From contig NZ_CP024955.1 in assembly GCF_002804065.1 (NCBI RefSeq), positions 2,108,001 to 2,172,000 on the forward strand: DNA of 64,000 nucleotides. The letters are read 5' to 3'. Numbering within the stretch: position 1 is the first letter of the stretch; each line of letters begins with the position of its first letter. The notes beneath the pieces were generated by a model. It worked only from the letters and a program-made list of their open reading frames with translations, had not been told where the DNA came from and searched no databases. Position numbers and translations under genes: made by a program. Shown piece by piece: positions 1 to 64,000 of the stretch. This DNA is from Kyrpidia spormannii. Its GTDB lineage: Bacteria > Bacillota > Bacilli > Kyrpidiales > Kyrpidiaceae.

Positions 1-130
1 CCCCGGCATCAGGCAAGAGAATCGCGTAGATCTTCCCTTCCACCTCGATCACGTCAATAACCCGAAATGGGTGCTCCCCACCCTCTTCATCCGTCAACAC
101 CACTCTGTCCTCCCGGTCTTCGGAAGCCAT
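1..130 (-). CDS. DUF1292 family protein (YrzB-like), C-terminus cut by window edge
   Basis: The first 43 codons are visible, beginning [17 protein letters not shown], with the rest beyond position 1. A short acidic start followed by a strand-rich stretch (FRVIDVIEVEGKIYAILLPD) is the pattern of the small DUF1292 proteins that follow ruvX in Bacillus. The ATG at 130 has AAGGGGGATCAG just upstream. It overlaps the 3' end of ruvX by 44 nt, so the two are probably translationally linked. The molecular function of the family is unknown. The call rests on both sequence pattern and gene order. Confidence 0.75.
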   Translation of the reverse strand, partial: MASEDREDRVVLTDEEGGEHPFRVIDVIEVEGKIYAILLPDAG

Positions 131-560
131 ATCCTGATCCCCCTTCATCTGGATGAGCGTCCAGATAGCTTTGGAGTAACACCGTCGCCGCCACCTGGTC
201 CACGACTTTCTTGCGCCTGGCCCTTCGCAACCCCGCACCAATTAAAGTCTTCTCTGCCACGACGGTGGTCAGACGCTCGTCCCACAGATCGACGGGAACC
301 CGCACGCGATGGCGGAGTTTTTCCGCGAATTCCTCCGTATAGCGGCCTTGGGCCCCCAGGGAATTATCCATGTTCCGGGGCAATCCCACCACGACCCGCT
401 CGACGCCCCACTCGGCGATCAACCCTTCGATACGAGCCAAGGCAGACTCCTCGTCGTCCACGGCCACAACTTCGAGCCCCTGCGCCACGAGTCCCAAAGG
501 ATCACTCACCGCCACGCCGATGCGCACCCGTCCGACGTCCAGCCCCAGAATCCGGCTCAT
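87..560 (-). CDS. ruvX: Holliday-junction resolvase-like YqgF/RuvX, pre-16S rRNA 5'-end nuclease
   Basis: A 157-residue RNase H-like protein of the YqgF family, implicated in 5' maturation of 16S rRNA. Visible family elements are the N-terminal LGLDVG with Asp8, [13 protein letters not shown] near residue 58, LWDERLTT near 92 and the late [13 protein letters not shown] with another acidic residue. It is somewhat longer than the usual 138-145 residues because of a Gly-rich tail that runs 44 nt into the next gene. Its ATG overlaps the ireB stop codon (ATGA, 557-560), which indicates translational coupling in an alaS-ireB-ruvX-yrzB operon. Confidence 0.9.
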
Positions 561-823
561 TCCGGACGATGCACCGCCAGATAGGTCCGCACCAACTCCT
601 CCAACAACTCGTCTCTTTCCAACCGGCGGATGCGGTTTCTGGCGTCGCGGTGACTGGTGATGTAAGCCGGATCTCCGGACAATAGATACCCCACCAACTG
701 ATGAAGAGGATTGTAACCCTTCTCTTTTAAGGCATCATACGCCGTCAACAATGCCTCTCGGACCGCGGAAGATCCGTCTTTCTGCACGTTAAAGTGCATC
801 GTTTCGTCCATGGAGGAATGCAT
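557..823 (-). CDS. IreB family regulatory phosphoprotein (UPF0297)
   Basis: An 88-residue cytoplasmic protein with the typical family core [37 protein letters not shown]. In Enterococcus IreB is a small substrate of the IreK Ser/Thr kinase and affects cephalosporin tolerance; its direct biochemical role is unclear. The start ATG at 823 is preceded by GTAAGGAGGGG at good spacing; two later in-frame Met codons exist but lack a comparable ribosome-binding site. It lies between alaS and ruvX as in Bacillus (yrzL position). Confidence 0.88.
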
Positions 824-985
824 GCGCTCCCCTCCTTACCCCGTAGTGTGCCATTCTTCGTAACTACTCTATTCGCCTCAAAAGCCGCAGACTCCTTTTG
901 CGGTGATCATTTTTTTCCCTTTTCCGCCATAAAGCCGCTTGCCGCCCCCCGGTTGGGGGCCGGCAGAGCCCCGAGGACTCCCGGG

Positions 986-3616
986 TTATGACACCCCGGC
1001 CCCTCGTTGGCGCATCACCCACCCCGGCACCCGGGAAAGTGCCTCTGCCAATTTCTCCGGATGTCGCCCGCCCGCTTGGGCGAGGTCAGGCTTCCCGCCA
1101 CCGCCGCCCCCGGCCGCAGCGGCCACCTCTTTCACCAACTGTCCGGCGTGGAGACCCTTCGCCACCCAATCCGGGGATACCGCCGCCACGAACATGACCT
1201 TGTCTTCTTGTTTGGACCCGAGCACCACGACTCCGGAGTGGATCGTCTCCCGCAGCACGTCCACCATTCGCCTCATCTGGTCTGGAGTCGCGCCCTCCAC
1301 AACCTCGGCAACAACGGGCACCCCCTGGATGTCAGTCACGCGATCCACCAGCCGCAGAGCCTGGCCGCGGATCCAGCGGTCCCGCCAAGACTCCAGCTCG
1401 CGCTCCGTCTCTTTCATGTCCCCGAGGACTTGCTCTAACTTATCCGGTACATCCGCCGGGGCCACTCGCAGGAGGGACGCGGCCCGATCCAACCCCTTCA
1501 GGCGCGAATCCAGAAATGCGTAGGCGTGGCGACCCGTCACTGCCTCAATCCGCCGCACTCCCGAACCGATCCCCGTTTCCGAAACAATTTTGAAAACCCC
1601 GATCTCACTCGTCCGGCGGACGTGGCACCCTCCGCACAGTTCAATGCTGAAATCCCCCGCTTTGACCACCCGGACCCGCTCACCGTATTTTTCTCCAAAC
1701 AGTGCCATGGCTCCCATGGCTTTGGCTTCATCCAGGGGCATCTCCCGAATGTCCACGGGTTCATTGCGCCAGATCTCCTCATTCACGACCCGTTCCACCG
1801 CCTCCAGCTCTTCCGGCGCCAAAGGGCCATAATGAGAGAAGTCAAAACGCAGCCGGCTGTCCGCCACCAGGGATCCCGCCTGGGCCACGTGCTCCCCGAG
1901 CACCTCCCGCAGGGCTTTGTGCAACAGATGGGTAGCGGTGTGGTTCTTGATGATATCCTCCCGGTAGCGGCGATCCACCCGAGCCCGCACCACTTCCCCG
2001 GCCGTCACCGTGCCCCTCACCACCCGGCACCGGTGCACGTGCTGCCCCCGGGGGGCCTTTTGCACATCTTCCACCTCCAGCCGGGCAGTGGCGGTTTCGA
2101 TGGTGCCCCGATCAGCCACCTGGCCACCGCTCTCGGCGTAAAAGGGCGTCTCATTCAACACGATCAAACACTGGTCGCCCTCGGATACCCGCTCCACCAC
2201 CCGGTCATCCACCACCAGCACCTCGACCCGGGTTTGGGTCTCCAATACGTCGTAGCCGACAAAGCGACTCGGGGCCTCAAGATCCACCAACACCCCTCGC
2301 TTGGACTGCATGCTCTCCACGTCCTGCCGAGCCGCCCGGGCCCGCTCTCTCTGAGCCTCCAAAGCCTGGGCGAACCCCTCTTCATCCACGTCGATCCCTT
2401 GCTCGCTAGCAATCTCCTTGGTGAGATCGATGGGGAAGCCGAAAGTGTCATAAAGCCGGAAAGCGTCTTCCCCGGCTAGGGTCGTCCGACCCGCCGACCG
2501 CAGCTTTTCGATATAGTCTTCCAGCACCTGCTCGCCTTCGGCCAGAGTTTCCAGAAACCGCTCCTCTTCCGCTTTGACCGCCCGTACGATAAAATCCCCT
2601 TTTTCTACGATCTCGGGATACGCTTCCCCCATAACCTCCCCGACCACCGGCACCAACCGGTACAAGAATGGACGGTCGAACCCCAGGTTCCGCCCGTATC
2701 GCACCGCCCGCCTCAAGAGCCGGCGGATAACATAGCTCCGCCCTTCGTTGCCGGGCAGAACCCCGTCCCCCACAGCGAAGACCGCCGTCCGAATGTGGTC
2801 GGCGATCACTTTGAGGGCGACATCCCACTGGGTTTTTCGGCCGTACTGGACTCCAGCCGCCTCGGCAGCCGCTTCGATGATGGGGCGGAACAGATCGGTG
2901 TCAAAGTTGCTGTCCACATCCTGCATGACGGACGCCATTCGCTCCAGGCCCATTCCCGTGTCGATGTTCTTCTTTGGAAGCGGCGTATACGTGCCGTCGG
3001 GATTGTGATTGAACTGCGTAAACACCAGGTTCCAAATCTCCAGGAAACGGTCGCACTCACACCCGACGTTGCAATCCGGCCGCCCACAGCCCCGATCTTC
3101 TCCCCGATCGTAGAAAATCTCGGAGCATGGCCCGCTGGGGCCCTCCCCGATTTCCCAGAAGTTGTCCTCCATCCGGAAAATCCGGTGGGCGGGCACCCCA
3201 ATCCGCCGGTGCCACAGCTCGTAAGCCTCGTCATCTTCGGGATGAATCGTCACCGACAGGCGCTCGGGATCCAGGCCCATGTGCTCGGTGAGGAACTCCC
3301 AGGCCCAGTCGATGGCCTCTTTCTTAAAATAGTCCCCGATGGAGAAGTTCCCCAACATCTCGAAAAAGGTCTGATGCCGGGCCGTCTTCCCCACATTCTC
3401 AATGTCGTTGGTTCGAATGCACTTCTGAGAACTGGCGATGCGCGGATTCGGCGGCACTTTGCGCCCGTCGAAAAAAGGCTTCAACGGCGCCATACCTGCG
3501 TTGATCCACAACAGCGACGGATCGTCCACCGGGACGAGACTGGCGCTGGGATAGACGTCATGATCTTTAGATGCGAAGAACTCCAGGAATTTCTTTCGAA
3601 TCTCTGCGCCCTTCAC
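986..3616 (-). CDS. alaS: alanyl-tRNA synthetase
   Basis: Charges tRNA-Ala and clears Ser/Gly mischarging. About 876 residues, the normal full bacterial length. Order: class II aminoacylation domain, editing domain with HTATHLLHKAL plus CGGCHVRRTSEIG, which together give the zinc/editing HxxxH and CxxxH ligands, and a C-terminal DHHA1 domain with a Gly-rich run (AAAGGGGGGKPDLAQ). The open frame continues 19 codons upstream into the T-box terminator. The GTG at 3616 preceded by GGGAGGTTGAAGGC is the supported start and begins VKGAEIRKKFLEFF, the expected AlaRS N-terminus. Expression is controlled by the T-box immediately upstream. Confidence 0.95.
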   Translation of the reverse strand: MKGAEIRKKFLEFFASKDHDVYPSASLVPVDDPSLLWINAGMAPLKPFFDGRKVPPNPRIASSQKCIRTNDIENVGKTARHQTFFEMLGNFSIGDYFKKEAIDWAWEFLTEHMGLDPERLSVTIHPEDDEAYELWHRRIGVPAHRIFRMEDNFWEIGEGPSGPCSEIFYDRGEDRGCGRPDCNVGCECDRFLEIWNLVFTQFNHNPDGTYTPLPKKNIDTGMGLERMASVMQDVDSNFDTDLFRPIIEAAAEAAGVQYGRKTQWDVALKVIADHIRTAVFAVGDGVLPGNEGRSYVIRRLLRRAVRYGRNLGFDRPFLYRLVPVVGEVMGEAYPEIVEKGDFIVRAVKAEEERFLETLAEGEQVLEDYIEKLRSAGRTTLAGEDAFRLYDTFGFPIDLTKEIASEQGIDVDEEGFAQALEAQRERARAARQDVESMQSKRGVLVDLEAPSRFVGYDVLETQTRVEVLVVDDRVVERVSEGDQCLIVLNETPFYAESGGQVADRGTIETATARLEVEDVQKAPRGQHVHRCRVVRGTVTAGEVVRARVDRRYREDIIKNHTATHLLHKALREVLGEHVAQAGSLVADSRLRFDFSHYGPLAPEELEAVERVVNEEIWRNEPVDIREMPLDEAKAMGAMALFGEKYGERVRVVKAGDFSIELCGGCHVRRTSEIGVFKIVSETGIGSGVRRIEAVTGRHAYAFLDSRLKGLDRAASLLRVAPADVPDKLEQVLGDMKETERELESWRDRWIRGQALRLVDRVTDIQGVPVVAEVVEGATPDQMRRMVDVLRETIHSGVVVLGSKQEDKVMFVAAVSPDWVAKGLHAGQLVKEVAAAAGGGGGGKPDLAQAGGRHPEKLAEALSRVPGWVMRQRGAGVS

Positions 3617-3629
3617 GCCTTCAACCTCC

Positions 3630-3866
3630 CATAAAAAAACCCCCGCCCCTCCAGGGACGAGAGTTTGACTCACGCGGTACCACCCTGATTACCCCCGGCA
3701 GGGCCGGGAGTCCCTCACTCGCGAGATAACGGTCGCCCGCCGGCAGGGTTCCTTCGGAGCGGCCTTCGGACGCCCGCCGTCGAGAACCCTTCCAGCCTCG
3801 GGGCCCTCTCTCTGGGACGCGGAATCGCCCTACTCTTCTCCATCCCTGCATGGTCCGGTTACAGTT
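3630..3866 (-). promoter_or_regulatory. T-box riboswitch leader of alaS
   Basis: The minus strand carries the T-box sequence AGGGTGGTACCGCG (3675-3688), the segment that pairs with the uncharged tRNA acceptor end. It is followed by a terminator hairpin with arms CGTCCC and GGGGCG and a T7 run (about 3632-3659). Further upstream AGAGAGAGGG and GCTGGAAGG resemble Stem I landmarks. Uncharged tRNA-Ala should favour the antiterminator and raise alaS transcription. The specifier codon could not be fixed by eye; GCC/GCT triplets lie near 3758-3764. Confidence 0.93.
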
Positions 3867-3872
3867 ATAGCC

Positions 3873-3902
3873 ATTATACTCACAGATAAAAAGGACTGTC
3901 AA
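3873..3902 (-). promoter_or_regulatory. sigma-A promoter for alaS T-box transcript
   Basis: Minus strand reads TTGACA, 18 nt, TATAAT: perfect hexamers. The -35 box overlaps the stop codon of the upstream permease gene, so alaS has its own promoter even though it lies close behind that gene. Predicted transcription start is near 3866. Confidence 0.85.
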
Positions 3903-4966
3903 ACGGGCCCTTTGCGAAAAGATGACCAATGCTGCCCAATCACCCGAAGCACCGCTAAAACCGGGACGGCGAACACCATCCCCGCAATACCGGCCAATTG
4001 TCCTCCCAGAAGCAATGCAAAAATAATCGCCAAGGGGTGGATGTCTAAAGAGCGCCCCACCACCGTCGGGGAAATAAGATTGCTCTCGATCTGCTGCACG
4101 ATCAGGTTGACCAGGAGCACCTTCAGAGCCATGGCCGGCGAAATGGTCAAGCCGATCAGAGCGGCCGGGGCAAGGCCGATAAAGGGCCCGACGTACGGGA
4201 TGATGTTCGCCACGGCCACAATCGAGGCCATAAGTAGAGAAAAGGGGAGGCCGATGATCAAATAACCCGCATAGGTCAGTACGCCCACCAGAGCCATCAC
4301 CAAAAGCTGCCCGCGCACGTACCGACCCAGAGCATCGTCGATTTCTTGCAACAGCTTTTTCCAGGAATCCCGTTGTTCCCGGGGAGCTAGACTGAGCACC
4401 ACGCGCTCGACCATTTTAAGATCTTTAAGAAGATAAAACACCAGGAAGGGCACGACAAAGGCGCTGAGCAACTGGCCCACCGTGGCCCCCAAGGAGGCGA
4501 CCACCTGGCCGAGAAACCGTCCCGTCCATCGCTCCAGCTGGTTCAGGTGATTTTCCACCGCCTGCTGGATGCCGTCAGGTAAATATCGGGTCTGCCGGGC
4601 CAGCTCATTCAGCCATTGATCGATGCGGTTGACCGTTTCCGGCAGGTTGGCGGCCAAAGCTTTGACCTGCTCCACCAAGGCAGGGATGCCCTGCACTGCC
4701 GCCACTGCACTGATTAGCAAAAAGATGGCATAAATGATGAGTATACTGATACCCCGGGGAACCCTGCGTTTCACCAGGGCCTCGACAACGGGGTTCAAAA
4801 GATAGGAAATGATCAAGGCCACCACAAAAGGAGTCGCCACCGATCCGATCAAACCCAAAGCCCAATCCCAGACCGGACGCAGCTGGATCACCATATATAC
4901 GCAAGCCAGAACGACCAAAATCAAGGTGGCGGTTTGGAGGAGCTCTCGCTGGGTCCACTTGCCCAC
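3899..4966 (-). CDS. AI-2E family transporter (YrrI-like integral membrane permease)
   Basis: A 355-residue polytopic membrane protein with the standard family layout: two N-terminal helices (LLQTATLILVVLACVYMVI and a second near residue 45), a third, a long soluble amphipathic region (about 100-160), then a C-terminal bundle ending in an IFALLLGGQLAGIAGMVFAVPVLAVL-like pair of helices. The family includes E. coli TqsA and various ion exporters, so the substrate cannot be assigned. Start GTG at 4966 follows GGGAGGGTGAGGCC. The position directly upstream of alaS matches B. subtilis yrrI. Confidence 0.85.
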   Translation of the reverse strand: MGKWTQRELLQTATLILVVLACVYMVIQLRPVWDWALGLIGSVATPFVVALIISYLLNPVVEALVKRRVPRGISILIIYAIFLLISAVAAVQGIPALVEQVKALAANLPETVNRIDQWLNELARQTRYLPDGIQQAVENHLNQLERWTGRFLGQVVASLGATVGQLLSAFVVPFLVFYLLKDLKMVERVVLSLAPREQRDSWKKLLQEIDDALGRYVRGQLLVMALVGVLTYAGYLIIGLPFSLLMASIVAVANIIPYVGPFIGLAPAALIGLTISPAMALKVLLVNLIVQQIESNLISPTVVGRSLDIHPLAIIFALLLGGQLAGIAGMVFAVPVLAVLRVIGQHWSSFRKGPV

Positions 4967-5038
4967 GGCCTCACCCTCCCCTGCTCCCCAAGCAAAACCA
5001 TCAGTCAGGCCGGATACCTACCCCATCCGCACCACCAT

Positions 5039-5068
5039 ATTATGCGTCGCCCGGATCACCCATGTCCA
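5039..5068 (-). promoter_or_regulatory. candidate promoter for the AI-2E family gene
   Basis: Minus strand TGGACA, 18 nt, CATAAT in the roughly 200-nt gap between the prenyltransferase stop and the permease start. Each hexamer differs from consensus by one base. No convincing gene was seen in the rest of this gap. Confidence 0.45.
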
Positions 5069-5164
5069 CCCCGATCTCGGGACTGGCACCCGCCGCCCGG
5101 GTCACCGCCGAGATCAGCAGCCCCTGCCTAACGCCCAGCGCCGCCCATCGATCCCAAGGGGCTA

Positions 5165-6037
5165 TCACCGCAAAACATGCCACAGTACGTCCCCCGCCGT
5201 AAAAACAAAGGCTACCATGGCCACATAACTGTTGACGGTGAAAAAGGCTTTTTCGATGTGAGTCATATCCTCGGGGGATACCAGCCGATGCTCGTAAATC
5301 AGAAGCAGGGCCACCATGGCGATTCCCACGGCGTAGAGCCACCCAAGGGGCACCCAGATCAGAAGGCTCAAAAACAAAGCCACCGATACAACGTCTAAAC
5401 CCCGGGAAATCCACAAACCCCTCCGGATACCGAACCGGACTGGCACCGAGTGTAGGCCATTGTCCCGATCGAAATCCACATCCTGGCAGGCGTAGATGAT
5501 GTCAAAGGCGGCAATCCACGTCGCCACCGCCGCCGCCAGCACCACCGCGGGCAGATCGAACTGTCCAGAGACCGCGAGCCACCCGCCAAGGGGTGCCAGA
5601 CCATCTGCAATGCCGAGAACGAAGTGGCTCATCCAGGTGAATCGCTTGGTGTACGAGTACACTACGAGAATCACCACGGCCACCGGCAACAGTTCCACGC
5701 ACAGAGGGTTCAATTTCCATGCGGCCACGCCGAGCACCGCCAGGGAAACGATGATAAACACCCAAACTTCCAGCGTCGACAGGAGTCCCCGGGGCAACTC
5801 CCGCTGGGCTGTGCGCGGATTTCGAGCGTCGATGGCCCGGTCGATCACCCGATTCAACCCCATGGCCGCGCTCCGGGCTCCGACCATCGCCACCGTAACC
5901 CAAAACACTTGCCCCCAGGTGGGGAGGCCTCGGGTGTGGTCATATGCAGCCAGGATCATTCCCAGGTAAGCGTAGGGGAGAGCGAATATCGTATGTTCGA
6001 ATTTCACCAGTCGCAAAAATAAGACGAGCTTCTTCAC
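5165..6037 (-). CDS. UbiA family prenyltransferase, possibly MqnP-type
   Basis: A 290-residue integral membrane aromatic prenyltransferase. The two Asp-rich Mg-prenyl-diphosphate motifs are clear: NRVIDRAIDARNPRT near residue 60 and DVDFDRDNGLHSVPVRFG near 185. The FEHTIFALPYAYLGM start and GLHSVPVRFG are typical of the ubiA/mqnP branch rather than MenA, so it probably prenylates a polycyclic aromatic acid in menaquinone synthesis by the futalosine route; that assignment is inference and no mqn partner is in view. GTG start at 6037 follows GGAGGGGG. The gene stands alone between a 46-nt upstream gap and a roughly 200-nt downstream gap. Confidence 0.8.
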   Translation of the reverse strand: MKKLVLFLRLVKFEHTIFALPYAYLGMILAAYDHTRGLPTWGQVFWVTVAMVGARSAAMGLNRVIDRAIDARNPRTAQRELPRGLLSTLEVWVFIIVSLAVLGVAAWKLNPLCVELLPVAVVILVVYSYTKRFTWMSHFVLGIADGLAPLGGWLAVSGQFDLPAVVLAAAVATWIAAFDIIYACQDVDFDRDNGLHSVPVRFGIRRGLWISRGLDVVSVALFLSLLIWVPLGWLYAVGIAMVALLLIYEHRLVSPEDMTHIEKAFFTVNSYVAMVAFVFTAGDVLWHVLR

Positions 6038-6082
6038 GTTCCACGCCCCCTCCCCTTTATTTACCGGGAGGTGGGGGAAAAG

Positions 6083-6265
6083 TCAACCGGCGGTTTCCAC
6101 CCGTCCAACTTCTAATAGGCTGCCGTCTTCGGCCACTTCAAACATCTGCACTTCCGTGTCCGTCACCACCATCTCCGTGCAGCAACTCCAACAGTAGTAC
6201 TGATGGGTGCCGATTCGCCCCACATCCCGACATTGGCAGCGCGGACACTGGGTCATCGGATCCAC
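6083..6265 (-). CDS. small zinc-ribbon protein of unknown function
   Basis: A 60-residue protein with CPRCQCRDVGRIGTHQYYCWSCCTEM, i.e. CxxC...CxxC knuckles with an extra Cys in each half, followed by an acidic strand-rich tail (VTDTEVQMFEVAEDGSLLEVGRVE). Such proteins usually bind one zinc; the role is unknown. GTG at 6265 follows GGGGGGATGAG at good spacing; an in-frame ATG at 6256 is the alternative. It sits 46 nt upstream of the prenyltransferase and may be co-transcribed with it. Confidence 0.72.
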   Translation of the reverse strand: MDPMTQCPRCQCRDVGRIGTHQYYCWSCCTEMVVTDTEVQMFEVAEDGSLLEVGRVETAG

Positions 6266-6440
6266 AACTCATCCCCCCTTCGGCAGTCTCATCATTGGTA
6301 TCATGACCTTTTCATGGAAAATTTATACTAAATGCGCCCATGGGCAAAAGGGAGAAATGACAGGAAATGCTCCGAAGGGGGGCTTGTGCACCAAGGATGG
6401 GGCCGCTACAATGCGAGGCAAAGGAACGGAGGGAATGACC

Positions 6441-7070
6441 GTGCACAAAGGCACGCTCCGGCCCTGGGCGGTCTTGCTCGCAGGGGGCCGCAGTTCTCGA
6501 ATGGGGGTAGACAAGGCGCTCTTGCCGGTTGGCAATCGGCCCCTGATCGTACACCTGACCGAGCAAGTCCGGGCCCTTGGCTGGCCTTGTGTCATCGTTC
6601 TCCCGCCCGCCGGTCCTCCCGCCCGGATCGGGCGTTATCAATCCTTGGTTCCCTGGGCGTCCTTTGTTTTTGATGCCGAAGCCTGGCGGGGACCCGTGAT
6701 GGGGATCGCTTCCGGGGCTGCCGCCGTGCGTTCCGAATGGATGGCGCTACTAAGTTGCGACATCCCCAATCTGGATACGGCGCTTTTGGCGGAAATGATG
6801 GAGATCGCCGCCACCCCTTCGCCGGACGCCCCCTTGGCCGGGATATATGTGGCTGGCGAGCCCTTTCACGGACTCTACCGGCGGGAATCGGCGTTGCGGG
6901 CGGCCAGGAAAGTTCTAACAAAGGCTGGGCCCCGGGCCTCCGCCAGAGGATGGCTCGACGCCCTGGGGCCCGCCCAGGTTCTTCCGGCAACACGAAGAAG
7001 CTGGGTGAATCTCAACACCCCAAGAGATTACGAGGAGTATATGCGGCGCAGTGGTGCACAAAACCCGTAG
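6441..7070 (+). CDS. mobA: molybdenum cofactor guanylyltransferase
   Basis: Transfers GMP to molybdopterin to make the MGD form used by formate dehydrogenases. About 209 residues. The N-terminal nucleotidyltransferase signature LLAGGRSSRMGVDKALLPVG and the later LLSCDIPNLD (metal-binding Asp) are present. The open frame extends upstream, but the GTG at 6441 lies 8 nt after GGAGG, whereas the ATG at 6435 is too close to it. It is convergent with moeA and 22 nt from its end, placing it in the formate/molybdenum block. Confidence 0.88.
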   Translation: MHKGTLRPWAVLLAGGRSSRMGVDKALLPVGNRPLIVHLTEQVRALGWPCVIVLPPAGPPARIGRYQSLVPWASFVFDAEAWRGPVMGIASGAAAVRSEWMALLSCDIPNLDTALLAEMMEIAATPSPDAPLAGIYVAGEPFHGLYRRESALRAARKVLTKAGPRASARGWLDALGPAQVLPATRRSWVNLNTPRDYEEYMRRSGAQNP

Positions 7071-7091
7071 TGGAAGCCATGGGTCTCGCCA

Positions 7092-8348
7092 TCAGGGTAC
7101 CAGGGGATTTAGCCACCAGACTGTGACCCGATCCCCTACGGCAGGATCGGCGAAAGGCGGAACTTCCACCACGGCGTTCGCACCCACAAAACTGGAGAGG
7201 GCGGAAGACGATTGTTCCCGGTCAGCATCCGCCACCACTCGGCCGTCTTCGATCCACGCCCGGGCCCTCCAAAATCGAACGGAAGGCCCGGGTTCACCGC
7301 CGGGTCGGCCCCGGAGTTCCGCCTCAGTTTTCGACAAATCCCACCCCGTATAGCCGCGCATGAGGCGCAGAGACGGGAGCAGGAACAGGTGGCCGGTGAC
7401 AAAGGCAGAAGCCGGGTTGCCGGGGAGGGCAAACCACATTTTGTTGCCCTTCACCGCAACCGTCACAGGTTTTCCGGGACGGATCCGAACCCTTTGGAAT
7501 AAAATGTCCATCCCGAGTTCTTCCATGGCCCCGGGCACCACATCGTAATCCCCCACAGACACCGCTCCGGTCGTCACCACCACATCGGCCCACTCCAAGA
7601 CCCCCGCCACCGCCTCGATCACTTTGTCCGGGAGATCCGGCAGGCGTCCCAGATCCCGGGCATCCGCCCCGGCCAACCGCGTCATTGCCAGGAGCATCGG
7701 GCCATTGCTGTTGCGGATTTTCCCCGGGGTGAGAGGCCCGGGGCCGCTCACCAACTCGTCCCCGGTGGAAAACAGCGCCACCCGAGGCGCACGGCACACC
7801 TCCACCTCTTCGACCCCGGCCGTGGCAAGCACCGCCGCCTCCGCCGGACCGATCCGGCGACCGGCTTCCACCGGCGCAGATCCCCGGGATAAATCTTCCC
7901 CCCGGCGCTGGATCGATTCTCCGACGGGAACCGGGGCGATCACCTCGATGCGTTCTCCTACTAAACCCCTGGAGCCTTCGGGAAAACGGACATCCTCAAT
8001 GGGAATGACCGCATCCGCCCCGGGTGCCACCGGCGCCCCGGTCATGGTTCGCACTGCCTGACCCGGCCCCAAGCTTCGGGAGGGCCAGCCCCCCGCCGCC
8101 ACCTCATCCACCACCGACAGTACGGCGGGTTCGTTCGCCTTCGCCTGGGAACAGTCCACCGACCGGACGGCAAACCCATCGATCACCGATCGGTCAAAGG
8201 GGGGCACGTCCTCGGGCAACTCCACTGACCGGGCAAGAACCTCACCGGCGGATTGTCCCAGGGGGATTCGCACCCGGTCCAAGGGTGTCACGCGTTCGAA
8301 ACACAGGCGTCTCGCGTCGGCAAAATCGATGGGTTCTAATTTCGGCAT
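7092..8348 (-). CDS. moeA: molybdopterin molybdenumtransferase
   Basis: Inserts molybdate into adenylylated molybdopterin. About 418 residues with domains in MoeA order: FADARRLCFERV start, PPFDRSVIDGFAVRS (family PxxDxSAMDGYA), TMTGAPVAPGADAVIPIED, the MogA-like domain VALFSTGDEL and TTGAVSVGDYDVVP, LPGNPASAFVTG, and a C-terminal beta domain. ATG at 8348 follows GGAAAGGAGATCTCATC; the frame continues further upstream without support. It is the last gene of the fdhF-DUF1641-moeA run, 50 nt behind DUF1641, consistent with co-supply of cofactor to the dehydrogenase. Confidence 0.92.
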   Translation of the reverse strand: MPKLEPIDFADARRLCFERVTPLDRVRIPLGQSAGEVLARSVELPEDVPPFDRSVIDGFAVRSVDCSQAKANEPAVLSVVDEVAAGGWPSRSLGPGQAVRTMTGAPVAPGADAVIPIEDVRFPEGSRGLVGERIEVIAPVPVGESIQRRGEDLSRGSAPVEAGRRIGPAEAAVLATAGVEEVEVCRAPRVALFSTGDELVSGPGPLTPGKIRNSNGPMLLAMTRLAGADARDLGRLPDLPDKVIEAVAGVLEWADVVVTTGAVSVGDYDVVPGAMEELGMDILFQRVRIRPGKPVTVAVKGNKMWFALPGNPASAFVTGHLFLLPSLRLMRGYTGWDLSKTEAELRGRPGGEPGPSVRFWRARAWIEDGRVVADADREQSSSALSSFVGANAVVEVPPFADPAVGDRVTVWWLNPLVP

Positions 8349-8398
8349 GATGAGATCTCCTTTCCGGTTCGATGAGACATCTGACTTGACGGGGCCGC

Positions 8399-8899
8399 CT
8401 ATGGGCGGGGAGCCGTCCCGGTCTCCGCCCCCCGGGCTGCGGCACCGATGACCTTCGCCGCCCGAAGAAGGATCAGCAGACCGGCCGCCACATCCGGATC
8501 CCGAATCGCCCGGAACAGATCCATCATCCCCGGCGGCCGGTGCTCCCATTCCCGGGCCCCGGCGGGCTGACGCAACCCCTCTGCAACGATCTTGGCCGTT
8601 TCCGCCGCTCCTTGCAAGTCCACCGACGCCAATACCTCTCCTAAAGCCACCGCATTTTTTAACAACCGCTTTCCGCCTTGGGTGTTCACCTGATGGACCA
8701 GGATCTCCAGGACCTCTTCCCCAGATGCCGCCACATCCCGCAAAGTGCGCAGGATCCCTTTTTCACGCAACACGGCCAGTAGCTCCAAGGTCTCCTCCAA
8801 CGCCGGCGCGTATTTGGCCGCCATCTCCTGCCATCCCGGAGCGGCCGGTTGCTCCCCGCCCCCGACAGACCGTTTCACCATGCGGATCGGCTCAGCCAC
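8399..8899 (-). CDS. DUF1641 protein, formate dehydrogenase-associated (YrhD/YjgD-like)
   Basis: About 166 residues, mostly helical (ALEETLELLAVLREKGILRTLRD, ILVHQVNTQGGKRLLKNAVALGEVL, LFRAIRDPDVAAGLLILLRAAKVIG). DUF1641 proteins follow fdhF-like genes in many Bacillus and may be accessory subunits; the function is unproven. GTG at 8899 follows GGGGGAGGGCGGAC and overlaps the fdhF stop by 8 nt, indicating coupling. The open frame continues 29 codons upstream inside fdhF, which is judged spurious. Confidence 0.82.
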   Translation of the reverse strand: MAEPIRMVKRSVGGGEQPAAPGWQEMAAKYAPALEETLELLAVLREKGILRTLRDVAASGEEVLEILVHQVNTQGGKRLLKNAVALGEVLASVDLQGAAETAKIVAEGLRQPAGAREWEHRPPGMMDLFRAIRDPDVAAGLLILLRAAKVIGAAARGAETGTAPRP

Positions 8900-11867
8900 G
8901 TCCGCCCTCCCCCTTCCCCGGAAACACGTAATCCCGGCGCCGCCATTTTTCCTCAACTTCCACGCCGGATCTCGGCGTAGGCTCATGAAACCGCGGGTTA
9001 TGGATCGGCAGCGGCGTCGGACCCGATTTTTCCAAAATTTCCATCCGAACCTGAATCTCTTTGTACGCCGGGGTATGAGTCACCCGGTCGGTATGGGAGC
9101 CGGTGACATAGTTCACGGCAGCTTCAGTGGCCGTATTCATGGGCAAATACAGCTCCCGACCCCTCACCCGGTCGGTCACCAGCACCCGGATCACCACCTC
9201 CCCGAAAGGAGAGATGAGTTTCACCAGTGCCCCGGACTCGATCCCCCGCTCCTCGGCCAACTCCCGGGAAATCTCCACAAAGGCCCCGGGCACTTTGTAC
9301 CGCAGTCCCTCGGTGCGGTAGGTCATGTTTCCTTCGTGAAAATGTTCAAGGAGCCTTCCGTTGTTCAAGTGAAGGTCGTATTCCTCCGGCATTGTCACAG
9401 GCGGTACCCACTCCATCGGATAGAGCCTCGCCTGCCCGTCCGGGAAAGCAAACCTTTCTGCATACAGCAGCGGTGAATCGGTGCCGTCCTCGGCCACGGG
9501 CCACTGCAAGCTGCGGAATCCCTCCAGCCGGTCGTACCGCACCCCGGCAAAGAGAGGCGCCAACCTCGCCGCCTCGGCCATGATCTCCCCCGGGTGCTCG
9601 TACCGCCAATTCGCTCCCAGTCGATTCGCCACCGCCTGGATGATCTCCCAGTCCGGTTTGGATTCGCCGAGGGGTTCCAACGCCCGGTACAGTCGCTGAA
9701 TGCGCCGCTCGGTGTTGGTGAAAGTGCCTTCTTTCTCCAAACTCGGGGCGGCCGGCAGTACCACGTCCGCAAACTCTGCCGTGCGCGAAAGAAACATATC
9801 CTGGACCACCATGAAGTCCAACTTCGCAAACGCCGCTTGGACATAATGGGCATTGGCGTCCACCAAACTCATATCTTCGCCAATAATGTACATCGCCCGG
9901 AGATCTCCGGCGTGGATCGCATCCACCATCTCGTGATTATCCAGGCCCGGCTTCTCCGGCAGCTTGACGCCCCAGGCCACCTCGTAACGCTGGCGCACCG
10001 CCGGATCCTCAGCCCGCTCATAGCCGGGATAGTAGGCCGGCATGGCGCCAAAATCGCTGGTTCCCTGCACGTTGTTGTGCCCCCGCAGGGGATAAGCCCC
10101 GGTGCCCGGGCGGCCGTAGTTGCCCGTAACGAGCAGGAGATTGGAAATTGCCGTACTGGTATCGCTCCCTCCGCAGTGCTGGGTGACGCCCATCGCCCAC
10201 AGGACACACACCCTTTTCGCCTCATGAACCATCTGTGCCGCCCGGGTGAGATCCGCCTCGGAGATCCCCGTCACCGCCGCCGCCCGGGTGAGGGTGAAAT
10301 CCTTGAGACTCTCCACATACTCCGGCCAGCCCTTCACCCGTTTGGCCAGAAACTCCTTATCCTCCCACCCCTGGTCGATGATGTATTTGGTCACCGCCGC
10401 CAGCCAGACAAAGTCCGTCCCCGGGGCGGGGGGCAAAAACAAGTCCGCCCGCCTGGCCATCTCGTGCCGGCGCAGATCGGCGACGATCACCTTTTGACCG
10501 CGGAGTTTCTGCGCCCGTTTGACCCGGGTCGCCAAAACCGGGTGAGATTCCGCGGTATTGGACCCGATGATGATCACCAAATCCGCGGCGGCAATGTCGG
10601 CGATCGACCCGGAGTCCCCGCCGTAGCCCACGGTGCGGAACAGCCCCTGGGTGGCAGGAGACTGACAATATCGAGAGCAGTTGTCCACATTGTTCGTCCC
10701 CACGACAGCTCGGGCCAACTTTTGCATCAGGTACGCCTCTTCGTTGGTGCATTTGGACGAAGCGATAAACCCGAGAGCATCCGGCCCGTACTTCTCCCGT
10801 ACCGCTCCAAACCCCCGAGCGACAGCCTCCAGGGCTTCCTCCCAGGAGACTTCCACAAAAACCCCATCCCGACGAAGCAGGGGCCTGGTCAGGCGGTCTG
10901 GGCTGTTGATGTGTCCCCAGCCGAACTTCCCTTTGACACAGGTAGAAATCCCATTGACTGGCGCCTCGGGAGTCGGTTCGATTTTGAGAATATGACGCCC
11001 CTTGGTCCACACTTCAAAACTGCATCCCACGCCACAATAGGTGCACACCGTTTTCGTGCGTTTGATGCCTTGACTGCGCACCGCCGCCTCGGCGTCCGAG
11101 AGGGCGAGAATCGGCCCGTATCCCGGTTCCACCTCTTTGGTGACCTCGATCATCTCCCGCAGAACGCCGGGCTTCAGCCCCGTCATCACCCCGGCCTGGC
11201 CGAGCATGGATTTTTCCATGAGCGCATTGCACGGACAAACGGTGACGCAGTGCCCGCAAGATACACAGGAGGATTGGTCGATGGGTACGCCCCCGTCCCA
11301 CACCACCCGGGGACGCTCCAGGCTCCAGTCGATAGAGAGAGTTTCGTTGACCTGGAGATTCTGGCATGCCTCGACACATCGGCCGCACAGAATGCATTGG
11401 TTGGGGTCATACCGGTAAAAGGGATTCGATGCATCCACTTCGTAAGGTTTGGGGGAAAAGGGTTCGCGCTGATGCTGTACCCCCAGTTGTTTCACCGTAT
11501 TATGCACGACACAGTTGCCGTTGTTGTTGTCGCACACCGTGCAGTACAACTCGTGGTTCACAAGGATGCGATCCATCGCTTCGAGCCGCGCCAGGCGCAC
11601 CCGTTCCGACCGGGTGTCGATCCGCATCCCCTCAGTCACCTTGACACCGCAGGAACGGACCAATTCGCCATCGATCTCCACCAGACAGGTGTCACAGGTC
11701 TGAATGGGACCCAGGCTCGGGTGATAACACACATGGGGGATCTCCTCCCCCTGCTCCAACAGAACCTCCAGCACCGTCCGGTCCAGACGACCCCGTCGCA
11801 CCTCCCCGTTCACGTGAACGACCACCCCCGAAACCTCCCGGGTGATCCCATCCGCCCGCTCTGCCAT
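8892..11867 (-). CDS. fdhF: NAD-type formate dehydrogenase catalytic subunit, Mo/W-bisMGD
   Basis: Oxidises formate to CO2 in the cytoplasm. About 991 residues. N-terminal [2Fe-2S] domain (CYHPSLGPIQTCDTCLVEIDG), a HELYCTVCDNNNGNC cluster segment like NuoG, two ferredoxin 4Fe-4S motifs (CILCGRCVEAC, CVSCGHCVTVCPC), the molybdopterin-domain 4Fe-4S loop (CTYCGVGCSF ... CVKGKFGW) and a C-terminal dinucleotide-binding domain. In the active-site segment NCSRYCQSPATQGL the metal ligand position is Cys, not selenocysteine. ATG at 11867 follows AAAGGGGGACGAGACA. DUF1641 and moeA follow in the same operon. A terminator-bearing leader precedes it. Confidence 0.94.
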   Translation of the reverse strand: MAERADGITREVSGVVVHVNGEVRRGRLDRTVLEVLLEQGEEIPHVCYHPSLGPIQTCDTCLVEIDGELVRSCGVKVTEGMRIDTRSERVRLARLEAMDRILVNHELYCTVCDNNNGNCVVHNTVKQLGVQHQREPFSPKPYEVDASNPFYRYDPNQCILCGRCVEACQNLQVNETLSIDWSLERPRVVWDGGVPIDQSSCVSCGHCVTVCPCNALMEKSMLGQAGVMTGLKPGVLREMIEVTKEVEPGYGPILALSDAEAAVRSQGIKRTKTVCTYCGVGCSFEVWTKGRHILKIEPTPEAPVNGISTCVKGKFGWGHINSPDRLTRPLLRRDGVFVEVSWEEALEAVARGFGAVREKYGPDALGFIASSKCTNEEAYLMQKLARAVVGTNNVDNCSRYCQSPATQGLFRTVGYGGDSGSIADIAAADLVIIIGSNTAESHPVLATRVKRAQKLRGQKVIVADLRRHEMARRADLFLPPAPGTDFVWLAAVTKYIIDQGWEDKEFLAKRVKGWPEYVESLKDFTLTRAAAVTGISEADLTRAAQMVHEAKRVCVLWAMGVTQHCGGSDTSTAISNLLLVTGNYGRPGTGAYPLRGHNNVQGTSDFGAMPAYYPGYERAEDPAVRQRYEVAWGVKLPEKPGLDNHEMVDAIHAGDLRAMYIIGEDMSLVDANAHYVQAAFAKLDFMVVQDMFLSRTAEFADVVLPAAPSLEKEGTFTNTERRIQRLYRALEPLGESKPDWEIIQAVANRLGANWRYEHPGEIMAEAARLAPLFAGVRYDRLEGFRSLQWPVAEDGTDSPLLYAERFAFPDGQARLYPMEWVPPVTMPEEYDLHLNNGRLLEHFHEGNMTYRTEGLRYKVPGAFVEISRELAEERGIESGALVKLISPFGEVVIRVLVTDRVRGRELYLPMNTATEAAVNYVTGSHTDRVTHTPAYKEIQVRMEILEKSGPTPLPIHNPRFHEPTPRSGVEVEEKWRRRDYVFPGKGEGGRG

Positions 11868-11890
11868 TGTCTCGTCCCCCTTTGACCCAT

Positions 11891-12034
11891 CAAAAAACCA
11901 TCGCAACGATCGGCTGTCGGCCGGTACACTCCCCATGCACCTCAGCCATATTCCGATTCATCGCGATGGTTAGTCACCAGCACTCCTTCGGTACCGTGTT
12001 CCAACCGGTATACCCTTGTTTGCTGATCCAACCC
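11891..12034 (-). promoter_or_regulatory. candidate structured RNA leader with terminator, upstream of fdhF (copy A)
   Basis: The minus-strand leader contains GGTTGGAACACGGTACC, six variable nt, then GTGCTGGTGACTAACC (11968-12006). The last AACC is also the start of a terminator 5' arm (AACCATCGC, 11963-11971); the 3' arm GCGATGG is at 11898-11904, followed by a T run to 11892. The hairpin GGTT...AACC and the terminator therefore cannot coexist fully. The same element occurs in front of the OFA transporter remnant on the other strand. A weak promoter (TGGAGG, 17 nt, TATAGG) lies near 12039-12067. I do not recognise a known riboswitch class. Confidence 0.7.
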
Positions 12035-12039
12035 GTGAC

Positions 12040-12420
12040 CTATAATTCATTCATCCGGGTCCCTCCATCGATAGGCCGATCAAAAACGAATACTGAAACC
12101 ACCTCATCCTGATCGACGTCAATATCGGTGAACAATTTTACAAAATTCGCACCCACCAAAGCCTCCATGTCCACGGGACGCGTTTGTTGGTATAATTCTT
12201 TAATCATGTGCGTTCTCGCCTGCCAAATCATCATCCGTCCCTGATCGGTGCGCGCAATAAATCGCTCAACCGGGCTGAGGCTCCCGGCCATGTGGGCGAT
12301 GGCCCAGTTTCCAAAAAAGGTCACCTTGATCTTTTCCGGCCCCTTGCCGATATGGTTTTTCCGATAGGCCCGCACCAAATTCGCGAACGCTTGCTCGCGA
12401 TCCCGCCGCGACTCCTCCAT
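12040..12420 (-). CDS. DUF2294 domain protein
   Basis: A 126-residue soluble protein containing RAYRKNHIGKGPEKIKVTFFGNWAIAHMAGSLSPVERFI, the typical DUF2294 core, and a C-terminal VVSVFVFDRPI strand. Members are common near formate dehydrogenase genes in Bacillota but have no established function. ATG at 12420 follows GGGGATGAAAGG. Own promoter upstream. Read-through would enter the fdhF leader, so the leader separates its expression from that of fdhF. Confidence 0.82.
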   Translation of the reverse strand: MEESRRDREQAFANLVRAYRKNHIGKGPEKIKVTFFGNWAIAHMAGSLSPVERFIARTDQGRMMIWQARTHMIKELYQQTRPVDMEALVGANFVKLFTDIDVDQDEVVSVFVFDRPIDGGTRMNEL

Positions 12421-12441
12421 CCTTTCATCCCCCGCAAAAAC

Positions 12442-12471
12442 AATGTAGCATTATTCTAAGAACGGAGTCAA
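12442..12471 (-). promoter_or_regulatory. promoter for the DUF2294 gene
   Basis: Minus strand TTGACT, 18 nt, TACATT, about 20 nt upstream of the DUF2294 ribosome-binding site and divergent to fdhD. Confidence 0.55.
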
Positions 12472-12550
12472 CCAAACAGCTCCGGCCGCTTGGCGTGAAC
12501 AAAGAGGTCCGCACGCCGGCGTGCTGGGAATCTAAAGCGAGGAGATCTTC

Positions 12551-13357
12551 ATGGCGGAAAACGTCCGCTCGTATAAAGCCAAAAAAATCACTCTCGGTCA
12601 CGTCCAAGAGTTCGACGATACGGTGGCGGTGGAAACACCGCTCACTCTCTATGTGAACGACGAGGAATTCGTGACCCTGGTCTGCACCCCCGACTGTGTG
12701 GAGGAGCTTATTATCGGCTTTCTCGCCTCGGAAGGGCTAATCCGGGGCCCGGAAGACATTCAATCTCTCACCATGGACGCCTCGGACGGCATCGTGTGGG
12801 CGTCACTGCCCAGGCTGTCGACACCCGCCCGGAGGATGTTCGGAAAACGGATCCTCACCAGTTGCTGCGGCCGAGGGCGGACTTCATTTTATTTTTTCAA
12901 CGACGCCCGCACCGCCCGGAAGATCATCGGCACCTGGACCGTGTCCCCGGAAGCCTGTTTTAGAGCCATGGCTTCTTTGCAGCAGGCATCCCAGCTTTTT
13001 CACGCCACCGGAGGCATCCATCACGCGGCTTTGGCACAATCTTCCGGGGATCTCGTCGCTGTCCGCGCGGACGTCGGACGGCACAACACGCTCGACAAAC
13101 TGTACGGCTGGGCCCTCAGGGAAAAGTTTGACGCGACTCAGGTCATGGTGGTGTTCAGCGGCCGCGTCTCCTCGGAGGTGCTGTTGAAGGTCGCCAAGAT
13201 GGGCGCGCCGATCCTGCTCTCCAAATCGGCCCCGACAGACCTCGGCTTACGCCTGGCCGATGAACTCGGAGTGACGGTGGCAGGGTTTCTTCGGGGGAAT
13301 GGGATGAATGTCTACACCCACGCCGAACGAATCACCGATGAGAATGTGACCAAATGA
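12551..13357 (+). CDS. fdhD: formate dehydrogenase sulfurtransferase / accessory protein
   Basis: Passes sulfur from a cysteine desulfurase to the bis-MGD cofactor of formate dehydrogenase. 268 residues, normal length. Key signature TSCCGRG at 103-109 carries the sulfur-relay Cys pair as adjacent residues, the form usual in Gram-positives. Downstream family blocks are FHATGGIHHAAL, VRADVGRHNTLDKLYGWAL, VFSGRVSSEVLLKVAKMGAPIL and a C-terminal GFLRGNGMNVYTHAERI. ATG follows GAGGAGATCTTC. It is transcribed away from the fdhF operon and towards the OFA remnant. Confidence 0.94.
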   Translation: MAENVRSYKAKKITLGHVQEFDDTVAVETPLTLYVNDEEFVTLVCTPDCVEELIIGFLASEGLIRGPEDIQSLTMDASDGIVWASLPRLSTPARRMFGKRILTSCCGRGRTSFYFFNDARTARKIIGTWTVSPEACFRAMASLQQASQLFHATGGIHHAALAQSSGDLVAVRADVGRHNTLDKLYGWALREKFDATQVMVVFSGRVSSEVLLKVAKMGAPILLSKSAPTDLGLRLADELGVTVAGFLRGNGMNVYTHAERITDENVTK

Positions 13358-13367
13358 CGAAAACTTA

Positions 13368-13396
13368 TTGACAAAAATCAAAATCCCGATTATAAT
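13368..13396 (+). promoter_or_regulatory. consensus sigma-A promoter of the OFA-remnant leader
   Basis: TTGACA, exactly 17 nt, TATAAT: a perfect promoter starting 10 nt after the fdhD stop. Predicted transcription start is near 13403. Confidence 0.88.
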
Positions 13397-13402
13397 AATC
13401 AG

Positions 13403-13525
13403 CGTCAATGTGCAGAATGAGAAGACCGTTTAGCGGTTGGTACACGGTACCCTCGTGCTGGTGGCTAGCCGCCACAACTTCGGGATCGTTTCCCTGGATC
13501 CCGGTTGTGGCGGCTTTTCTCATTC
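13403..13525 (+). promoter_or_regulatory. candidate structured RNA leader with terminator, upstream of OFA remnant (copy B)
   Basis: Contains GGTTGGTACACGGTACC, CTC, then GTGCTGGTGGCTAGCC (13435-13470), nearly identical to the element upstream of fdhF. The terminator is strong: GCCGCCACAAC (13468-13478) pairs perfectly with GTTGTGGCGGC (13504-13514), then TTTT. The 5' arm starts inside the conserved element, so GGTGG..CCGCC can compete with it. The whole leader is bracketed by complementary GAATGAGAA (13415-13423) and TTCTCATTC (13517-13525). A ligand-binding aptamer or a protein-bound antiterminator are both possible. Confidence 0.72.
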
Positions 13526-13569
13526 ATGACGGCTTTATCCGTTTTAATCTTACAAAGGGGGAAACTGGA

Positions 13570-13997
13570 ATGAATAGTTCAAAAAATCGCTGGATCATCG
13601 CCCTGCTCAGCTCCAATTGATCGCCTTCCTGTATATGCCGTCTCTTCACCAGGCACTGTTGTTTGAAGTCCTACTTTTCGCCATCATTTCCTGCTACGGC
13701 GGCGGCTTCGCCTCGATTCCGGCCTACATCGGAGACCTGTTCGGCACCAAGCAATTGGGCGCCATACACGGGTACATTTTGACGGCCTGGTCAGCGGCGG
13801 GCATCGTCGGTCCCATGGTGGTGGCAGCGATCAAAGATGCCACGAAATCCTACGACGCCACCTTCTACGTCTTCGCCGGCCTTTTGGCTGTCGCCTTGGC
13901 CGTTTCGCTCTGGATTCGCTTGGAGATCCGGGTTTTGCGCCAGGCGAATGAGTCCCAGCCGACGCACACGAATCCTATCTCCTCGGCGGAAAACTAA
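13570..13997 (+). pseudogene. OFA-type (oxalate/formate antiporter family) MFS transporter remnant with a large internal deletion
   Basis: A good ribosome-binding site (AAAGGGGGAAACTGGA) precedes ATG at 13570, which encodes MNSSKNRWIIALLSSN then stops at 13620. From 13617, in another frame, about 126 codons match the C-terminal half-domain of OFA/YhjX-like MFS proteins (FGTKQLGAIHGYILTAWSAAGIVGPMVVAAI). A normal member is about 400-440 residues, so roughly 280 codons plus the frame are lost between the N-terminal helix start and the last membrane segments. Promoter and leader are intact. Association with fdhF and fdhD suggests the ancestor moved formate or oxalate. Confidence 0.8.
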
Positions 13998-14021
13998 ATC
14001 CACGCCCCAGAGCTGGGGCAC

Positions 14022-14052
14022 AAAAAACCCCCTCGCCGTTCGGGTGAGGGGG
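14022..14052 (-). terminator. intrinsic terminator behind the SPW-repeat gene
   Basis: CCCCCTC...GAGGGGG hairpin (14028-14052) preceded on the plus strand by A6, giving a T run on the minus strand. A second GCCCCAG/CTGGGGC hairpin at 14004-14019 sits at the end of the convergent OFA remnant. Confidence 0.8.
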
Positions 14053-14110
14053 TCCGGTATATCCGGTTATCCTCGATTATCAAAGTAGTGGATAATAAGT
14101 GCCATTACGA

Positions 14111-14293
14111 TCACGAACCCCGTTTACTCATCTGGGAGCCCGCATAGGCCGACAAAACCGCCACGACGATACCGACGATGATACTGTTCCACATCGCCCC
14201 GACGTTCTGGCTGAAGTTGAAGACCCAAGGTGATACGATGAACCACAGCCCCAGCAATGCACTCAGCCATGCCGTCCAAGCCGCTTGACTCAT
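14111..14293 (-). CDS. SPW-repeat small membrane protein
   Basis: A 60-residue protein with two membrane helices and the SPW signature in LGLWFIVSPWVFNFS, followed by WNSIIVGIVVAVLSAYAG. SPW proteins are small membrane proteins of unknown function. ATG at 14293 follows AAGGAGGGATTCAG; the longer open frame upstream has no support. It is a single gene ended by the hairpin at 14022-14052. Confidence 0.8.
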   Translation of the reverse strand: MSQAAWTAWLSALLGLWFIVSPWVFNFSQNVGAMWNSIIVGIVVAVLSAYAGSQMSKRGS

Positions 14294-14471
14294 CTGAATC
14301 CCTCCTTGGCTCAACTCGCCCGGGTCTCGACCGGGAACCCGAGCTGCCTTTATTATAGCGTATTTTCCGACCGGAAGCAACAAAAATATACTTGTAAATC
14401 CATTTCTCGGGTGGTCGTCCTGACCTGGCGGCCGAAAGCCGGGATGCCCCGGTGCAACCCGGGACATCCCC

Positions 14472-15563
14472 TCAGGCCAAGGCCAAACTTTTTTCGATCG
14501 TACCACCGCCAACCACGTCCTCGCCCCGGTAAAACACCACCGCCTGCCCCGGGGTCACCGCCCGCTGAGGCTCATCGAACTCCACCCGGACCCGCCCTTC
14601 CTCTTCGGGGTAAAGGGTGGCCGCAGCTTCTGGGGCCCCGTAACGAATCTTCGCGTTCACCCGGGTCGGACCGTCCGGCCGGGGAAGGGAGACCCAATTC
14701 ACCTTCGAAGCCACGAGGCCCGCCGCAAACACCCGCTCCCTGGGCCCTAACACCACCCGATTGCGCTCTGGCTGAATATCCACCACATATACGGGATGAC
14801 CCACCGCCACCCCCAAGCCCTTTCGCTGGCCGATGGTGTAGAAAGGAACCCCTTCGTGCCGACCGACCACATGCCCTTCGGTGTCGACAAAATCCCCCGG
14901 CGCTACGGCTGAATCCCCCATCCTCCGACGGAGAAATTCTCCGTAATCCCCGTTCGGGACGAAACAGATGTCCTGGCTCTCCGCCTTGTTCGCCACCCGG
15001 AGCCCAAATTCCCTCGCCATCTCCCGAACCTCCGACTTCTCGTACTCCCCGAGGGGGAACAAGGTCCGGGCGAGCTGTTCCTGAGTCAGGTGATACAGGA
15101 CATAGGTCTGGTCTTTTCGCCGGTCCTCCGCCTTGCGCAACACATAGCGACCCCGGGATTCGTCGTACAGTACCCGGGCGTAATGTCCCGTGGCCAGGTA
15201 GTCCGCCCCGAGATCCAACGCCTGCTCGAGGAGCAGGTCGTACTTCATATACATGTTGCACGCAATGCAGGGGTTCGGCGTCCGTCCCCGCTTGTATTCG
15301 TCTTCAAAATACTGAATGACCCGTTTTTCGAAAGCCTCGCGGTAATTGACGGCGTAAAAAGGAATCCCCAGCGTCTGACAGACCCGCCGGGCGTCGCTCA
15401 CATCATCCACCGAGCAGCACCCCCGGCCGGAAGAAGTCTCTTCTCCCCCCCGCAGCCGCATGGTAATTCCGATCACATCGTATCCTCGTTCCTTGAGCAG
15501 GGCGGCGGTGACCGAACTGTCCACGCCGCCGCTCATGGCTACCACCACGGTCCCCTTATCCAT
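14472..15563 (-). CDS. mnmA: tRNA-specific 2-thiouridylase
   Basis: Makes 2-thiouridine at the wobble position of tRNA-Lys/Glu/Gln. 363 residues. PP-loop AMSGGVDSSV at the N-terminus, catalytic Cys in TPNPCIACN and the second Cys in SQDICFV, plus the C-terminal beta-barrel (TPGQAVVFYRGEDVVGGGTI). ATG at 15563 overlaps the cysteine desulfurase gene by 8 nt; the frame continues upstream into that gene without support. The sulfur donor is the adjacent desulfurase, as in B. subtilis yrvO-mnmA. Confidence 0.95.
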   Translation of the reverse strand: MDKGTVVVAMSGGVDSSVTAALLKERGYDVIGITMRLRGGEETSSGRGCCSVDDVSDARRVCQTLGIPFYAVNYREAFEKRVIQYFEDEYKRGRTPNPCIACNMYMKYDLLLEQALDLGADYLATGHYARVLYDESRGRYVLRKAEDRRKDQTYVLYHLTQEQLARTLFPLGEYEKSEVREMAREFGLRVANKAESQDICFVPNGDYGEFLRRRMGDSAVAPGDFVDTEGHVVGRHEGVPFYTIGQRKGLGVAVGHPVYVVDIQPERNRVVLGPRERVFAAGLVASKVNWVSLPRPDGPTRVNAKIRYGAPEAAATLYPEEEGRVRVEFDEPQRAVTPGQAVVFYRGEDVVGGGTIEKSLALA

Positions 15564-16707
15564 GGCCACCGGGCCGGACCAATCGCCGGGCGATCCGCCC
15601 CACCGCGCGTCCGGCCTCCCGCACCTCCTCCTCTGTGGTTTGTATCGAAAAGCTAAAACGCAAGGAACTTCGCACCACCGCGTCCCCGAGGCCCATCGCC
15701 TGCAGTACATGGGAGGGCTCTAAAGACCCGGAAGTACACGCCGAACCGCTCGACGCCGCAATTCCGTGCAAATCGAGATTCATCAACAAGGTCTCCGCCG
15801 AAACCCCGGGAAACGCGACATTGAGGATGGCGGGAATGCCGTCTTCCGGGGAGTGAACCAGGACCTGGCCAAACTCCTCCCGGACTGCACCGAGAAAAAT
15901 TTCTCTCAACCGAGCCGCGTGGTCCAAACCCGCAGTTCGCCTCGCCTTGAGCCAGGCTGCCGCCGCGCCAAATCCGACGATGCCCGGGACATTCTCCGTG
16001 CCCGCCCGTCTCCCCCGTTCCTGGGTTCCGCCGTACAGGAGCGGCACCCAGGGAGTGCCCTTCCGGACATAGAGCGCGCCGATCCCTTGGGGCCCGTGCA
16101 GTTTGTGGGCGGACACGGACAGCAGATCACAGCCGACCGCATCCACCTCCACCGGGAGCCACGGCACTGCCTGGACCGCATCGGTGTGAAAAAGGATGCC
16201 CCGCTCCTTGGCCAATGCGCCGATATCCCGCACGGGCTGAACCGCCCCGGTTTCGTTGTTCACCCACATGACGCTGACTAAAACCGTGTCCGGCCGAAGC
16301 GCCCTGGCCACGTCTTCGGCCCCCACAACACCCCTTGGCCCCGGATGGACATAGGTGACCTCAAACCCCCACTCCTCCAAGTGCCGAGCAGTGTACAACA
16401 CCGCATGGTGCTCGATGGCCGTGGTCACCACGTGCCGACCTCGGTCCCGCAGAGCCAAAACGGCACCGACTAACGCGGCGTTGTCCGCCTCCGTGCCTCC
16501 GCTGGTGAACACCACTTCTGCCGCAGTGGCGCCAATCAGCGCCGCCACCGCCTCCCGGGCATCCTCCACAGCCGCCTTGGCTCTGCGGCCGAACTCGTGA
16601 ATACTCGACGGATTCCCCACCCGTTCTTCCAAGTGGCGGGCCATGGCTTCCCGCACTTCCGGCAGCACGAAGGTGGTCGCCGCGTGGTCCAAATAGATGG
16701 CCCTCAT
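15556..16707 (-). CDS. cysteine desulfurase (IscS/NifS-like, YrvO position)
   Basis: PLP enzyme that releases sulfur from cysteine as a persulfide. About 383 residues. YLDHAATT start, HHAVL base-stacking His segment, PLP lysine in SVSAHKLHGPQGIGALYVRKG and the mobile-loop catalytic Cys in SSGSACTSGSLEPSHVL. ATG at 16707 has GAGGTGGAG just upstream; GTG at 16716 is a weaker alternative. It lies 24 nt after the Rrf2 regulator and overlaps mnmA, so its main partner is likely tRNA thiolation. Confidence 0.93.
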   Translation of the reverse strand: MRAIYLDHAATTFVLPEVREAMARHLEERVGNPSSIHEFGRRAKAAVEDAREAVAALIGATAAEVVFTSGGTEADNAALVGAVLALRDRGRHVVTTAIEHHAVLYTARHLEEWGFEVTYVHPGPRGVVGAEDVARALRPDTVLVSVMWVNNETGAVQPVRDIGALAKERGILFHTDAVQAVPWLPVEVDAVGCDLLSVSAHKLHGPQGIGALYVRKGTPWVPLLYGGTQERGRRAGTENVPGIVGFGAAAAWLKARRTAGLDHAARLREIFLGAVREEFGQVLVHSPEDGIPAILNVAFPGVSAETLLMNLDLHGIAASSGSACTSGSLEPSHVLQAMGLGDAVVRSSLRFSFSIQTTEEEVREAGRAVGRIARRLVRPGGHG

Positions 16708-16730
16708 CGGCTCCACCTCACTTGTTTTTC

Positions 16731-17141
16731 TTAAATGTAGTACATCAAACCGTCATCTGTGCCCTGGCGCATCATCTCCGCGAGATCAACCAGGGTCGTT
16801 CGGTCCAACACGGCATTGATGGCATCCCGCACTTCATCCCACAGCCGGCGAAGACCCGTCGGTTCATCTTCCACCACGGTGATGGGGCCCTCCAGAACCC
16901 GGACGATATCCCCGGCCGTAATCTCCTGGGCGGGTTTGGCAAGCACATACCCCCCGTACGCGCCGCGGATACTTTTGACAAGCCCGGCGTTGCGCAGAGG
17001 CGCAATCAACTGCTCCAGATAATGTTCCGACAGATTCTGGCGCTCGGCGATGGATTTCAGGGACACCGGCTGGTCCCCACTGTTGATCGCTAAATCCACC
17101 ATCAACGTAATCCCGTAACGACCTCGGGTCGACAATTTCAT
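16731..17141 (-). CDS. Rrf2 family transcriptional regulator (CymR-like)
   Basis: 136 residues: N-terminal winged helix ([18 protein letters not shown]...SLKSIAERQNLSEHYLEQLIAPLRNAGLVKSIRGAYGGYVLA) and a C-terminal dimerisation helix. It contains no cysteine at all, so it cannot bind an Fe-S cluster as IscR does; this and the neighbouring desulfurase fit CymR, which senses cysteine status with CysK. Its ATG overlaps the rarA stop (ATGA, 17138-17141). Control of sulfur genes is inference. Confidence 0.88.
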   Translation of the reverse strand: MKLSTRGRYGITLMVDLAINSGDQPVSLKSIAERQNLSEHYLEQLIAPLRNAGLVKSIRGAYGGYVLAKPAQEITAGDIVRVLEGPITVVEDEPTGLRRLWDEVRDAINAVLDRTTLVDLAEMMRQGTDDGLMYYI

Positions 17142-18544
17142 GGAGTCCCACTCCCTTCGACTTGATGCTTTCCCTCGCCCGTGATCTTCTCGCCCGCCTC
17201 CCCCCTCTTTTCGCCCGGGGACTGCTCTTCTTTCCAGCGCGCGGCCATGAAACGAGCGATTTGCTGCTCGTGGCCCTGATCGCTGGGCCGGTAATACCGC
17301 CGGGGTGCAATTCCCGGAGGCAGATAGGACTGTTCCACCCAGTGGCCAGGATAATCGTGGGGATAGAGATACCCTTCTCCGTGACCCATGGCCTTTGCTC
17401 CGCTATAATGGGCATCCCGGAGATGGCGGGGGACAGTCAGGTCCAGCCCTTTCCCGACATCTGCCAACGCTTTCTCCAGCGCCATATAACTGGCATTGCT
17501 CTTTGGCGCCGTGGCCAAATAGGTCGTGGCCTGAGCGAGGGGGATCCTCCCTTCGGGCATGCCGAGCCACTGGACCGCTTGAAAAGCCGACACCGCCACC
17601 ACCAGTCCCTGTGGATCGGCGTTCCCAATGTCTTCGCTGGCCAGAATCACCAACCGCCGTGCGATAAACAGCGGGTCCTCCCCCGCCTTGAGCATTTTCG
17701 CCAACCACAACAGCGCCGCGTCGGGGTCTGAACCCCGGACCGATTTAATGAAGGCGGAAATGGTGTCATAATGGACGTCCCCTTCCCGATCGTAAACCAC
17801 CGCCCGGCGCTGAATGGACGCCTCCGCCACCTCCAGCGTGACAACAATCCGGCCCCGGTCGTCCGGAGCGGTCGTCAAGGCGGCTAGCTCCAGGGCGCTT
17901 AGCAGCCTGCGGGCGTCTCCTTCACAATAGCGCACCCAGTGATCCAATGCCTCCTCCCGCACCTCCAGAGGCATCGTACCCAGCCCCCGTTCTTTATCCG
18001 CAATGGCCCGCCTCGCGATCGTTTTTAAGTCTTCCGGACCGAGCGGGTGCAGGGCGAACACTTGGGAGCGGGACAGGAGCGCCTTGTTGACCTCAAAATA
18101 CGGATTTTCCGTGGTCGCCCCGATGAGGATGATCAGCCCGTCCTCGACGTGAGGCAGCAGGGCATCCTGCTGGGCCTTATTGAAACGATGGATCTCGTCG
18201 ATAAACAATGTGGTTTTCTGCCCATACATCCCCAAACGTTCCCGGGCGTCATCCACGATTCGTCTTAAATCCGCTACCCCCGCGGTCACGGCGCTAAGGG
18301 TGACGAAAGCAGAGCGGGTGTACCCCGCGATCAGCCGAGCCAGGGTCGTTTTACCCACGCCCGGAGGTCCGTAAAAGATCACCGAAGTGAGTCGGTCCGC
18401 CTCAATGGCTCGACGAAGAAGGGTGCCAGGGCCCACCACATCCTCCTGGCCCACGAGTTCGTCAAGGGTCGCCGGACGCATGCGGGCCGCCAGAGGAGCG
18501 TTCATCCGTTTCTCCTGCTCAGCGCGATAGGAAAACAGATCCAT
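17138..18544 (-). CDS. rarA: replication-associated recombination protein A (AAA+ ATPase, MgsA/RarA)
   Basis: About 468 residues. Walker [17 protein letters not shown], Walker [22 protein letters not shown], sensor [13 protein letters not shown] and the C-terminal tetramerisation region ([19 protein letters not shown] ... [19 protein letters not shown]). Acts at stalled forks and on single-strand DNA ends. ATG at 18544 follows AGAAGGGCGGAAA; two Met codons further upstream are less well supported. It lies directly behind the 6S RNA, as in B. subtilis. Confidence 0.93.
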
Positions 18545-18597
18545 TTTCCGCCCTTCTTTCACCCGTAACTTCATCATTATACTCTACTTTCCAACAT

Positions 18598-18623
18598 AAA
18601 AAAACAACGGGCCCTCGCCCGTT
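18598..18623 (-). terminator. intrinsic terminator of the 6S RNA
   Basis: AACGGGC/GCCCGTT hairpin with loop GAGG, followed on the minus strand by a long T run. It lies between the 6S RNA and the rarA start. Confidence 0.85.
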
Positions 18624-18644
18624 TTCGATGATCCTTCATATATG

Positions 18645-18835
18645 GGGTAAGAGCCCTGCCATGCCGTGTCCCTGAGTTTTGAACCTGCCCTCGGCAGGTG
18701 GGTGACCTGCGTCACGGTTTACATGTCCACCCGAAGATGGCTTATGCGCTCCGCGCCGACCCCGGTCTCCCTTTTAAACGGTGTTGGCTCAAAACTTCAC
18801 GATAGATCACTAACACAGAAGGGCCCAAACCTACG
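18645..18835 (-). ncRNA. ssrS: 6S RNA (6S-1 / BsrA type)
   Basis: Fills most of the 400-nt gap between aspS and rarA, the position of B. subtilis bsrA. Minus strand shows the 6S plan: closing stem GGGCCCT (about 18820-18826) with AGGGCTC (18651-18657), continued by TGTGT with ACACG; internal stem GTTTTGAGCC with GGTTCAAAAC flanking a long central hairpin; total near 180 nt. A possible promoter TTGCAC, 17 nt, TACCAT lies at 18882-18910 and a terminator at 18598-18623. 6S RNA binds the housekeeping RNA polymerase holoenzyme and templates pRNA. The exact 5' end is uncertain. Confidence 0.85.
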
Positions 18836-18944
18836 GATCGTCGCGGTATCGCGAGCTCGCCCGCTCGCTCTCCGCATCTTTATGGTACCACAGCACTTCA
18901 CACTGTGCAATGGAGAAATTCTCCGTCACGGACTCTTGTCCGGC

Positions 18945-20741
18945 CTATTGTCGGGCCGTCACGCCATCCGGCCGGATGTGCAACTCCCGCCACTGCTCTT
19001 CCGAGATCTCCGAAGGAGCACCGGTCAAGAGGCACGAGGCGCTGGCCGTTTTCGGGAAAGCAATACACTCCCGAATGGAGGACTTCCCCGCCATAAGCAT
19101 CACGACCCGGTCGAATCCGAAAGCCATTCCCCCGTGGGGAGGGGCCCCGTATTCAAAGGCCTCCAACAAAAAGCCGAATTTCTCCCGAGCCTCTTCCATC
19201 GAGAACCCGAGGGTCCGGAACATCGCCTCCTGGATCTCCCGGCGATAAATGCGCAGACTGCCGCCTCCGATCTCATAACCATTGAGCACCATGTCGTAAG
19301 CCTGAGCCCGTACCCGCCCCGGGTCTCGTTCCATCAAATCCACATCTTCCCAGCGAGGCATCGTGAAGGGATGATGTTCCGCCACCCATCGTTTTTCCTC
19401 TTCATCATAGCTAAACAGCGGAAAATCGGTGATCCATGCGAAGGCGAAAGACCCGTCGTCGATCAGCCCGAGTCTGCGCCCCAAATGTAACCGCAGTTGC
19501 CCCAGCACCTCCGCGCAGATCTCCGGCCGGTCGGCCACAAAAATAAGCAGGTCCCCGGCCTCGGCGCCAAGCTCCCGGCGGATGGCGGCGAGTTCCTCGT
19601 CGGTGAAAAATTTGGCGATCGGGGATTTGACGCCTTCATCGGTAATGACCATCCACGCCAGGCCCTTAGCCCCCAGCTGTCCGGCCAGTGCCCCCAAATC
19701 GTCGATTTCCTTGCGACTGAACCCTCCGCATCCCTTGGCGTTGAGCCCGCGCACCGCCCCACCGGAATTCACCGCGCTCTGAAACACCCGAAATCCACAG
19801 GTTTTAACCGTCTCCGTCACGTCCCGAATCTCCAGACCGAACCGCAAGTCCGGTTTATCTGAGCCGTACCGGAGCATCGCTTCATCATAGGGTATCCGCC
19901 GAAACGGGAGTGGAACCGTCACGCCGAGCAGTTCCTGAAACAACTCCGCCATCATCCGCTCCATCAATTCCTGGAACTCCGCCAGGGGCATAAAGGACAT
20001 TTCAATATCGATCTGGGTAAACTCGGGCTGGCGATCCGCCCGGAGATCTTCATCCCGGAAACACCGCACGATCTGAAAATACCGTTCGAACCCCGAGACC
20101 ATCAACAGTTGCTTGAACAGCTGAGGGGACTGGGGCAGGGCATAGAATTGTCCGGGGTGCACCCGGCTGGGGACGAGATAATCCCTGGCCCCTTCTGGCG
20201 TCCTGCGGGTCAACATGGGGGTCTCGATTTCCATGAACCCGTGGCGGTCCAAGAACCGCCGGACCAGTTGCATGGCCCGGTGCCGCAGCAAAAACGTCCG
20301 CTGCATCTCCGGCCGCCGCAAATCCAAGTATCGAAACCGCAAACGCACCGACTCATCCACATCGATGCCGTCCTCAATCGGAAAGGGGGTCGGCTTCGAC
20401 CGGTTGAGCAATTCCACCTCCCGGGCCCTCACTTCGATGGTCCCCGTCTCCAAATTCGGATTGACGGTATCCGGATCCCGGGCCACCACATCCCCCCGCA
20501 CGCTGATCACATATTCGTTGCGCACGAGATCCGCCACCGCAAAGGCAGCCTCTCCAAACTCTGGACTCGACACCACTTGAACGATTCCACTGCGGTCCCG
20601 CAGATCCAGAAAAATCACTCCACCCAGATCCCGCCGCCGCTGGACCCAGCCGCTGAGAACCACCTCCCGGCCTATGTCGGACTCGCTTAGCCGTCCGCAC
20701 ATCGCGGTGCGCGTTAACGATTCCTTACCTGCCTGTGCCAT
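18945..20741 (-). CDS. aspS: aspartyl-tRNA synthetase
   Basis: Class IIb synthetase, 598 residues. OB-fold anticodon domain ([31 protein letters not shown]), class II motif 2 ([23 protein letters not shown]), bacterial GAD insertion domain and motif 3 ([22 protein letters not shown]). ATG at 20741 follows AAGGAGACCGAGC; the frame continues further upstream inside hisS without support. Overlaps hisS by 17 nt. Whether it also charges tRNA-Asn cannot be told here. Confidence 0.94.
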
Positions 20742-21999
20742 GCTCGGTCTCCTTCCACCATGACTCCAATTCCAGAGCGGGCAGCTCTCGTTGTTCACCG
20801 CCCGTCAAATCCTTCACGATCACTACCCCCCGTCGCCGTTCCTCCTCTCCGAGGATGAGGGCCCACCGGGCACCCAGTCGGTCCGCCGCCTTCAACTGGG
20901 CTTTGAGGCTTTTCCCTTCGAACCCCCGCTCCGCCCGACAGCCCAAGGCCCGCAGGCGGCGCAGCCACCCCGTCAGCTCCACCGACGCCTCATCCCCGAG
21001 AGCGATGCCGAACACATCCACACCGGCTTCTGAGGCCCCCTCGCCCCGACGCTGCTCAAGGGCCAAGATCAAGCGCTCCAACCCGGCGGCAAATCCGATC
21101 CCGGGCACCGAAGGGCCTCCCAGCTCCTCCACCAACCCGTTGTAACGGCCTCCGCCCAGCACCGTGCCCTGGGCCCCGATTCCTTCTTCCACCACTTCGA
21201 AGGCTGTGCGGGTATAATAATCGAGACCCCTGACTAGCCGGGGGTTGATCTCGTAGGCAATGCCGGCGGCGTCGAGATGGCGGTGCAACCCCTCATCATG
21301 AGCCCGGCACTCGTCGCACAACGCCTCCCCGATCCTGGGCGCCCTCTGGGCGAGAGCCTTGCAGGTCTCCCGCTTACAATCGAGTAGCCGCAATGGGTTG
21401 CGTTCCAATCGGCCCTGGCAATCCTCACACAGCTGTTCTCGCAACGGTCGGTAGTACGCCAGCAGGCGCTCCCGGTACACCGGCCGGCACTGGGAACAGC
21501 CCACGCTATTCAATTCCAGCCGCAGTCCTTTCAAACCGATATCTTCCACAAAATCCAGGCCCAGGGCAATCACCTCGGCGTCCACGGCCGGGTCCGCCAC
21601 CCCGAACACTTCGACCCCGAACTGGTGAAACTGGCGCTGCCGTCCAGCCTGAGGTCGCTCATAACGAAACATCGGGCCGAGATAAAACCATTTGACGGGC
21701 TGTGGCCCACCGTAAAACTTGTGCTCCACATAAGCCCGAACGGCCCCTGCCGTGCCTTCCGGGCGCAGGGTCATGCTGCGGCCGCCGCGATCATTAAACG
21801 TGTACATCTCTTTTTCCACGATATCGGTGTTTTCCCCGACCCCCCGCTGAAACAACTCCGTGTGCTCCAGAATCGGGGTACGCACCTCGGAAAAACCGTA
21901 TCGTGCACAAATTCGCCGGGCCGCCTCCTCGATCTCATGCCACAGGGACGCCTCCTGGGGCAGGATGTCGTGCATCCCCCGCGGTCGCTGTGTCAACAC
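20725..21999 (-). CDS. hisS: histidyl-tRNA synthetase
   Basis: Class IIa synthetase, 424 residues. [19 protein letters not shown] start, motif 2 region [23 protein letters not shown], histidyl signature [23 protein letters not shown] and a C-terminal anticodon-binding domain. GTG at 21999 sits 8 nt after GGAGG; the 35-codon upstream extension is not supported. First gene of the hisS-aspS operon, behind a short terminator-bearing leader. Confidence 0.94.
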
Positions 22000-22055
22000 C
22001 CCGAATCCCTCCTTCGCCACGGAAGACGGGGCCAGCCCGTCCCCCACACGCAAAC

Positions 22056-22142
22056 AAAAAACCCGCCCCGGGGCGCAGGGACGGGACTGACATCCACCTG
22101 CCACTCAGCATCATGATAGCGAACAGGCCGACCCAACGTCAA
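22056..22142 (-). promoter_or_regulatory. promoter and very short terminator leader of hisS
   Basis: Minus strand TTGACG (22137-22142), 18 nt, TATCAT (22113-22118), then only about 25 nt before a hairpin with arms CCCGTCCC and GGGGCGGG (22062-22085) and a T run (22056-22061). hisS starts about 60 nt further on. There is no T-box core and no room for a T-box Stem I, so how the terminator is bypassed is unclear; it could be partial attenuation. Confidence 0.6.
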
Positions 22143-22270
22143 GAAACTGGGCGCCGGCATTCCCGAAAGTGGACAGGAATCTATAGTCAATCCATCTCCG
22201 CTGTGCTACACTGATCCCAGTTTTGCGTCGCATTGCGACAGTCTCTGCCAGAAAGCGGGTTGCGCACATT

Positions 22271-23362
22271 ATGGGCAAACGATTCGCCATCATCGTCGGG
22301 ACCCGTCCGGAAATCATCAAGATGGCACCGGTGATTCGGGAATGTGAGAGGAGAAAGGTCGACTATCGCCTGGTCCACAGTGGCCAACATTACGACCACG
22401 CCATGGATCGGGCGATTTTTGAACAATTCCAACTTCCCGATCCTCACGTCAATCTGCGGGTGGGATCCGGACGGCACGGCGAAGTCACGGCACGCATCTT
22501 GGAACGATTCGAGGCGTACATCCTGCAAGAAGACATTCGGGCCGTCCTCGTGCACGGCGATACGAACACCACCTTGGCGGGCGCCTTGGCAGCCGCGAAA
22601 CTCAACCTCCCCATCGGTCACGTGGAGGCGGGGTTGCGAAGTTTCGACCGCACCATGCCCGAGGAGGTCAATCGGGTTCTCGCGGATCACGTCGCCACCC
22701 ATCTTTTTGCCCCTACCCCTGCGGCGGTGGACAACCTTCGGGCTGAGGGAATCGAAAATGGGGTCTACTTAACCGGCCAAACTGCTGCGGACGCCATTGA
22801 GTTCCTCCGGCCGGGCTTGGCGGAACATCCGATCTTGAACGAACTTCATCTCAAACCGGGCGCGTACGTGTATCTGACGCTGCACCGGCAGGAGAATACG
22901 GACCACCGGGAACGCATGGATCTTTTGATCCAAGGGATCGAGAGGGTCGGAAAAGAACTCGGCTTCACCATCGTCTGCGCCCTTCACCCCCGAACCCGGG
23001 GGCGGCTGATCGAATACGGCTGGCTCGACCGATTCTACGGCATCCCGGGGATACGAGTGGTCTACCCCCCGGTGGACGTTTTTGCTTCTTTGGCCCTACA
23101 GTCCCAGGCGGCCGTCGTGCTCACCGACAGCGGAGGACTCCAAGAGGAAGCGTGTATGCTCGGCGTCCCCTGCGTCACGCTGCGGGAGAACACCGAGCGA
23201 CCGGAAACTTTAGCCATCGGATCCAATCGCTTGGCGGGATACCATCCGGACACCATCGTTGAGGCGGTGTCAATGATGGCCCGGGCTCCCCGGGGGTGGA
23301 CACACCCGTACGGGGACGGCCGGGCAAGCATTCGGATTCTGGACATTTTTCTCGCCGAGTGA
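22271..23362 (+). CDS. wecB: UDP-N-acetylglucosamine 2-epimerase (non-hydrolysing)
   Basis: Interconverts UDP-GlcNAc and UDP-ManNAc for teichoic acid or polysaccharide linkage units. 363 residues. IIVGTRPEIIKMAPVIRECE start, HGDTNTTLAGALAA, GHVEAGLRSFDRTMPEEVNR, TLHRQENTD and DSGGLQEEACMLGVPCVTLRENTERPET near the end are all typical. ATG at 22271 is chosen because the recognisable fold starts there; the Shine-Dalgarno is weak and an upstream in-frame start at 22223 exists. Divergent from hisS. Confidence 0.92.
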   Translation: MGKRFAIIVGTRPEIIKMAPVIRECERRKVDYRLVHSGQHYDHAMDRAIFEQFQLPDPHVNLRVGSGRHGEVTARILERFEAYILQEDIRAVLVHGDTNTTLAGALAAAKLNLPIGHVEAGLRSFDRTMPEEVNRVLADHVATHLFAPTPAAVDNLRAEGIENGVYLTGQTAADAIEFLRPGLAEHPILNELHLKPGAYVYLTLHRQENTDHRERMDLLIQGIERVGKELGFTIVCALHPRTRGRLIEYGWLDRFYGIPGIRVVYPPVDVFASLALQSQAAVVLTDSGGLQEEACMLGVPCVTLRENTERPETLAIGSNRLAGYHPDTIVEAVSMMARAPRGWTHPYGDGRASIRILDIFLAE

Positions 23363-23433
23363 GCATACGCGCCCAGGGGATTGCATAGCCATGGGGGAAG
23401 GAGCCTGGACAAGCCCAGAGAGGAGGGATTTTT

Positions 23434-24405
23434 GTGCCGCGTTCGATGTTCACTCGACTCGCCGCCACCGCCGCCCTCGGCCTTCTCATCGTTCTCCCGG
23501 GCTGCGGGCCCGCCGCTCCGATGCAGGCTCCCGCACCGGCACCGGCTCCCGCTCCGGCGCCGAGCCCACCCACCACTTCTGCCCCTCCACCTCTCGGCGG
23601 CACATTAGCCGTGATGATCGACAATCTCCAACAGGCCCGCCCTCAAGCGGGGGTCGACCAGGCGGCCGCGGTGGTGGAGGCCCTGGCCGAAGGACCCATC
23701 ACGCGCTTCGAGGTGTTCGTCGATCACAAGGTGGCGAAAATCGGACCGGTGCGCAGCCTCCGGCCGTATTTTGCCACCTTGGCCGAATCCCTGGGGGCGC
23801 CGACAGCTCACGCCGGCGGCAGTCCCGACGCCCTTAATATGGTCCGCCGGGGCGGCTGGCCGGATCTGGACCAGATCTACAATGCCGGTTCCGCCTTTTG
23901 GCGGGATCCCCATCGCCAGGCCCCCCACAACCTGTATACCAGTACGGACAAGTTGATGGCGGCAGTTCAGGCGAAAGGATATTCCCTTGGAGAGCCGGTA
24001 CCCATCCCCAGGGGCGAGATGATGGAGTCGGGGACACCCGCCAAGGCCGTGCAACTGCATTGGTACGACTACTCGGCATCCTGGACCTGGAACGGAAGCC
24101 AGTACGTGCGCAGCGAAAACGGTACGCCCCACGTGATGGATGATGGAACGCGGATTGAGAGTCAGAATATCGCGGTGATGGTAGCTCCGGATCGGATCAT
24201 CGATCAGGCGGGACGCCGTCAGATCACATTGACAGGGTCGGGCCAGGGGTGGTTTTTTCGATCGGGCCAAATGTTTGAAGGAACCTGGAGCCGCACTTCG
24301 ACAGGCTGGTTTCAATTTTCGACCGCGCAAGGCCCCATGAAATGGGCGGAGGGGCCCTTGTGGATTGAAATTATTTCTAGGCCATCCTGGCTCAGCGTTT
24401 CCTGA
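23434..24405 (+). CDS. DUF3048 lipoprotein (YerB-like)
   Basis: 323 residues. Signal peptide ATAALGLLIVLPGC with lipobox LPGC (Cys near 24), then a low-complexity APAPAPAP linker, then the DUF3048 core: GGTLAVMIDNLQQARPQAGVDQAAAVVEALAEGPITRFEVFV, KIGPVRSLRPYF and a C-terminal half with VMVAPDRIID. Exported and membrane-tethered; function unknown. GTG start at 23434 follows GAGGAGGGATTTTT. It is 72 nt behind wecB. Confidence 0.88.
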   Translation: MPRSMFTRLAATAALGLLIVLPGCGPAAPMQAPAPAPAPAPAPSPPTTSAPPPLGGTLAVMIDNLQQARPQAGVDQAAAVVEALAEGPITRFEVFVDHKVAKIGPVRSLRPYFATLAESLGAPTAHAGGSPDALNMVRRGGWPDLDQIYNAGSAFWRDPHRQAPHNLYTSTDKLMAAVQAKGYSLGEPVPIPRGEMMESGTPAKAVQLHWYDYSASWTWNGSQYVRSENGTPHVMDDGTRIESQNIAVMVAPDRIIDQAGRRQITLTGSGQGWFFRSGQMFEGTWSRTSTGWFQFSTAQGPMKWAEGPLWIEIISRPSWLSVS

Positions 24406-24448
24406 GCCAGCCCCCTTAAGTTCGCAACTTTCAAATCACCTTTACACC

Positions 24449-24472
24449 TTTTCAAAAAAAGGTGTTTATACG
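24449..24472 (+). terminator. hairpin behind the DUF3048 gene
   Basis: ACACCTTTT ... AAAAGGTGT with a short T run, in the gap before the response regulator. Confidence 0.55.
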
Positions 24473-24520
24473 ACAATAGAAAGCAACGGACCCGCAGAGC
24501 AGCAGATGAGGGGGAAAAGG

Positions 24521-25234
24521 ATGACACCGAGAGTACTGGTCATCGAAGCGGAACCTCGCATCGCTCGCCAAGTTGCACTGAATTTAAGAAAAAACGGATT
24601 CATTCCCACCGTTGTCCCCCGCGGCCGCCTGGGGTTAGCGGCGGTGCAGGAACGAGCTCCGGACATTGTCATCCTCGACGCTTCGGTCCCAGACATGTCC
24701 TGGGACCTATGTCGAACATTGCGGCAGATCCCCGATCGATTTCTGCTACTCCTGTTGGGCCGACAATGGCTACAGGATACCGACCCGGCGGACAGACGTT
24801 CCAATGATTACGCCGACGGTTGGATGCCCAAGCCCTTTCGGCCCGATGAACTGCCCGAACGGGTGCGCGCAATTCTGTTTCGGGGGCGAAAGGAACCGAT
24901 CTTTGCACGAAGGCTGCGCTTCAACGATGGGGATCTGGAGGTCGACGTCTACCGGCGCACCGCGTATCGCGGAGAACGACAGATTCCACTGACTCCCACG
25001 GAGTACATGCTGTTGTTGATGTTGGCCCGCTCGCCCGGGGTAACCATTTCGAGACAAGAATTGTCCGACTGGGTGCTGGGCCCGGATTTTGTTGGAGATT
25101 CCCGAACCATCGACGCCCATGTGAAAAACCTTCGGGCCAAGATTGAGGACCAACCGAAACATCCGAAGTACATTAAAACCGTCTATGGCACAGGATATCG
25201 CTTTCAGGGGAAACTGGATGATATTCCTTCGTAA
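24521..25234 (+). CDS. OmpR/PhoB-type response regulator with atypical receiver, no adjacent kinase
   Basis: 237 residues: receiver (1-120) plus winged-helix DNA-binding domain (about 140-232; PLTPTEYMLLLMLARSPGVTISRQEL, DSRTIDAHVKNLRAKIE, IKTVYGTGYRF). The phospho-acceptor Asp (VILDASVPD) and the late Lys (MPKPF) are kept. The usual acidic pair is replaced: VIEAEPR instead of V-D-D-E, and the conserved Thr/Ser position reads LLLLGR. Mg-dependent phosphorylation may be lost. ATG at 24521 follows GAGGGGGAAAAGG. No histidine kinase gene is next to it. Confidence 0.85.
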   Translation: MTPRVLVIEAEPRIARQVALNLRKNGFIPTVVPRGRLGLAAVQERAPDIVILDASVPDMSWDLCRTLRQIPDRFLLLLLGRQWLQDTDPADRRSNDYADGWMPKPFRPDELPERVRAILFRGRKEPIFARRLRFNDGDLEVDVYRRTAYRGERQIPLTPTEYMLLLMLARSPGVTISRQELSDWVLGPDFVGDSRTIDAHVKNLRAKIEDQPKHPKYIKTVYGTGYRFQGKLDDIPS

Positions 25235-25489
25235 ACACGCTCACACACGCCTGATGTTGGGGGATCAGCTCTCATTCTCTTCTGCGGGTCCGTGAACGAT
25301 CCCCCGGTTTCCCGACAACCAGGAGGATCAAAACCGACGAAAACCGTTCACATCCGAGTCCGGCGAACTGCCGAACCGCAGAAGCCGCCTTCGAATCCGC
25401 CCGGGCGGCCCTTCGTCGTGGCCTTATCGACCACTGTTCTGACGATACCGGATTGATCAAAGACGATTTTGCAGGAAGGGGTCACAAGT

Positions 25490-26809
25490 ATGGAACAAAC
25501 GGGGTCGGTCAATCGCCCGGAATCCGCGCGGTGTTACGAAAGGGCGCAAAAGGTCATTCTCGGCGGAGTCAACAGCCCCTCCCGGGCATTTAAAGCCGTG
25601 GGCGGGGGGGCACCGGTCTTCATCACCCGCGGCCAAGGGGCATATCTGTGGGATGTGGATGGCCATCGATATATTGATTACCTTTGCGCCTACGGTCCGG
25701 TGATTCTCGGCCACGCCCATCCAGAAATCACCGCTACCCTGACCCGGGCCGGAGAAGACGGGATTCTGTTTGGAACACCTACAACATGGGAAACGACCCT
25801 GGCCGAAACCCTCCGATCGGCCATTCCGTCCATGGAACGAATTCGGTTTGTCAACAGCGGAACCGAAGCGGTCATGAGCTCAATCCGGGTGGCCCGGGCC
25901 GCCACCGGCCGGAACAAGATCGTCAAGTTCGCGGGTTGTTACCACGGCCATTCGGATCTTGTCCTCGTGGCCGCGGGCTCCGGTCCTTCTACGGTGGGGA
26001 CGCCGGACAGCGCCGGGGTCCCCCAAGGCATCGCCGAGGATGTCGTGACCGTCCCCTACAACGATCTCGATGCCCTGAGCCAGGCTTTCGACCATTTTGG
26101 CAAAGAGATTGCGGCTGTCCTCGTGGAGCCCGTGGTGGGGAACTTCGGCATCGTCCTCCCCCATCCCGGGTTCTTGGAGGGAATCCGGGATCTCGCCCGG
26201 GACCGGGGGGCTCTGGTGATCTACGACGAGGTCATTACCGGTTTTCGCTTTCATTTTGGAGGGGTTCAGACGCTGTTCGGCGTTGAACCCGATCTCACAG
26301 CTCTCGGGAAAATCGTCGGCGGAGGGCTCCCCATCGGGGCATACGGAGGGCGGGCGGAAATCATGGAGCGGGTGGCGCCCTTAGGACCCACCTACCAAGC
26401 CGGCACCATGGCCGGAAACCCTCTTTCGATGCGAGCAGGACTCACCTGCCTGGATATCCTGTCCCGGCCGGGCACCTATGAAAAGATGGATCTCCTGGGA
26501 GACCGCCTGGAAAGAGGCCTTTTGGACGTGGCCCAAAACCACGGTGTCGAGGTCACCATCAATCGCCTGAAAGGGGCGCTGACCCTCTTTTTTGGCAATC
26601 GGCCCGTCCACAACTATGAAGACGCGAAAGCTTCCCGGTCAGATCAATTTGCCCGCTTTTTTCATGAAATGCTCAACCGGGGCGTGCATCTGGCCCCTTC
26701 GAAATACGAAGCTTGGTTCCTTACCATTGCGCACACAGAACGAGATATCGATGAGACCCTCGAAGCTGCGGACGCGGCTTTTGCCGCCGTGGCCAAGGAC
26801 GTGCCTTGA
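25490..26809 (+). CDS. hemL: glutamate-1-semialdehyde 2,1-aminomutase
   Basis: PLP/PMP enzyme making 5-aminolevulinate for haem, sirohaem and cobalamin. 439 residues. [20 protein letters not shown] start, [47 protein letters not shown], and PLP lysine in [21 protein letters not shown] at 25490 follows GGAAGGGGTCACAAGT. The 255-nt gap in front shows no convincing gene; a 62-codon minus-strand frame there lacks family or start evidence. Confidence 0.94.
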
Positions 26810-26826
26810 CCCATTCAACAAGTGGC

Positions 26827-26858
26827 CTTCGCCCCCGGAGTACTCACCGGGGGCGAAG
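26827..26858. terminator. perfect 12-bp inverted repeat between convergent hemL and NifU-like gene
   Basis: CTTCGCCCCCGG, 8-nt loop, CCGGGGGCGAAG. Very stable hairpin at convergent gene ends, but without a clear T run on either strand, so factor-independent termination is not certain. Confidence 0.6.
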
Positions 26859-26899
26859 CGGACAAAGGCTTTATCCTTAGACGAACCTTGCAGCGGGAT

Positions 26900-27121
26900 T
26901 CAGACGGCGACGACTTCCTTGACCTCGGGAACCGCGGCCCGAAGTGCCCGCTCGATCCCCATCTTCAAGGTCATGGTGGACATCGGGCATCCCCCGCAGG
27001 CGCCGATCAGGTGCAGGGTCACCACACCGTCTTCGACATCCACCAACTCCACGTCTCCGCCGTCGAATTGCAAACCCGGCCGGATCCGCTCCAAAGCTTC
27101 TTCCACTTTCTCCCGAAGCAT
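26900..27121 (-). CDS. NifU C-terminal domain protein (Fe-S scaffold/carrier, YutI-like)
   Basis: 73 residues: VEEALERIRPGLQFDGGDVELVDVEDGVVTLHLIGACGGCPMSTMTLKMGIERAL, the single NifU C-terminal domain with cluster-binding CxxC in ACGGCPMS. Likely assembles or carries a [4Fe-4S] cluster bridging two copies. ATG at 27121 follows GGAGGGGAAGGCGC; an upstream extension starting MCFYTEK is not favoured. Stand-alone gene convergent with hemL. Confidence 0.9.
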   Translation of the reverse strand: MLREKVEEALERIRPGLQFDGGDVELVDVEDGVVTLHLIGACGGCPMSTMTLKMGIERALRAAVPEVKEVVAV

Positions 27122-27249
27122 GAGCGCCTTCCCCTCCAATCCGTTTTTTTCAGTATAAAAACACAACGCGCAAAAGACAAGAATTGCAATCGGCCAAAAG
27201 CGGCAGTCCCGACGACGCTAACGCTCCCGGGCACCCGGGTCGTTCACCG

Positions 27250-27564
27250 CTACCGGCCCTCCCGCGTCTCCGCCGATGCGGTCAGATCCTCCGTCGCAGA
27301 GGCCGATAACACTTCCTCCCGTTCATCAGGAACAGATGCCGGCTTTGGCCGCGGCCGGCTGCCCGGAATCCCTCGCCGCCGGCTCACTCCCCGAGCCCAC
27401 CGATCGACGCCAAGACCTATCACGAAGGTCCAACCGTATGCGGCCATCACCCATACATACAGGGGTACAGGCTGGCCCGCCAGCCGGTGCCATTCCCACA
27501 ACACCAAGGCGGCTAACGCCACGATCGCAGAGAGAATCGCCACCGCCCATTGTGCTTTTTTCAT
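27250..27564 (-). CDS. small two-helix membrane protein, unknown function
   Basis: 104 residues: two membrane helices (AVAILSAIVALAALVLWEW and VWVMAAYGWTFVIGLGV) and a charged, cytosol-like tail (RRRGIPGSRPRPKPASVPDEREEV). ATG at 27564 follows AGGGATGTTCAG. It lies 80 nt behind the M16 peptidase gene. I do not recognise the family. Confidence 0.65.
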   Translation of the reverse strand: MKKAQWAVAILSAIVALAALVLWEWHRLAGQPVPLYVWVMAAYGWTFVIGLGVDRWARGVSRRRGIPGSRPRPKPASVPDEREEVLSASATEDLTASAETREGR

Positions 27565-27645
27565 CTGAACATCCCTCCACAAGGGGTCCCCGCCTCTCCG
27601 GCCGAGCCCCGGGACCCTCGGGATCCCCACCGGGCAGGAAGACCA

Positions 27646-28932
27646 TCAGTTCACCGGACGCACTAGAGAGACGGCTTGTCTTTCGGGCCGGATCAACTCC
27701 CGCAGCCGCGCCTCCACATCCTCCCGCTTCACTGTTTGCAAGGCCGGAATGGTGGCGAACAAATCCATGTCCTTAAAATGATAGGCCGTGATGTACCGGG
27801 CCAAGAACCGCAATGAATCGAGGCTTTTCACGAACTGTCCGATCAACCGCTTGCGGCTTCTCTCCAGAATCTCGTCTCCAATCCCGTCCTTCTCCACCTG
27901 GCGCCACCCCTCGGCCACAACCTCCAGAAAACGTTCGGGTTCAGGGGTGTTGCCTCCGATCACCGCGTGGGCATATCCTCGTCCGTAATCATACTCCCAC
28001 CCGAAACTCTGATCAATCAGCTGCTTTTCGAACAATTGTCCGTACAGGGGACCGCCCTTTGTGAACAAGGCGTCGAACAAAAGAGAGGTCACCGTGTCTC
28101 TTTTCAACCCCTCCGCCCCCCGAACCTCCGTGCCGACATCCTTATACCCCACAAAAATTCGCGGGGTGTTCACCGGCATTTCGCACTCCTGGCGAGCTTG
28201 AAACACCCGGTCGGGTTCCGTCTCCGCCAATCGCTGAGCCGGTCCCTCGGCAGTGCGGTTTGCCTTTTTCGCCTGGTTCTTCTCCACCGTCTCAATCACC
28301 GTCTCCGGGTCGATTCCCCCGACCACCAACAGGTGCATATTCTGGGGGTGATAGAAGCCCCGGTAGCAGGTGTAAAGGTCTTCTTTGCTGATGGCCCGGA
28401 TGCTCTCCACTGTACCCGCAATCTGAATACGCACCGGGTGGTGTTCATAAAGTCCCTTGAGAAGCTGGTAATAGACCCGGGCATCCGGATTGTCTTCGTA
28501 CATGCGGATCTCCTGGGCGATGATCCCCTTCTCTTTTTCAACAGTCTCGTCGGTAAAATACGGTTCGTCGACAAAATCCAAAAGGGTTTCGAGGTTTTCG
28601 AGGATATCATGGGTAGCTGAGAACAGATAGGCGGTCATATCAAAAGTTGTATAGGCGTTGGCCGATGCCGCCCGGGAAGCAAATAATCGAAACACATCCC
28701 CTTCTTTTTTCTCGAACATCTTGTGCTCAAGAAAATGCGCCACGCCGTCGGGGACTTTGATCTCCCGCCCGTCCCCGGATCGGAAGCGGTGGTCGATGGA
28801 GCCGAAATTCGTGGAATACGTGGCAAATACCTGGTTATAGCCCGGCTTGGGCAACACCGTCACCGTCAGACCGTTCGCGCACCGGTGTTCCACCATGCGA
28901 ACCCCCAAGTGATCATACTTCCGTTCCCGCAT
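27646..28932 (-). CDS. M16 family zinc metallopeptidase, active partner (YmfH-like)
   Basis: 428 residues. Zinc site HFLEH (HxxEH, residues 66-70) with downstream EIRMYEDNPDARVYYQLLKGLY providing the distal Glu region, then the inactive C-terminal M16 half. Forms a pair with the next gene upstream, as B. subtilis YmfF-YmfH, where one subunit carries the zinc site. Peptide substrate unknown. Its start overlaps the end of the upstream subunit gene by 20 nt. Confidence 0.9.
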   Translation of the reverse strand: MRERKYDHLGVRMVEHRCANGLTVTVLPKPGYNQVFATYSTNFGSIDHRFRSGDGREIKVPDGVAHFLEHKMFEKKEGDVFRLFASRAASANAYTTFDMTAYLFSATHDILENLETLLDFVDEPYFTDETVEKEKGIIAQEIRMYEDNPDARVYYQLLKGLYEHHPVRIQIAGTVESIRAISKEDLYTCYRGFYHPQNMHLLVVGGIDPETVIETVEKNQAKKANRTAEGPAQRLAETEPDRVFQARQECEMPVNTPRIFVGYKDVGTEVRGAEGLKRDTVTSLLFDALFTKGGPLYGQLFEKQLIDQSFGWEYDYGRGYAHAVIGGNTPEPERFLEVVAEGWRQVEKDGIGDEILERSRKRLIGQFVKSLDSLRFLARYITAYHFKDMDLFATIPALQTVKREDVEARLRELIRPERQAVSLVRPVN

Positions 28933-30205
28933 CCTCTGTCCCCTCCTTTCCGCGCAGAAAATATACGGTATCCTTTTGAACCCTCCTGCCTACAGCAGCC
29001 ACTTCCTCCTCTGTCACCGCATCCAAGGCCTTTATCATCTCCCCGGGTGAACGGGAGACACCGTGAAGAATTCCCGCCAGCCTCATGTCGATCATGCCGT
29101 AAGGCGAATCCTGCAACTCCCGGTACTGGTTTTGCAAACCGATCCGCGTCCAGGTCCACTCCTCGTCGTTGATTTCCCCCCGGGCCATGGCTTCCACTTG
29201 TCGGTCGACGATCTCCATCACCGTGTCCCGATGATCGCTGGGAATCCCCGTCATCACGTACAAGACTCCCTTGTGGGCATCCAGGCGGCTAGACGCATAA
29301 TAGGCCAAGTTTGCCCGTTCCCGAACATTGATGAACAATTTTGAATGGGGAAACCCACCCAATACCCCGTTGTACATCATCATCGCGGGAAAATCTTGAT
29401 CCCGCCAACCGGATCCCGTTCGATAACCGATATTCAGTTTCCCTTGTTGAATATCCATGACCTCTTCCACCATTTTAACCGGTCGATCGGCCATAAAGGG
29501 CTCCCCGGCAGACCAATCCCCCCGGACCCCTGCTCTCCCCCATTTCGCGGCAAAGGCCACCACCGGATCCGGGTCCACCGGCCCAGCCACAAACAGGTGA
29601 AAAGAGCCCCCGTCCCGGATCTGTTCATAGAGGGCATAGAGAGAAGCTCCGCTGATTTGGGCCAGGTCTTCTTCAAATCCGTATCTCGGGGCCGCATAAG
29701 CCTGGCCGGCGAACATCTCCGCTGTACAACGCTGGGCGGCATACAGCATTTTGTCGTCCATGAGACTTGCGATTCTTTTCCGATGCTGCTCTTTTTCCCG
29801 ATGGACGCGATCTTCCTCGAACCCATCCCCGACGACCAGGGGGTCCCATAACACTTGTCCCAACAATTCTAATGCCGGGCGGGTCAAATCCAACCCCTCT
29901 GTGATTCTCTGCCCAGCCGGCACTTGCACGACAAACTCCAACGTGACCAGATCCCCTTTGCGTTTGGCATCCGCCTGGATCGAGGCCCCGTACAGATCGG
30001 AGAAGGCATTCTGAAGATCATCAAACTCCGGAAGGTTTCGAGTTCCTCTCAGGAGCACATGGGGAAGAAGCGTTGCGGCGGTCACCGTCTCCCGTTCTAG
30101 CGGCCACACCCAGTACGCCACCATGGTGATGGTGTGGAAACGACTGGTGGACCACAGGTGCACCTGTCCTCCCGGAACGGTCGTGGTTTCAAATTCCTCA
30201 CTCAA
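28913..30205 (-). CDS. M16 family peptidase-like, non-catalytic partner (YmfF-like)
   Basis: 430 residues with M16 fold features (HVLLRGTRNLPEFDDLQNAFSDLYGASIQADAKRKGD, LGGFPHSKLFINVRERANLAYYASSRLDAHKGVLYVMTGI) but no HxxEH: the position reads HVLLRGTRNLPE. It therefore lacks the zinc site and probably completes the peptidase chamber with the HFLEH protein encoded next. The 'SKLF.NVRE..LAYYA' R/Y substrate-binding motif is kept. Confidence 0.88.
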   Translation of the reverse strand: MSEEFETTTVPGGQVHLWSTSRFHTITMVAYWVWPLERETVTAATLLPHVLLRGTRNLPEFDDLQNAFSDLYGASIQADAKRKGDLVTLEFVVQVPAGQRITEGLDLTRPALELLGQVLWDPLVVGDGFEEDRVHREKEQHRKRIASLMDDKMLYAAQRCTAEMFAGQAYAAPRYGFEEDLAQISGASLYALYEQIRDGGSFHLFVAGPVDPDPVVAFAAKWGRAGVRGDWSAGEPFMADRPVKMVEEVMDIQQGKLNIGYRTGSGWRDQDFPAMMMYNGVLGGFPHSKLFINVRERANLAYYASSRLDAHKGVLYVMTGIPSDHRDTVMEIVDRQVEAMARGEINDEEWTWTRIGLQNQYRELQDSPYGMIDMRLAGILHGVSRSPGEMIKALDAVTEEEVAAVGRRVQKDTVYFLRGKEGTEDAGTEV

Positions 30206-30267
30206 AGGGTTCCCTCCTCGTCCATACCGTCACAACTCCTGTTCTCACTCTATTCCCATGATCGCCA

Positions 30268-30293
30268 AAAATAAAGCCCTCCTTACGGAGGGC
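30268..30293 (-). terminator. intrinsic terminator in front of the M16 genes, behind none; minus-strand end near ndh 5'-distal side
   Basis: GCCCTCC, TTAC loop, GGAGGGC with TTTATTTTT on the minus strand. It lies downstream of the ndh gene (stop 30367) and upstream of the M16 pair, so it ends the ndh transcript. Confidence 0.82.
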
Positions 30294-30366
30294 ACCTGGT
30301 TTCGTGGACATATTTTATTTTCTCGCTTTCATCCTTTTGGAATGGGTTGCCGCCCTCGTTTTGAAG

Positions 30367-31533
30367 TTATTTCATCAGAGCGCCGATTTTGGCCAGGTAC
30401 CTGATCTGGCTCAAATCCTTAATGAAGTACGCCACTCGCCCGGAGGCCTTGTAATTGTTTCCGACTTTCCCCACAGCATCCCGGCCTCCCAGGGACGCCA
30501 CCGTGCCGAGAATCTTGGGCACAAAGGGGGTCTTTGGGCGGCCTTGCAGGTCGGCGGCCAGATTGTGGGCTACGGAATTGCCCATCTGGATGGCAAGCTG
30601 AGCCGTGGGCGGATACGGCCGCCCCTGTTCATTCAGGACAAAGCAACAATCTCCGGCCATGTACACGTCATCGTAACCGACGGCCTGAAGATACTCGTTG
30701 ACTTTAGCCCGCCCCCGGGGCTCGGTTTCGAATCCGGCGTCCACGACGATCTGATTGCCCCGCACACCGCCGGTCCAGATGATGGTCCGGCTTTGGATCA
30801 CTGCTCCATCTTTCAGGTGAACGGCTCCAGGCTCCACCTGCACGATGGGCGATCCCACCTTGAAGATCACACCTTTGGCCTTGAGGACTTCTTCCGCTTT
30901 GGCCACCAGATCGGGCTCGAAACCGGGAAGAATCGAAGGCATTGCTTCAACGTTGTACAAGGTCACTTGTTCCCGGGGAATGTTACTTTCTTCACAAAGT
31001 CGGGGAAGCCAATCGGCGATCTCCCCCACCAACTCAATGCCCGTGAGTCCTGCACCGCCCACCACAAAAGTCAGCAACTCCGGCCGGGGATCCAACGGGT
31101 ATTCCGCGAAGCAGCGCTCGATATGCGTGCGAATCAACCGCGCTTCATCGACGGACTTCAACGTCATGCCGTACTCTTTCATCCCCGGAATGCCAAAGTA
31201 CTCTGTCTCGCTCCCCAGGGCCACCACAAGATAATCGTAGGAGAGCTCCCCACCCTCCAAGGTCACGACCTTTTCCTTTGGGTCAATTTTTGTTACCACA
31301 TCCTGGACAAAGCGAATCGGCTTCCCGGCGAGCAACTTTTTGAGAGGAATCCGAACCTCCGTATCCCGTTTCGCCGCTGCCGCCGGTTCATACAACTGGG
31401 TCACCAGCTGGTGATAGTCGTATTTGTTGACGAGGGTGATGTCCACCGATCCGGCCGGCGTTCCTTTAGCCAGCTTCAGGGCGGCCACCAATCCTCCGTA
31501 CCCCGCTCCCAAAACCACCACGCGCTTGTTCAC
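30367..31533 (-). CDS. ndh: type II NADH:quinone oxidoreductase (NDH-2)
   Basis: Single-subunit, non-proton-pumping flavoenzyme feeding electrons from NADH to menaquinone. 388 residues. FAD fold RVVVLGAGYGGLVAALKLA, NADH fold LLTFVVGGAGLTGIELVGEIADW, YDYLVVALGSETEYFG, VYMAGDCCFV and YPPTAQLAIQMG. GTG at 31533 follows GGGGGATATCG; the ORF extends five codons further to another GTG. A near-perfect Rex operator overlaps the region just upstream. Confidence 0.92.
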   Translation of the reverse strand: MNKRVVVLGAGYGGLVAALKLAKGTPAGSVDITLVNKYDYHQLVTQLYEPAAAAKRDTEVRIPLKKLLAGKPIRFVQDVVTKIDPKEKVVTLEGGELSYDYLVVALGSETEYFGIPGMKEYGMTLKSVDEARLIRTHIERCFAEYPLDPRPELLTFVVGGAGLTGIELVGEIADWLPRLCEESNIPREQVTLYNVEAMPSILPGFEPDLVAKAEEVLKAKGVIFKVGSPIVQVEPGAVHLKDGAVIQSRTIIWTGGVRGNQIVVDAGFETEPRGRAKVNEYLQAVGYDDVYMAGDCCFVLNEQGRPYPPTAQLAIQMGNSVAHNLAADLQGRPKTPFVPKILGTVASLGGRDAVGKVGNNYKASGRVAYFIKDLSQIRYLAKIGALMK

Positions 31534-31549
31534 CGATATCCCCCACACT

Positions 31550-31567
31550 TTGTGTTTTATTTCACAA
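31550..31567. promoter_or_regulatory. candidate Rex (NADH/NAD redox repressor) operator upstream of ndh
   Basis: TTGTGAAATAAAACACAA on the minus strand, one base from the palindromic Rex consensus TTGTGA-N6-TCACAA, centred about 25 nt before the ndh start. Rex represses ndh in B. subtilis, so redox control of this gene is likely by analogy. Confidence 0.72.
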
Positions 31568-31607
31568 ACCCGTCACATTCTCATCATAGATCCCCTTTTG
31601 CAGTCTG

Positions 31608-32414
31608 TCAAGAGGATCGCTTGGACAAAAAGTGAGAAAAGAGGCCAAGATACACGATCAGCCCGGCGGTGGCCGCCGCCCCCGATTCTAGTCCCGCCTC
31701 GTCTGGAAACAACCACTGCGGTCCAAACCACTCCGCCACTGGTCCGCCCAGGGCGGGCACCCCCATACCAAAGAGAGGGCCTTGAAGACCGATCCACATC
31801 CAATGAAAACCCACCGCCCACCCGAGGGAATTGCTATTGTCCCGGGACTGGGCCAATAGCAAGCCCAATAAAAAGCGGTTGCATGCGAAGAGCGGCCCCG
31901 GAGCCCCCATCGCCGCATACAGGGCGTATAGCAACGCGCTTCCGACCACCGCGGGCCGGGAACCATACTGGCTGCGAAGGGTGGAGAATAAGTAGCCTCG
32001 AAAAGCCAGCTCTTCCCAAAGAGCCAAAAATGAGCAACTGATCAAACCCCGCCCGGGGGTGGCGCCGGAAAAACCCTTGGGCCAATGGACCCATCCCACT
32101 GCCCAAAACAGCGTGACGGCGCCCATCACGCCAATCGCCCCCCACAAAGCTCCCGAGGAGGCCTGGCGAGCAAAACCTTCCAGACGCAGCCCCATATGGG
32201 CGGGAGAACGGCCTTCGCCAAAGCGATACATCACCGGCACCAAGGCAGCGGCAACCAAGAGCACCCATCCACTGAGCCGGCCGTCGCCTCCCGACTCATT
32301 GAGAGCCCCTGCGTTAAGCCCTGTCACCACGAGCCCGGCCACTGCGACCAGTGCCGTGTACAAAATGAGCCGCGCCCACGGTGACAGACGCCTTCCATGT
32401 CCCCCCTCCGCCAT
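31608..32414 (-). CDS. CPBP family intramembrane metalloprotease
   Basis: 268 residues, about seven membrane helices. Motif 1 is ALWEELAFRGYLFSTL (EExxxR) and a late GFHWMWIG supplies a His. The middle motif, normally FxxxH, reads LLYALYAAMG and appears to lack His, so catalytic competence is uncertain. Family members cleave prenylated or peptide substrates, or act in bacteriocin immunity. Divergent from the amidase gene; upstream of ndh but 75 nt apart. Confidence 0.78.
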   Translation of the reverse strand: MAEGGHGRRLSPWARLILYTALVAVAGLVVTGLNAGALNESGGDGRLSGWVLLVAAALVPVMYRFGEGRSPAHMGLRLEGFARQASSGALWGAIGVMGAVTLFWAVGWVHWPKGFSGATPGRGLISCSFLALWEELAFRGYLFSTLRSQYGSRPAVVGSALLYALYAAMGAPGPLFACNRFLLGLLLAQSRDNSNSLGWAVGFHWMWIGLQGPLFGMGVPALGGPVAEWFGPQWLFPDEAGLESGAAATAGLIVYLGLFSHFLSKRSS

Positions 32415-32560
32415 GCAAACCCCTCCGTCCGCACCATCTCATCCTGTCCTCATCCTATGTCCGCCGATGGACAGACAGACCTTTTTGGCCGGCCTGTCTG
32501 CCGACCTCAAGGCCGTCCGCATATACATGGAAGAAGATCGGCAAAAAGGAGGAAGATGCG

Positions 32561-33283
32561 ATGTTGGTCTGCCTAGACCCTGGACATGGGGGCTCCGACC
32601 CCGGGGCCACCTATGGAACCCTCTATGAGAAAACCCTCACCCTGGCCCTGGCTTTGGCGCTAGGCCGTCGCCTGGTGGACACGTATTCTGTGGATGTCAT
32701 GTACACAAGACAGGATGATCGGTTCGTCGGCTTATCCGAACGGGCAAGAATTGCGAACGATGCCCGGGCAAATTTCTTTTTGTCGATTCACATCAACGCC
32801 GGCGGCGGGGAAGGGTATGAGGATTACATCTACCCCGGCACCGAGAAAGGATCCACCGGCCGAATCCGGGACGTGTTGCACGATTATATCGCTCATTTTC
32901 TCCAGAAACTCGGGGTGGCGGACCGGGGGAAGAAAGAAGCGGATTTTGCCGTACTTCGGGAAACCGTGATGGATGCGGTGCTCCTGGAAGTCCTGTTTAT
33001 CGACAGTGCCAAGGACCGCGCCTTGTTGGTCTCACCTGAATTCCAAGACCAGTTCGCAGCCGCGGCCGCCGCGGGGCTCGCCGACGCCCTGCAACTTCCC
33101 CTCCGGGGAACCCCCACGCCGGCTCCGACTCCGGCTCCGACCTCTTCCCCGGGGCCAGAAGTGTTATACCGCGTTCAGGTCGGCGCCTTCCACGACCGGC
33201 AGCGGGCAGATGCTTTGGCGGCTGAGCTGCGCCAAAAGGGATACCCCGCTATTGTTTTGCCCGAATCAGCTGCGGGTCACTAG
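32561..33283 (+). CDS. CwlC-like sporulation N-acetylmuramoyl-L-alanine amidase with one SPOR repeat
   Basis: 240 residues, no signal peptide. Amidase_3 domain: LDPGHGGSDPGATYGTLYEKTLTLALALALG, FFLSIHINAGGGEGYEDYIYPG, ADRGKKEADFAVLRETVMDAVLLEVLFIDS (zinc His/Glu/His and catalytic Glu). After a PTPAPTPAPT linker comes one SPOR repeat, YRVQVGAFHDRQRADALAAELRQKGYPAIVLPES. B. subtilis CwlC, which lyses the mother cell late in sporulation, also lacks a signal peptide and ends with two such repeats. ATG at 32561 follows AAGGAGGAAGATGCG. The 3' end overlaps the convergent ABC gene by 35 nt. Confidence 0.87.
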   Translation: MLVCLDPGHGGSDPGATYGTLYEKTLTLALALALGRRLVDTYSVDVMYTRQDDRFVGLSERARIANDARANFFLSIHINAGGGEGYEDYIYPGTEKGSTGRIRDVLHDYIAHFLQKLGVADRGKKEADFAVLRETVMDAVLLEVLFIDSAKDRALLVSPEFQDQFAAAAAAGLADALQLPLRGTPTPAPTPAPTSSPGPEVLYRVQVGAFHDRQRADALAAELRQKGYPAIVLPESAAGH

Positions 33284-34325
33284 GGTCGATGGAGAGCCAT
33301 ACCGGTTCTCCTTGGGCAAAGGCGGCCCGCGCCCAGTCCCGATGGGGGATCAGGGCTCTGACCGTCAGGCGATGCGTATTCACTTCCACAAGGACGCCTT
33401 CGAGGTGCAATTGAATGCTGCCGACTGAGCCCGGGAATCGATTGGGGGACGCCGCTGCGGCCTCCCCTTCCCCCCGGGGCCACACCTTCCACGCGTACGA
33501 TGGGATGTAAACCCACACGTCCTCCCATTCTCGGTACAACCAGTTCGACCAGATCATGAGGTCCACGGCGCCCTGGCCGGGATACAGGCGTACCAACATC
33601 CACGAGTGGCTCCTTTGGACGACCTGTCCCCGGAACACCCGACCTCCCCCCAAGATCGCCGCCACCTCGGGGGTGGCCGGTCGGTTCCATACGTCTTCCG
33701 TGGTGCCCTCCTGGACCAACCGGCCCTTCCAAAGCAGAGCAAGGCGGTTCGACCAGTGGAAAGCCTCCTCCACGTTTGAAACGGCTACCACCGCCGTGAC
33801 TCGGGTCTCCCGAAGCCAGCTCCCGGCAAAGCTGCGCCACTGCTCCTTGCTCTCCTCGGGAATATCAGCCGTCGGTTCATCAATCAGAATCACCCGGGGA
33901 CGGCTGGCCAGAGCCCGGATCAGCTCCACCCGGCGCCTGTCGAAGGAGTTCAACTGCCGGGGATAGAGATCGGCTAAAGCCTCAAGGTCAGCGAGGGAGA
34001 GCCAGCGACGGGCAAGGCGGGGGCGAGGCACGACAAAAGACAGATTCCGAAAAACCGTCATATGGGGAAAAAGGCCGTCCCGAGCAAAAAGAACCGCGAT
34101 GTTGCGATGCTCTACAGGTAGTCCCACCACCGACCGTCCCCCGACCCGGATATCGCCTGACACGGGTCGGACGAAACCGGCAATCGTTTCTAAAAGGAGG
34201 GTTTTCCCGGCACCCTGGGGTCCGACCAAAGTGGCAATGTCTCCTTCCCCGACAAACCACCCCGGTATACGCAGGGAAAAACCGGGATCCCCCTCTACCG
34301 TCAACCCCTCGATCTCCAGACTCAA
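33249..34325 (-). CDS. ABC transporter ATP-binding protein, ModC/CysA-like with degenerate motifs
   Basis: 358 residues: nucleotide-binding domain (1-230) and a C-terminal TOBE-like domain. Walker A GPQGAGKT and Walker B RVILIDEPTADIPEE are intact. The signature LSGGQ is replaced by LNSFDRRRVELIRAL, the Q-loop Gln position reads LFARDGLFPH, and the switch His is missing (VAVSNVEEAF instead of V-T-H-D..EA). TTG at 34325 follows GGGGAGGTTTCGCG and overlaps the permease stop (TTGA). Mixed signals on ATP hydrolysis; substrate perhaps an oxyanion. Confidence 0.8.
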   Translation of the reverse strand: MSLEIEGLTVEGDPGFSLRIPGWFVGEGDIATLVGPQGAGKTLLLETIAGFVRPVSGDIRVGGRSVVGLPVEHRNIAVLFARDGLFPHMTVFRNLSFVVPRPRLARRWLSLADLEALADLYPRQLNSFDRRRVELIRALASRPRVILIDEPTADIPEESKEQWRSFAGSWLRETRVTAVVAVSNVEEAFHWSNRLALLWKGRLVQEGTTEDVWNRPATPEVAAILGGGRVFRGQVVQRSHSWMLVRLYPGQGAVDLMIWSNWLYREWEDVWVYIPSYAWKVWPRGEGEAAAASPNRFPGSVGSIQLHLEGVLVEVNTHRLTVRALIPHRDWARAAFAQGEPVWLSIDPSDPQLIRAKQ

Positions 34326-35068
34326 CCGCGAAACCTCCCCAGCCGTCGCCCGACCCACAGCCGTATGCCGGCAACCAACACCCAGCTGAGGAGGCTGAAC
34401 ATGGCCCCGATTGCTGCCAGCTCCACCGCTTTTTCCGTCATTCCTTGTGAAAACCATTGATAAATACCGGTGCCCACGGTCAAGGGAAAGGGCACAACAA
34501 AGGCCAGGGCGGCGAATTCCCCGAAAGCTCGGGCAAACACCACGGCCGCCGCTCCGAGAAGCCCATCGGCGGCCAGGGGCAGAGTCACCTGTCGAAAGGT
34601 TTTGCCCGCCCCGGCTCCCAGGGTCCGGGAGACCCTCTCCAAATGAAGATCAACGGCATCGAATCCGCGCCGACTTTCTTCCACCGCAACCGGGAGGCTG
34701 ACGAACACCATCGCCACGATGACGAGGGCGTAGCCAGCCCAGGAAGACCCACTTCCCAGCATCCCCCCGCAGGCCATCACCAGCGCGAGCCCCACCGCCG
34801 CCTGGGGGACATGACCCGGGATCTGTAACAACACCCGGAGCGGCCTCCGGCGAAACCCAGGGTCCCGACTCAGGCGATAACCCACTGCGATTCCAAACAT
34901 CATGTCGATGGCGGTGGCGACAGCCGCCGCCACCGCTGTGCGCAGGACGATGGTCAGGACTGCCGTGGACACGGTGGCCTGCAACATCCAAGATACCCCA
35001 AGAACAAAAAGTGGCAATAGCAGAAAAATAGCCGCCACCGTCGCTGCGAGCGTTGCCGCAGTTCTCAT
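34322..35068 (-). CDS. ABC transporter permease, ModB/CysT-like
   Basis: About 248 residues, roughly six membrane helices, with the EAA coupling loop LERVSRTLGAGAGKTFRQVTLPLAADGLLGA. The AFGEFAALAFVVPF segment and oxyanion-type layout resemble molybdate/sulfate/tungstate permeases. No substrate-binding protein gene lies beside it. ATG at 35068 follows GGGGTGGGGCGG; GTG at 35077 is an alternative. Coupled to the ATPase gene by a 4-nt overlap. Confidence 0.8.
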   Translation of the reverse strand: MRTAATLAATVAAIFLLLPLFVLGVSWMLQATVSTAVLTIVLRTAVAAAVATAIDMMFGIAVGYRLSRDPGFRRRPLRVLLQIPGHVPQAAVGLALVMACGGMLGSGSSWAGYALVIVAMVFVSLPVAVEESRRGFDAVDLHLERVSRTLGAGAGKTFRQVTLPLAADGLLGAAAVVFARAFGEFAALAFVVPFPLTVGTGIYQWFSQGMTEKAVELAAIGAMFSLLSWVLVAGIRLWVGRRLGRFRG

Positions 35069-35153
35069 CCGCCCCACCCCGAGCCGTTTCTGCCCTTAAG
35101 GTACCGGACGAGGGGCACGGCGTCAACGTCGATGCCGGCCTGCACCCCGGTGT

Positions 35154-35663
35154 CTAAGGCTGCGTCACTTGGATGGCCGGAGAAACGCGTAGCCGGGGAG
35201 AGACATCCGGCGTGACCACCCGCAAATATGCGGCTTCATCGCAGGTGGCGAATTTGCTGCAGGTGACACAATCCTTCCAGACTTTGTGAGGCAGGGTCTG
35301 CTTCTCCACGGGGTAGAACCCGCATTTTTCAAAGAAACGCCGCTGATAGGTCAAAGCGAGTACCTGGGGGATACCTAGATGCCGGGCCTCTTCCGACAAC
35401 CGATCCACCAACAGACCCCCGATCCCCTGCCCCCGGGCGTCCGGCGCCACCGCCAAGGACCGGATCTCCGCCAAATCTGCCCAAAGGATGTGCAACCCCG
35501 CGACCCCCAGCAGTCGTTCACCCTCCACCGCCACACTGAAGCATTGGAGGGATTCGTACAAGGACAGCCGGGAACGCGGGAGAAGCAACCCTTGTTGTGC
35601 ATAATAATCGATCAAGACATACATGGCGTCGACGTCTTCAACCACAGCTTTCCTCAATTCCAT
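35154..35663 (-). CDS. GNAT N-acetyltransferase, short ArgA-like (N-acetylglutamate synthase type)
   Basis: 169 residues. Acetyl-CoA site SLAVAPDARGQGIGGLLVDRL, then RRFFEKCGFYPVEKQTLPHKVWKDCVTCSKFATCDEAAYLR. The W-K-D-C-x-x-C ... CDEAA ending is typical of the short stand-alone NAGS enzymes (actinobacterial Rv2747 type) that start arginine synthesis without an amino-acid kinase domain. ATG at 35663 follows GGGGGAG. No arginine genes are adjacent. Confidence 0.8.
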   Translation of the reverse strand: MELRKAVVEDVDAMYVLIDYYAQQGLLLPRSRLSLYESLQCFSVAVEGERLLGVAGLHILWADLAEIRSLAVAPDARGQGIGGLLVDRLSEEARHLGIPQVLALTYQRRFFEKCGFYPVEKQTLPHKVWKDCVTCSKFATCDEAAYLRVVTPDVSPRLRVSPAIQVTQP

Positions 35664-35782
35664 GCCCAAACTCCCCCATCCCCGCGGGCTCAGCGTGGGG
35701 AATAAATATTCGGTGATGGTGATAAATATACACCTCACCACCGTCCGTGTCTACACTGAACCCGCCCGGGAGCGGGGGCCTG

Positions 35783-36283
35783 TCACCAGGTCCAGGGCTT
35801 GCCATACCCCGGCGGCGGGCCGGGCGGGGGGCCTCCCCAGCCCCCGCCGTAACCGCCCCCATATCCCCCGCCGTACCCCCCGCCGTATCCGCCACCATAC
35901 CCACCGGCCCCCGGCGGAGGCCCGTAAGGAGGACCGCCCGGACCATAGGGCGGACCACCGGGGCCGTACGGCGGACCGCCGGGGCCGGGTTGGGATAGAA
36001 TCAAAGGTGTCAGTGCCAACAGCGCTGCAAAAGGGATGAATAACACAAACGGGTTGACGCGGCGCAAACCCGAACTTTCCTCCCGGGTTTCTCCCTCTGT
36101 TGCCAGAGCTTCGTGCACGCGCAGATACAGACCTTTTTCCACCACTTCCACCAAAGTGCCGCGATACACCGCTGTCCGGGTCCGTACTTCGACCCATTGT
36201 CCCTTCCATCTGCGGCACCAGTCCCAATCCACGGGAAAGGGAATTCGCAGTCCGTGTTGCTGCGCCCATGCGGCGTCAGCCAT
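35783..36283 (-). CDS. Gly/Pro/Tyr-rich membrane protein of unknown function
   Basis: 166 residues in three parts: a Sm-like or SH3-like N-terminus (WKGQWVEVRTRTAVYRGTLVEVVEKGLYLRV), one membrane helix (NPFVLFIPFAALLALTPLIL), then a low-complexity tail of three GPGGPPY units and five or more GGGY units encoded by 21- and 12-nt tandem DNA repeats. ATG at 36283 follows GTGAAAGGGGGAGTGGCAT. Such tails occur in spore-coat and surface proteins, but no role can be assigned. Confidence 0.7.
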   Translation of the reverse strand: MADAAWAQQHGLRIPFPVDWDWCRRWKGQWVEVRTRTAVYRGTLVEVVEKGLYLRVHEALATEGETREESSGLRRVNPFVLFIPFAALLALTPLILSQPGPGGPPYGPGGPPYGPGGPPYGPPPGAGGYGGGYGGGYGGGYGGGYGGGWGGPPPGPPPGYGKPWTW

Positions 36284-36412
36284 ATGCCACTCCCCCTTTC
36301 ACCCTACCCTACAGCATATGGCCGACCGTCCCGGGACGCTTTAGGCGAAGGCGGATCCCAGGGACGCGGAGCCTGACTATCCAAACCTGAAGCCACTCCG
36401 GCCCCCTTGCAC

Positions 36413-38302
36413 ATCGAGTAGGAGGGGGCGGCTAGCCCCCGTCCTCTCACACCACCGGACATGCGGGTCCGCATCCGGCGGTTCACCAAGCTTGACTGAG
36501 CCTTCGGTAACGTTCGGTTAAACTCATCAGACCTTGAGCCTGCCAGTAGGTGTTGTCCAGGGCTCGATTCATCGGCCCATGGGCCATTCGCCACGGCCCT
36601 TTGCGGGCATTGGCGAATGGGTGTACCACCCACTCCGGCAACCCCAGTGCGCGCAGTTCACGGTATCGCGTCCGCACCCGTTTCCACTGTTTCCAGAGAC
36701 ACATCCGCAGCCTCCGCCGGATCCATCCTTCGATTTCTTCGAATGTGCTCGGCGTTTCGGCCAGGGCAAAGTATCCGATCCAGCCGCCCAGGTACGTATT
36801 CAGCCGTCGGATTCGTTCCTCCATGGCGATCGGTTGGTTCCTCGCCGTGAGGGCTCGGATCTTGGTCTTGACCCGGTCGATCGACTGCCTGGCCAGGCGA
36901 ATCCGGATTTCCCCGGCTTTGCGTTTGTACATGCTGAACCCCAGAAACTTGAGTTTCCACGGTCGGTCCACCGTGCTCTTCTGCTCGTTAAGCTTGAGTT
37001 TTAACCGCTCCTGCAGGAATTTCCGGATACTGGCCAGGACTCTCTCCCCCGCCCGTCTGCTTCGAACGTAGATGTTGGCATCATCCGCATACCGGACGAA
37101 CCTGTGGCCCCTCTTTTCCAGTTCTTTATCCAGGTCATCCAGAAGGATATTCGCCAACAGTGGACGGGGCGGCCCGCCCTGTGGCGTCCCTTCCTCCCTT
37201 TCCATGACCACCCCGTTCACCATGATCCCTGCCTGGAGGTATCGGCGAATGACCTTGAGTACTCGTTTATCCGTGACCTTCCGGGCGACCCGGGCCATCA
37301 GGATGTCATGATTCACCCGGTCGAAGAACTTTTCCAGGTCCATGTCCACGGCCCATTCGTATCCTTCTTCCACATACTGCCTCGCCTTCTTGACCGCGTC
37401 GTGGGCCTTTCTCCCGGGACGGAACCCGTAGCTGGCCTCCGAAAATTGCGGATCAAAGATCGGTGTCAGCACTTGCAGGAGGGCCTGTTGGATCAGGCGG
37501 TCCATCACGGTGGGGATCCCCAGCATCCGCTGGCCTCCCCCGAGTTTCGGGATTTCGACCCGGCGCACGGGCTGCGGTCGGTAGGTCCCCGCGAGCAGTT
37601 CTTCCCGGATGCGCGGCCACTCGGCTTGGATCTGTTCCCGGAGGTTTTCCGTGGGAATGCCGTCCACGCCGGGCGCGCCCTTGTTCTGCTCCACCCGCTT
37701 CAGGGCAGCCAGCATGTTACCCCTGGCCACCACCTTCTCCATCAGGCCGTCACCTTGATCTCCGCGAGGTGAGGCTCCGCTTTGTGCCGGAGAAGGGCTC
37801 GGCTCTCCCACGGTCCCCCGTGGCTTCACCACTTCCTCCCGTGGGCAGTCCCTGTTCAGGGTTTTCGGCTGTCTTCGTCCTTCTCGCGAACGCATCGGTC
37901 TCACCTCTGACTTGATGTTCGGGCCTTCCCCCTGAATTCATGACCTCCTGGGTACTATGCCCTCTGCTGACTCCTGCCGGTTCAGCCGAACCTCTCGGTT
38001 CGGGGTTGCCAGTTTTCCTGGTGTATCCGGCAGGCCTCCCCGGGTAAGAACGCTGACCTTCCCCCCGCGCCCGCCTCATATACTCCCCCGCCCCTTGGCA
38101 GCCTTGGATTTCGCTGTGTTGCGCCAGCTCATCCGAACGGTGCAGCCTCGTATGAGGTTCTTGTTCATCGGGCCGTGGGTTTGCCTCCGGCTTCCTTCGG
38201 ATTCCGCCTCGCAGCGGACACCCTTGCCTTTGGCTAGCAGACTCGTGCTGCCTCGCCTGCAGTGGACTTTCACCACCCAGTCAACGCCCATGCCGGGCGC
38301 AC
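36413..38302 (-). mobile_element. group IIC intron (bacterial class C)
   Basis: 5' end GTGCGCCCGGC at 38302 directly follows the fad-operon terminator (T run, then CTGC). 3' end at about 36413 ends in ...CTACTCGAT. Domain V is visible as GAACCGCCGGATGCGG with CCGCATGTCCGGT (about 36442-36476), followed by a domain VI hairpin (GGGGGCTAGCCGCCCCC). Length 1,890 nt with an internal reverse-transcriptase ORF lacking an endonuclease domain. Positions 37896-38302 are ribozyme domains I-III without a separate gene. Confidence 0.9.
36483..37895 (-). CDS. ltrA: group II intron reverse transcriptase/maturase (class C)
   Basis: About 470 residues. RT blocks are clear: KRVEQNKGAPGVDGIPTENL, RRVEIPKLGGGQRMLGIPTVMDRLIQQALL, SYGFRPGRKAHDAV, AVDMDLEKFFDRVNHDIL, catalytic FVRYADDANIYV, thumb and maturase domain X (LNTYLGGWIGYFALAETPSTFEEIEGWIRRRLR). 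No HNH endonuclease, as expected for class C. Odd: the nearly invariant GTPQGGPLSPLLANI block reads GTPQGGPPRPLLANI. ATG at 37895 follows AGAGGTGAGACCG. Confidence 0.92.
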   Translation of the reverse strand: MRSREGRRQPKTLNRDCPREEVVKPRGTVGEPSPSPAQSGASPRGDQGDGLMEKVVARGNMLAALKRVEQNKGAPGVDGIPTENLREQIQAEWPRIREELLAGTYRPQPVRRVEIPKLGGGQRMLGIPTVMDRLIQQALLQVLTPIFDPQFSEASYGFRPGRKAHDAVKKARQYVEEGYEWAVDMDLEKFFDRVNHDILMARVARKVTDKRVLKVIRRYLQAGIMVNGVVMEREEGTPQGGPPRPLLANILLDDLDKELEKRGHRFVRYADDANIYVRSRRAGERVLASIRKFLQERLKLKLNEQKSTVDRPWKLKFLGFSMYKRKAGEIRIRLARQSIDRVKTKIRALTARNQPIAMEERIRRLNTYLGGWIGYFALAETPSTFEEIEGWIRRRLRMCLWKQWKRVRTRYRELRALGLPEWVVHPFANARKGPWRMAHGPMNRALDNTYWQAQGLMSLTERYRRLSQAW

Positions 38303-38306
38303 GCAG

Positions 38307-38338
38307 AAAAAAACCGGCCCCTTTCCAGGAGCCGGTTT
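38307..38338 (-). terminator. intrinsic terminator of the fad operon, target of the group II intron
   Basis: Minus strand AAACCGGC...GCCGGTTTTTTT. The intron begins 4-5 nt after the T run. Confidence 0.9.
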
Positions 38339-38372
38339 GGCCGGCGGCGATCACCACCGGCACCTTTATCGA

Positions 38373-40157
38373 TCACTGAACCACGTATTTTTCGGCATCG
38401 AGAATCCGGGCCGCAATCCGCCGCTTCAGGGCCGCGATGTTCACCGGAGTCCTCCGGGCCAGTTTCCTCAGCCCCGCCAGCATCATCGCGAGAGTTTGCC
38501 CCTCTTCCACCGCCGCAAGAACCGACCGGGCGGTCGTCTCCAAGTGGTCAAACCCTTCATAAACCTGGCAACGGGCCATATCCGCCATGAGCCCGGCCTT
38601 CTCTTCCCCCTGGGCCTGGGCGAATTTCACCGCTCGCAGCACCGCGCTTTCCATGGCAAAGATGTCGATGACCAAATCGGCCAAACCAGCGAGGACTTCT
38701 TGTTCCTGTTCCAACTTCGCCTGATATTTTTGCACTGCTGTGCCCGCCGCCAGAAGGAAAATCTTCTTCGCCTGTTCGATCAGGCCCCGCTCGACTCCCA
38801 GGAATCCGCCGTCCTCCACCCCGGCAACACTCCCGGACATGAGTTCACCCTGCAGCTGCTGGGCTTTTTGCAGCAGGGGCAGCTCGCCCTTCATGACCTT
38901 GCGCATCAACATGCCGGGGATCAACATGCGGTTGATCTCATTCGTCCCCTCAAAAATTCGATTGATCCGGGAATCCCGGTAGATGCGCTCGGCACCGTAT
39001 TCAGCGATAAAGCCGTAGCCGCCGTGAATCTGGACGTTCTCATCCGCCACGGCGTCGAGCACCTCGGAGCCGAACACCTTATTGATGGAACATTCCAAAG
39101 CGTACTCCCCGATGGCCGCAGCGGCCTGCATGCCCACCTCGTCCTGGGTGAGGTCAAAATCCTGCAGCTGCCTGTCAAACAACCCCACCGTCCGGTAAAT
39201 CACAGACTCCGCCGCAAAGGTGCGAACCGCCATGGTGGCCAATTTGTTCTGAATGAGCGGAAACTCGGCGATTGGTTTGCCGAATTGGCTTCGTTCCTTG
39301 GCGTATTTTGCAGACATGGCCAGGGCGATCTTCGAAGACCCGACACAGCCCGCGGCCAATTTGTAACGGCCGATGTTCAGGATATTGAAGGCGATCAGAT
39401 GGCCCTTGCCGATCTGGCCCAACACATTCTCCACCGGAACCGGCACATCTTCAAGGATGAGCTGCCGGGTGGAAGAGCCCTTGATCCCCATCTTCTTCTC
39501 TTCCGGACCGGTGGAAACCCCGGGGAATCCGCGCTCGACGATGAAGGCGGTGAATTTTTCCCCGTCCACCTTGGCATAGACGATAAACAGGTCGGCAAAC
39601 CCGGCGTTGGTGATAAACTGCTTCGTGCCGTTGAGGATATAGTGGGTACCTTCAGCATTTAACACCGCCGTGGTCTTCGCCCCGAGGGCGTCCGATCCCG
39701 AGGTGGGTTCGGTCAGGGCGTAAGCGGACAGCCACTCGCCGGACGCGAGCTTTGGAAGATATTTTTCCTTCTGGGCCTTATTGCCGAAATACACGATGGG
39801 AAGGGTCCCGATGCCGACGTGAGCCCCATGGGAAAGGGCGAAGGCCCCGCCATAGGTGACATACTCAGTAATCAGGGTGGAACTGATCTTGTCCAGTCCA
39901 AGGCCCCCGTATTCCTCGGGGACATCCGCGCCAAGCAGCCCCAGCTCGCCAGCCTTTTTCAACAACCCGACAGTGACGTCAAAATTCTGGGCTTCGATCT
40001 CGGCATCCCGGGGTTGCACCTCGCCGACGCAAAAATCGTAAGTGGTCTTGGCGATCATGCGGTGCTCCTCGGTAAAATCCTCCGGTGTAAACACACTGGC
40101 GGGATCCACCGGGCCCACCAAAAATTCTCCACCCTTGACCTTTTTTTGTTCTTCCAT
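38373..40157 (-). CDS. fadE: acyl-CoA dehydrogenase
   Basis: First oxidation step of beta-oxidation. 594 residues, the length of B. subtilis FadE with its C-terminal extension. [109 protein letters not shown] and the catalytic-region [35 protein letters not shown] at 40157 follows GAGAGGAGTGGCATC. Third gene of the fadN-fadA-fadE operon. Confidence 0.93.
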
Positions 40158-40226
40158 GATGCCACTCCTCTCTCGATCGTTTCTATGACATCCCGAGACA
40201 GCATCCCAGGACGCTTTGACCAAACA

Positions 40227-41405
40227 CTAGGGGCGTTCAAATACTCCGGCCGCCCCCATGCCTCCTCCGATACACATAGTAACCACCCCGTAGCGGCTGC
40301 CCCGGCGGCGCATCTCGTTCATCAGGGAGACGGTCAACTTCGAGCCGGTGCAGCCCAGGGGATGGCCCAAAGCGATGGCCCCTCCGTTGACATTGGTCTT
40401 TTCCGGATCCATCCCGAGTTTCCGCATCACCGCCAGGGACTGGGCGGCAAATGCTTCGTTGAGCTCAAAAAGATCGATGTCGTCGATGGACAGGCCGGCC
40501 TTTTTCAGGGCTTTGGGCACCGCCTCTACGGGCCCGATGCCCATGATATCCGGGTCGACACCCCCCACGGCAAAACTGCGGAAAATCAGTTTTGGCTCCA
40601 AGCCGAGCTGCGCCGCCCGTTCGGCGGACATGACCACCACCGCCGCCGCGCCGTCACTGGTCTGGGAGGAATTGCCCGCTGTCACGGTGCCGTCCTTGGC
40701 AAAGGCCGGACGCAGTTGCGCCAAAGCCTCCATGGAGGTATCCCGGCGCACCCCTTCGTCTTCGACGAACTCAAAGGACGTTTTCACCACTTTGCCGTCC
40801 TCACCCACCACCGTGCGGGTCACCGGGACCGGAACAATCTCGTCACGAAACAGTCCCTCGTCAATCGCCCGGGCGGCCCGCTGATGGCTGCGGAGCGCAA
40901 AAGCATCCTGATCCTCCCGGCTCACGTCAAACCTCCGGGCCACCTGCTCAGCGGTGAGCCCCATGGACAAATACACCTGGGGATAATGTTCGACCAGATA
41001 GGGATTTGGGCGCACGGTGTGGCCGGTCATGGGGACCAGGCTCATGCTCTCCACGCCCCCGGCCACGATCACGTCTGCAAATCCGGCCATGATTCGCTCC
41101 GCCGCCATGGCGATCGTCTGAAGCCCCGATGAACAGAATCGATTGACAGTCACTCCGGGCACCGATGTCGGCAAACCCGCTCTCAAGGCCACGATCCGCC
41201 CGAGGTTCATCCCCTGTTCTGCTTCAGGAATGGCGCAACCGATGATCACATCCTCCACTTCGGCGGGTTCCACCTGCGGCACCCGGCGCAGGGCTTCGGC
41301 CACCACGAGCCCCGCGAGGTCCTCCGGCCGGGTTTCGCGCAAGGCACCCTTCGGCGCCTTGCCCACCGCGGTGCGCACCCCGGACACAATCACTGCTTCC
41401 CGCAT
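40227..41405 (-). CDS. fadA: acetyl-CoA acyltransferase (3-ketoacyl-CoA thiolase)
   Basis: Thiolytic step of beta-oxidation. 392 residues. Nucleophile Cys in [20 protein letters not shown], late motifs [20 protein letters not shown] (His) and [18 protein letters not shown] (Cys). ATG at 41405 follows GAAGAGGGGGAGAGCG. Lies 57 nt behind fadN and 69 nt before fadE. Confidence 0.95.
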
Positions 41406-41462
41406 CGCTCTCCCCCTCTTCATCTCCCGATCTCGTCTACGCAGTTTTTACCTTCCCCATCA

Positions 41463-43865
41463 CTAATTCCGCAGCGGTTTATTGTGTTTGAGCATATATG
41501 CCATTCGCTCCTGTGTCTTGGGCTCCCCGGCCAGGGACAAAAACGCCTCCCTTTCCAGATCGAGCAGGTACTGTTCCGATACGAGAGTCCCTGCGGGCAC
41601 ACTTCCGCCCGCCAACACCCAGGCCAACTTTTTCGCAATCTTCTCGTCGTGTTCGCTGATATATCCGCCCATGCGCAGAGTGTACGCCCCCACCGCCATG
41701 ACGGCATAGCCGGGTTCTCCCACGACCGGGATCTTTCTCCTGACGGGAGGCCGGTACCCGTTCTCCGCCAACTGAAGGACTTTGCGCTTGGCATCGTACA
41801 ACAAGGTGTCAGGGTTGACCGAGATGCCGTCGCCGGCTCGCAGAAATCCCATCTCCTTGGCCTCCGCGGCACTGGTGCTGACCTTGGCCATGGCGATGGT
41901 TTCAAAGGTACGATTGACGAGAGGCTGCAGGTCTACCCCGCTTTTTTCCGGGACGCCCTCGATGGCTCGAAGGAGCAACTCCTTAGTACCTCCTCCCCCG
42001 GGAATCACGCCCACCCCGGTCTCCACCAGGCCCATATAGGTCTCTGCCGATGCTTGCACCCTGGACGCCGCAAAACACACCTCGGCCCCGCCGCCGAGAG
42101 TCATGGCAAAAGGCGCCGCCACCACCGGTTTGTCGAGATACTTCAGGCGCATGTTGGCCTGTTGGAACTGGCTGACGGCCATCTCCACCTCGTCCCATTC
42201 CTCTTCCTGGACCCCCATGAGGATGAGAAACAGGTTGGCGCCGACGGAGAAGTTTTTCGCCTGGTTTCCGATCACGAGGCCCCGCCAGTTTTTCGAGACC
42301 TCTTCCGCGGCTTTGAACATCATCTCCACCACATCCGGGCCGATGGCGTTATGTGGTGACCGAAACTCCAGGCAGGCCACCCCGTCCCCCAGATCGTACA
42401 GGGCCGCCCCGCTGTTCTCCATCACCACCTTGCCCTCTTCCCTCAGCCGAGGAAGATGGATCCACTCTTTCGGTTCTTCCGTGTACCGCACTTCTTTATC
42501 CGGCATAAACCGCCCGACCTGGCCGGGCTCCTTGTGATACCAACTGTCCAGACCCTGGGCCAGAAGATCTTCCACCAGTGGGGGGATCGCCTCTCCTTCG
42601 GCCCTCATGCGCTCCACCGCCTCGCGCACCCCGATCAGGTCCCACAGTTCGAAGGGACCCAGTTCCCAGTTGAACCCCCACTTCATCGCCCGATCCACCG
42701 CCAAGATGTCATCGGCAATCTCGGGGATCTTCGAGGCCGTGTAAAGCAGCGTCTTCTTTGTCACCTTCCAGGCGAGCGCCGATGCCCGATCCTTGCCGAA
42801 CAGTAGCGCCCGAATCTTGTCGCCAAGGGACGTGGCATACTTGGCCTGGGTTAGAGACGGATACTCCGCCTTCTTTCTCGGCCGGTACTCCATCGTCGAC
42901 GGATCCAGGGTCAGGATCTCCCGTCCGGCCTCGCTCTTGACCCGTTTATAAATTCCCTGGCCCGCCTTCTCTCCAATCCAACCACGCTTCACCATCTCTA
43001 GAATGAAAGGCGGGACCTCGAAAGCCGCTTTCTCCTCCGGGGTGGAAACACTATCCCGGACGTTGTGCGCCACGTGCACAAAGGTGTCAATGCCGACAAG
43101 GTCCAAGGTCCGAAAGACCGCGCTCTTGGGTCGACCCATGGCCGGACCGAACACGGCATCCACATCTTCCACAGTGTACCCGTCCTCTAACATGGCCTGG
43201 ACCGTGGCGAGAAGTCCGTAGGTGCCGATGCGGTTGGCGATAAAATTCGGCGTGTCCTTGGCCACGACGACGCCTTTGCCCAGTACCCGAGTGGCAAACT
43301 GACACATGTCCTCCACCACGTCGGGCCGGGTTTTCGCCGTGGGGATGATCTCCAGCAATTTCATATACCGGGGCGGGTTGAAAAAGTGAGTGCCCAAAAA
43401 ATGGGCTTGAAACTCTTCGGATCGCCCTTCCGCCATCTTCGTGATGGACACGCCGGAGGTATTCGAACTGACCACCGTGCCGGGGCGCCGATAGGCTTCA
43501 ACATGCTTGAGAAGTGCTCGCTTGGCTTCGAGATTTTCCACGATCACTTCGATAATCCATTGGCAGTCCGCAATGCGATCCAGATGGTCTTCGAAATTAC
43601 CAATCCGGATCCGGTCCGCCGCCCGCTGGGTATAAAATGCCGCCGGTCTCGCTTTGAGAGCCCGCTCGAGCCCTGTTCGGACAATTCGCAGGCGAACTTC
43701 CGGGTCACTCAGGGTCAACCCTTTGGCCTTTTCTGCCTCTGTGAGGGACGAAGGGACCATGTCGAGCAATTCCACCTCGAGGCCCACCCCCGCCAGATGC
43801 GCTGCGATGGCCGCTCCCATCACGCCGGAGCCCAGAACCGCAACTCGGTTGATCGTTGTGGTCAT
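41463..43865 (-). CDS. fadN: 3-hydroxyacyl-CoA dehydrogenase / enoyl-CoA hydratase fusion
   Basis: 800 residues, Bacillus FadN type with the dehydrogenase first. NAD fold VAVLGSGVMGAAIAAHLAGVG; GTHFFNPPRYMKLLEIIPT; C-terminal dehydrogenase half; then a crotonase-fold domain (NSGAALYDLGDGVACLEFRSPHNAIGPDV, KPVVAAPFAMTLGGGAEVCFAASRVQASAETYMGLVETGVGVIPGGGGTKELLLR). ATG at 43865 follows GGTGAGGAGGATTGTGA. First gene of the fad operon; divergent from an acyl-CoA ligase. No clear FadR box was found in the 267-nt divergent gap. Confidence 0.94.
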   Translation of the reverse strand: MTTTINRVAVLGSGVMGAAIAAHLAGVGLEVELLDMVPSSLTEAEKAKGLTLSDPEVRLRIVRTGLERALKARPAAFYTQRAADRIRIGNFEDHLDRIADCQWIIEVIVENLEAKRALLKHVEAYRRPGTVVSSNTSGVSITKMAEGRSEEFQAHFLGTHFFNPPRYMKLLEIIPTAKTRPDVVEDMCQFATRVLGKGVVVAKDTPNFIANRIGTYGLLATVQAMLEDGYTVEDVDAVFGPAMGRPKSAVFRTLDLVGIDTFVHVAHNVRDSVSTPEEKAAFEVPPFILEMVKRGWIGEKAGQGIYKRVKSEAGREILTLDPSTMEYRPRKKAEYPSLTQAKYATSLGDKIRALLFGKDRASALAWKVTKKTLLYTASKIPEIADDILAVDRAMKWGFNWELGPFELWDLIGVREAVERMRAEGEAIPPLVEDLLAQGLDSWYHKEPGQVGRFMPDKEVRYTEEPKEWIHLPRLREEGKVVMENSGAALYDLGDGVACLEFRSPHNAIGPDVVEMMFKAAEEVSKNWRGLVIGNQAKNFSVGANLFLILMGVQEEEWDEVEMAVSQFQQANMRLKYLDKPVVAAPFAMTLGGGAEVCFAASRVQASAETYMGLVETGVGVIPGGGGTKELLLRAIEGVPEKSGVDLQPLVNRTFETIAMAKVSTSAAEAKEMGFLRAGDGISVNPDTLLYDAKRKVLQLAENGYRPPVRRKIPVVGEPGYAVMAVGAYTLRMGGYISEHDEKIAKKLAWVLAGGSVPAGTLVSEQYLLDLEREAFLSLAGEPKTQERMAYMLKHNKPLRN

Positions 43866-44132
43866 TCACAATCCTCCTCACCATCTCGCCTTTCCATGAA
43901 CATCAACCAAACAGTCGGAAGATCCAGCCGCCACTTCAGCCTCGTATATCCACCACTCCCAGTATAGCATAATTCGAGATCGAAAACGGATTTTCCTGCC
44001 GTCTTTCTCCATCCTGGAAAGGAAACCGTCTTCATCGGCAAACTTGCAGGAAATACAACCATGCATCGCGTATTTGATGTACTATTGTAACAGAAACGTC
44101 GAAAATCAACGAATCCACAGGGAGGTGTCGTT

Positions 44133-45869
44133 ATGGTACGCAGCCCTTCGGAGCGACGAAGGTGGCTCGAAAGTCGATTCCCCACCTGGCCCCGCCGGAC
44201 ACTCACATCCCACATGCAGGAAATGTGCCGGGAGTTCGCCGATCGCCCATTTATTATGACGGCCGACCGGAACTACAGCTACCGAGAAGTTTGGCAGCAA
44301 GCCCGGTCGGTGGCGAAGGCCCTGCTGGCCCTCGGCGTGAAGCGCCGGGACCACGTCGCCCTCCTGATGGCCAATGAACCCGAGTATGTGTTCGTGAAAT
44401 TCGCCGTGGCCATGGTGGGAGCGGTGGCCGTTCCTTTAAACACCCTCCTGCGGGAAGATGAACTGCACTACATGATTCGCCAGTCAGACAGCCGCTGGCT
44501 CGTGATGCATTGGTCGGCAGGTGGGATGAAACACGGTCCTGCGGTGACCCGGCTCCTCGCTCGGATGGACGATGAAGGGGAACGTAAGCTCCAGCAAGTG
44601 GTGTACATCGGGGATGGCGCCGGTGCCCGGGAGGGTGCCTTTCTGTCTTGGGAATCCTTTTTACAGCAGTCTTCCTCCGTCTCGGACCAGGCCCTGGAAG
44701 AGCGAATGCGGCAGTCCGAGTATCCCGATGAAGTGAGCGATATCATTTATACATCCGGAACCACGGGACTTCCCAAGGGCGTGATGCTCACCCACGACAA
44801 TTTTTTGCGCTGCGCGTACAGCACCACCCTCAGCCGAGCCTTTGAAGAAGGCCGGAGAATTTTTACCCCTTTGCCGTATTACCACGTCTTCGCTTACGAA
44901 GAAGGCCTGCTCGCTGTTTCTTTTGTCGGCGGCGCGATCATTTCGATGCCCGAGTTCCATCCCCGGGAGGCTCTCGCTCTCATGGAAACCCACCGAGCTA
45001 CCGATTTCCTTTGCGTGCCGTCGATGCTTGTGGCGATCCTCAACCATCCGGACCGGGAACGATTTGACCTGGGAGCCCTTCATTCCCTCATGTGTGCCGC
45101 CGCCCCGGCGCCGGTGCCCATCTGGGAACGGGCGGTCAAGGAGCTGGGCGTCCGTGAAATTTGCACTGGCTACGGGGGAACGGAGGTGACAGCTTCCACT
45201 GTACACACCGAGGTCGGAGATCCCATCGATATTGTGGTCAGCCGGGTGGGACGGATCAAGCCGGCGGGGTCCACCGGCCTGCCGGAGTTCGGCGGGGCGA
45301 ATGTCCAGTACAAAGTGGTCGATCCCTACACCGGCGAAGACCTGCCGGAAGGCGCCGTCGGGGAATTGACCGCCCGGGGCAACATCGTCACCCGGGGCTA
45401 CTACAACAAGCCCGAAGAAACAGCGGCGGTGATCGATAAGGATGGCTGGTTCCGCACGGGAGATCTCGGTCGCATCGATGAAAACGGATATATCGAATTT
45501 CTCGGCCGCAGTAAGGAGATGTACAAAGTGTCTGGAGAAAACGTCTCACCAAAGGAAGTGGAAGAAGTGATTTCCCGCCATCCAGCCGTCGGCCAGGTGT
45601 ACGTGGTGGGAGTGCCCGATCCCTTAACCACCGAGGTAGGAGCTGCTTTTATTGAACTCAAGCCCGGGGCTACCTTGACCCGGAGAGAGGTCGCTCGTTG
45701 GTGTCAAGACCGCTTGGCCAAATTCAAGGTCCCCCGGTACGTCTGGTTCGTGGAGCCCGGGCAGTGGCCAATGACGGGGACCGGAAAGATTCAGAAGTTC
45801 AAACTGCAAGAGATGGCCCAGGAGCGTCTCACTCAACCAGCTTCCTACCGAGAAGGGCGGCGGCAATGA
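44133..45869 (+). CDS. AMP-forming acyl-CoA ligase
   Basis: 578 residues of the ANL superfamily. P-loop YTSGTTGLPKGVMLTHDNF, A5 YGGTEVTASTVHTE, A7 YYNKPEETAAVIDKDGWFRTGDLGRIDENGYIEFLGRSKEMYKVSGENVSPKEVEEV, and catalytic Lys near MTGTGKIQKFKLQEM. Activates a fatty or other carboxylic acid to its CoA ester; chain length unknown. ATG follows GGGAGGTGTCGTT. Its stop overlaps the start of the next gene (ATGA). Divergent from the fad operon. Confidence 0.9.
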   Translation: MVRSPSERRRWLESRFPTWPRRTLTSHMQEMCREFADRPFIMTADRNYSYREVWQQARSVAKALLALGVKRRDHVALLMANEPEYVFVKFAVAMVGAVAVPLNTLLREDELHYMIRQSDSRWLVMHWSAGGMKHGPAVTRLLARMDDEGERKLQQVVYIGDGAGAREGAFLSWESFLQQSSSVSDQALEERMRQSEYPDEVSDIIYTSGTTGLPKGVMLTHDNFLRCAYSTTLSRAFEEGRRIFTPLPYYHVFAYEEGLLAVSFVGGAIISMPEFHPREALALMETHRATDFLCVPSMLVAILNHPDRERFDLGALHSLMCAAAPAPVPIWERAVKELGVREICTGYGGTEVTASTVHTEVGDPIDIVVSRVGRIKPAGSTGLPEFGGANVQYKVVDPYTGEDLPEGAVGELTARGNIVTRGYYNKPEETAAVIDKDGWFRTGDLGRIDENGYIEFLGRSKEMYKVSGENVSPKEVEEVISRHPAVGQVYVVGVPDPLTTEVGAAFIELKPGATLTRREVARWCQDRLAKFKVPRYVWFVEPGQWPMTGTGKIQKFKLQEMAQERLTQPASYREGRRQ

Positions 45870-47152
45870 GGCGCAATCCTGTATTCACTCCCGTCGCCGT
45901 GACCGGGATGGGCGCGGTCACTCCTTTTGGCTCGGGCGTCCAGCGGCTGTGGAACGCGATCATGGGGCGCCGCACAGCGGTGGGAGCACCGTCTGACGCC
46001 CGCATCGCCCACTTTAGCCCCGCCGTGGCCGAAGTGAAAGATTTTTCACCCATGGACCATTTGCCCAAAAAAACGGTCCGGGACACGGATCGAAGCACCC
46101 AATTGGCCCTGGTGGCGGCCGCCGAAGCCATGGCCGACGCGGGTTGGACAGCGGAGGAGGATCCTTTCGAGTTGCGGGGAGTCAACGCCAATCGGACGGG
46201 GATCGCCTGGGGAACCGCTTTTGGCGGGCTTCCCAGCTATGAAGAGGAAGCGGTGCGGTTGGCGAAACATCCCGAGGGCCGGGTCGGGCCCCGGGTGGTT
46301 TCAAAGGCGATTCCCAATGCCGCCGAAGCGGCCCTGGCCATGCACTACGGAATCCGGGGCCCGGCGATGACCTACACCACGGCTTGCGCCGCTTCGGCGA
46401 ACGCCCTGGGGGAAGCCCTTCAATGGCTCTGGCTGGGCATCGTTGACCAAGTGGTGGCGGGCGGTTCCGAGAGTCTTTTCACGCCCACGGCCTTGGGCGG
46501 CCTGCGCTCAGCCGGCGCCGTGGCCATGGAGGGAGAGGGAGATCTTTCCACTTGGTGTAAGCCCTTTGACGTGGACCGAACCGGAATGGTGATGGGAGAA
46601 GGAGCGGCAGCCCTGATCTTGGAACCTCTGGATCGGGCGAGGGCCCGGGGGGCAAAGGTCTACGCGGTCTTGGTGGGTTACGGGGCATCCAACGATGCAT
46701 ATCACGAGACAGCCCCACATCCCGACGGCACCGGCGCGGTGCTGGCAATGGAGCGGGCTCTGTACAGCGCAGGGCTGGGTCCGGCGGACATCGATTACAT
46801 CAACGCCCATGCCACGGCCACCACCGCCGGGGATCGAGCCGAATCCCTGGCGTTGCGCCGGGTTTTCGGGGGACATCTCAACCAGATTCCGGTCAGTTCC
46901 ACCAAGGGAGGGATGGGCCACCTCCTGGGAGCCGCCGGAGCGGTGGAGAGCATTGTTAGCATTAAGTCGATTGAGACCGGTTGGATTCCCCCCACTCTTC
47001 ATTGTCGGCAGCCGGACCCGGAAGCACCTCCGGACTTGGTGTTGGACGGGCCCCGGAGGCGGCATATCGCCGTGGCTATGAGCAACTCTTTTGGATTTGG
47101 CGGTCAGAACGGGGTTCTGATCTGGGCCGACCCGGGATTGTTCAGTCGGTAA
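45866..47152 (+). CDS. FabF-like beta-ketoacyl synthase, stand-alone
   Basis: 428 residues. FTPVAVTGMGAVTPFGSGVQRLWNAI start, catalytic Cys in YTTACAASANALGEAL, His in INAHATATTAGDRAES and His in STKGGMGHLLGAAGAVES, late NSFGFGGQNGVLI. Condenses malonyl-ACP with an acyl chain. The internal region is less FabF-like than a housekeeping enzyme and it is translationally coupled to an acyl-CoA ligase, not to acpP, which suggests a specialised chain. The weak ribosome-binding site fits coupled translation. Confidence 0.86.
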   Translation: MRRNPVFTPVAVTGMGAVTPFGSGVQRLWNAIMGRRTAVGAPSDARIAHFSPAVAEVKDFSPMDHLPKKTVRDTDRSTQLALVAAAEAMADAGWTAEEDPFELRGVNANRTGIAWGTAFGGLPSYEEEAVRLAKHPEGRVGPRVVSKAIPNAAEAALAMHYGIRGPAMTYTTACAASANALGEALQWLWLGIVDQVVAGGSESLFTPTALGGLRSAGAVAMEGEGDLSTWCKPFDVDRTGMVMGEGAAALILEPLDRARARGAKVYAVLVGYGASNDAYHETAPHPDGTGAVLAMERALYSAGLGPADIDYINAHATATTAGDRAESLALRRVFGGHLNQIPVSSTKGGMGHLLGAAGAVESIVSIKSIETGWIPPTLHCRQPDPEAPPDLVLDGPRRRHIAVAMSNSFGFGGQNGVLIWADPGLFSR

Positions 47153-47186
47153 CTTGGATCACAGAGCAAGAATCCGATTGTGTCGT

Positions 47187-47214
47187 ACAGGAAGGGACTG
47201 CGCTCCCTTCCTGT
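47187..47214 (+). terminator. perfect 11-bp hairpin behind the ketoacyl synthase gene
   Basis: ACAGGAAGGGA, 6-nt loop, TCCCTTCCTGT then CCCTTT. It lies in a 290-nt gap between convergent genes (47153-47442) in which no gene is supported. Confidence 0.75.
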
Positions 47215-47386
47215 CCCTTTGCTCATGGGGCTCGCATCCGCAAAGGGCGGCCGACAGGTTCACCGCGACACCTCAAGGCCAGCGGTGATCAATCCCTCAT
47301 TCTCCCCGGCCGCTTATAGACGTCACCATCGTTCCGTCTCCCCAGGAGGATGATGGGTACCTCATCCCCATCAGCGCACAACAAAG

Positions 47387-47415
47387 CCGGGCCGCTTTGG
47401 GACGACCCGACCCGG
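47387..47415 (-). terminator. probable terminator of the icmF transcript
   Basis: Minus strand CCGGGTCG ... CGGCCCGG followed by CTTTGTT; about 28 nt behind the icmF stop. Confidence 0.6.
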
Positions 47416-47442
47416 TTGCGTTCGGACCCTCTCCCTCTATCG

Positions 47443-50400
47443 TCACATGTTCCGCCGGTACTGGCCCCCGACTTCGAACAGCGCCGCCGTGATCTGGCCG
47501 AGACTGCAGTATCGAACCGTCTCCATCAACTCCGCAAAAATGTTTCCGCCCTCGGTGGCCACCTGCTGCAGTCTGCGGAGCATCTGGGGTGCCCGATCTC
47601 GGTTGCGCTCCTGAAAGGCCCGGAGGTTGCGAAGCTGTTCTTCTTTCTCCTCCCGGGTCGCCCGGGCGAGTTCAATGGTGGTGTGCTCGGTCTCGGATGG
47701 GCCTTTTGGATTGAGAAACGTGTTGACCCCGATGATGGGCAACTGCCCCGTATGCTTCAGTTGTTCGTAGTACAACGACTCATCCTGGATCTTTCCCCTT
47801 TGGTATTGGGTCTCCATGGCCCCGAGCACTCCTCCCCGGTCATTGAGCCGCAAAAACTCCTGAAGCACCGCTTCCTCCACCAGGTCGGTCAACTCCTCAA
47901 TGATGAACGCCCCTTGAAGCGGATTTTCATTTTTCGCCAGGCCGAATTCCCGGTTGATGATCATCTGGATCGCCATCGCCCGCCGGACCGACTCCTCCGT
48001 GGGGGTGGTGATCGCCTCGTCGTAAGCGTTTGTATGCAGGGAATTGCAGTTGTCGTAAATGGCCAGCAGCGCCTGCAGGGTGGTGCGAATGTCGTTAAAA
48101 TCGATCTCCATGGCGTGCAGCGACCGGCCGGACGTTTGAATATGATACTTCAGTTTTTGACTCCGCTCATTGCCGCCGTATCGGTATTTGATCGCCGTGG
48201 ACCAAATCCGCCGGGCCACCCGCCCGATCACACTGTACTCCGGGTCCATGCCGTTGCTGAAGAAAAACGACAGATTCGGGGCAAAATCGTCGATTTTCAT
48301 GCCCCGGGACAGATAGTATTCCACATAGGTAAAAGCGTTGGACAGAGTAAAGGCCAACTGGGTAATGGGATTCGCCCCGGCTTCGGCAATGTGATAGCCA
48401 CTGATGCTCACCGAGTAATAATTGCGGACCTGGTGCGCAATAAAATATTCCTGGATATCCCCCATCATCCGCAAGGCAAAATCGATGGAGAAAATGCAGG
48501 TATTCTGCCCCTGGTCCTCTTTCAGGATATCCGCCTGCACCGTCCCCCGGACCGTGCGCAAGGTCTTGGCTTTAATCTCTTCGTATTCCTCCAGGGAAGG
48601 CTCCCGGCCCGTCTCCCGCCGGAATGCCTCCACCTGTTGGTCGATGGCGGTGTTGAGAAACATGGCAAGTAAAATCGGCGCCGGCCCGTTGATGGTCATG
48701 GACACGCTTGTATTGGGAGCGCACAGGTCAAAACCCTCATACAGCTTTTTCATGTCGTCCAGGGTGCAGACGCTGACCCCGCTCTCCCCGATTTTGCCGT
48801 AGATGTCGGGTCGCCGATCGGGATCCTGGCCGTACAGGGTCACGCTGTCAAAAGCGGTGGACAAGCGTTTCGCCGTGTCATTTTGGCTGAGATAGTGAAA
48901 CCTCCGGTTCGTGCGCTCCGGAGTACCTTCCCCGGCAAACTGCCGGCGGGGCTCCTCTTCGGTCCGCTTCAAGGGAAACACCCCGGCGGTATAAGGGAAG
49001 GAACCCGGAACGTTCTCCAACAGGATCCAGCGCAGAACCTCCCCGTAATCCTCGTATCGCGGCAGGGCCACTTTGGGAATCCGGGTACCTGACAGGCTCG
49101 TGGTGTACAAAGGCTGGCGAATCTCCCGATCCCGGACCTTCATCACCAGCTCGTCCTGGCGATACCTCTCCTTCAGTTTCGGCCACTCCTCCAGGGCTTT
49201 TCTGCAGTCGGGATGCAGTTGTTCCCAAAAATGGGCCAGTTGGCGGTCGATTTCCTGAAGGGGGACCACCTCCCCTTCCCCGGCCGCCTCGGCCAACACC
49301 GTCCTGGCCCCTTCCAGTTGGTAAATTTTCCTTGCAATAGACGACTGTTCCTCGACCCAACGTTTATAGCGTCGTATCGTGTCTACAATTTCTGCGAGGT
49401 AGTGGGTCCGTTCGGGAGGGATGACGCCGGGTTTCCGGCTGTCCATCGCCCCGGGCGTGTAATCGCCCCGCCACGTCTCCCCAAATTGTAGGGCCAGCCG
49501 GTCGGTCAAGACCTTGAAGAAGCGATCGGTGCCCGGATCGTTAAACTGGCTGGCAATGGTCCCGTAGACCGGAAGCGACTCATCGGGACCCTCGAACTGA
49601 TTGTGGTTGCGCCGGTACTGCTTTCGCACCTCCCGAAGCGCATCTTCGGAGCCTTTGCGGTCGAACTTGTTGATGACAACAAAATCGGCATAATCGAGCA
49701 TATCGATTTTTTCCAGTTGGCTCGGCGCTCCGAATTCGCTGGTCATCACATAGATGCTCAGATCCGCAACCCGGGCCACCTCGGCATCACCCTGGCCAAT
49801 ACCGCTGGTCTCCACGATAATCAGATCGAATCCGGCCGCCCGGACCACATCCAGGGCCTCGTCCATGGCGGCGCTCAGTTCAGACCCGGATCGTCGACTG
49901 GCCAGACTTCGCATGTAAATCCTGGGGCTGGCCAGGGCATTCATGCGGATCCGGTCACCGAGCAATGCGCCTCCAGTCTTCTGTTTGGATGGGTCCACGC
50001 TGAGAACGGCGAAAGTTTTATCAGGATAGACGCGCAAAAACCGGCGAAGCAATTCATCGGTTAACGAACTTTTTCCCGCACCCCCAGTTCCGGTGATCCC
50101 CACCACGGGAACCGGCCGGCGCATTTCCCGCAGCCGGACGAAGATCTCGTCCCATTCCGGATGTTTCTCCACCACCCGGCGTTCCGCCAAGGTGATCCAC
50201 TCGGCCACCCGGCGCACCTCGGTGGGAGTGAGGGGCACCTCCGCACCTGACTCGGCCAACCGGGTGGGGGTGGGGTGATCCGCCAACCGGATCATATGAT
50301 TGATCATCCCCTGAAGCCCCATCTCCCGGCCGTCCTCGGGGGAGAAAATCTTCGCGATGCCGTATGCTTCGAGTTCGCGAATCTCCTCGGGAATGATCAC

Positions 50401-50706
50401 CCCCCCGCCGCCGCCGAAAATCAGGATGTGCCCCGCTCCCCGCTCTTGCAGGAGATCATACATGTATTTAAAGAATTCCATATGCCCGCCTTGGTAAGAA
50501 CTGACTGCAATCCCCTGCACGTCTTCTTGGATGGCGGCATTCACGATTTCTTCCACAGAGCGGTTGTGCCCGAGGTGGATCACCTCCACTCCGGAGCGTT
50601 GCAACAGGCGCCGCATAATGTTGATCGCCGCGTCGTGGCCGTCGAACAAGCTGGCAGCCGTCACGAAACGCACCTGGTGCTGCGGCCGATACACTTCAGT
50701 TTCCAC
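47443..50706 (-). CDS. icmF: fused isobutyryl-CoA mutase (coenzyme B12)
   Basis: 1,087 residues. N-terminal B12 domain with [14 protein letters not shown] (DxH) and later [18 protein letters not shown] and FGGGGGVI; middle MeaB-like GTPase chaperone ([45 protein letters not shown]); C-terminal mutase TIM barrel ([50 protein letters not shown]). Interconverts isobutyryl-CoA and n-butyryl-CoA, possibly also longer branched pairs. GTG at 50706 follows GGGGGAAGCTGTCG and gives the usual N-terminus; the frame extends 15 codons to an ATG at 50751. Overlaps the TetR gene by 11 nt. Confidence 0.94.
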
Positions 50707-51385
50707 CGACAGCTTCCCCCTGTTCTTTTTTATCGTGTGTATCTGTGTCATCTGTCTCGTCTGGACTCATGAGTTCGTTCAGCAAGAGGGACGTCTGAAC
50801 CCTGATGTACTCCTCCAGCGTATAATGCCGCTGCAACGCCCATCGGCGAAAGGCCCACATCTGACCGAGCACAATAATGTTATGGGCCATCAGCGTCACC
50901 GCCCCGGGGTCCAGGCGAAGACTGCCGTCCTCGATCCCCCGGCGCAAAATGTCGGCAAATATCCCGGTAATCTGCTCTTCTTTTCCCAGCACAAAGCGCA
51001 GGGCCTCCAGGGGCAAAGATTTGCTTTCTTGGTAGATGAGCAGCACATCATCCTGCATATCGTCCATCACGTACAGATACTGTCGAATGGCCGACCGCAG
51101 GCTCTCCCGGCCGTTGCCCGCCTCGGTGAGGGTTCGCCGGAGCCGCGTCTCAAGGGTGGTGTGGATATTGTCGCAAACCAGGTACAACACGTCCTCTTTG
51201 GACTCCACGTATTCATAAAGGGCTCCGATGCTCAGTCCGCTCTCCCGGGCGATCTCCCGGGTGGTGGTGCCGTGAAACCCTTTTTTCACAAAGAGATTCA
51301 CCGCGGCGGCCACGATCTGCTGTCTTCGGGTTTCGATCAGTTTGGGGTCCTTGACCGCCGAGGGAATGTGCTTTTGCGGGCACAC
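50696..51385 (-). CDS. TetR family transcriptional regulator
   Basis: 229 residues. Helix-turn-helix [51 protein letters not shown] followed by a helical ligand domain and an acidic tail ([16 protein letters not shown]). GTG at 51385 follows AAAGGAGGGG. It overlaps icmF and is therefore a likely regulator of it; acyl-CoA sensing like Bacillus FadR is plausible but not shown. Divergent from the dienoyl reductase gene. Confidence 0.87.
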
Positions 51386-51428
51386 CCCGCCCCCCCTCCT
51401 TTCGACATTTCTTCGGCCGGCCAAACGC

Positions 51429-51442
51429 CGAGCGAGCGTTCG
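51429..51442. promoter_or_regulatory. candidate TetR-family operator
   Basis: CGAGCGAGCGTTCG, an imperfect palindrome with arms CGANCG/CGNTCG like operators of FadR/PsrA-type TetR proteins, 44 nt before the tetR-icmF start and in the divergent gap with the dienoyl reductase gene. A weaker AACGGTCGTT half-palindrome lies near 51516-51527. Confidence 0.4.
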
Positions 51443-51616
51443 ATCAGGTTTCCTGGTACCATCTTACGTGTCCTTTTCCCGTCCGTCAACGGACTGTTGC
51501 CCAAATTCCTGCAACCAAACGGTCGTTCTGGCAGGAAAATCGACCAATCCTCTCGAATCTAATGAATCAACTCTATCTACATCCCTTCCCTATCACTCTT
51601 AAAAGGAGAATCGCCC

Positions 51617-52432
51617 ATGTTAAGTCCTGATACCTTAAAAAACCGCGTCGCGGTGATCACCGGAGGCAGTTCTGGCCTGGGAAAGTCGATCGCCGGCGAA
51701 TTCGCCCGGCTTGGCGCCCACATCGTCATCACCGGACGCAATGAAGAACGCTTGAATGCCGCCGCCCAGGATCTACTCAGCCGCACCCCGGGAGCCCGGG
51801 TGTTGGCCGTCGCAGGGGATGTCCGCAATCCTGCGGACGTCGATCGCTGGGTGGCAGAAACGCGCCAAGCCTTCGGCCAGATCGATATCCTCGTCAACAA
51901 TGCCGCGGGCAATTTCGTCTGCCCGGCCGAACAGTTGTCGGTCAACGGGTGGAACGCCGTGGTCGGCATCGTCCTCAATGGAACGTTCTACTGCTCCCGG
52001 GCGATGGGAAAAGAGATGATCGAATCCGGGCGAGGTGGAAACATCCTCAACATCGTCGCCACCTACGCCTGGACGGGCGGACCCGGCACTGTCCACTCGG
52101 CTGCGGCAAAAGCCGGGGTCGTGGCCATGACCCGAACCTTGGCGGTGGAATGGGCCAGGTACGGCATCCGGGTCAACGCCATCGCCCCGGGTCCCATCGA
52201 ACACACGGGCGGCGCAGACAAGCTGTGGCCGACCAAGACGATCGAGGAACGCCTGAAACAAGAAATCCCCGCAGGGCGGTTCGGGCAGCCCGAAGAGGTT
52301 GCCAGGCTTGCCTCGTTCATCGTCTCCGATTACGCAGGTTTCATGACCGGGGAAGTTGTGACCTTGGACGGCGGTGAATGGCTGAACAAGGGATTTCTCA
52401 AACATTTTGAGGCCGATAAGTCGACGAAGTAG
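51617..52432 (+). CDS. fadH: 2,4-dienoyl-CoA reductase, SDR type (FadH-like)
   Basis: 271 residues. Rossmann AVITGGSSGLGKSIAGEFARLGA, DILVNNAAGNFVCPAEQLSVNGWNAVVGIVLNGTFYCSRAMG (typical of YkuF/FadH and peroxisomal dienoyl reductases), the central T/Y region differing from ordinary SDRs (NIVATYAWTGGPGTVHSAAAKAG), C-terminal YAGFMTGEVVTLDGGEWL. Needed for unsaturated acyl-CoAs in beta-oxidation. ATG follows AAAAGGAGAATCGCCC. Confidence 0.88.
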   Translation: MLSPDTLKNRVAVITGGSSGLGKSIAGEFARLGAHIVITGRNEERLNAAAQDLLSRTPGARVLAVAGDVRNPADVDRWVAETRQAFGQIDILVNNAAGNFVCPAEQLSVNGWNAVVGIVLNGTFYCSRAMGKEMIESGRGGNILNIVATYAWTGGPGTVHSAAAKAGVVAMTRTLAVEWARYGIRVNAIAPGPIEHTGGADKLWPTKTIEERLKQEIPAGRFGQPEEVARLASFIVSDYAGFMTGEVVTLDGGEWLNKGFLKHFEADKSTK

Positions 52433-52533
52433 TCACCCGGGCCCGGGGGTTCTGGGCACCGGGGCCCCCGTTTCCCTCCCGTCCCCCGGCGATGCTTGGC
52501 CGATACCCTGGGAGGTTTTTGGAACACCTGATC

Positions 52534-52570
52534 AAAAAGGCAGCCCTCCGGATCCGAGGACTGCCTTTTT
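52534..52570. terminator. bidirectional terminator between convergent fadH and fabI
   Basis: AAAAAGGCAG ... CTGCCTTTTT with inner CCTC/GAGG pairing; T runs on both strands. Confidence 0.9.
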
Positions 52571-52603
52571 TCCCGGCCAATCTACTCCTTACTGTCCAAC
52601 CAC

Positions 52604-53377
52604 TCAAACCCCCATGATGTGATACCCGTTATCGACGTGAATGATTTCCCCGGTAATGCCCCGGGACATGGAACTGGCCAGGAAGACCGCCGTATCCCCC
52701 ACCTCCGCCGGGTCGGTATTCCTCCGCAAGGGCGCTTTTTCTTCGATGATTTTTAAAATGCTGTTGAAATCTTTGATTCCCTTTGCGGACAGGGTGCGGA
52801 TGGGACCCGCCGAGATGGCGTTCACCCGAATCCCATCAGGGCCGAGATCCTCCGCCAGATAGCGCACACTGGATTCCAGGGCCGCCTTGGCCACCCCCAT
52901 CACATTGTAGTTCGGCATGACTCTCTCCGAACCCATGTAGGTCATGGTAATGACACTCCCGCCTTCTTTGGCCAAAAGCCCCCGCAGGCGCTGGAGCACT
53001 GCCGTCAAGGAGTAGACGCTGATCTCCTGGGCCACGGCGAATCCTTCCCGGGAGGTATCCACATAAAGCCCGGAGAGCTCCTCGGTTTTCGCAAAGGCGA
53101 TACTGTGCACCAGGACGTGAAGGGCGCCCACCTGTTGATCGAGGATTTCCTTCAACGCATCCAGGTCCTCATCCCGGCTCACATCGCAGGGAAATAACAA
53201 CGATCCCGGAATCTGCTCCGCCAACTCCCGAACCCGGCGTTCCAGCCGTTCCCCTTGATATGTAAAGATCAGTTCCGCCCCTTGGTCCGCCAGGGCCTTG
53301 GCGATGGCCCAGGCGATGCTTCGGTCGTTGGCCACCCCCATGACCAATGCCTTCTTGCCGTCAAGTAATCCCACCAT
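52604..53377 (-). CDS. fabI: enoyl-[acyl-carrier-protein] reductase (NADH)
   Basis: Last step of each fatty-acid elongation cycle. 257 residues. GKKALVMGVANDRSIAWAIAKALADQGAELIFTYQG start, HSIAFA, SVYSLT, catalytic Tyr region TMTYMGSERVMPNYNVMGVAKAALESSVRYLAEDLG (Y-x6-Y-x6-K), GPIRTLSAKGIKDF, GEIIHVDNGYHIMGV. Triclosan-target type. Its start overlaps the Nudix gene by 17 nt. Confidence 0.95.
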   Translation of the reverse strand: MVGLLDGKKALVMGVANDRSIAWAIAKALADQGAELIFTYQGERLERRVRELAEQIPGSLLFPCDVSRDEDLDALKEILDQQVGALHVLVHSIAFAKTEELSGLYVDTSREGFAVAQEISVYSLTAVLQRLRGLLAKEGGSVITMTYMGSERVMPNYNVMGVAKAALESSVRYLAEDLGPDGIRVNAISAGPIRTLSAKGIKDFNSILKIIEEKAPLRRNTDPAEVGDTAVFLASSMSRGITGEIIHVDNGYHIMGV

Positions 53378-53786
53378 CCATCCTCCTTTGTCGCTCCAAC
53401 CAATCCGTAACGCGAAACAACAATTCTCGATTGTCCGGCCAAAAAAGCATCTTTTCGGCCCTGCCGGGATCCACCCAGCGGCTGTCGGTGTGCTCGCCGC
53501 TCAGGTGCGGTACGAAAGGACGAGGGCAACAAGCGATCCAGACGGTGTGCCGGTATGTTTGCCCCAGATGCTCAAACTGGGCCGTCCAGGGAGTCCTGAT
53601 CAACCGGTCCGGTATCCACCCCGTCTCCTCCCGGGTTTCCCGCCCCGCCGCCTCCTCCGCCCGCTCCCCCGGCTCCACGTGCCCTGTTACCGGTTGCCAC
53701 CATCCCCCCCGCTCCGCCGTTCGCTTGAGCAACAACACCTGTAGGGGTTCCACCGCACAGATAAAAACGAGCACCGAATGACGCAC
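53361..53786 (-). CDS. Nudix hydrolase
   Basis: 141 residues. Nudix box GHVEPGERAEEAAGRETREETGW complete (G-x5-E-x7-REETGW). WWQPVTGHVEPGE and the late RWVDPGRAEKMLFWPDNREL resemble dihydroneopterin-triphosphate pyrophosphatase (NudB) and related enzymes; substrate not certain. GTG at 53786 follows GGGGGGAAGTGCG. First gene of a two-gene unit with fabI. Confidence 0.85.
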   Translation of the reverse strand: MRHSVLVFICAVEPLQVLLLKRTAERGGWWQPVTGHVEPGERAEEAAGRETREETGWIPDRLIRTPWTAQFEHLGQTYRHTVWIACCPRPFVPHLSGEHTDSRWVDPGRAEKMLFWPDNRELLFRVTDWLERQRRMDGGIT

Positions 53787-53857
53787 CGCACTTCCCCCCG
53801 CTCTCCATCATAGCAAAAAAGCGATTTCGGGACATGATTGAGGGGCGTTGGCGCGAA

Positions 53858-53889
53858 GAAAAAAGACAGCCGCCCGAGACTCGGCTGTC
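53858..53889 (-). terminator. intrinsic terminator behind the 202-residue unknown protein
   Basis: GACAGCCG ... CGGCTGTC with T6-7 on the minus strand. Confidence 0.85.
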
Positions 53890-53939
53890 CGAAGGACAAA
53901 GTGACACCCCGCTTGCATCGGATGGACAGGCGGCTTCCG

Positions 53940-54548
53940 TCATCCCCGGCCGCCGGAACTGCGGCCAATCGCCACCTGGGCGCCCCGCCTGGCGGAGAGT
54001 TCCTGGTTCACCCGCTGGAGGTGTTGCTGGGCCCGGGCCAACTCGGATACCGCCTTTTTCTGCGCCTCGGGGTCTGGCACCACCAAGGCTTGGGCGAGCA
54101 GATCCAGATATCGGTGCACGTGACCTGTCCAGGTTTCCTTCTCAATAAGTAAATCCCAGTCGGTCCGCTGATCCCATTCCACTCGCCCCACCGCTTCCCA
54201 AAACAGTAGACCTCGGCTGAAGCGCACCTCACTGATGCGCCCTTTCCACGTCACATAGGCGGTGCCTCCGGCCTCCACCGTTTTGAGCAAGTCGAGCCAG
54301 GCCGTCACCAGACCGCTGCAACCGAGTGCCGCCGGCTCACCGTAAAAACTGGCACTCCCGGACAGGTTGTCCTCTTCCGCCCGGACCCGCACCACCCCCG
54401 TGGAACTGCAGGACGTATAAACTGTCGCTTGGGGTGTATGGGATACCGCGGTGCTTACATCGGAACCGCGCCAGGTTTTCATCCGCTCATATACGGTCAT
54501 CCGATGGGCGGAAGCGCGAAACACGGCGGCCACGCGGAGATCGTCCAT
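53940..54548 (-). CDS. protein of unknown function
   Basis: 202 residues, no signal peptide or membrane helix. N-terminal half looks strand-rich with small residues (VSTAVSHTPQATVYTSCSSTGVVRVRAEEDNLSGSASFYGEPAALGCSGLVTAWLDLLKTV), then GGTAYVTWKGRISEVRFSRGLLFWEAVGRVEWDQ and a helical C-terminus. ATG at 54548 follows AGAAGAGGGGGACCTCGCAG and a terminator follows, so it is a real single-gene unit. I do not recognise a family. Confidence 0.7.
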   Translation of the reverse strand: MDDLRVAAVFRASAHRMTVYERMKTWRGSDVSTAVSHTPQATVYTSCSSTGVVRVRAEEDNLSGSASFYGEPAALGCSGLVTAWLDLLKTVEAGGTAYVTWKGRISEVRFSRGLLFWEAVGRVEWDQRTDWDLLIEKETWTGHVHRYLDLLAQALVVPDPEAQKKAVSELARAQQHLQRVNQELSARRGAQVAIGRSSGGRG

Positions 54549-54671
54549 CTGCGAGGTCCCCCTCTTCTCCTAGGTTCCTTACCAGTTATGTCCCGGGGGA
54601 ATTCACTTGAAACCTGTTACGATACAGGTACGCCGAAAACCGCGCAAAGGTGTCGGCAGCCAATTCACTCC

Positions 54672-55850
54672 TTAGCCAAAAAAATCCCGGTACACCCCCT
54701 CCGCCGCCTGACAGCCTATACCCGATTCCACCGAGTAACCCACACTCCGGAGAATCTGCTCCAGGGCACCGAGTAGGAGCAGGACATTTCTCCGTCGGCT
54801 GGAATGGCCGAGCAACCCGATTCGCCACACCCGGCCCTTGACCTCTCCAAGCCCCCCGCCGATCTCGATCCCGTACTCGTGGAGCAGGCGGTTGCGCACC
54901 AAAGTATCCTCCACACCATCCGGGATCCACACCGAAGTCAACTGGGGCAAGCGATGCCGTTCGTCGGCATACAGCTTGAGACCCATCGCCTCAAGGCCCG
55001 CCTGAAGAGCCCGGCCGTTCACCAGGTGCCGCCGGAATACGGAATCCAAACCCTCTTCCAACAACAATCCCAGGGCCTCGTGGAGAGCGTACATCATGGT
55101 AATGGGGGCGGTGTGATGATAGAAACGCTCCATCCCCCAGTACTGGCGAACCATCGTCAAGTCGAGATACCAACTCTGGACTTTTCGCTTGCGGCGCTCC
55201 AACGCTTCTTCGAATCTCGGGCTGAACGTCGCCGGAGAAAGCCCGGGAGGCGCACTGAGACATTTTTGCGTTCCGGAATAACAAGCGTCGATCCCCGCCT
55301 CCTCCACCGGCACGGGAACGCCCCCCAATGACGTCACCGCATCGACCAGGAACAAAGCCCCGTAATTCTGGGCAAATCTGCCGATCTCCTCCAGGGGCTG
55401 TAAAACCCCCGTGGAAGTTTCGGCGTGAACTACCGCCACCGCTTTCACTCTCGGGTGACTTTTCAGAGCCTCCTGAATCTGACCCGGATCGACGATCTTC
55501 CCCCACGGCGCCCGCACCTGAATCACTTCGGCACCGGTACGGGAGGCGACGTCCACCATCCGCTCCCCGAAGGCGCCGCAGATGCCGATTACCACCCGGT
55601 CTCCGGGTTCCAAGGCATTGACAAACACCGTTTCCATCCCTGCACTGCCCGTTCCGGACATCGCCAGGGTCAGCGGGTTACGGGTTTGAAACACCTGTCT
55701 CAGCCGTTGCATTGTCTCGTTCATCTGTTCGAGGAAAACCGGATCGAGATGTCCCACTAAGGGGGTCGCCATGGCCTTCAGAACCTCGGGATGACAGTCG
55801 CTTGGGCCAGGTCCCAACAAAATCCGCTGCGGAATTCTCTTTTCATTCAT
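54672..55850 (-). CDS. class V aminotransferase (alanine/serine/ureidoglycine-glyoxylate type)
   Basis: 392 residues, PLP-dependent. LLGPGPSDCHPEVLKAMATPLVGHLDPVFLEQM, AMSGTGSAGMETVFVNALEPGD, VVHAETSTGVLQPLEEIG, LVDAVTSLGGVPVPVEEAGIDACYSGTQKCLSAPPGLSP with PLP Lys in SGTQKCLSAPPG. The SGTQKCL-APPG form is shared by alanine-glyoxylate and PucG-type ureidoglycine-glyoxylate enzymes; the donor cannot be fixed. ATG at 55850 follows GGCGAGGGGGATCACC. Monocistronic by appearance. Confidence 0.85.
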   Translation of the reverse strand: MNEKRIPQRILLGPGPSDCHPEVLKAMATPLVGHLDPVFLEQMNETMQRLRQVFQTRNPLTLAMSGTGSAGMETVFVNALEPGDRVVIGICGAFGERMVDVASRTGAEVIQVRAPWGKIVDPGQIQEALKSHPRVKAVAVVHAETSTGVLQPLEEIGRFAQNYGALFLVDAVTSLGGVPVPVEEAGIDACYSGTQKCLSAPPGLSPATFSPRFEEALERRKRKVQSWYLDLTMVRQYWGMERFYHHTAPITMMYALHEALGLLLEEGLDSVFRRHLVNGRALQAGLEAMGLKLYADERHRLPQLTSVWIPDGVEDTLVRNRLLHEYGIEIGGGLGEVKGRVWRIGLLGHSSRRRNVLLLLGALEQILRSVGYSVESGIGCQAAEGVYRDFFG

Positions 55851-55900
55851 GGTGATCCCCCTCGCCAATCTCGCACAAACTCAAAGGTCCAAAAACCAAG

Positions 55901-55935
55901 GCGCCCCCAGCGGCAGAAAACCTTCCGGGAGCGCC
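55901..55935 (-). terminator. terminator behind the PepSY gene
   Basis: Minus strand GCGCTCCC ... GGGGGCGC followed by CTTGGTTTTT. Confidence 0.75.
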
Positions 55936-55958
55936 CGGCCCAAATGGACCCTCGTTTG

Positions 55959-56405
55959 TCAATCGTCGCCGTGCGCCTTCATCATGGTCTTGTGCACCAA
56001 AACATTGCCGTTGCCGGCGTCGACCACCACCAAGGATCGCGCCCCGTCGCGGTTCATGTGCACCAGATACACGACGTTCCCGTGAACACTGTGAAGCTTG
56101 ACCTCGGTGACCATGCCCTTTGGCTCGGCCTTCAGGGCCGCTTGCTCCGCCTGTTTCGCCGTAATCTTGGCGTGAGGCATGAGCGCTTGCTGGTACGCCT
56201 GTTCAATGGTCACACGGAGCTGTTTTTTCTGCGCGTCCGTTAACTGAACACTGCTGTGCACTTCATCCCAGTCAATGTCCCAATGAGCCCGGCCGTGGAC
56301 CGGTGCCGTGGATTGCGGCCCTTCCGCCGCCAACACCGGCACCGACGTCCCGAGACTCGCCACCAGCAGGACGGCGCCGGCCGCCAGCATACACGGTTTT
56401 ATCAC
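55959..56405 (-). CDS. secreted PepSY-domain protein
   Basis: 148 residues. Signal peptide KPCMLAAGAVLLVASLGTSVPVLAAEG (cleavage near VLAA-E), then a helical segment and a PepSY-like domain (TAKQAEQAALKAEPKGMVTEVKLHSVHGNVVYLVHMNRDGARSLVVVDAGNGNVL). PepSY domains are thought to inhibit or modulate peptidases at the cell surface. GTG at 56405 follows GGGGAGGGACGTTAC; the upstream frame extension is not supported. Confidence 0.85.
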   Translation of the reverse strand: MIKPCMLAAGAVLLVASLGTSVPVLAAEGPQSTAPVHGRAHWDIDWDEVHSSVQLTDAQKKQLRVTIEQAYQQALMPHAKITAKQAEQAALKAEPKGMVTEVKLHSVHGNVVYLVHMNRDGARSLVVVDAGNGNVLVHKTMMKAHGDD

Positions 56406-56487
56406 GTAACGTCCCTCCCCTGTGTTATCGATGAACCGATTCTCTCTCAGTATCACCGATCCCAGGGAGAAGCTTGCGCGGCCTGGC

Positions 56488-58707
56488 TCACCAGGAAAAA
56501 TTATGAAATGCGCTCAGCTCTTCGGGAGTGGCCGTGTCCCAGCGATACAGGGAAAATGCCGACGCCCCGGCATCTTTCGCCGCCTGCATGGCCGCGGTGA
56601 CCTCTTCACCGGTGGGCACCGTGGCAAAGGGTTTTCCCGAGGCGGTGTTCATGCGGTACGCTTGTCCGATCACCTCTACGGGCCGACCGGTCAGAGTGGC
56701 GGCGGCTTTCGCTTCGTTGTAGATTTCATTCCGCACTTCGTCCGCCGTGTACGCTCGATCTTCGTAATGCCAGTAGTCCATGATGCTGATCATCGTAAAA
56801 TATTGACCGAAGGTGCTCCACGGGTACGTCGCCGATCGCTGCCATGCCGTGCTGATATGAGGCGGATAGGTCACGGCGATAATCGGGTAATCGGGCCCAA
56901 GAGCCTGACGGACCGGTATCATGGTGCCACTGATGGACTCCGAAGTCGGGCTCTCCTCGATGTCGGCCGCAAGGCCGTCCACCCGTTCCCCGGTCGGCGT
57001 CGTGTATTTCGCCACCGTCAACATCCGGCTTGAATCCAATGCCGGATCATCCACTAGGTAGACCACCCCGATAACGGGTATCCCGGCGGCATGGGCTCTG
57101 GGAACGATGGCGTCAAGCATGGCCTTGGACTCGGGACGGATCGTCCCTTCGCCAGGCTGATTCCGGACAATGAGATAGATATATTTAGCCCCCGCCTGTT
57201 TCGACGTTTGTACAATGCGGTCCGGGTCATAACCGGAGGTTCCCCATTCCACCCAGGTTCCCCAGATGCCCTTGCCATTGACTGGGTTCTGCACTTTAAC
57301 CACATTCAGTGTCACCTGTCCGGACCCCTTCCACCCCTGGGTCGCAATATCCGCGCGAACCTGGACCGGTCCGTACTGGGATCCCGCTGTAAACGTCCCC
57401 AGATCCCCGATGCCTCCGGTGACGACAGCTTTTGTCGTATCGAGATGACCCTTGGAGGGGTCAGAGACACTGACGTTCAAATCTACTTCCCCTGGAACCA
57501 ACTGCCCGGCCGGGTCGCGAAGCGTCACCTGGATATGGGCTTGTCCCCCAGGCACCAAACTGAGGGAGGGGGTGACGGCCAGTTCCACCTGCACCGGCAC
57601 CGAGGCGTCCACAGTCACGGGAATCTTGGTGGTCAATGTCCGGCCATCCGCTGTGGTCAAGGTGCCGATGACTGTACCGGTGCCGGCCTGTTTCGCCTGC
57701 AATTCTCCCCCTTGGATCGTTCCGATGTTTCCCTCCACCTGCCAATTCACGCTGACGGGAACCGCCTCGCCGTCCTGCCGCAGGGCCAGGGCCACGATCT
57801 TTTGCGTTTGACCCAGCGACAACTTAACCTGCTGAGGAACCGCTTGAAGTTGCTGAATGGTTCGAGTTTGCCACGCTTGGAGCTGATCTGGGGGAATCTG
57901 CAATGCCTTGTCAATCATCGCCGCCGCATCCGCCCGGCTCGCCGGATCCTTGGGATGAAGAAGCCGTTTGTCATCCCCGGAGACAACGCCCACCTTCACC
58001 GCCATGGCTACCGGCACCACCGCGTATGTACTCAGCTGCCCCGCATCCCCGAAGGGCTGTAAAACGTCCTTTCCGGGGTCCACCCCGCTCAGCCGCAGGG
58101 CGTTGATCAGCAAAGCAGCCATGTCCTGGCGCTCGATCTGGGCATCTGGAGCAAATTGCCCGCCCCCCACCCCATGAACGACGTTTGCCGCCCACGCCCC
58201 TTCCACAACGGGCCAGTACCACGCGCCGTAGGGAACATCTGAGAAATGAGAGTAGGTGCTATCCCGCTGTAGCTGGGACTGGTCGGAACTCGGATAATTG
58301 TTCCAAACCACCGCCCCGGTCTGATTATCTCGGACGAAAGCATGATCAAACTGGGAAGCGTAAGCGATTGCATCCGATTGAGAAGAAAAGACCTGCTTCG
58401 GCTGTGTACCCTGTAGGACCGTATAATGATAGCCGAAAGCCTGGACCGCCATGGCTGTGAACTCCGCCCGGGTGACCGAGGCCTCCGGATGGAATCGACC
58501 ATCCGTAGAGCCGTGCACAATGCCCCGATTCGCCAAGTCGCTGACCGCCGGATAATACCAGTCCCCGGGATGCACGTCGGGAAAAGATGGGGCCCCACTC
58601 GCCGCAAGGCCGACCCCCGCCCGGGTTACCGCCATCGCCGCCAAGGCGCCGGCCACCGACAAACGGATCCACCCGCCGTGCCTCCCGGCATTCCACCGTT
58701 CTCGCAA
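56488..58707 (-). CDS. S-layer-anchored glycoside hydrolase-like protein (DUF4015 type)
   Basis: 739 residues. Signal peptide (IRLSVAGALAAMAVTRAGVGLAASG), three SLH repeats (FPDVHPGDWYYPAVSDLANRGIVHG; FSDVPYGAWYWPVVEGAWAANVVHG; FGDAGQLSTYAVVPVAMAVKVGVVSG), the first separated from the second by about 60 extra residues. Two Ig-like segments follow (about 300-490), then a TIM-barrel domain starting KGIWGTWVEWGTSGYDPDRIVQTSKQAGAKYIYLIVRN and containing GLAADIEESPTSES, like the GH13-related DUF4015. TTG at 58707 follows GGAGGGACGAGA. Substrate unknown. Confidence 0.83.
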   Translation of the reverse strand: MRERWNAGRHGGWIRLSVAGALAAMAVTRAGVGLAASGAPSFPDVHPGDWYYPAVSDLANRGIVHGSTDGRFHPEASVTRAEFTAMAVQAFGYHYTVLQGTQPKQVFSSQSDAIAYASQFDHAFVRDNQTGAVVWNNYPSSDQSQLQRDSTYSHFSDVPYGAWYWPVVEGAWAANVVHGVGGGQFAPDAQIERQDMAALLINALRLSGVDPGKDVLQPFGDAGQLSTYAVVPVAMAVKVGVVSGDDKRLLHPKDPASRADAAAMIDKALQIPPDQLQAWQTRTIQQLQAVPQQVKLSLGQTQKIVALALRQDGEAVPVSVNWQVEGNIGTIQGGELQAKQAGTGTVIGTLTTADGRTLTTKIPVTVDASVPVQVELAVTPSLSLVPGGQAHIQVTLRDPAGQLVPGEVDLNVSVSDPSKGHLDTTKAVVTGGIGDLGTFTAGSQYGPVQVRADIATQGWKGSGQVTLNVVKVQNPVNGKGIWGTWVEWGTSGYDPDRIVQTSKQAGAKYIYLIVRNQPGEGTIRPESKAMLDAIVPRAHAAGIPVIGVVYLVDDPALDSSRMLTVAKYTTPTGERVDGLAADIEESPTSESISGTMIPVRQALGPDYPIIAVTYPPHISTAWQRSATYPWSTFGQYFTMISIMDYWHYEDRAYTADEVRNEIYNEAKAAATLTGRPVEVIGQAYRMNTASGKPFATVPTGEEVTAAMQAAKDAGASAFSLYRWDTATPEELSAFHNFSW

Positions 58708-58791
58708 TCTCGTCCCTCCTATGAATTTCACTCCATAAGAGGGTTCGACATCCCTCGCGCGGTTCCTGCCGATCGGGAGAGGTTTGTCGAA

Positions 58792-59985
58792 TTAAGAAGT
58801 TTGTGGCGACGCCTTACCGCCCACTTTCCCACCTCGGCCAAATTGTTCGATGAGGTCTGTATCGTACGTAGAGATATTTCGACTTTTATCCCGGTAATCG
58901 CCCAAGGCGTCTTCGATCAATTTGTCAAGGAGATCGGGAAACGACACGCCACTGGGCTCCCACAGATAAAAGGAGAGGGAACCCGGAATGGTGTTAATTT
59001 CATTCACATAAATCGAACCGTCTGGGGAAAGAAGGAAATCCACCCGGGCTACCCCACGGGCTTGAATGGCGCGAAAAGCCCGGCGAGCCAACTCCTGCAC
59101 CGTCTCCGTCACCCCGTCCGGCAGCTCCGCCGGAATGCGCCGGCCGGTCTGGCCCTTGGTGAAATTCCCGCGAATGTATTTATCTTCATAGCTAAGAAAG
59201 GCTTCCCAGGACACCGGTTCTTCGCAAAGAGAAACCCGGAGATCCTTGCCATCGGCCAGAACAGAACAATTGATCTCCCGGGGCGAGACCACCCCTTGCT
59301 CGATGAGCAGCCGACGGTCGTACCCCGCTGCCACATCCAAGGCGTGGAACAGACCGTCCCGGTCCTCCGCCCGGCCGATCCCCACCGACGAACCGAGGTT
59401 GGAGGGTTTTACGAAAACCGGATACTGCAACTCCCCTTCCACCCGATCCGCCACCTCATCGGGATGCTCATGCCATTCGTCCCGGTGGACCCACATGTAG
59501 TCCACCACCGGGATCCCCTGGGCCCGGAATACATCTTTCATCAGAATTTTGTCCATCCCCACTGCCGATCCCAGCACCCCGGGACCGGTGTAAGGAATTC
59601 CGGCCATCTCAAGAAGCCCTTGCAAACACCCGTCCTCCCCGTAAGTTCCATGGGTGGCCAGAATCGCGACATCGGGAGTCCACCGCCGGGGTTTGCGAAA
59701 AAGCCCTCGCAAAGCCCTGGGATCTTCGATCACCCCCCCGCCCGGAGTCGGAACCACGATCACGCGGGCCGCTTGGGCAAGGGCGGCATTCCGGTTGGCT
59801 GCCTTAAAAGATTCCAATTTGGCGAGTACATCGCCCGTCCACCAGGCCCCTTCTTTGTCGATGTAAAGGGGCATCACGTCATAGAGATCCCGGCGGAGTT
59901 GATACATGATCTGCTGGGCGGTCACAATGGAAACTTCGTGTTCCACCGACCGCCCCCCGAAAATGACCGCAATAAGCTTTTTCAT
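58792..59985 (-). CDS. ddl: D-alanine--D-alanine ligase
   Basis: ATP-grasp ligase making the peptidoglycan terminal dipeptide. 397 residues, slightly longer than usual through its C-terminus. AVIFGGRSVEHEVSIVTAQQIM, ILATHGTYGEDGCLQGLLEMAGIPYTGPGVLGSAVGMDK, FVKPSNLGSSVGIGRAEDRDGL, omega loop SYEDKYIRGNFTKGQ, ARVDFLLSPDGSIYVNEINTIPGS. The Tyr in EDKY predicts D-Ala rather than D-lactate specificity. ATG at 59985 follows GCGGGAGGGAGCCCC. Follows the MurF-like gene by 26 nt. Confidence 0.94.
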   Translation of the reverse strand: MKKLIAVIFGGRSVEHEVSIVTAQQIMYQLRRDLYDVMPLYIDKEGAWWTGDVLAKLESFKAANRNAALAQAARVIVVPTPGGGVIEDPRALRGLFRKPRRWTPDVAILATHGTYGEDGCLQGLLEMAGIPYTGPGVLGSAVGMDKILMKDVFRAQGIPVVDYMWVHRDEWHEHPDEVADRVEGELQYPVFVKPSNLGSSVGIGRAEDRDGLFHALDVAAGYDRRLLIEQGVVSPREINCSVLADGKDLRVSLCEEPVSWEAFLSYEDKYIRGNFTKGQTGRRIPAELPDGVTETVQELARRAFRAIQARGVARVDFLLSPDGSIYVNEINTIPGSLSFYLWEPSGVSFPDLLDKLIEDALGDYRDKSRNISTYDTDLIEQFGRGGKVGGKASPQTS

Positions 59986-60011
59986 GGGGCTCCCTCCCGC
60001 ATCACCGACTA

Positions 60012-61607
60012 TCACCGGGTGTAGTTGTCAGGCAAATCATTCTCAAACAACACCGCATCCCCCGGCCGCAGCAACTGCTGCAACACCGCCGTCGCTTCTT
60101 CGAGGCTCGTCACCACCGACACTCGGTCCCGGGGAAGCCCGCCGTCCAAAAGACCCGCAGCGATGGGTTTCGTCCGTTCCGGCCCGACGAGAATGACATG
60201 ATCGCAGACTTGGGCCATCCGCTGGCCGAACTCCCGGTTGTACCTTTCTTCTTCCCCTCCCAATTCCACCATCCCCGGGGTGACCACGACCTTGCGGCCG
60301 GAAAAGCCGCTGAGCACTTCCAGGGCTACCTCGGTCCCGGTTGGATTAGCATTAAACGCGTCATCGATCACATAGACCCCGCCTGAGCGGATTAACTGTA
60401 GACGGTGAGGGACAGGTTGCAGTTGCCCAATCCCCGCCGCAATCTGGCGCAGGGACAGACCCAGATGCCTGGCGACGCTCACCGCACCGAGAATGTTGAG
60501 CACCTGGTGGCGACCGAGCAAATCTGTCCTGCAGGACACGGATTCCCCGGTTTCCCGGTCCGCGAGCACAAAAGTCGTGCCCTTTTCGGAGACGTGAACA
60601 TCGGACACGAAAAGCCGTGTCCCCGGGTTCTCCAGACCATATCCCTCCACCTGGACATGCCGCGTCTCCTTGGCAAGCTCCCGACAATACGGATTGTCGT
60701 AATTCATCACGGCCAGCCCGTCGGGAGGCAAACTTTTGATAAGTTCATATTTTGTTCTCGCCACCGCTTCTACAGACCCGAAAGTTTCAAGATGCACCGG
60801 TCCCACGGCTGTAAGAACACCGATTTTCGGGTGAACCAAATCGGCCAACTCCCGGATGTCCCCAGGTTGCCTGGCCCCCATCTCAACCACGAAAACTTCA
60901 TGTTCCGGTTTCAGGCGCTCATTGACAACCCGACAGACCCCCATCGGAGTGTTATAACTGTCCGGTGTCACCAGGACGTTGAATTTTTGGGTCAAAAGCG
61001 TGCCGAGAATAAACTTTGTGCTGGTTTTCCCGTAACTTCCCGTGATACCCACGATAATGAGATCCGGGCGCTGAGCGAGTTTTTCCCGGGCGGCACGCAG
61101 AAATCTGTTGTTGATACGCCGTTCCACTGGACTCATCAGCCCGGTCGCCACCATCATCCACAAAGGTTCCGTCCACAACATGAACCCGAGAACGGGCAAC
61201 CCAAACCTCGGCCCGACCATGGCGGAAATAAGCCCCAATACCAAGTTCAGCCCGAGAAAACACGCGTACAGTCGCTTCGCCCTTGACGTCCACACCAGCG
61301 GTTTTTTCGCCGGCAACCGCACGCCCCGCAGAGCGAGGGCCGACACGGCGACGGCGAATGCGACCCAGACGATCCCGCCGACAACATCCCCTGGGACCAG
61401 AAGCCCGACCAATAACCCAATCACCCACACCGCCGCGGCCCAGCGTTCCCACAGCGCGGATGGCATTCGCTTCATCCACCGCAAGTAGCGCTCCGGCCGA
61501 TACCCTTCCAGCTGCGCCATGTGAAGAAGGTATTTTCCACGTCCGACCACCACGGGAAGAGAAAGCACTGCCGCGATGACCCACCATCCCATACCCAACC
61601 CGATCAC
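60012..61607 (-). CDS. membrane-anchored Mur ligase, MurF-like
   Basis: 531 residues. The first about 170 form four to five membrane helices (WWVIAAVLSLPVVVG, WAAAVWVIGLLVGLLVPGDVVGGIVWVAFAVAVSALAL, LYACFLGLNLVLGLISAMVG) not found in ordinary MurF. The rest is a Mur ligase: IIVGITGSYGKTSTKFILGTLL (P-loop), DSYNTPMGVCRVVN, EMGARQPGDIRELADLVHPKIGVLTAVGPVHLETFGS, NYDNPY, VIDDAFNANPTGTEVAL. Likely adds D-Ala-D-Ala or a related unit. Start GTG at 61607 overlaps the hydrolase stop; TTG at 61598 is possible. Sits directly before ddl. Confidence 0.85.
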   Translation of the reverse strand: MIGLGMGWWVIAAVLSLPVVVGRGKYLLHMAQLEGYRPERYLRWMKRMPSALWERWAAAVWVIGLLVGLLVPGDVVGGIVWVAFAVAVSALALRGVRLPAKKPLVWTSRAKRLYACFLGLNLVLGLISAMVGPRFGLPVLGFMLWTEPLWMMVATGLMSPVERRINNRFLRAAREKLAQRPDLIIVGITGSYGKTSTKFILGTLLTQKFNVLVTPDSYNTPMGVCRVVNERLKPEHEVFVVEMGARQPGDIRELADLVHPKIGVLTAVGPVHLETFGSVEAVARTKYELIKSLPPDGLAVMNYDNPYCRELAKETRHVQVEGYGLENPGTRLFVSDVHVSEKGTTFVLADRETGESVSCRTDLLGRHQVLNILGAVSVARHLGLSLRQIAAGIGQLQPVPHRLQLIRSGGVYVIDDAFNANPTGTEVALEVLSGFSGRKVVVTPGMVELGGEEERYNREFGQRMAQVCDHVILVGPERTKPIAAGLLDGGLPRDRVSVVTSLEEATAVLQQLLRPGDAVLFENDLPDNYTR

Positions 61608-62380
61608 CCTTTAAAAAAACGTTCCACGATCACGGAAAAGTCCGCAAATCGATCGAGATAACTAAAATGCCCGGCCCCCGGGAACACGACGAGTCCCGCA
61701 TCGGGGATCTCCTTTTCCATGACCTTGCCCATCCACACCGGGGTATCCCGATCCTCTTCACCCCATATCAACAAGGTTGAAGCTCGGATCCGGGGCAAAA
61801 ACGACCGCAGGTCCTCGTTGATCACCCTCACCATCACAGCCCGCATGGGGCCGGCCTCCCGATAATCTTTCGATCCAAACCGCGCGTACAACTGCGCCAA
61901 CCGTTTGTCCCGGTCCTTGCCGGGCAGACGCTGGTACAGAGCGCGCAACGTTTTAAATGTGTACACCCGGATATAGTACTTCCAGGAACGGCGGGGGCGA
62001 ATTCCCGCTGCGTCCACCAACACCATACGGGCAACTCGGTCCGGGTGGGTGGCAGCCAGGACAATGCCGATCCGCCCCCCGAAGGAATGTCCGATCACGT
62101 GAGCTCTAGAAATACCAACATGTTTCATAAATTCCAGCACGAACTTCGCATAATCCCCCACTCCCCAAGTTGAAGGGGGAGGAGCGCTCTCTCCAAATCC
62201 TGGAAGGTCCGGGACGAGAACCCGATATCCCTGAGCCAGACGATCGGTCACCGGCCGGAAACTTTCGGCCCGCCCGCCCCACCCGTGAAGGAGGAGCACG
62301 GGAAATCCCTCCCCGCGATCCTCATAACTGATTCGCAAGCCGCCGAGATCCACTTGCACATTGATCCACACCTTTGCCAT
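61604..62380 (-). CDS. alpha/beta hydrolase
   Basis: About 258 residues. Oxyanion HGWGG, nucleophile elbow VIGHSFGGRIGIVLAATHP, acid in LLIWGEEDRDTPVWMG, base in FPGAGHFSYLDRF: a complete triad of the epoxide-hydrolase/lactonase/esterase type. Cytoplasmic by sequence. The ribosome-binding site is poor; ATG at 62380 and GTG at 62386 are both possible. Coupled by 4 nt to the MurF-like gene. Confidence 0.82.
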   Translation of the reverse strand: MAKVWINVQVDLGGLRISYEDRGEGFPVLLLHGWGGRAESFRPVTDRLAQGYRVLVPDLPGFGESAPPPSTWGVGDYAKFVLEFMKHVGISRAHVIGHSFGGRIGIVLAATHPDRVARMVLVDAAGIRPRRSWKYYIRVYTFKTLRALYQRLPGKDRDKRLAQLYARFGSKDYREAGPMRAVMVRVINEDLRSFLPRIRASTLLIWGEEDRDTPVWMGKVMEKEIPDAGLVVFPGAGHFSYLDRFADFSVIVERFFKG

Positions 62381-62461
62381 GGTCACAGGAAGTCAGTTTA
62401 CTCTATTCATCACACCCCCGAGATTCGGCCTGTCCGGGGTCCCGACTGCCAGTATACCATG

Positions 62462-62497
62462 AAAAAAGGACCTGCCGGGCCATCCCCGGTCAAGTCC
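62462..62497 (-). terminator. terminator at the end of the small Cys-tailed gene
   Basis: Minus strand GGAC-TTGA-CCGGG / CCCGG-CA-GGTCC then T6; the 5' arm includes the gene's stop codon. Confidence 0.75.
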
Positions 62498-62651
62498 CCA
62501 GACAATAAATGCACTCGCAAAATGGACCGTGCTGTTGATCAGGAGATTCTGTCGAGACCGCCTCCGGGGCGTCTCCTGCCTTCTCCCCGGCTGCCGATGG
62601 ATCCCGGTTATCAGACCCGGGATCCGGCTTGCTCTTCCCGCGGCCATTCAC
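62490..62651 (-). CDS. small hydrophilic protein with Cys-rich tail, unknown
   Basis: 53 residues beginning VNGRGKSKPDPGSDNRDPSAAGEK and ending HGPFCECIYCLGT, with His plus CxCxxC as a possible metal or redox site. GTG at 62651 is preceded by GGAGGGAGGGGCGCAAA, a very strong site, and a terminator follows immediately, which together support a real gene despite the length. Family not recognised. Confidence 0.6.
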   Translation of the reverse strand: MNGRGKSKPDPGSDNRDPSAAGEKAGDAPEAVSTESPDQQHGPFCECIYCLGT

Positions 62652-62799
62652 TTTGCGCCCCTCCCTCCTGCAGTTATAAGCCAGGATATACAAACGAACC
62701 TGGTTTCATGCGGAAGGACGCAAAGTCTTCACAGGAATGTCACGGCGCAACAGAGCCCACCAGAACCCCGACTCACTTCGACCTTCGCCCTCGGGCAGA

Positions 62800-64000
62800 T
62801 CAGGGGAGGGAGAGACTTTTCGCCAAACTGCTTAGCAGATGGCTGATGGTCCCGCCTAGGCCTCCGGATCGAGAAGAAGCCGAACCGGCGGATGCTGTGG
62901 AAGACGAGGAGGACACTGACGTGCCTCCAGAGGATGGATGAGCATCCGCTGAGCTCTGAGGTGAAGCACTGGACCTCGCCGCCGGTGAACCCCAAGATGT
63001 CCCCCGGACAGCACTCGAATCTCTCCCGACGGACGCCGGTGTGGATCGAGTCTCGGAATGCGCTGGCCCAGTGTGCCCCGTCGACACCCCACCTCTGTCC
63101 TTGGAAGTGTTCCCCACGGAAAGAATTTCGTCCATCCACTGCCGCACATCTCCGACGGGACTTACCGGTGAACGATTCGCACCGTCTCCCGGAGCGGGCA
63201 CCCGGGATTGTTCGGACCGGGAAAGTAGCCCGTCGGGGGTTGGCGCCATCGCCTTTTGCCCGGGAACGTCGGCTGGACTTTGAGCCGTCGGATCGAACGG
63301 AAGCATCGGAAAAAGTTCGGCATTCTTTTCGGGAACAAGGGCATCTAAAACCTGGCCGAACAATGAATCGGGCAACGACCCCGCTTCCATGCGCGGCACG
63401 CTGGGGCCAGTTTTGCCACCGGGCTCTGGTTTCCCAAGTTCCGGATGATCCGGTAAAGTCAGCAGATCGTGTAACACCGGTAGACTGGGCAAAGCTGGTA
63501 GTCCGGGTAAGACCGGCAGAGTAATCACGGCAACAGGAGGATTTGGTACCGTCGGCGGCTCCGGAATTGGAACGGATGTCGGCGGGTTGGCACTCCCTTC
63601 CGGAACTGTCGGTATGGGCGGTTGGGCCGGTTTGGGTAGCTCGGGTAGCTCGGGAACGGATGGCCGAGGTGGCGCGGGGGGTGCTGTAGCGCCGCTACGA
63701 TGAGACCCGCCGTAACTGCTCGGAAAAGGCCAGGGGTTCGTGGATGAGTGAAAAGCTGGCCGACCTACATTGCCCGAACGTGCATTTTCCCCAGAGGCCC
63801 CGCTTCCCGCTGGCACCGACGCCGGGTTCCCATTAGACGCACTGAGAGACGAAGCCGCCGTGCCCCGAGACCCTGGGAGTGGGTTGTATGCAAAATCCGA
63901 ACCAGGCCAGCCAACCATTCGCAAAGTTCCAATAAACACCGCCCAACCTGTGCCCCCTTCCGGGCGGCCCAGCCACCCGAGGGCCCCGAAGCCTCCGTCC
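62800..64000 (-). CDS. Pro/Ser-rich low-complexity protein, N-terminus beyond the window
   Basis: The frame is open to the window end and reads ...GWAVFIGTLRMVGWPGSDFAYNPLPG, so at least 400 codons belong to it. Middle: proline-rich spacer with P-E-L-P-E-L and P-x-P repeats (about 63400-63690). C-terminal part: charged/polar then a Ser-run (SVSSSSSTASAGSASSRSG) and a final helix GGTISHLLSSLAKSLSLP. No catalytic motif seen. The composition suggests a surface or spore-associated spacer protein; that is inference. Confidence 0.55.
   Translation of the reverse strand, partial: DGGFGALGWLGRPEGGTGWAVFIGTLRMVGWPGSDFAYNPLPGSRGTAASSLSASNGNPASVPAGSGASGENARSGNVGRPAFHSSTNPWPFPSSYGGSHRSGATAPPAPPRPSVPELPELPKPAQPPIPTVPEGSANPPTSVPIPEPPTVPNPPVAVITLPVLPGLPALPSLPVLHDLLTLPDHPELGKPEPGGKTGPSVPRMEAGSLPDSLFGQVLDALVPEKNAELFPMLPFDPTAQSPADVPGQKAMAPTPDGLLSRSEQSRVPAPGDGANRSPVSPVGDVRQWMDEILSVGNTSKDRGGVSTGHTGPAHSETRSTPASVGRDSSAVRGTSWGSPAARSSASPQSSADAHPSSGGTSVSSSSSTASAGSASSRSGGLGGTISHLLSSLAKSLSLP

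Follow-up and report, generated by a model that had tools for sequence, protein, structure and literature searches.

The DNA analysed, referred to as the window, is a stretch of 64,000 nucleotides from the genome of Kyrpidia spormannii. The features described here lie around the formate dehydrogenase gene fdhF and are collected in Table 1. Two near-identical copies of a short hairpin element are found 1.4 kb apart in this genome, copy A after the stop codon of a DUF2294 gene and before the start of fdhF, and copy B in the leader of a transporter gene. The DUF2294 protein matched the PF10057 profile with 112.6 bits, the curated cut-off being 23. The start of fdhF was placed at 11867, behind AAAGGGGG, after direct inspection of the sequence; the start of a longer reading frame, at 11936, would fall within the terminator. 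An earlier note on this DNA had taken the gene behind copy B for a remnant of an OFA-type transporter. It is a transporter remnant, but the best model was that of the L-lactate MFS transporters, and OFA models fitted more weakly. The gene is decaying, with an internal deletion in the window and, in the related genome G001, a further deletion comprising copy B and most of the transporter (L014). Intact relatives stand behind DUF2294 genes of the formate branch, defined below, at two other loci (L219 and L225). Elsewhere in the window, group II intron domains (Rfam RF02001, RF01998, and RF00029) were found at 36413-38218 and a 6S RNA (RF00013) at 18649-18827, both on the minus strand.

Table 1. 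Features of the window at the two copies of the element, in window positions.
Feature	Position	Strand	Remarks
fdhF, formate dehydrogenase alpha subunit	8892..11867	-	TIGR01591, E 1.9e-257
Terminator, fdhF leader	11892..11971	-	Hairpin 11896-11971, -43 kcal/mol, z -6.2, then six U
Element A, putative antiterminator hairpin	11968..12006	-	GGUUGG-AACA-CGGUAC-loop-GUGCUG-GUGA-CUAACC; kept in G001 and G002
DUF2294 / MpsC gene, PF10057, 126 aa	12040..12420	-	Pfam E 1.3e-32; candidate trans-acting antiterminator
Promoter-like site TTGACT-18-TACATT, upstream of DUF2294 gene	12442..12471	-	Kept in G002
fdhD, formate dehydrogenase accessory sulfurtransferase, divergent neighbour	12551..13357	+	PF02634, E 2.5e-81
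Sigma-70-type consensus promoter for copy B, TTGACA-17-TATAAT	13368..13396	+	12/12 match
Element B, putative antiterminator hairpin	13435..13470	+	GGUUGG-UACA-CGGUAC-CCUC-GUGCUG-GUGG-CUAGCC
Terminator, transporter leader	13467..13519	+	Hairpin 13467-13515, -35 kcal/mol, z -7.5, then four U
OFA / L-lactate-type MFS transporter remnant	13570..13997	+	Start and last quarter remain; in-frame stop, internal deletion

The sequences that the earlier note had quoted for the two copies were verified exactly, and its count of about 30 identical positions agrees with the 30 invariant columns found between A and B. The overlap it had claimed is also present, since the last four nucleotides of each copy are the first four of the terminator hairpin. 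It had further pointed to a closing GGTT/ARCC pairing that persists while the bases change. The pairing is kept, but the change between AACC and AGCC is one-sided, from A-U to G-U, and not compensatory; copies A and B alone therefore give no compensatory evidence, which is supplied by the homologues. The 17-nt 5' half of the element has two exact matches in the window, where 0.16 would be expected even with three mismatches, and the pattern of the whole element has exactly two matches in the 3.35 Mb genome and none in the reversed control. Folding energies were -14.8 kcal/mol (z -2.8) for element A and -15.8 kcal/mol (z -1.7) for element B.

Both element and terminator precede fdhF in two congeneric genomes, G001 (FdhF 98% identical) and G002 (84%). 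The lower stem in G002 is identical; the changes affect the apical loop and a portion of the inner helix, and one apical pair is broken. Of the DUF2294 gene only the first and last codons are left in G002 (L007/L015), where promoter, element, terminator, and fdhF are retained, and no other DUF2294 copy was found in this genome, which is 86% complete. This argues that the element can outlast the adjacent DUF2294 gene, with the reservation that the genome is incomplete and the pair broken.

Homologues were sought with two models, R1 from the four Kyrpidia copies only and R2 from non-Kyrpidia sequences only. At E<=0.0031, R2 gave 35 copies, spread over 7 families and 30 of the 399 Bacilli genomes searched. 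R1 found nothing in the 399 class genomes beyond its four training copies. Its next match, in G182 (E 0.006), lies within coding sequence and was considered a chance match, as were two matches near E 0.003, both also within coding sequence, in a search of 299 phylum genomes with R2. A pattern scan over 84,980 species returned 25 copies, 24 of them directly before a terminator, in Alicyclobacillus, Ferroacidibacillus, Sulfoacidibacillus, Tumebacillus, Aneurinibacillus, and a Bacillota MAG; a match in a Saprospiraceae MAG (L163), without terminator, was attributed to chance. Many further copies came out upstream of formate genes, where the earlier note had proposed to look. Within the window, R2 ranked copy B first (E 0.06, or 1.2e-4 in the leader of B alone) and recovered copy A precisely at its position (E 0.11 in 147 nt); R1, searched in 121 kb, gave three matches at E<=1, all three on the element. 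The fdhF leaders of other genera have the order DUF2294 gene, hairpin, terminator, and fdhF, with diverged sequence. Homology of the window copies to the Bacilli-wide family is established by the reciprocal model matches at exact positions and by the same gene order.

The computed consensus of the family is GGA-Y-UGGY ... GUAC-N3-6-GUGC ... RYUA-Y-UCC in its general form, and the Kyrpidia form is shorter by one position on both sides of the lower stem. Located behind formate-branch DUF2294 genes, a third group (L222, L226, and L227) combines the Kyrpidia-type lower stem with another apical helix, in which a C-G pair is among those exchanged for G-C. The apical helix covaries across homologues, so compensatory changes do exist. 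In the Kyrpidia-type set one apical pair is C-G in four copies and G-C in three, and in 40 distinct copies 96.7% of the pair cells hold standard pairs, compared with at most 50% in slid registers. For these 40 copies the covariation score was 0.188 against 0.126 in shuffles, with none of 500 shuffles as high, and changes on both sides of a pair were seen in 20 cells against 7.6 in shuffles. The alignment was fitted to the model and hence favours it, and the surrounding registers serve as control. In some alignments MAFFT put the variable apical helix in the wrong place, and pair counts were therefore taken from model-fitted or small sets. The lower stem contains one invariant G-U pair and a Y-N mismatch, and a U-G in the apical helix is almost equally constant. 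The internal and apical loops differ among copies in both length and sequence, conservation is confined to the helices, and no junction or pseudoknot was seen. Constant helices with variable loops resemble, we infer, a site where a protein reads a distorted helix more than they resemble a ligand pocket. A search of the leaders for a second, upstream copy of the element gave none in general. Six leaders of the Aneurinibacillus type (L118-L121, L142, and L146) share a conserved GATTGNTGAAAACGCATTC approximately 60 nt upstream of the element, and L124 has a separate hairpin upstream of it; both are possibly second sites.

At gathering thresholds, Rfam 15 held no matching family for the window copies or for 22 homologous loci. 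With the limit relaxed to E<=10 only folP was reported on the element, at 18.3 bits against a threshold of 99. The earlier note had set three conditions against itself, an Rfam match (against novelty), the absence of further copies near formate genes, and a lack of covariation in homologues, and none of these came true.

The overlap between the element and the 5' arm of the terminator was computed as at least 1 nt in 42 of 44 distinct copies, the commonest length being 5 nt, usually ACTCC or ATTCC. The values for L147 and L152 were negative, and inspection by eye pointed to a longer hairpin, reaching the element, that the script had missed. In the staphylococcal loci L144, L145, and L147 the apical strand GUACCUGG can, by eye, pair with a downstream CCAGGUAC-U6, which seems to be another terminator layout with the same mutual exclusion. 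Among distinct copies the element alone folds with -8 to -17 kcal/mol, compared with -22 to -48 for most of the terminators. The terminator is far more stable and should win unaided, and read-through would thus require a stabilised element. Homologues, overlap, and covariation all support the proposal of a regulatory RNA which competes with a terminator in the leaders of formate genes, and we consider it highly probable that the element is a cis-acting antiterminator.

At most copies the target is fdhF. In the staphylococcal loci the element stands between a DUF2294 gene and the gene for an NAD-dependent formate dehydrogenase (S. aureus 6ttb_A, E 3e-198). Further targets are a FocA-type formate/nitrite channel (PF01226, 2e-81), MoaA, MoeA, and the OFA/lactate MFS transporter of the window, and in the third group the next genes encode FdhD and an FdhF/YdeP-type oxidoreductase. 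The element was also found before genes for cytochrome bd subunit I (cydA), a TRIC/UPF0126 protein (PF03458), and a small unidentified membrane protein; these three are not obviously formate genes, which counts against the reading proposed below. In three Alicyclobacillus loci (L165, L166, and L168) the copy before cydA lies some 3 kb upstream of that before fdhF, and the cydA copies suggest that formate oxidation is coupled to the cytochrome bd oxidase. The occurrence of one element before two unrelated formate dehydrogenases speaks for formate and against molybdenum. Among the inputs named in the earlier note formate fits best, and the molybdenum-cofactor signal it had also considered is argued against by the cofactor-free NAD-formate dehydrogenase and the FocA channel as targets. 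Formate is likely to be the signal, an inference for which there are no effector data.

The earlier note had mentioned an RNA-binding antiterminator without naming a protein, and a candidate now exists in the DUF2294 protein, whose gene lies immediately upstream of copy A. Among the 69 fdhF loci with upstream sequence, the element was present in 14/14 with an adjacent DUF2294 gene and in 2/55 without (Fisher 8e-13). One of these loci, L087, was assigned by eye, without which the former count is 13/14; the sample is not random, and the counts are inflated by relatedness among the genomes. A PF10057 protein is encoded in all 30 genomes with R2 matches, compared with 224 of 399 overall. The linkage extends beyond fdhF, with DUF2294 genes adjoining the element in either orientation at the genes for NAD-formate dehydrogenase, FocA, the TRIC protein, and the unidentified membrane protein, making five kinds of target. 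There is no adjacent DUF2294 gene at L064/L146 and at several moaA, moeA, and cydA copies, and G002 keeps the element after losing the gene; both count against DUF2294 as partner. In none of the loci examined does a DUF2294 gene lie directly behind the terminator of the element, an arrangement shared with licT-bglP and glcT-ptsG. In the protein tree the DUF2294 proteins of the formate branch form one clade (27/27, support 1.0). The predicted model of the protein (pLDDT 89) gave mixed folds in structural comparison, with a best Foldseek E of 0.026 and VIA Z of at most 7.4; none of the RNA-binding families was prominent, though one is not thereby ruled out. At nine loci the PF10057 genes belong to a group apart, of the FQRxxxGRGPQE type, and no attenuator was noticed in the downstream sequence inspected, an observation which counts against the protein as partner. 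For a member of the family in S. aureus, mpsC, deletion gave no growth phenotype, and the gene is described as the dispensable third gene of a bicarbonate-uptake operon, behind a weak terminator (PMC6689103); it is from this staphylococcal operon that the name MpsC derives. No regulatory role for MpsC or DUF2294 was found in the literature searched. On balance we regard DUF2294 as the probable partner of the element, although binding is inferred and no binding data are available.

The mechanism we propose is as follows. Transcription would begin upstream, for copy B at its own promoter and for copy A at that of the DUF2294 gene, and the element would be made first. Unaided, the terminator would draw the final 4-5 nt of the element into the base of its own stem, and transcription would stop before the structural gene, leaving the default state OFF. 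A trans-acting factor holding the element at GGAYUGG/YUAYUCC and the apical GUAC/GUGC would block the terminator, and fdhF, the transporter, or another formate gene would be transcribed. As factor the small basic protein encoded by the adjacent DUF2294 gene is most likely, and as signal formate. To this reading, a protein-dependent antiterminator with default OFF, probably stabilised by a DUF2294 protein responding to formate, we assign a probability of roughly 0.62; switching in vivo is inferred, without experimental data.

Several other explanations have to be weighed against it. The suspicion that the two copies are a chance or mobile repeat without regulatory role arises from a near-identical pair 1.4 kb apart in one genome. 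It is already contradicted by conservation, synteny, and covariation: the element stays before fdhF in three related genomes while its apical loop diverges, at least seven bacterial families have it at formate genes, and the overlap is kept although the terminators differ. We therefore give this suspicion practically no weight. Less remote, but still improbable, is a small-molecule riboswitch, in which the hairpin of about 40 nt would itself bind formate or another anion and so beat the terminator, DUF2294 being a mere metabolic neighbour. In its favour, there are short aptamers that overlap a terminator, G002 has kept the element but not DUF2294, and the conserved positions include a Y-N mismatch and the invariant G-U pair. 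Against it, the helices are conserved and the loops vary, with no junction or pseudoknot seen, DUF2294 follows the element to unrelated targets, and a second DUF2294 branch goes with a different hairpin of like architecture.

Stabilisation by some other RNA-binding protein seems about as improbable. The genome encodes one ANTAR protein, approximately 0.48 Mb from the element of the window, and one GlpP protein, an unknown protein is also conceivable, and some copies have no adjacent DUF2294 gene. ANTAR-dependent attenuators (EutV, NasR, AmiR) resemble the element in that protein-stabilised hairpins prevent a terminator. An ANTAR site consists of paired hairpins whose six-nucleotide loop is conserved, whereas the element is one hairpin whose short apical loops are not conserved and lack that loop, and neither the ANTAR nor the GlpP family explains the DUF2294 linkage. 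The RAT sites of BglG, SacY, LicT, and GlcT are alike in that the hairpin overlaps the 5' arm of the terminator and the regulator gene lies just upstream. RAT is a hairpin of about 30-40 nt with small internal loops, and the regulator is upstream of the attenuated gene in licT-bglP and glcT-ptsG. The element differs in sequence and loops, and its targets are formate genes, not sugar PTS genes. A LicT/BglG-type factor was rejected, since no protein with the CAT_RBD (PF03123) was found in the genome of the window (G000), G001, or G002; control genomes such as B. subtilis were positive. Somewhat more open, though still rather doubtful, is that the same RNA switch answers to another effector, i.e., molybdate or Moco status, redox or oxygen, or bicarbonate. 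The genes moaA, moeA, and fdhF are Moco genes, cydA is respiratory, and the sister DUF2294 branch is associated with bicarbonate transporters; on the other side, the staphylococcal NAD-formate dehydrogenase is independent of molybdenum, and the FocA and OFA-type transporters point to formate. The Moco riboswitch (RF01055), which the element recalls through molybdoenzyme and Moco genes among its targets, matched no copy tested, nor did other Rfam cis-regulators. A DUF2294-dependent antiterminator responding to formate remains our preferred reading.

The two DUF2294 branches stand apart in the protein tree, with 27 and 52 members and support of 1.0 and 0.95. Behind genes of the second, GRGS-type branch there is often another hairpin, GGGAG-UCUUCAA...UUGAAGA-UAAACC, which runs into a terminator and precedes genes for SbtA (PF05982, a bicarbonate transporter) or DabB/NuoL-like proteins. 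It covaries, and no Rfam family matches it. With the 3' side UUGAAGA-UAAACCGG it was seen directly downstream of DUF2294 at ten loci, and it occurs in tandem at three (L191, L192, and L215). The chances appear even that PF10057 as a whole represents, in Bacilli, a new family of antitermination proteins which sense metabolites and bind RNA. The GKGP branch would then sense formate and bind the hairpin described here, at sites before formate channels, Moco genes, and formate dehydrogenases of two unrelated kinds, and the GRGS branch would bind the GGGAG hairpin before SbtA/DabB.

Antitermination as a type of mechanism is already known. The analysis adds to it an RNA family that Rfam lacks, a formate regulon, and what is likely a new system of protein-RNA antitermination. 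Our searches of the literature on DUF2294, fdhF leaders, and formate riboswitches gave nothing relevant, and no formate-responsive RNA regulator was found there. The protein beside the element in the window belongs to a family of which the literature searched describes only a dispensable member, in the bicarbonate-uptake operon of staphylococci (PMC6689103). PF10057 is without known function and present in 224 of the 399 sampled Bacilli genomes, and if the proposed reading is true the family would gain a job. It would also name a formate regulon in Bacilli, the staphylococcal formate dehydrogenase included, add one more protein-RNA pair to the few known antiterminators, and offer a formate-inducible part for the engineering of one-carbon metabolism. 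The finding points to an undescribed way for bacteria to turn on one-carbon metabolism.

Follow-up and report, generated by a model that had tools for sequence, protein, structure and literature searches.

Kyrpidia spormannii carries two copies of a small hairpin element that recurs as a family of 60 copies in 50 genomes, and the leader studied here, leader B, is one of them. The window, a 64,000 nt stretch of a genome assembled as one contig of 3,352,175 bases (G000; Kyrpidia is placed in Alicyclobacillaceae, Bacilli), holds both copies. We are confident that the element is a conserved ON-type attenuator of formate genes and that copy B has been orphaned. We put at even odds the proposal that a DUF2294/MpsC-domain protein is the factor acting on it; the whole statement, that leader B is a conserved antitermination switch of formate genes in Bacilli, probably held by DUF2294, with B orphaned, is one that we favor by a little. 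The locus comprises the following features, in window coordinates.

13368 to 13396, + strand: sigma-A-type promoter of copy B, TTGACA-17-TATAAT, matching the consensus at 12 of 12 positions.
13430 to 13472, + strand: element B, hairpin P1-P3, with the core GGTTGG...CTAGCC at 13435-13470; 38.1 bits with the final family model, R3.
13468 to 13518, + strand: terminator hairpin of B, GCCGCCACAAC/GTTGTGGCGGC, followed by TTTT.
13554 to 13561, + strand: ribosome-binding site AAAGGGGG, read from the sequence.
13570 to 13620, + strand: start of an OFA/SfMCT-type MFS gene, 16 codons and then a stop, corresponding to residues 1-11 of the relative in genome G204.
13611 to 13997, + strand: what remains of the C-terminal part of this MFS gene, in another frame; it aligns to residues 300-415 of the G204 relative at 62% identity and matches MFS_1 in Pfam.
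12551 to 13357, + strand: fdhD, just upstream of promoter B (PF02634, TIGR00129).
11966 to 12011, − strand: element A (core 11968-12006), 36.8 bits with R3, of which it is also a seed; conserved in the sister genomes G001 and G002.
11892 to 11971, − strand: terminator hairpin of copy A with its T run, stem and T run being kept in three genomes.
8892 to 11867, − strand: formate dehydrogenase (FDH) catalytic subunit behind copy A (TIGR01591 Fdh-alpha, 855.8 bits against a cut-off of 666).
12040 to 12420, − strand: gene for a DUF2294/MpsC-domain protein, the candidate partner, immediately upstream of copy A (PF10057, E 1.3e-32).

The original prediction had described a perfect promoter, a structured attenuator leader, and a ribosome-binding site with 16 codons, after which an OFA-type MFS gene has lost codons and its frame. 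All of these parts were recovered. At a looser 9-of-12 threshold, a scan found one promoter site versus 0.7 expected in shuffles. The leader (13413-13530) folds at −61.9 kcal/mol with a z of −7.2, and none of 200 shuffles folded as well. The broken gene opens with ATG at 13570 and closes with TGA at 13618-13620; about 285 codons are missing. The 5′ arm of terminator B begins within the 3′ strand of P1 (13465-13470). A helix said to close the leader exists in B, with 11 pairs including G-U and a p of about 0.01 for B alone; as a family feature it was rejected, since only 4 of 38 copies reached p ≤ 0.05 in the same test.

Leaders A and B share a 46 nt blastn match at 76%, and both fit R3 equally well, although both are seeds (B served as a seed of R1, R2, and R3, so that its match in its own genome, E 3.4e-7, holds by construction). 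The proposed relation between the two leaders is real, and it goes beyond a recent duplication: what they have in common is a core found conserved across dozens of leaders. For that very reason, their likeness does not date the deletion, and the recent loss that had been deduced from it is not borne out. Copy A and its terminator stem are kept in G000, G001, and G002, with differences in the flank and terminator loop of G002, where we also observed a mismatch in P3. Upstream of element A, the PF10057 domain match ends 65 nt before the element and the stop codon of the DUF2294 gene lies 28 nt before it.

The family was assembled in stages. A script scan of 30 FDH upstream regions found a stem and then a T run in 12; L018 and L024 were added by reading, and a similar core precedes such stems in relatives. 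R2, a model of nine copies, was searched in 299 relatives and gave 22 matches with E<1e-3, comprising the nine seeds and 13 new copies; every one of them precedes a formate-related gene (FDH, 18; OFA, 2; FNT, 1; MoaA, 1). Among its 48 matches in total, 36 were taken as real, eight were dropped on inspection (G018, G068, G130, G228, G241, G266, G286, and G204 at 4224668), and four were uninspected (G056, G059, G062, and G002 contig 54). Past the first 22, acceptance as real drew on a terminator after the hairpin, a position outside genes, and context, which makes the context counts that follow circular in part. The 60 copies are the 38 that entered a terminator test, four forecast from DUF2294 clade II, and 18 accepted in a later round; four of the 50 genomes (G009, G032, G049, and G077) were recognized by eye, with R3 support for G049.

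R3 was searched over 358 genomes of the phylum, with no accepted copy outside the class of the window. Besides the window genome, that search returned nine matches in eight genomes, none of which, on reading, precedes a formate gene; eight overlap with open reading frames, and the other, L141, sits between genes, ahead of one that resembles a chromate transporter. Kyrpidia-type patterns occurred in 1 of 101 relatives, namely the source genome itself with its two sites, and in nine stretches of a wider contig collection, where a full core was recognized by eye only in G002. From the other eight stretches, L081, L085, and L086 were scored with R1 (23.1, 16.9, and 17.7 bits), and L081 was dropped after gene reading. 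The best R1 matches beyond the genus were inspected and judged to be chance; most weak ones were uninspected.

Target genes were read from translations, and one representative per gene kind was checked with Pfam/NCBIfam models. They encode FDH or FDH-like catalytic subunits, an FdhF/YdeP oxidoreductase, FdhD, MoaA, a formate/nitrite transporter, and the OFA/SfMCT transporter; formate is the simplest theme common to them. As many of them (FDH, YdeP, FdhD, and MoaA) are molybdopterin enzymes or accessories, the element could instead respond to molybdenum cofactor, molybdate, or tungstate. We consider this improbable, because the element also precedes OFA and FNT transporters and neither the Moco family of Rfam nor any other family matches it. 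With Rfam 15 (4227 families), none matched either leader in the window at its gathering score; the best subthreshold match, folP at 18.3 of 99 bits, was taken as chance. A further 18 loci, 17 with the element, yielded no match at any element up to E 1, and the Moco family had no match in the stretches scanned. Elsewhere in the window (− strand), Rfam placed the group II intron domains RF02001, RF01998, and RF00029 at 36413-38218, around a 473-aa ORF (36483-37904), and 6S RNA at 18649-18827 (93.8 bits). Separately, two genomes of family f10 (L039 and L040) carry a similar short inverted repeat, CTAAGTATGTGGGGGCATCTTAGG, upstream of FDH, which is unlike the element.

We examined covariation in the 31 copies of R3, which were aligned to R2, an alignment that leans toward the model structure. 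Cells were paired in 91.3% versus 85.2 in shuffles, double-changed cells numbered 35 versus 13.5, and the covariation score was 0.338 versus 0.227; none of 500 shuffles reached any of these values. Pairs changed on both sides (5 versus 4.0) and further pair types (14 versus 14.8) were reached by 156 and 489 of the 500 shuffles, respectively. All five measures exceeded those of slid controls, in which 22-40% were paired. By three of the five measures, the element is a covarying structure in the 5′ leaders of related genes, as is expected of a riboswitch.

The overlap between the terminator 5′ arm and an upstream basal helix that marks a transcription attenuator was also found. All 38 copies that were tested have a terminator stem of 9 bp or more with its start within the 3′ strand of P1. 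When the 160 nt downstream were base-shuffled 50 times, no shuffle equaled 37 of these stems, and the remaining stem was equaled once. Stems in the 18 later copies have 8 to 26 pairs, the terminator having been part of acceptance there. When B was folded stepwise, P1 was fully formed at lengths of 68 and 107 nt and gave way to a different fold in between; upon completion of its 3′ arm, the terminator prevailed. In the predicted nascent fold of A, CTAACC pairs with an upstream GGTTGG rather than in P1, and the terminator wins at the end; the exclusivity is less clear here than in B. Static folding makes the ON state less stable than the terminator for both B (−59.6 versus −61.9) and A (−57.8 versus −63.5). 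By default, then, the RNA would fold into the terminator and transcription would stop. Because the 3′ strand of P1 is common to the 5′ arm of the terminator, a stabilized hairpin should give read-through: P1-P3, if held together, would keep that strand from the terminator and let the polymerase read on.

The putative holder of the hairpin is a small protein with a DUF2294/MpsC domain (PF10057), whose gene adjoins many copies; it would act in the presence of formate or a related signal. PF10057 was found in 33 of 34 element genomes versus 169 of 299 relatives. Among good-quality genomes, the counts were 29/29 versus 136/263 (p 2.5e-8, phylogeny ignored; strictly 28/28 and 137/264, as G191 is 8% contaminated), and by genus 14/14 versus 56/104 (p 7e-4, phylogeny ignored). 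Within FDH-positive genomes, co-occurrence is modest (15/16 versus 15/24, p 0.03). These statistics predate the later copies; genomes such as G022 and G028 entered them as lacking the element. In 19 of the 38 copies, the domain match is found 31-217 nt upstream, and 11 others have a same-strand match no farther than 6 kb away. For eight, there was no same-strand match within 6 kb, weak domain matches being left out; one of them is copy B, with a DUF2294 gene about 1 kb away on the other strand. DUF2294 is divergently encoded beside the element in G106, G246, G028, and G180.

The linkage was also used to forecast copies. Four clade-II DUF2294 loci with no known element were examined, and all four held an unseen copy before an uninterrupted OFA frame, two of them (G024 and G257) being near-identical; three divergent-DUF2294 loci (L175-L177) held none. 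Two divergent DUF2294 clades were noted, one with L158-L160 and L166 and one with L167, L168, and L043. Copies were found in 15 of 31 PF10057-positive genomes, hand-picked partly for resembling known cases, versus 0 of 9 FDH-positive, PF10057-negative controls; in the other 16 of the 31, PF10057 is present and no element was found. Of the 23 matches in this search, 17 were taken as real, L191, L193, L195, and L196 were dropped after inspection, L118 had been dropped earlier, and L202 was uninspected. The control matches, in G036 and G084, were weak, with neither a notable terminator nor a formate gene.

The predicted structure of DUF2294 has a pLDDT of 90.8. A sequence search for solved relatives returned none, and a fold search with the model gave no clear relative (best Foldseek E 0.03); the best VIA-align hit, to FtsK motor domains at Z 7.2, falls within the range that the tool calls common. 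To our knowledge, DUF2294/MpsC is not known to bind RNA. G002 keeps element A with no PF10057 match in an 86% complete MAG; its DUF2294 gene (L042, just upstream of 4287, − strand) looks internally deleted, with start and end visible. In G073 (L043, 2768-9754), genes for DUF2294, a formamidase-like protein, OFA, fdhD, and FDH stand in one row, and no element was detected.

The main rival reading is that the hairpin itself is the sensor, a riboswitch for formate or a related small molecule in which one strand of the basal helix is also used by the terminator, and that DUF2294 is merely a gene of the regulon. Bases of the internal loop and both G-U and U-G pairs are conserved in the covarying hairpin, the target genes center on formate, and Ib-type copies persist in genomes without a recognized Ib-clade DUF2294 among the paralogs compared (G024, G257, G120, G072, G109, and G142). 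We nevertheless regard a riboswitch as unlikely. A small single hairpin would have to serve a tiny ligand, and the element is linked to one small protein gene, divergent arrangements included. RNA subtypes moreover sort with DUF2294 clades, even inside G052, which has Ia and Ib systems, although co-inheritance gives the same pattern.

The attenuator with DUF2294 as its candidate factor invites comparison with known systems. In LicT/GlcT-type RAT and HutP-type systems, a small hairpin is mutually exclusive with a terminator and the regulator gene often lies directly upstream. The element resembles them in this exclusivity and in the candidate regulator gene that is often upstream; it differs in that this neighbor is DUF2294/MpsC and the targets are formate genes. 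ANTAR antitermination follows a motif rule in which each of two hairpins has an A1..G4 hexaloop. Ten of the 16 type II leaders (a raw count, nine by pattern and one by eye) have a further hairpin upstream whose apical loop is the same, distributed by target as OFA 8/8, YdeP 2/3, FdhD 0/3, and MoaA 0/2; this hairpin is suggestive of a dimeric binder. The hexaloop rule does not hold, however, as the predicted apical loops in the copies folded have about 4 to 9 nt and rarely six. The second hairpin, with the apical loop AG-CGNNC-CU, was seen about 45-65 nt upstream of the element in type II leaders of OFA genes and in two of YdeP genes (L171-L174, L137, L127, and L136). ON-type riboswitches with terminators likewise have a covarying domain, here of about 45 nt, with a closing helix that competes with the terminator, but the element matches no Rfam class.

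Copy A precedes formate dehydrogenase; copy B once preceded a formate/monocarboxylate transporter, since broken by deletion. We use OFA as a short name for this transporter, although the G204 relative scores as SfMCT-type (L-lactate MFS transporter in NCBIfam, 462.7 bits versus a cut-off of 320), the oxalate/formate family ranking next, short of its cut-off (210.4 of 374.85), and Pfam assigning MFS_1. The window gene keeps residues 1-11 and 300-415 of the 421-aa G204 protein; against NF049980, the remnant scores 87.7 bits over positions 291-378 only, under the 320-bit whole-protein cut-off. As the original prediction had anticipated, relatives retain the full gene: in ten genomes, an apparently intact transporter gene follows the same kind of leader, as an uninterrupted frame in G204, G240, G023, G043, G024, G257, and G120 and as a blastx match of nearly full length in G022, G058, and G086. 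In the window and in G057, the element is intact and the gene that follows it is broken; G057 belongs to another family and keeps pieces 1-11, 270-303, and 385-421 in G204 numbering. In G266 (L201), a frame change near residue 54 behind an intact element may mark a further decayed copy.

Close relatives do not share the short form that the gene has in the window. G001 retains pieces at about 170-180 and 397-413, weak singly (E 0.003-0.07 in a two-protein database) yet in order at the right place, and has lost leader B together with the gene start. G002 (Kyrpidia sp. Bu79) retains pieces 81-108 and 271-290, and copy A is the sole element found there. The three Kyrpidia remnant states are mutually exclusive and none can be derived from another by loss alone; the gene therefore decayed separately in each from a fuller ancestor. 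Copy A was retained in all three genomes. The K. spormannii strain FAVT5 is described as growing on acetate, propionate, and butyrate, not formate (PMC7248562).

Leader B had also been proposed to persist as a free-standing short RNA, or sponge, after loss of its gene. Its promoter and hairpin are intact and its closing helix is long. Separate decay, with no copy of B found in either sister, speaks against a needed RNA, that helix is not a feature of the family, and full-length targets in relatives make control in cis simpler; we hold a sponge to be highly improbable. On the plain reading, copy B is an orphan whose target has decayed, a regulatory relic that would now drive at most a truncated message.

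Bacillus subtilis fdhD, yjgCD, and yrhEFG are listed under an unknown regulator (PMC2788229), and the FDH genes forCE/yrhEFG, yjgCD, and fdhD are induced together by benzoate and low pH (PMC8808070, PMC2788229). These FDH genes are related to those behind the element. Attenuators are a known kind of regulator; this family, its regulon, and the proposed partner appear to be undescribed. The open PMC literature, to which the search was confined (subscription journals lay outside it), contained no "formate riboswitch" and no description of the element, and "DUF2294" only in an unrelated mention.

A formate regulon in Bacilli is probably run by an RNA outside Rfam, which would be either the first formate riboswitch or the first target of the DUF2294/MpsC-domain proteins as a new class of antiterminators that bind RNA. 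The window provides an example of a regulatory leader that can outlive its gene. More generally, the element is a concrete, testable switch for the formate dehydrogenase genes of Bacillus-type bacteria and gives a candidate role to DUF2294/MpsC, a protein family of unknown function. It may also offer a formate-responsive genetic part, formate being a feedstock of interest for C1 biotechnology.
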